This document shows positions 1 to 9,266 of a stretch of DNA of 9,266 bases, piece after piece. Location of the stretch: the NCBI GenBank assembly GCA_031262285.1, contig JAISHZ010000077.1:1-9266 (forward strand), given 5' to 3'. The position numbers were made by a program, and so were the translations under genes. Source of the DNA: Lachnospiraceae bacterium (GTDB lineage: Bacteria > Bacillota_A > Clostridia > Lachnospirales > Lachnospiraceae). How positions within the stretch are numbered: position 1 is the stretch's first letter; each line of letters opens with the position of its first letter. Below the pieces are notes generated by a model. That model saw only the letters and a program-made list of their open reading frames with translations. It searched no databases and had not been told where the DNA came from.

Positions 1-185
1 TCTATCGTTCCGGTTCCCCGAACCTTAGCTGTAATATTACCCGGCTGAACATACTGAACCGCAACTTCCGGAAGGGAATAATTTAGTATCGTGTTTGAGA
101 AAAAAGTAAGAACCAACATCACCGCCAAGAAAATAATCGCCGCATTCTTTACCCAGTCTCTTCTTTTTTTTCGATTTTCATTCAT
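1..185 (-). CDS. Membrane-fusion (HlyD-like) protein, N-terminal part only
   Basis: The reading frame runs off the left edge, leaving about 61 codons. The product starts MNENRKKRRDWVKNA, a basic cytoplasmic tail, followed by one hydrophobic segment (about residues 16-31) and then the extracytoplasmic stretch PEVAVQYVQPGNITAKVRGT. A basic tail, one membrane anchor and a short strand ending in 'xVrgtG' is typical of the start of periplasmic adaptor/HlyD-type proteins that work with MacB-like ABC exporters. In Gram-positives these are anchored outside the membrane. The ATG at 185 is preferred over the ATG at 191 because GGGAGAG lies 6 nt upstream of it. The 191 ATG overlaps the TGA of a 24-codon ORF. 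The assignment rests on the N-terminus only, so the rest of the protein and its partner transporter cannot be judged. Confidence 0.6.
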   Translation of the reverse strand, partial: MNENRKKRRDWVKNAAIIFLAVMLVLTFFSNTILNYSLPEVAVQYVQPGNITAKVRGTGTI

Positions 186-187
186 TT

Positions 188-262
188 TCATCTCTCCCAT
201 GTGCTCATTTCATGATAATCTTGCGACCCTTTGCGCGGGATAGTGGCTGCGAATAGTAACAT
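188..262 (-). CDS. Possible 24-residue leader peptide upstream of the membrane-fusion gene
   Basis: An ATG at 262 is preceded by a strong, well-spaced ribosome binding site (GGAAGGA, then 5 nt). It opens a 24-codon frame, starting MLLFAATIPRKGSQ and ending MSTWER, that stops at TGA 190-188. That TGA overlaps the ATG at 191 (ATGA), so translation could be coupled to the membrane-fusion gene. The peptide matches no family I recognise. It could instead be chance, with the RBS serving nothing. The good RBS and the overlap are the only support. Confidence 0.3.
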   Translation of the reverse strand: MLLFAATIPRKGSQDYHEMSTWER

Positions 263-315
263 ACTCTTCCTTCCGCGCACCTTCCGTCGTGGCGCAAATA
301 GTAATGAAGTTCTAA

Positions 316-330
316 TTGGAAACGCTAACG
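316..330. promoter_or_regulatory. cre/LacI-type operator-like sequence
   Basis: TTGGAAACGCTAACG fits the CcpA cre pattern wTGNAANCGNWNNCW at all positions but the last. It lies just past the permease stop codon and upstream of the 24-codon ORF and membrane-fusion gene. A LacI-family or CcpA protein could act here, but one short degenerate match is weak evidence. Confidence 0.25.
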
Positions 331-337
331 CAATATG

Positions 338-1285
338 TTATCCCTTAATCCCGCCTTGATAAGTGATCCCTTCCACAAGGTATTCTTCTCCATATAAGAA
401 TACCAACAAACTAGGCACCATGTAGATCGTCGCGACCGCGAAAGCCAGACCGATCTCCGAAGCATTGATCTTGCTTAAAAAGACAGACAAGGGGTATTTT
501 TCTTGATCAGAAAATAAAACCAAAGGTTGTTCGACCATATTCCAATAATCGATAAAGACCAATATCGCTGCGGAACAAATCACCCCTTTACAGAGTGGCA
601 TACAAATGCGAATAAAGATCTGCCACTCTCCCGCTCCGTCTATCTGTGCAGCCTCGACGATCTCCGTCGGGATTCTGCGGATAAATTTCGTAATCAAAAA
701 TACCGCGAATGGAGAAAAAATACCGGGAAGCCAGATCGCCCAGTTGGTATCGAGTAGATGGAGCCAGTCTGCGGTCAGATAATTGGGCACTAAGGTAACT
801 TGATAGGGCATCAGCATCAAGATAATATATGTAAAAAATATCAGTTCTCTGAGTCTGCCCCGATATCGCGCAAATCCGTAAGAAGCCAGACAGGCGATGA
901 TCAATTGAAAAATAACGATCGGCGCGACCAACACCACGGAATTCCAAAATTTCAACAAATACTCGGGGCTTTTGATCAAAACAGTGACATATTGGCTCGC
1001 CGAAACCATATCGGGAATAAATTTTAAGTTCACTTTCTCCGAGATATAGACCTTACCGCCGGTATCCGTCGTAGCAAATACCGAACCATAATTGGCGGAA
1101 ATCTCTGAAGCAGACATGAATGAATTGGTAAAAGTCAAAATAATCGGTGTCAAAAACAGAAACGCGAATCCGGCAGCAAAAAACGTTGTAATCGCTATGC
1201 GAATCTTGGAGTATCCCACACGTCGAAGCGCTTTCTTGTGAAGGGTTTTGGTACTTATTTGTTTTCTAACATTGCTATTTTTCAT
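338..1285 (-). CDS. Carbohydrate ABC transporter permease, MalG type
   Basis: Inner-membrane subunit of a carbohydrate-uptake ABC importer (CUT1 type), 315 residues from the chosen start. After a basic N-terminus comes the first membrane span (AITTFFAAGFAFLFLTPI), then an extracytoplasmic loop and further hydrophobic spans. At about residues 211-230 is the cytoplasmic EAA loop (EAAQIDGAGEWQIFIRICMP) that docks onto the ATPase. It ends in GITYQGGIKG, like other MalG-type permeases (VxGxxxGaVKG). The ATG at 1285 overlaps the TGA of the upstream permease (ATGA), with AAAGGA 9 nt upstream, so translation is probably coupled. An in-frame ATG at 1309 would add 8 residues but has poor RBS spacing. 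The substrate cannot be read from sequence. No ATPase is present, as is common where a shared MsmK-like ATPase serves several importers. Confidence 0.93.
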   Translation of the reverse strand: MKNSNVRKQISTKTLHKKALRRVGYSKIRIAITTFFAAGFAFLFLTPIILTFTNSFMSASEISANYGSVFATTDTGGKVYISEKVNLKFIPDMVSASQYVTVLIKSPEYLLKFWNSVVLVAPIVIFQLIIACLASYGFARYRGRLRELIFFTYIILMLMPYQVTLVPNYLTADWLHLLDTNWAIWLPGIFSPFAVFLITKFIRRIPTEIVEAAQIDGAGEWQIFIRICMPLCKGVICSAAILVFIDYWNMVEQPLVLFSDQEKYPLSVFLSKINASEIGLAFAVATIYMVPSLLVFLYGEEYLVEGITYQGGIKG

Positions 1286-2208
1286 CCCTCCACATCCTTT
1301 CCGAACCATTTCTCCGTAAGGAATAGGATTCCAATTAGTATCACCATCACAAGAGACATCAAAATCGCGGCAGTTGAAAGCTTCTGATAATCTAATTTCC
1401 CAAACATATTATTCATATAGTGCTGTAACATATACAAGGTATCGTAGGGATAATCACCCGTAAGCAAATAAATCTCTCTAAAGACTTTAAACGAACTAAT
1501 AAGAGACATAATCGTCACAAATAAAATCGTGGAAGAAAGATATCGTATTTTAATATAGAAGAAAGTTTGAAATGCTGAGGCACTTTCCAACTTTGCTACC
1601 TCTATCACATCTTTGGGGATACTGGCTAACGCCGCCATAAATAAAATCATATTGTAGCCTAAGTTTTTCCACAAAAATAATAAAACAATCACGATATGGG
1701 AATATTCTGATTTAAACCAATCGATCCGACTCCCGCCAAACGCCAATAGGATATCATTCACCGCACCGTTATAATCAAATAAAACCTGCCAGATCAACAC
1801 GACGGATGCGATCGGTACCATAAGTGGACTTAAAAAGAAGGTACGGAACTGACTGCGAAACGGCAATTTCATCTCCAACACGATCGCCAACATAAGAGAC
1901 AAAACGACCGCCAAAGGAACAGCTACCAACGAAAAAGTCAATGTATTTTTCACCGCTGTCTGAAAAGCGCCATTTTTGACGATCTGCAAATAATTATCAA
2001 GGAAGACAAACTCCCCACTGATCGGATTTTTGATTACCGAATAATACATCACCACAGCAAAAGGCACGACGAAAAAAATCAAAACACCAATCACACTCGG
2101 CGCTATATATAACGCCGAGCGAAATCGCCGCTTCTTGTGCATCTGATCTGTTTTATGTAATCGTTTCCCTTTGTGGGGGGGTAAAACTTTTGGCTTTTTA
2201 ATCTGCAA
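1282..2208 (-). CDS. Sugar ABC transporter permease, MalF/UgpA type
   Basis: Partner permease of the MalG-type subunit, 308 residues, expected to form the heterodimeric membrane channel of a CUT1 importer. A long basic N-terminus (about residues 1-31) precedes the first span (ALYIAPSVIGVLIFFVVPF, residues 32-50), where the 'APSVIG' start is typical of this family. Further spans lie near 90-110, 125-143 and 172-192. The coupling-helix region at about 203-215 (EVAKLESASAF) is a degenerate EAA motif. Translation appears to start at TTG 2208, because GAGGAG lies 8 nt upstream and no ATG is available nearby in frame until residue 23, which lacks an RBS. It is co-transcribed with the downstream permease (4-nt overlap) from the promoter at 2355-2382. 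Confidence 0.93.
   Translation of the reverse strand: MQIKKPKVLPPHKGKRLHKTDQMHKKRRFRSALYIAPSVIGVLIFFVVPFAVVMYYSVIKNPISGEFVFLDNYLQIVKNGAFQTAVKNTLTFSLVAVPLAVVLSLMLAIVLEMKLPFRSQFRTFFLSPLMVPIASVVLIWQVLFDYNGAVNDILLAFGGSRIDWFKSEYSHIVIVLLFLWKNLGYNMILFMAALASIPKDVIEVAKLESASAFQTFFYIKIRYLSSTILFVTIMSLISSFKVFREIYLLTGDYPYDTLYMLQHYMNNMFGKLDYQKLSTAAILMSLVMVILIGILFLTEKWFGKDVEG
2155..2169. promoter_or_regulatory. cre-like site inside the start of the first permease gene
   Basis: ATGTAATCGTTTCCC matches wTGNAANCGNWNNCW except at the last base. It sits 40-54 nt into the coding region, a position where CcpA can block elongation. Carbon-catabolite control would suit a sugar importer, but the match may be chance. 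Confidence 0.2.
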
Positions 2209-2252
2209 ACCCTCATCTCCTCATCGGCAATTTTCTGATACGGTAATTTGCG

Positions 2253-2266
2253 TCCGCTGTAGCGGA
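2253..2266 (-). other. Small hairpin in the permease mRNA leader
   Basis: TCCGCT and AGCGGA face each other across 2 nt (effective 5 bp stem with a 4-nt loop). The hairpin lies in the roughly 140-nt untranslated leader between the predicted transcription start (about 2348) and the TTG start. No T-run follows, so it is not an intrinsic terminator. Confidence 0.3.
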
Positions 2267-2354
2267 TATCTTATCAAAAGTGAAAGCTATTTTTGCTTCC
2301 GTAATATTCCACGTGTTTTTTCATGAATTTATTAATTGGTTCCAGACTTTCAGT

Positions 2355-2382
2355 ATTATACTATAAAAAGCAAAAAAGACAA
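2355..2382 (-). promoter_or_regulatory. Sigma-A promoter for the two permease genes
   Basis: On the minus strand a TTGTCT -35 box (2382-2377) is followed by a 16 bp spacer and a perfect TATAAT -10 box (2360-2355). It points at the permease genes and lies about 150 bp before the TTG start. This gives the permeases their own transcription despite the intervening block that separates them from the solute-binding lipoprotein gene. Confidence 0.7.
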
Positions 2383-2408
2383 ACCTTATTTTTATATTCT
2401 GGTGTGAA

Positions 2409-2552
2409 TTACAGTTCACGTGTTCGCCGATCTACGTGAAACATCTTGGCAATGGCAAACCCTTTGACACACGCCCGGCATATCAGAAGGAATGTGTTGG
2501 CAAACACTTCAATCAAGCTGATTATGAGAAAAACTCTCATTGTGATTTTCAT
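2409..2552 (-). CDS. Possible 47-residue small membrane peptide
   Basis: An ATG at 2552 opens a 47-codon frame, MKITMRVFLIISLIEVFANT and so on, with a hydrophobic helix at about residues 6-24 and a basic C-terminus (VDRRTREL). A GGGAGAG lies upstream, but 11 nt away, which is longer than ideal. The last residues are encoded by the lone terminal-repeat half at 2415-2440, so the frame either uses the repeat as its end or is fortuitous. The opposite strand also encodes a hydrophobic run here, which lowers confidence. No family recognised. Confidence 0.25.
   Translation of the reverse strand: MKITMRVFLIISLIEVFANTFLLICRACVKGFAIAKMFHVDRRTREL
2415..2440 (+). repeat. Lone terminal-repeat half of the palindromic repeat family
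   Basis: GTTCGCCGATCTACGT (2422-2437) is identical to the conserved part of the terminal inverted repeats at 7424-7440 and 7528-7544. The preceding TTCACG is also shared with the 7424 copy. Here the motif sits in its own small palindrome (TTCACGT at 2415-2421 against ACGTGAA at 2434-2440). No hairpin core follows it directly. It lies between the permease promoter and the M23/Fic block. Confidence 0.7.
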
Positions 2553-2588
2553 TTATTTCTCAACTCTCCCACTGATTTGCAGATGTGG

Positions 2589-3359
2589 TTAGGGAACATA
2601 CCGAAGCCGCTCTTTATCTGTTGGTATGCCGTTTGTTACTTCAACCCACTCGCCATCTTGGTACACTTCATATTTTTGAAAAGCACAAGGCAAACCCTTT
2701 GCCGTTTCGATGTCGCTGCTGTCCATAAGCTGAAAATGTAGGTGTGGCCCAAAGGAGTTACCGGAGTGGCCCACGTTGCCAATTACATCACCGGCTTTTA
2801 CGTTCTGGCCCACAGTCATCTGTATCGAACCCGTTTGAAGATGGCAAAGCGCCGCGTACACATTTTCCGCCATTTCAATAATGACGAAGTTGCCCGCGAC
2901 GGATTGCACATCATCGGTTTTGGGGTCAAAGTGGTTAGCAGCTCTGTTGGCACCCGCAAAATCGGAAAAGAGATTTGTGCGTTCCCGTTCCGCATATCCA
3001 TCCTCGGCTCGGACAACAACGCCATCACAGGGAGAATATATCTCTTGGCCCCAGCAGTAGTAATCACTTATGGAAATCCCAAACAAAAGGTATTTCGGTA
3101 GGCTCCCACGATAAGAGGGCCAACCGTTTCTTTCCCAATCGACTTGGATAAAGTCATAGGCATATCTGGTTCCCAATTTGTTTGAACCGTGGCTCGGTAT
3201 TTTCGTTCCCGGCGTGTTGGGGGCAAGCCATTCACCCCGCATGGGAAACTGAACAATGATTGGCTCTTGCATATCTATCACCTCGTACGCTTCCTCTGTT
3301 GGCTCCGTCCCAATCTGCACATTGTTCACAACCACAGCGGCAAACAGGGCAACTATCAA
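2589..3359 (-). CDS. M23-family (LytM-type) metallopeptidase, main frame
   Basis: A probable extracytoplasmic zinc peptidase that would cleave peptidoglycan cross-bridges or related peptides. In the 256-codon frame the visible catalytic-domain signatures are the conserved block RGEWLAPNTPGTKIPSHG with H57, YAYDF with D69, CHLQTGS with H173, GNVGHSGNSFGPHLHF with the HxH pair H206/H208, and PSTD-like IPTDKERLRY near the end. The usual HxxxD ligand pair is replaced by a His 12 residues before the Asp. The only start in this frame is TTG 3359, with no convincing RBS. It falls in the middle of a hydrophobic anchor: the same open frame continues upstream as KRPIAARASIILIVALFAAV, with no start codon before a stop at 3438. 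The natural N-terminus is therefore probably supplied by the 30-codon frame at 3448-3356 through a -1 shift, giving about 286 residues. Confidence 0.85.
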   Translation of the reverse strand: MIVALFAAVVVNNVQIGTEPTEEAYEVIDMQEPIIVQFPMRGEWLAPNTPGTKIPSHGSNKLGTRYAYDFIQVDWERNGWPSYRGSLPKYLLFGISISDYYCWGQEIYSPCDGVVVRAEDGYAERERTNLFSDFAGANRAANHFDPKTDDVQSVAGNFVIIEMAENVYAALCHLQTGSIQMTVGQNVKAGDVIGNVGHSGNSFGPHLHFQLMDSSDIETAKGLPCAFQKYEVYQDGEWVEVTNGIPTDKERLRYVP

Positions 3360-3448
3360 AATAATGCTGGCTCGTGCGGCGATGGGCCTTTTCCCATTCC
3401 GCGCTGTTTTACATAGTCGTGGAAGGCTAGAATATCGTCAAACATCAT
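3356..3448 (-). CDS. 30-codon frame that probably encodes the M23 protein's N-terminus
   Basis: Starts at ATG 3448, overlapping the TGA of fic (ATGA; a second ATG is at 3445). It reads MMFDDILAFHDYVKQRGMGK, then in frame 0 GPSPHEPALF and TGA. Its TGA overlaps the TTG of the M23 frame. At codons 18-20 is the heptamer G GGA AAA (3395-3389), phased exactly as a -1 slippery site. Slipping there yields ...MGKRPIAARASIILIVALFAAV, a basic stretch joined to a complete hydrophobic anchor, followed by the M23 domain. Alternatives are a one-base deletion in an A-run (a broken gene or a sequencing error) or a genuine separate small peptide. I consider that the two frames belong to one protein fairly likely. 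Whether the shift is programmed is open. Confidence 0.5.
   Translation of the reverse strand: MMFDDILAFHDYVKQRGMGKGPSPHEPALF
3389..3395 (-). promoter_or_regulatory. Candidate -1 ribosomal frameshift heptamer
   Basis: GGGAAAA is read as G GGA AAA in the upstream frame, the X XXY YYZ pattern, and closely resembles the G GGA AAG site used for the lambda gpG/gpGT frameshift. Shifting -1 leads directly into the open M23 frame. I see no clear Shine-Dalgarno stimulator 10-14 nt upstream and no strong downstream stem, so efficiency would be uncertain. Confidence 0.35.
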
Positions 3449-4449
3449 TTCTTTACTAAAACATACTTCCTATTTTTATTCTCCCCTGTAGTTGTTAAAA
3501 CCCCCAATGTAACCAATTTAAGTAAATAACGCCTTGTCGTCCCAGCCGGTCTGCCGCCAAGTTCTACTGCTTTACTATTTGTAATACCGCCATTCGCTTT
3601 TAGGAAAAGATAGATTTTATGAACAAATTCTAACTCTTGATTATTTAACTGATCAACCACTTTGTCTACTATACTATCCGTCGCTGTATCACCAGCGTTT
3701 CCTTGACCATATTCCTTGATTGTTTTGAGAATGACATCAAGCATAAACTCGATAAATTTCGTTGAATTATTTTCTTTGTCACTAATCGCCAACATATCGT
3801 AGTATTGCTGTTGATTTGCATACACAATGCTTTCAATCGGAATCCATTCAAACACCTGTTGCCATTTTGACAAGATTAGATTTTGCCATAAACGCCCCAT
3901 CCGACCATTACCATCCGGGAACGGATGAATCATTTCCAATTCAAAATGAACCACACAACTTTTAATCAGGGCTGGTACATCATCTGTTTTAGCCCAATGG
4001 AACAATTCTTTGATCAGATTGTCTACAAATTGCGGACGTGCGCCGATATGAACAACATTGCCTTTACTATCGTAAACACCGACATCATCTCTTCGAAACC
4101 GACCACTTTCTTTCACTAGATCTTTTGTCATGAGACCATGCGCTGTTAGTAAATCATCAATTGAATATGGATTCAATTTGAAAACGGTCTCGTAAGCTTC
4201 ATAAGCATTTTCAACTTCTTGAACTTCATTTGGCGGACCCAGCACCCGCTTCCCATTGATGATATCCGTCACTTGTGCAAGAGAAAGAGAGTTGTTTTCT
4301 ATCGCCAAAGACGAATGAATGGAACGAATGCGGTTTTCTTTCCTAAGGTGCAAGTTTCTTTCGTGCTCGATTTCAAGACGAGTAGTCGCTTGCGTGATCT
4401 CTACGATCAAATTTAGCATTTTATTTGTTATTGAAAATGGTGGTTTCAT
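3445..4449 (-). CDS. fic: Fic-family protein (probable AMP transferase) with winged-helix C-terminus
   Basis: A 334-residue cytoplasmic protein. The Fic core motif HPFPDGNGRMGR (H175 to R186) matches HPFx(D/E)GNGRxxR in full, so catalysis of nucleotide (usually AMP) transfer to a hydroxyl of a target protein is expected. Near the N-terminus, S47-L-A-I-E51-N52 matches the inhibitory [S/T]xxxE[G/N] helix, whose Glu blocks productive ATP binding; this makes it a self-inhibited class II Fic protein. The region IINGKRVLGPPNEVQEVENA (about 64-83) is typical of Fic/DOC proteins of this group. Residues about 268-334 resemble a winged helix (LKANGGITNSKAVELGG, then RRYLLKLVTLGVL), suggesting DNA binding or autoregulation. 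AAAGGA lies 10 nt before the ATG. Its stop overlaps the ATG of the frame leading into the M23 gene, indicating translational coupling. The target is unknown. Confidence 0.95.
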   Translation of the reverse strand: MKPPFSITNKMLNLIVEITQATTRLEIEHERNLHLRKENRIRSIHSSLAIENNSLSLAQVTDIINGKRVLGPPNEVQEVENAYEAYETVFKLNPYSIDDLLTAHGLMTKDLVKESGRFRRDDVGVYDSKGNVVHIGARPQFVDNLIKELFHWAKTDDVPALIKSCVVHFELEMIHPFPDGNGRMGRLWQNLILSKWQQVFEWIPIESIVYANQQQYYDMLAISDKENNSTKFIEFMLDVILKTIKEYGQGNAGDTATDSIVDKVVDQLNNQELEFVHKIYLFLKANGGITNSKAVELGGRPAGTTRRYLLKLVTLGVLTTTGENKNRKYVLVKK

Positions 4450-4451
4450 AG

Positions 4452-4513
4452 GCTTCGCATCCTTTATCTATCATTTATTCAACATTATCTTAACATTTAT
4501 CTACCATTTTATC
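4452..4513 (-). repeat. Five imperfect GATAAATG-like repeats upstream of fic
   Basis: On the minus strand, GGATAAAATG, AGATAAATGT, AGATAATGTT, GAATAAATGA and AGATAAAGGA follow each other at roughly 10-14 bp spacing between the preceding stop codon and the fic RBS. The array is AT-rich and also creates several tiny ATG...TAA frames. It might be a binding array for the Fic winged helix, or it might be simple sequence drift. Confidence 0.4.
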
Positions 4514-4805
4514 CACCACTTTTGAAGTCCACCTCGGTCGGCGACTTGCCGTGCCGGATTGCTTCTTCAAACTCGTACAGTTTTTGCACCGTTTTTGTAC
4601 AGAAACGACCCTCGCCGTTCACAGGCTCAGTGCAACCGTACTGGCAAGTGTAGGTATCGCCGATTTCATGTCCGTTGCGGCAACCGATTCTAACGTGGGT
4701 ATCATAGGGATCCCATATCGAAGTACAGAACCGCAAAGAGAGTCTAACACCCACCCCCCAACTCTTTGCGGTTCGTCCGGTATACAATTCCAAAACCCAT
4801 GGCAA
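4509..4805 (-). CDS. Hypothetical Cys-rich protein, probably 5'-truncated by a repeat
   Basis: An open frame of 98 codons, from TTG 4805 to TAA 4509. The first roughly 33 residues are encoded by the hairpin repeat at 4718-4790 and look unlike protein of the same quality. The remainder (about 33-98) is coherent: RIGCRNGHEIGDTYTCQYGC with C42, H46, C54, C58 and later C69 could bind zinc, followed by a helical, charged C-terminus (KLYEFEEAIRHGKSP) ending VDFKSGG. I do not recognise the family. No start codon or RBS is visible between the repeat and the Cys cluster, so the original start was likely lost when the repeat arrived. It lies about 60 bp upstream of fic, same strand. Confidence 0.45.
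   Translation of the reverse strand: MPWVLELYTGRTAKSWGVGVRLSLRFCTSIWDPYDTHVRIGCRNGHEIGDTYTCQYGCTEPVNGEGRFCTKTVQKLYEFEEAIRHGKSPTEVDFKSGG
4718..4790 (+). repeat. Palindromic repeat copy A (hairpin core only)
   Basis: A perfect 13 bp stem, GAACCGCAAAGAG (4728-4740) against CTCTTTGCGGTTC (4762-4774), encloses a loop starting AGTCTAACACC. CAGAACCGCA, AGTCTAACACC and GGTTCGTCCGG are shared with copies B and C. Relative to those copies the stem carries A-T instead of C-G at the eighth pair, a compensatory change. No intact 17 bp terminal repeats flank it. To the right, sequence resembling a decayed arm (TATACAATTCCAAAACCC, then ACGAAC) is suggestive only. It sits 36 bp beyond the lipoprotein gene's stop codon. 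Confidence 0.8.
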
Positions 4806-4825
4806 ACGAACATATAACGCAGCAG

Positions 4826-7207
4826 TTACTGTTTTTCATCCATATAAACTTGCGCACGGCTCTGAATGATTTTGGCAACCTCTTCCGCTGATTTTTGCCC
4901 TGCAAAATAAGGTGCTGTTTCTTCCGCGATAATGGTAAAAAGATCTTGATTCGTCATCAAACCTCCTGACAAAGAACCCGCTGAATCAATCAATTTACGA
5001 ATATTTTCAATATCTTCTTCTTTTGCTGCATAAATCTCATACCGCTCTCCATTCCCATACCCAATACTGGAAATAGGCATTTCGACTTGTTCTCCATTCT
5101 CATCCGTCATATATTGAGGAACCATCGCTTCTTCAAACATTTTTTCCAAAGCGGATTTGAAACTGGGGAATCCCCACGAATACCGATTGTTATTATTGCT
5201 ATTTGAGTAAAGGTATTCCATAAACTCCCATGCAGCCTCTTTATGTTTCGATTTTGACAAAATTCCATACAACCCACCACCGGAACTAGTTAAAAACACG
5301 CCAGACGATTCATCCGATGTGGGATATCCAATAAAAGATACCGGTTCTCCTCCGAATTGTGCCAAAATCGCCAGATAAGAATCCACATCCCCGAAACCGC
5401 CGCTCATCAGCAGAAGGGAATCATCCGCGATACGCTGCGCTTCCGAAGGCATCTCTTGATCATAGTCATACTCCGCCGGAAATCGATTGGCAATTTCCAG
5501 ATACTTCACAAATTCGTCTGTATCAAAGCTACATTTACCGGTTTTCCAATCGATAAAGGAATCTGCATTGGTCATTAAGAAGACTTGCAAGATGACATCC
5601 TTGCTGGCATAGGAGAGCAAATCTGCATCGGGGTATTCATCCATGATAGCCAAGATATCATCTACGGTCCAGCTTTTCCGCTCTTGTAGGATAGATTTCT
5701 TTCCGGCAAAAGCTTCAATATAAAAAGTTTGCGGTATCGTAATTAAGACATCATCGAATGTATAAGCATCCAAGACAGATTCCACAAAATCTTCTTTACT
5801 CAATACAGTACTCGCATCCAAATAAGGCGTTAAATCTTCAAAAGCACCTTTGGCGGCATATTCAGCAACGTCTAACGAATCCAATGAAAAGAGATCCATA
5901 TTTTTACCGGATGCAATATCATCGTTCATAGCAGCCATCGCATTGGTATAGTCCTCTTCCGAATAATTACCGGATGGCTGATAATAGACCTTACAAGCGA
6001 TTCGATACTTATCACTTCTTTTGTTAAATGCCACGATAGCTTCTGATAAGGTTTGATCAGACATAAACGCACCAAAATTGATCATCTCTTTCTCGGGAAT
6101 ATCAGCCACAGCGGTCTTTTTCAACCACGCCAGTTCTGACCAACTACTATTTTCATCCCAATAATTCATGACTACGACCACTCTTCCATCGGATAAAACT
6201 GCGAAATATGAAATCGACGATGCGCTGATATCACTGTCTATCCAATTGAGAATCGGAGTTGAAGTCTGTGTGGTCAGATCATAATCGCATAGCGAAGACC
6301 CATCATTCATCAAAAAATCGGCGTTAACCCCTTCGTTCAGTAGTCCAATACCATTAAAACTGTAGTTTTCATAAGTGGCACCGAGTTTTTTGGCAGCAAA
6401 ATCCACCTCCATTAATCCGGGACCGTTATTCGTATAACTATACAGATAAACTTTTCCATCTTTGGCTCTACCTAAGGTAGATACATAATCTGTCGTTTCG
6501 ATCTTCCCATGGAAAGATCCATCTGCCGCGAACAAATAGATACTGGTATCTCCCGGAATATAGATCCGATCTTGCTCGTCCACATAGATATCTTGGAGGT
6601 AAACTCCCTCATCGATGATCTCATTTAATGGTTGCTCAAATAAGAAATTCCCGCTTTCGTCTATCTCGTACATCGTAAAACTCGAAACGCCATCCATGGA
6701 AAAAACACTGGAAAGTGCCAATATGTTCCCATTACTTTTCACAGTAAAAGAGGAAAAACTTTCGTTTTCTAACGATCCCAAAGAAATGGTTTTGGTCTCT
6801 CCTACTTCTAATAACGAGAAAAAGTTTATGGTGGTTGTAGGTGATAAAAAATAATCTACATTATCCGAATTATCCGGATTATCCGTTTTTATGTAGCTTG
6901 GATATTCCGTTGTCATATAGTAAAAATAGTCATTCCAAATCTCATGATTCGACATATTCGAATTCGCACCGATATCCAATTCTTGATAGGTAGCCTGATA
7001 AACATAACCATCAATGCCAAAATTGGATACATCCGACGCTTCTTCTTTTCCGCAACCACCAAGTCCTACACACCACAAAACAAACAGAAGAACTCCAAAC
7101 AACTTACTCGAGCAAAAACTCCTTTTGTGAATACGTTCTCCCCTTCGCTCCCTTTTTCCCTTGTAATCGCTACAAGATCCTTTCGGTACAACAGCTTTTT
7201 GATTCAT
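4826..7207 (-). CDS. Solute-binding lipoprotein with large N-terminal extension
   Basis: A 793-residue lipoprotein that probably captures a carbohydrate for the MalF/MalG-type permeases on the same strand. A long basic N-terminus leads to a hydrophobic segment and the lipobox LGGC (Cys about 52). Residues about 65-370 are rich in beta-strand patterns with 'SNGNILALSS', 'DEQDRIYI', 'AKDGKVYLYS' and 'LSDGRVVVVM' spaced like blades of a beta-propeller (inference). From about 376 the protein follows the SBP_bac_1 plan: FGAFMSDQTLSEAIVAFNK, DLFSLDSLDVAEYAAKGAFEDLTPYL, and near the end LYGILSKSKHKEAAWEFMEYL. Ordinary solute-binding proteins have about 400-450 residues, so the extension doubles the size. 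ATG 7207 is chosen over 7276 because GGGAGAA precedes it at proper spacing. An Asp-Asn run (DNPDNSDN) comes from a 9 bp tandem triplication. Confidence 0.88.
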   Translation of the reverse strand: MNQKAVVPKGSCSDYKGKRERRGERIHKRSFCSSKLFGVLLFVLWCVGLGGCGKEEASDVSNFGIDGYVYQATYQELDIGANSNMSNHEIWNDYFYYMTTEYPSYIKTDNPDNSDNVDYFLSPTTTINFFSLLEVGETKTISLGSLENESFSSFTVKSNGNILALSSVFSMDGVSSFTMYEIDESGNFLFEQPLNEIIDEGVYLQDIYVDEQDRIYIPGDTSIYLFAADGSFHGKIETTDYVSTLGRAKDGKVYLYSYTNNGPGLMEVDFAAKKLGATYENYSFNGIGLLNEGVNADFLMNDGSSLCDYDLTTQTSTPILNWIDSDISASSISYFAVLSDGRVVVVMNYWDENSSWSELAWLKKTAVADIPEKEMINFGAFMSDQTLSEAIVAFNKRSDKYRIACKVYYQPSGNYSEEDYTNAMAAMNDDIASGKNMDLFSLDSLDVAEYAAKGAFEDLTPYLDASTVLSKEDFVESVLDAYTFDDVLITIPQTFYIEAFAGKKSILQERKSWTVDDILAIMDEYPDADLLSYASKDVILQVFLMTNADSFIDWKTGKCSFDTDEFVKYLEIANRFPAEYDYDQEMPSEAQRIADDSLLLMSGGFGDVDSYLAILAQFGGEPVSFIGYPTSDESSGVFLTSSGGGLYGILSKSKHKEAAWEFMEYLYSNSNNNNRYSWGFPSFKSALEKMFEEAMVPQYMTDENGEQVEMPISSIGYGNGERYEIYAAKEEDIENIRKLIDSAGSLSGGLMTNQDLFTIIAEETAPYFAGQKSAEEVAKIIQSRAQVYMDEKQ

Positions 7208-7341
7208 ACTTTCTCCCATCTGCGCAACAACTGCGCGTGTACCAATCAAGCAGTTTGAAAACTTCCATAGTTTCAAACGTCACTTTCTTGTCTTTTTCTT
7301 ACAAAATAAGTCTTTATTTCTAAAAGCCGACTTTAAACAGG

Positions 7342-7350
7342 ATTATAACA
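7342..7350 (-). promoter_or_regulatory. Extended -10 promoter for the lipoprotein gene
   Basis: On the minus strand TGTTATAAT is an extended -10 element (TGnTATAAT). No good -35 box lies 16-18 bp upstream, as is usual for extended -10 promoters. It gives a leader of roughly 130 nt before ATG 7207. A perfect palindrome, TTAAGA-ttc-TCTTAA (7382-7396), lies upstream and could be an operator or an edge of the adjacent repeat. Confidence 0.6.
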
Positions 7351-7423
7351 TCAATTTTCCGGAAGATCACTTTAATATTTATTAAGATTCTCTTAAGAAG
7401 AGTCAATCATTACGATTCACGCA

Positions 7424-7544
7424 TTCGCCGATCTACGTTTAACGCTTACCAATACACAGAACCGCACAGAGAGTCTAACACCTACCACCCCGGCTTTGTG
7501 CGGTTCGTCCGGGATACACAGCCTTTGAAACGTAGATCGGCGAA
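7424..7544 (+). repeat. Palindromic repeat copy B with perfect 17 bp terminal inverted repeats
   Basis: TTCGCCGATCTACGTTT (7424-7440) faces its exact reverse complement at 7528-7544. Inside, a hairpin pairs GAACCGCACAGAG (7459-7471) with CTTTGTGCGGTTC (7494-7506), with one pair (G7469-T7496) that would be G-U in plus-strand RNA. Between the outer and inner stems the unpaired sequences CAATACACA and GTCCGGGATACA are identical or nearly so in copy C. At 121 bp with no coding frame it has the form of a miniature inverted-repeat element or a structured RNA element. Confidence 0.85.
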
Positions 7545-7691
7545 CCCGTAAATCAATGTCACTTACTTAAGAGTTTTTGAGCATTGACAAACCGAAAAAA
7601 GAGCTGATTTTATGCCGATTCCTCTAGTCGACATTTGTATCAGAAGTCTTAAGTAACTGACATTGCTTCATAGATTCTCCGATCTACGTTT
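7528..7691. repeat. 45 bp inverted repeat joining copies B and C
   Basis: The right arm of B and the left arm of C extend away from their hairpins as a 45 bp inverted repeat (7528-7572 against 7647-7691), 38 of 45 positions matching, ending in CTTAAGA/TCTTAAG. The spacer between (7573-7646) has no gene. A related but less regular TCTTAAG arm also precedes copy B at 7391. The full repeat unit is therefore longer than the 17 bp ends. Confidence 0.75.
7584..7613 (+). promoter_or_regulatory. Possible plus-strand promoter facing repeat copy C
   Basis: A perfect TTGACA -35 box (7584-7589) is followed after 18 bp by TTTTAT (7608-7613), a 4-of-6 match to the -10 consensus. Initiation near 7620 would transcribe copy C in the strand that tolerates its G-U pair. 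The -10 is weak, so confidence is low. Confidence 0.3.
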
Positions 7692-7909
7692 AGCGCTTAT
7701 CAATACACAGAACCGCACAGAGCCGAGGGGAGTTTTGGGTGTTATACGTTCTGTGGAGATGAGACCAAGTGAAAATGAGCGCTTGCTTGTGCGCACATTT
7801 TCACTGTTCTGGGCTCATCGGAACGCCCAGAGAGTCTAACACCCAAAACTCCCCTCGGCTCTGTGTGGTTCGTCCGGGATACATTGCTTTTGAAACGTAG
7901 ATCAGCGAA
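7675..7909 (+). repeat. Palindromic repeat copy C with expanded 162-nt hairpin
   Basis: Terminal repeats TTCTCCGATCTACGTTT (7675-7691) and the complement of TTCGCTGATCTACGTTT (7893-7909) differ at 2 of 17 positions. The core is a 35 bp stem (7710-7744 against 7837-7871), perfect except for G7715-T7866, which is a G-U pair in plus-strand RNA. Inside it, further nested pairings continue: CGTTC/GAACG, GATGAG/CTCATC (7758-7763/7814-7819), GTGAAAATG/CATTTTCAC (7769-7777/7796-7804) and GCGC/GCGC, closed by an 8-nt loop. Compared with B it has about 110 bp inserted after GAACCGCACAGAG. The insert begins with the reverse complement of the old loop, so the palindrome was extended rather than broken. 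Confidence 0.85.
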
Positions 7910-7950
7910 CGCCTAAATTGTAACAACCAAAAAACTTTCCGGTTTTACTG

Positions 7951-7979
7951 TTGCATATTTGCTATCTTTGAGGTAAAAT
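7951..7979 (+). promoter_or_regulatory. Sigma-A promoter of mraZ
   Basis: TTGCAT (7951-7956), a 17 bp spacer and TAAAAT (7974-7979) form a good vegetative promoter. It lies 42 bp beyond repeat copy C and immediately upstream of the MraZ-box array. The predicted start is near 7986, leaving a leader of about 170 nt before the mraZ ATG. Confidence 0.75.
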
Positions 7980-7986
7980 CAAATGC

Positions 7987-8022
7987 AAGTGGGGGGAAGT
8001 GGTACGAAGTGGGGCATAGTGG
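7987..8022 (+). promoter_or_regulatory. MraZ operator: four AGTGG boxes at exact 10 bp period
   Basis: AAGTGG at 7987, 7997 and 8007 and TAGTGG at 8017 are in perfect 10 bp register, with following bases alternating GG and TA. MraZ is known to autorepress by binding tandem direct repeats of this kind near its own promoter. The boxes begin right at the predicted transcription start, a position suited to blocking RNA polymerase. Confidence 0.8.
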
Positions 8023-8079
8023 TACAAAAGATTGAAAGAAAAGACAAGCTATACGCAACAACGACACAGCGCAATGTAA

Positions 8080-8147
8080 GTACGCAAGCGAACCAACGGT
8101 ACGCATAGCGAACCAACGGTACGCATGCGCACCACAGGTACGCGGAT
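8080..8147 (+). repeat. 19-20 bp tandem repeats in the mraZ leader
   Basis: GTACGC recurs at 8080, 8099, 8119 and 8138. The first two units share GTACGCA(t)AGCGAACCAACG almost completely, the third is degenerate and the fourth is partial. A decayed relative may begin at 8051. The array ends one base before the GGGAG ribosome binding site of mraZ. It lies downstream of the operator and is not part of the 10 bp MraZ boxes. Confidence 0.75.
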
Positions 8148-8157
8148 GGGAGCTAGT

Positions 8158-8589
8158 ATGTTTATGAGTCAATATAATCATACGCTTGATCCCAAAGGCA
8201 GGCTGAGCATCCCCGCCAAATTCCGAGAAAGCTTAGGAGAGGAATTTGTGGTGACCAGGGGAATGGATGCCTGTCTATATGTCTATGCCAATGAAGAATG
8301 GAGCGTGTTAGCAAAGAAACTGACATCCTTGCCGCTGACCAATAAAGAAGCGCGAAAATTTGCGCGGTTTATGCTTTCGGGCGCTGCAACGGTGGAAGTC
8401 GATAAACAAGGACGAATCCTCCTACCGGTGAATCTGCGAACCTATGCAGATTTGGAAAAGGACGTGGTACTCGTAGGAGTGGGAAGTCGAATTGAGATCT
8501 GGAGCAAAGAGAATTGGGAGACCGCAGACGCAGATAACGATATGGACAGTATCGCTTTGTCCATGGAAAATCTCGGTCTAACCATTTAA
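8158..8589 (+). CDS. mraZ: MraZ transcriptional regulator of the division/cell-wall cluster
   Basis: A 144-residue DNA-binding protein with two AbrB/SpoVT-like half-domains. The repeated signature appears as [18 protein letters not shown] near the N-terminus and [16 protein letters not shown] around residues 80-95, the DxxGRxxxP motif in both. MraZ forms ring oligomers and represses its own operon through tandem boxes such as those at 7987-8022. The start at 8158 is chosen because GGGAG lies 5 nt upstream and the family begins MFM(G/S)xYxHTLD. An in-frame ATG at 8125 would add 11 residues encoded by the tandem-repeat leader. rsmH follows 27 bp downstream, the usual gene order. Confidence 0.97.
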
Positions 8590-8616
8590 ATACACGAGAT
8601 CAACGGAGAACAGACT

Positions 8617-9266
8617 ATGAATTTTGCCCATTCCTCAGTTCTCCTAAAGGAGAGCATCGAACACCTCAACATCAAACCGGACGGCATCTATCTTGACGGA
8701 ACCGCAGGCGGAGGGGGACACAGTGAAGCGATCGCAAAGTGCCTTACAAAAGGGAGACTCTTTGCAATGGATCAAGATGAAGACGCGATACAAGCAGCAT
8801 CCGCCAGGCTTTCCAACTTTACGGACCAAGTACAGATCATTCGCGGAAACTTCGCAAATGCGAAAGAATACCTTTCTGCAAGGCAGGTACCGGCACTTGA
8901 TGGTATTTTACTGGACTTAGGAGTGTCTTCCTACCAATTTGATTCGCCGGAGAGAGGATTTTCCTATCGCTTTGACGGACCATTGGATATGCGGATGGAT
9001 CAAAGCAAAGAGGGTACAGCAGCAATCATCGTCAATGAATACTCCCAGGAGCGTCTCGCACGAATCATCGAACAGTACGGAGAAGAAAAATTCGCGAAGA
9101 ACATCGCGAAGCATATCATAAACGAACGAGCAAAAAAGAGGATAACCACCACTTTTGAGCTAAACGACATCATCAAAGCCGCTATTCCGGCTAGAATGCG
9201 TCGCGACGGACATCCCTCCAAGCGGACATTTCAAGCGCTGCGGATAGAATGCAACCAAGAACTCGA
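8617..9266 (+). CDS. rsmH: 16S rRNA (cytosine1402-N4)-methyltransferase RsmH, 5' part
   Basis: Transfers a methyl group from SAM to N4 of C1402 in 16S rRNA, in the decoding centre. About 216 of the usual roughly 310 residues are present before the window ends. Visible signatures are HSSVLLKE at the N-terminus, the SAM-binding loop [14 protein letters not shown], the acidic [26 protein letters not shown], the DGPLDMRMD block and the [14 protein letters not shown] segment at the edge. CGGAGAA lies 6 nt before the ATG. It sits directly downstream of mraZ, as in the conserved dcw cluster, and is probably co-transcribed and controlled by MraZ. Confidence 0.97.

What the first reader, a model, noticed from the sequence alone, without database searches (positions are those of the whole stretch)
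7424..7909. Unrecognised family of palindromic repeats with compensatory changes
Seen directly: copies A (4718-4790), B (7424-7544) and C (7675-7909) share a GAACCGCA.AGAG stem, a loop beginning AGTCTAACACC and flanking GGTTCGTCCGG.ATAC. The eighth stem pair is A-T in A but C-G in B and C, and the remaining deviations (B 7469/7496, C 7715/7866) are G-T pairs that pair only in plus-strand RNA. B and C have 17 bp terminal inverted repeats, and the unpaired CAATACACA and GTCCGGGATACA are conserved too. Conserved internal-loop sequence plus stem covariation suggests selection on an RNA or single-stranded DNA fold, not merely a decaying transposon end. Three copies are few, so the covariation is only indicative.
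Basis: partly seen in the sequence, partly recalled or inferred. Interest (0 to 1): 0.78.

Follow-up and report, generated by a model that had tools for sequence, protein, structure and literature searches.

The report
Nested palindromic MITE-like repeat family
A small family of hairpin-shaped repeats, most likely the remains of non-autonomous mobile DNA, sits in this bacterial contig; its kind is well known, and the case that it is a functional RNA is weak.

Summary
The repeats are real. A (4725-4786), B (TIRs 7424-7544) and C (TIRs 7675-7909) are copies of one element, and a fifth TIR-like end (D, 2409-2439) was missed. B and C fold far better than shuffles on both strands. Corrections: B's TIR is 17/17, C's 15/17; the compensatory pair is the ninth; CAATACACA is 5/9 in A; in C most of the AGTCTAACACC 'loop' is paired in a 44-nt arm. 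Wobble bias disappears over all stems (three G.T inside, three A.C in the extended TIRs). One double change remains as covariation, which template switching in palindromes could also make. Copy A stands six bases from where a TIGR04076-like gene relic breaks off. C looks like a partial inverted dimer of the unit. B and C lie between divergent genes, with no promoter excess and no terminator. Best reading: a MITE-like, non-autonomous palindromic element with long and short forms and unknown parent. No relative was found, but the searches were poor: the host genome is not held, and the one genome scan used one strict pattern. RNA or ssDNA function is not excluded.

The parts
7391..7572 (+). Copy B, outermost extent of end similarity (TCTTAAG ... 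CTTAAGA); TIR-to-TIR core 7424-7544
7424..7440 (+). B left TIR (17/17 paired with 7528-7544)
7528..7544 (-). B right TIR
7459..7471 (+). B inner stem, left arm GAACCGCACAGAG (pairs with 7494-7506; one G.T at 7469/7496)
7472..7493 (+). B loop, beginning AGTCTAACACC
7507..7518 (+). B right linker GTCCGGGATACA, shared by A (11/12) and C (12/12)
   Evidence: A count by eye
7651..7925 (+). Copy C (long form), range used as query; TIR-to-TIR core 7675-7909 (TIR 15/17)
7710..7755 (-). C, inverted partial unit (left arm of the 44-nt inverted repeat)
7817..7883 (+). C, direct unit with its own diverged left arm GGAACGCCCAGAG, then AGTCTAACACC, right stem and GTCCGGGATACA
4725..4786 (+). Copy A: inner unit only, no TIR; stem 13/13
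2409..2439 (+). End D: lone TIR-like end (17-mer with 2 mismatches at 2423-2439)
4521..4718 (-). TIGR04076-like gene relic (below the family's curated cut-off); clear homology to the longer relative P0052 stops at codon 4718-4716, six bases short of copy A
   Evidence: coordinates by hand

Best explanation
A, B, C and D are decayed copies of one MITE-like, non-autonomous palindromic mobile element. A typical copy has terminal inverted repeats (core TTCGCCGATCTACGTTT), a short asymmetric linker on each side, and an inner 13-bp hairpin. It comes in a short form (B, 121 bp TIR to TIR) and a long form (C, 235 bp), the latter holding a partial inverted dimer of the inner unit. A transposase from an autonomous element elsewhere in the genome would have recognised the TIRs and moved copies (inferred; no transposase seen). 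Insertion or later rearrangement broke a TIGR04076-like gene at copy A (junction shown, mechanism inferred). Stem complementarity follows from the inverted-repeat build. The few compensated positions are plausibly kept by template-switch repair in palindromes or by transposase-site symmetry rather than by an RNA function (inferred).
For: Three copies plus a lone end in 9.3 kb, beyond shuffles. TIRs 17/17 and 15/17, sizes within the 50-500 bp that a MITE review states (PMC10969869, passages). Short and long forms differing by an internal segment, as in Correia/NEMIS 107/155 bp (PMC2229807, section 5 part 1). Copy A stands at the break of a gene whose N-terminus is present in both relatives found, 2 of 2. 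No transposase in the ORFs scanned (15 of the 35 listed ORFs plus one stop-to-stop frame through B). B and C lie in the gap between divergent genes. Both strands fold well.
Against: No clear target-site duplication around B or C by eye. No copy elsewhere was found, so dispersal and mobility are not shown. A lacks TIRs, so what all three share is the interior, unlike a plain transposon end. No parent element is known.
Confidence: 0.78

Rival explanations
1. A structured RNA (or single-stranded DNA recognised by a protein): the nested hairpin with asymmetric linker GTCCGG.ATACA and loop AGTCTAACACC is the selected product, and mobility is secondary.
For: One compensatory pair and two G.T pairs, no broken pair, in the 13-pair stem over three copies; a random-substitution null gives this in 0.4-0.9% of cases. 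GTCCGG.ATACA and AGTCTAACACC are kept in all three copies. The linkers are not inverted repeats of each other, so the element is directional. Both promoter-like matches in the gap lie at C's ends and point outward.
Against: One double change only. Outer stems show A.C rather than G.U on the plus strand. In C most of the 'loop' is paired. Promoter-like matches 2 against 1.6 expected, terminators 0. No Rfam match at gathering; with lax settings three matches far below gathering score (mir-3047 on both strands, 33 of 53 bits, E 8e-5; MIR1888, 26 of 72 bits), microRNA precursor models that fit long hairpins. Minus strands also fold far better than shuffles.
Confidence: 0.12
2. Palindromes grown and kept perfect by DNA template switching at a hairpin-prone site, with no mobile element.
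For: C looks like a partial inverted dimer: its arms match over 29 consecutive pairs. Template switching can make and repair such stems (PMC8794818, abstract and start of the introduction).
Against: It does not explain the same unit at A, 2.6 kb away beside another gene, nor the separate end D.
Confidence: 0.07
3. REP-type palindromes moved by a RAYT (Y1) transposase.
For: Palindromic, clustered, an inverted dimer; CGTC occurs at the 3' stem edge and a 13-bp stem is within the GTAG range of 5-13 bp (sequence).
Against: The C of CGTC is paired and no GTAG stands beside the stem. Loop 21-22 nt against 4-5 (CGTC) or 2-20 (GTAG), stem 13 against 8-9 bp for CGTC (PMC3733652, Table 1 passage). TIR-bounded. 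No Y1 transposase among the ORFs scanned.
Confidence: 0.03

Closest known systems
Correia / NEMIS elements of Neisseria (PMC2229807, section 5 part 1 read)
   Same: Small mobile repeats with short and long forms differing by an internal segment; transcripts form stem-loops
   Different: The extra segment here is largely complementary to the loop; no direct sequence comparison was run; different phylum
ERIC/IRU (127 bp) and RUP (107 bp) MITEs (same source)
   Same: Small repeats of similar size, moved in trans if at all
   Different: Inner hairpin flanked by asymmetric linkers; core-only copy A; no parent IS identified
GTAG/CGTC REPs (PMC3733652, passages)
   Same: Hairpin unit, inverted dimers
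   Different: Longer loop, no unpaired tag, has TIRs
bcr repeats of the Bacillus cereus group (recalled; search listing only)
   Same: Mobile repeats of about 150 bp with reported conserved secondary structure (recalled)
   Different: Not compared by sequence here

Membership tests
MITE | Terminal inverted repeats | tested here: met
   B 17/17 (24/27 extended), C 15/17; not met for A, which has no TIR
MITE | Size 50-500 bp without transposase gene | tested here: met
   121-182 bp (B) and 235-275 bp (C); no Pfam match in the one frame through B that was scanned
MITE | Several dispersed copies | tested here: inconclusive
   A, B, C and D in one 9.3-kb contig; host genome not held
MITE | Target-site duplication | tested here: inconclusive
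   None clear beside B or C by eye and; the flanks themselves are similar, so element limits are uncertain
MITE | Parent insertion sequence with the same TIRs | not testable with these tools
   No host genome; the TIR pattern found only 2 chance matches in IMG/VR
REP (RAYT-type) | Unpaired GTAG or CGTC tag at one end of a short stem-loop | tested here: not met
   By eye: CGTC overlaps the stem, no GTAG beside it; loop 21-22 nt (criteria from passages)
Structured RNA family (Rfam) | Match at gathering score | tested here: not met
   0 matches in the window
Structured RNA family (novel) | Several independent compensatory pairs | tested here: not met
   One pair of 13 over three copies; three copies are too few for a strong test
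Intrinsic terminator | GC-rich hairpin followed by a U run | tested here: not met
   0 found in 7277-8180 (that scan allows loops of 3-8 nt only)

The most novel reading that the evidence does not exclude
A mobile hairpin element whose interior (13-bp stem, AGTCTAACACC, GTCCGG.ATACA) is itself the conserved, selected part, read as RNA or as folded single-stranded DNA by an unknown nuclease or recombinase. The TIRs would be secondary; copy A (interior only, at a gene break) and C (interior duplicated in inversion) would show the interior acting as the recombination unit.
Probability: 0.1. Interest if true: 0.6.

Novelty: new member of a known kind. Interest (0 to 1): 0.27.

Why it matters
If only a MITE family, it adds one more unnamed palindromic repeat in a probably Bacillota contig and shows such a repeat at a gene break. 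It is also a caution: compensatory changes and G.T pairs in mobile palindromes are weak evidence for a functional RNA, because inverted-repeat build, master copies and template switching can all keep arms complementary. If the interior proved to be the moving or recognised unit, it would point to an undescribed hairpin-recognising enzyme.

Tried and rejected
Copies elsewhere. IMG/VR pattern GGTTCGTCCGGNATACA gave 3, all three judged chance from 201-base stretches. Genome contigs TGNGGTTCGTCCGGNATACA gave 1, in Phaeocystidibacter luteus, without the hairpin, judged chance. The TIR 17-mer gave 2, both judged chance. The core 24-mer gave 0. The inner palindrome gave 8: none of 8 has the ATACA linker, though L010 and L015 carry a real palindrome. 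TIR-TIR gave 0. Two shorter patterns gave 7 and 24, looked at only by blastn. That blastn, of the copies against all 48 loci held then (431,422 bases, E up to 0.5), gave no alignment longer than 32 bases; the best, 21 exact bases of A in L004 (E 4.6e-5), is the stretch the pattern selected for. Distant blastn of 7400-7930 (not A or D) to plasmids and phages gave none at E 1. One of the three protein searches used a frame through B and found no candidate.

tRNA-like reading: no tRNA found. Terminator: none. Integron attC: considered because GTCTAAC fits RYYYAAC (recalled consensus); no matching GTTRRRY partner by eye, so dropped. In one search the coordinates for A's stem were off by one and were corrected; the trial pairing of C's units with their own left arms used misplaced ends and is not used. 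The MAFFT alignment places C's gap so that its right-hand unit is compared; I did not use its column counts.

The 0.4-0.9% simulation was designed after seeing the data and takes 4 substitutions as given; it is not a proper test.

Full report
What is there. The window is a whole 9,266-bp contig (one search lists its own protein on a contig of that length). No genome is held for it. Its genes are an ABC transporter (solute-binding protein 4826-7276 minus, permeases 1282-2208 and 338-1309 minus), an M23 peptidase, a Fic protein, and mraZ and rsmH on the plus strand. The best-scoring other homologue of the binding protein is 36% identical over 95% (only the 8000 candidates sharing most words scored), so no close relative of that protein is held. 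The mraZ-rsmH pair and rsmH similarity to Listeria (57%) and Acetoanaerobium (54%) on records of the plasmid collection suggest Bacillota, not proven.

The repeats. B and C lie in the 0.85-kb gap between the divergent binding-protein gene and mraZ. Each has TIRs, a left linker, an inner stem and a right linker. B-C differences by region: TIR left 1/17, left linker 2/18, left stem 0/13, AGTCTAACACC 0/11 (against C's right-hand unit), right stem 2/13, GTCCGGGATACA 0/12, rest of right linker 3/9, TIR right 1/17, outer 10 nt 3/10; in sum 12 of 120. The unpaired stretches are identical, but at this divergence 0 of 12 or 0 of 9 is not remarkable. A shares only the interior: 87% over 63 nt with B. 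D (2409-2439) is a lone end.

Structure. Minimum free energies against 200 shuffles: B plus -57.0 (z -7.6), B minus -68.4 (z -6.6), C plus -135.3 (z -12.8), C minus -134.2 (z -14.2), A plus -23.5 (z -5.5); no shuffle folded as well in any of the five. Strong folding on both strands is what an inverted repeat gives. Non-Watson-Crick positions (A): inner stems G.T at 7469/7496, 7715/7866 and 7749/7832, plus two mismatches in C's 44-nt arm; TIR stems A.C at 7418/7550 and 7423/7545 (both in B's 27-nt extension) and at 7680/7904, plus C.C 7422/7546 and T.C 7678/7906. Pairings between copies (B left with C right, B right with C left) each have 1 G.T and 3 A.C. So the plus-strand wobble argument holds for the inner stem and fails for the outer.

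Covariation. Over three copies the 13-pair stem has one pair changed on both sides (A-T in A, C-G in B and C), two pairs changed to G.T in one copy each, ten unchanged, none broken. Four random substitutions on such stems give a double change with all other changes wobble-compatible on one strand in 0.4% (transition share 0.5) to 0.9% (share 0.67) of 200,000 runs each. But the stem was chosen because it looked intact, copies may descend from different master elements, and template switching can produce compensatory changes (PMC8794818, abstract and start of introduction seen).

Anatomy of C. Its 44-nt arms (7710-7753 and 7828-7871; 40 WC, 29 of them consecutive) include the loop sequence of A and B on the right and its complement on the left. 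The minus strand of 7710-7755 aligns to B's unit (74% over 46 nt, E 0.002 for the window), and 7755-7647 to B's 7465-7572, out to its CTTAAGA end (72% over 113 nt, E 1.4e-9). C is best read as a partial inverted dimer with about 60 nt between. A and B instead go straight from AGAG to AGTCTAACACC. Which form is ancestral cannot be told. The two linkers of B and of C show no inverted similarity to each other, so the element is not one simple decayed palindrome.

Mobility. A minus-strand relic beside A matches P0052, a 154-aa protein that its source calls TIGR04076 family: 83% over 75 aa, an alignment that includes nine nearly unmatched residues at its start. Against the NCBIfam model both score below the curated cut-off of 33 bits (21 and 26 bits), so I call it TIGR04076-like. 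Clear homology begins at IWDPYD. The start KKWINE..RFTI, present in both proteins found (2 of 2), is missing here, and copy A begins six bases away (coordinates by hand from the ORF). The relic's other end is cut too. This is a junction, as insertion or rearrangement would leave. The 9-mer ATGGCAAAC occurs on the plus strand only at 2452 and 4799, twelve bases after D and twelve after A; shuffles of the two 40-nt stretches share a 9-mer in 0.5% of trials. It might be a duplication flanking a 2.3-kb insert, but it was noticed after the fact.

Transcription. Promoter-like sites in 7277-8180: 2 found, 1.6 expected; terminators 0 found, 0.9 expected. The two promoter-like sites lie at the two ends of C and point outward, which would fit a mobile element affecting its neighbours, but their number is what chance gives. 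Nothing suggests a dedicated transcript.

The single genome scan used one pattern with 18 fixed bases and found one chance match; a different pattern or a protein query might have found kin. Failure to find relatives is therefore weak evidence. No paper in the library contains any of five 15-16-base strings from the element.

Verdict. Ordinary in kind: a MITE-like palindromic family, unnamed in what I could search.

Noticed in passing
4521-4718 (-): Relic of a TIGR04076-like gene, cut at both ends, beside copy A; a longer 154-aa relative, P0052, is held from a JGI source.
   Followed up: partly
2452-2460 and 4799-4807: 9-bp direct repeat ATGGCAAAC flanking the block with M23 peptidase, Fic and the relic, which stands between the binding-protein and permease genes of an ABC transporter; possibly an inserted island.
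   Followed up: partly
7987-8026: Four AAGTGG/TAGTGG units at 10-nt spacing before mraZ, like MraZ boxes (recalled).
   Followed up: no
8087-8126: Exact 20-bp tandem duplication AGCGAACCAACGGTACGCAT just before mraZ.
   Followed up: no
7528-7575 and 7644-7691: B's right end and C's left end form a 48-nt, 83% inverted repeat around a 68-nt spacer, so the outer flanks of the two copies are also related.
   Followed up: partly
7674-7703 (-) and 7890-7919 (+): The two promoter-like matches of the gap lie at C's two ends and point outward; number as by chance.
   Followed up: no
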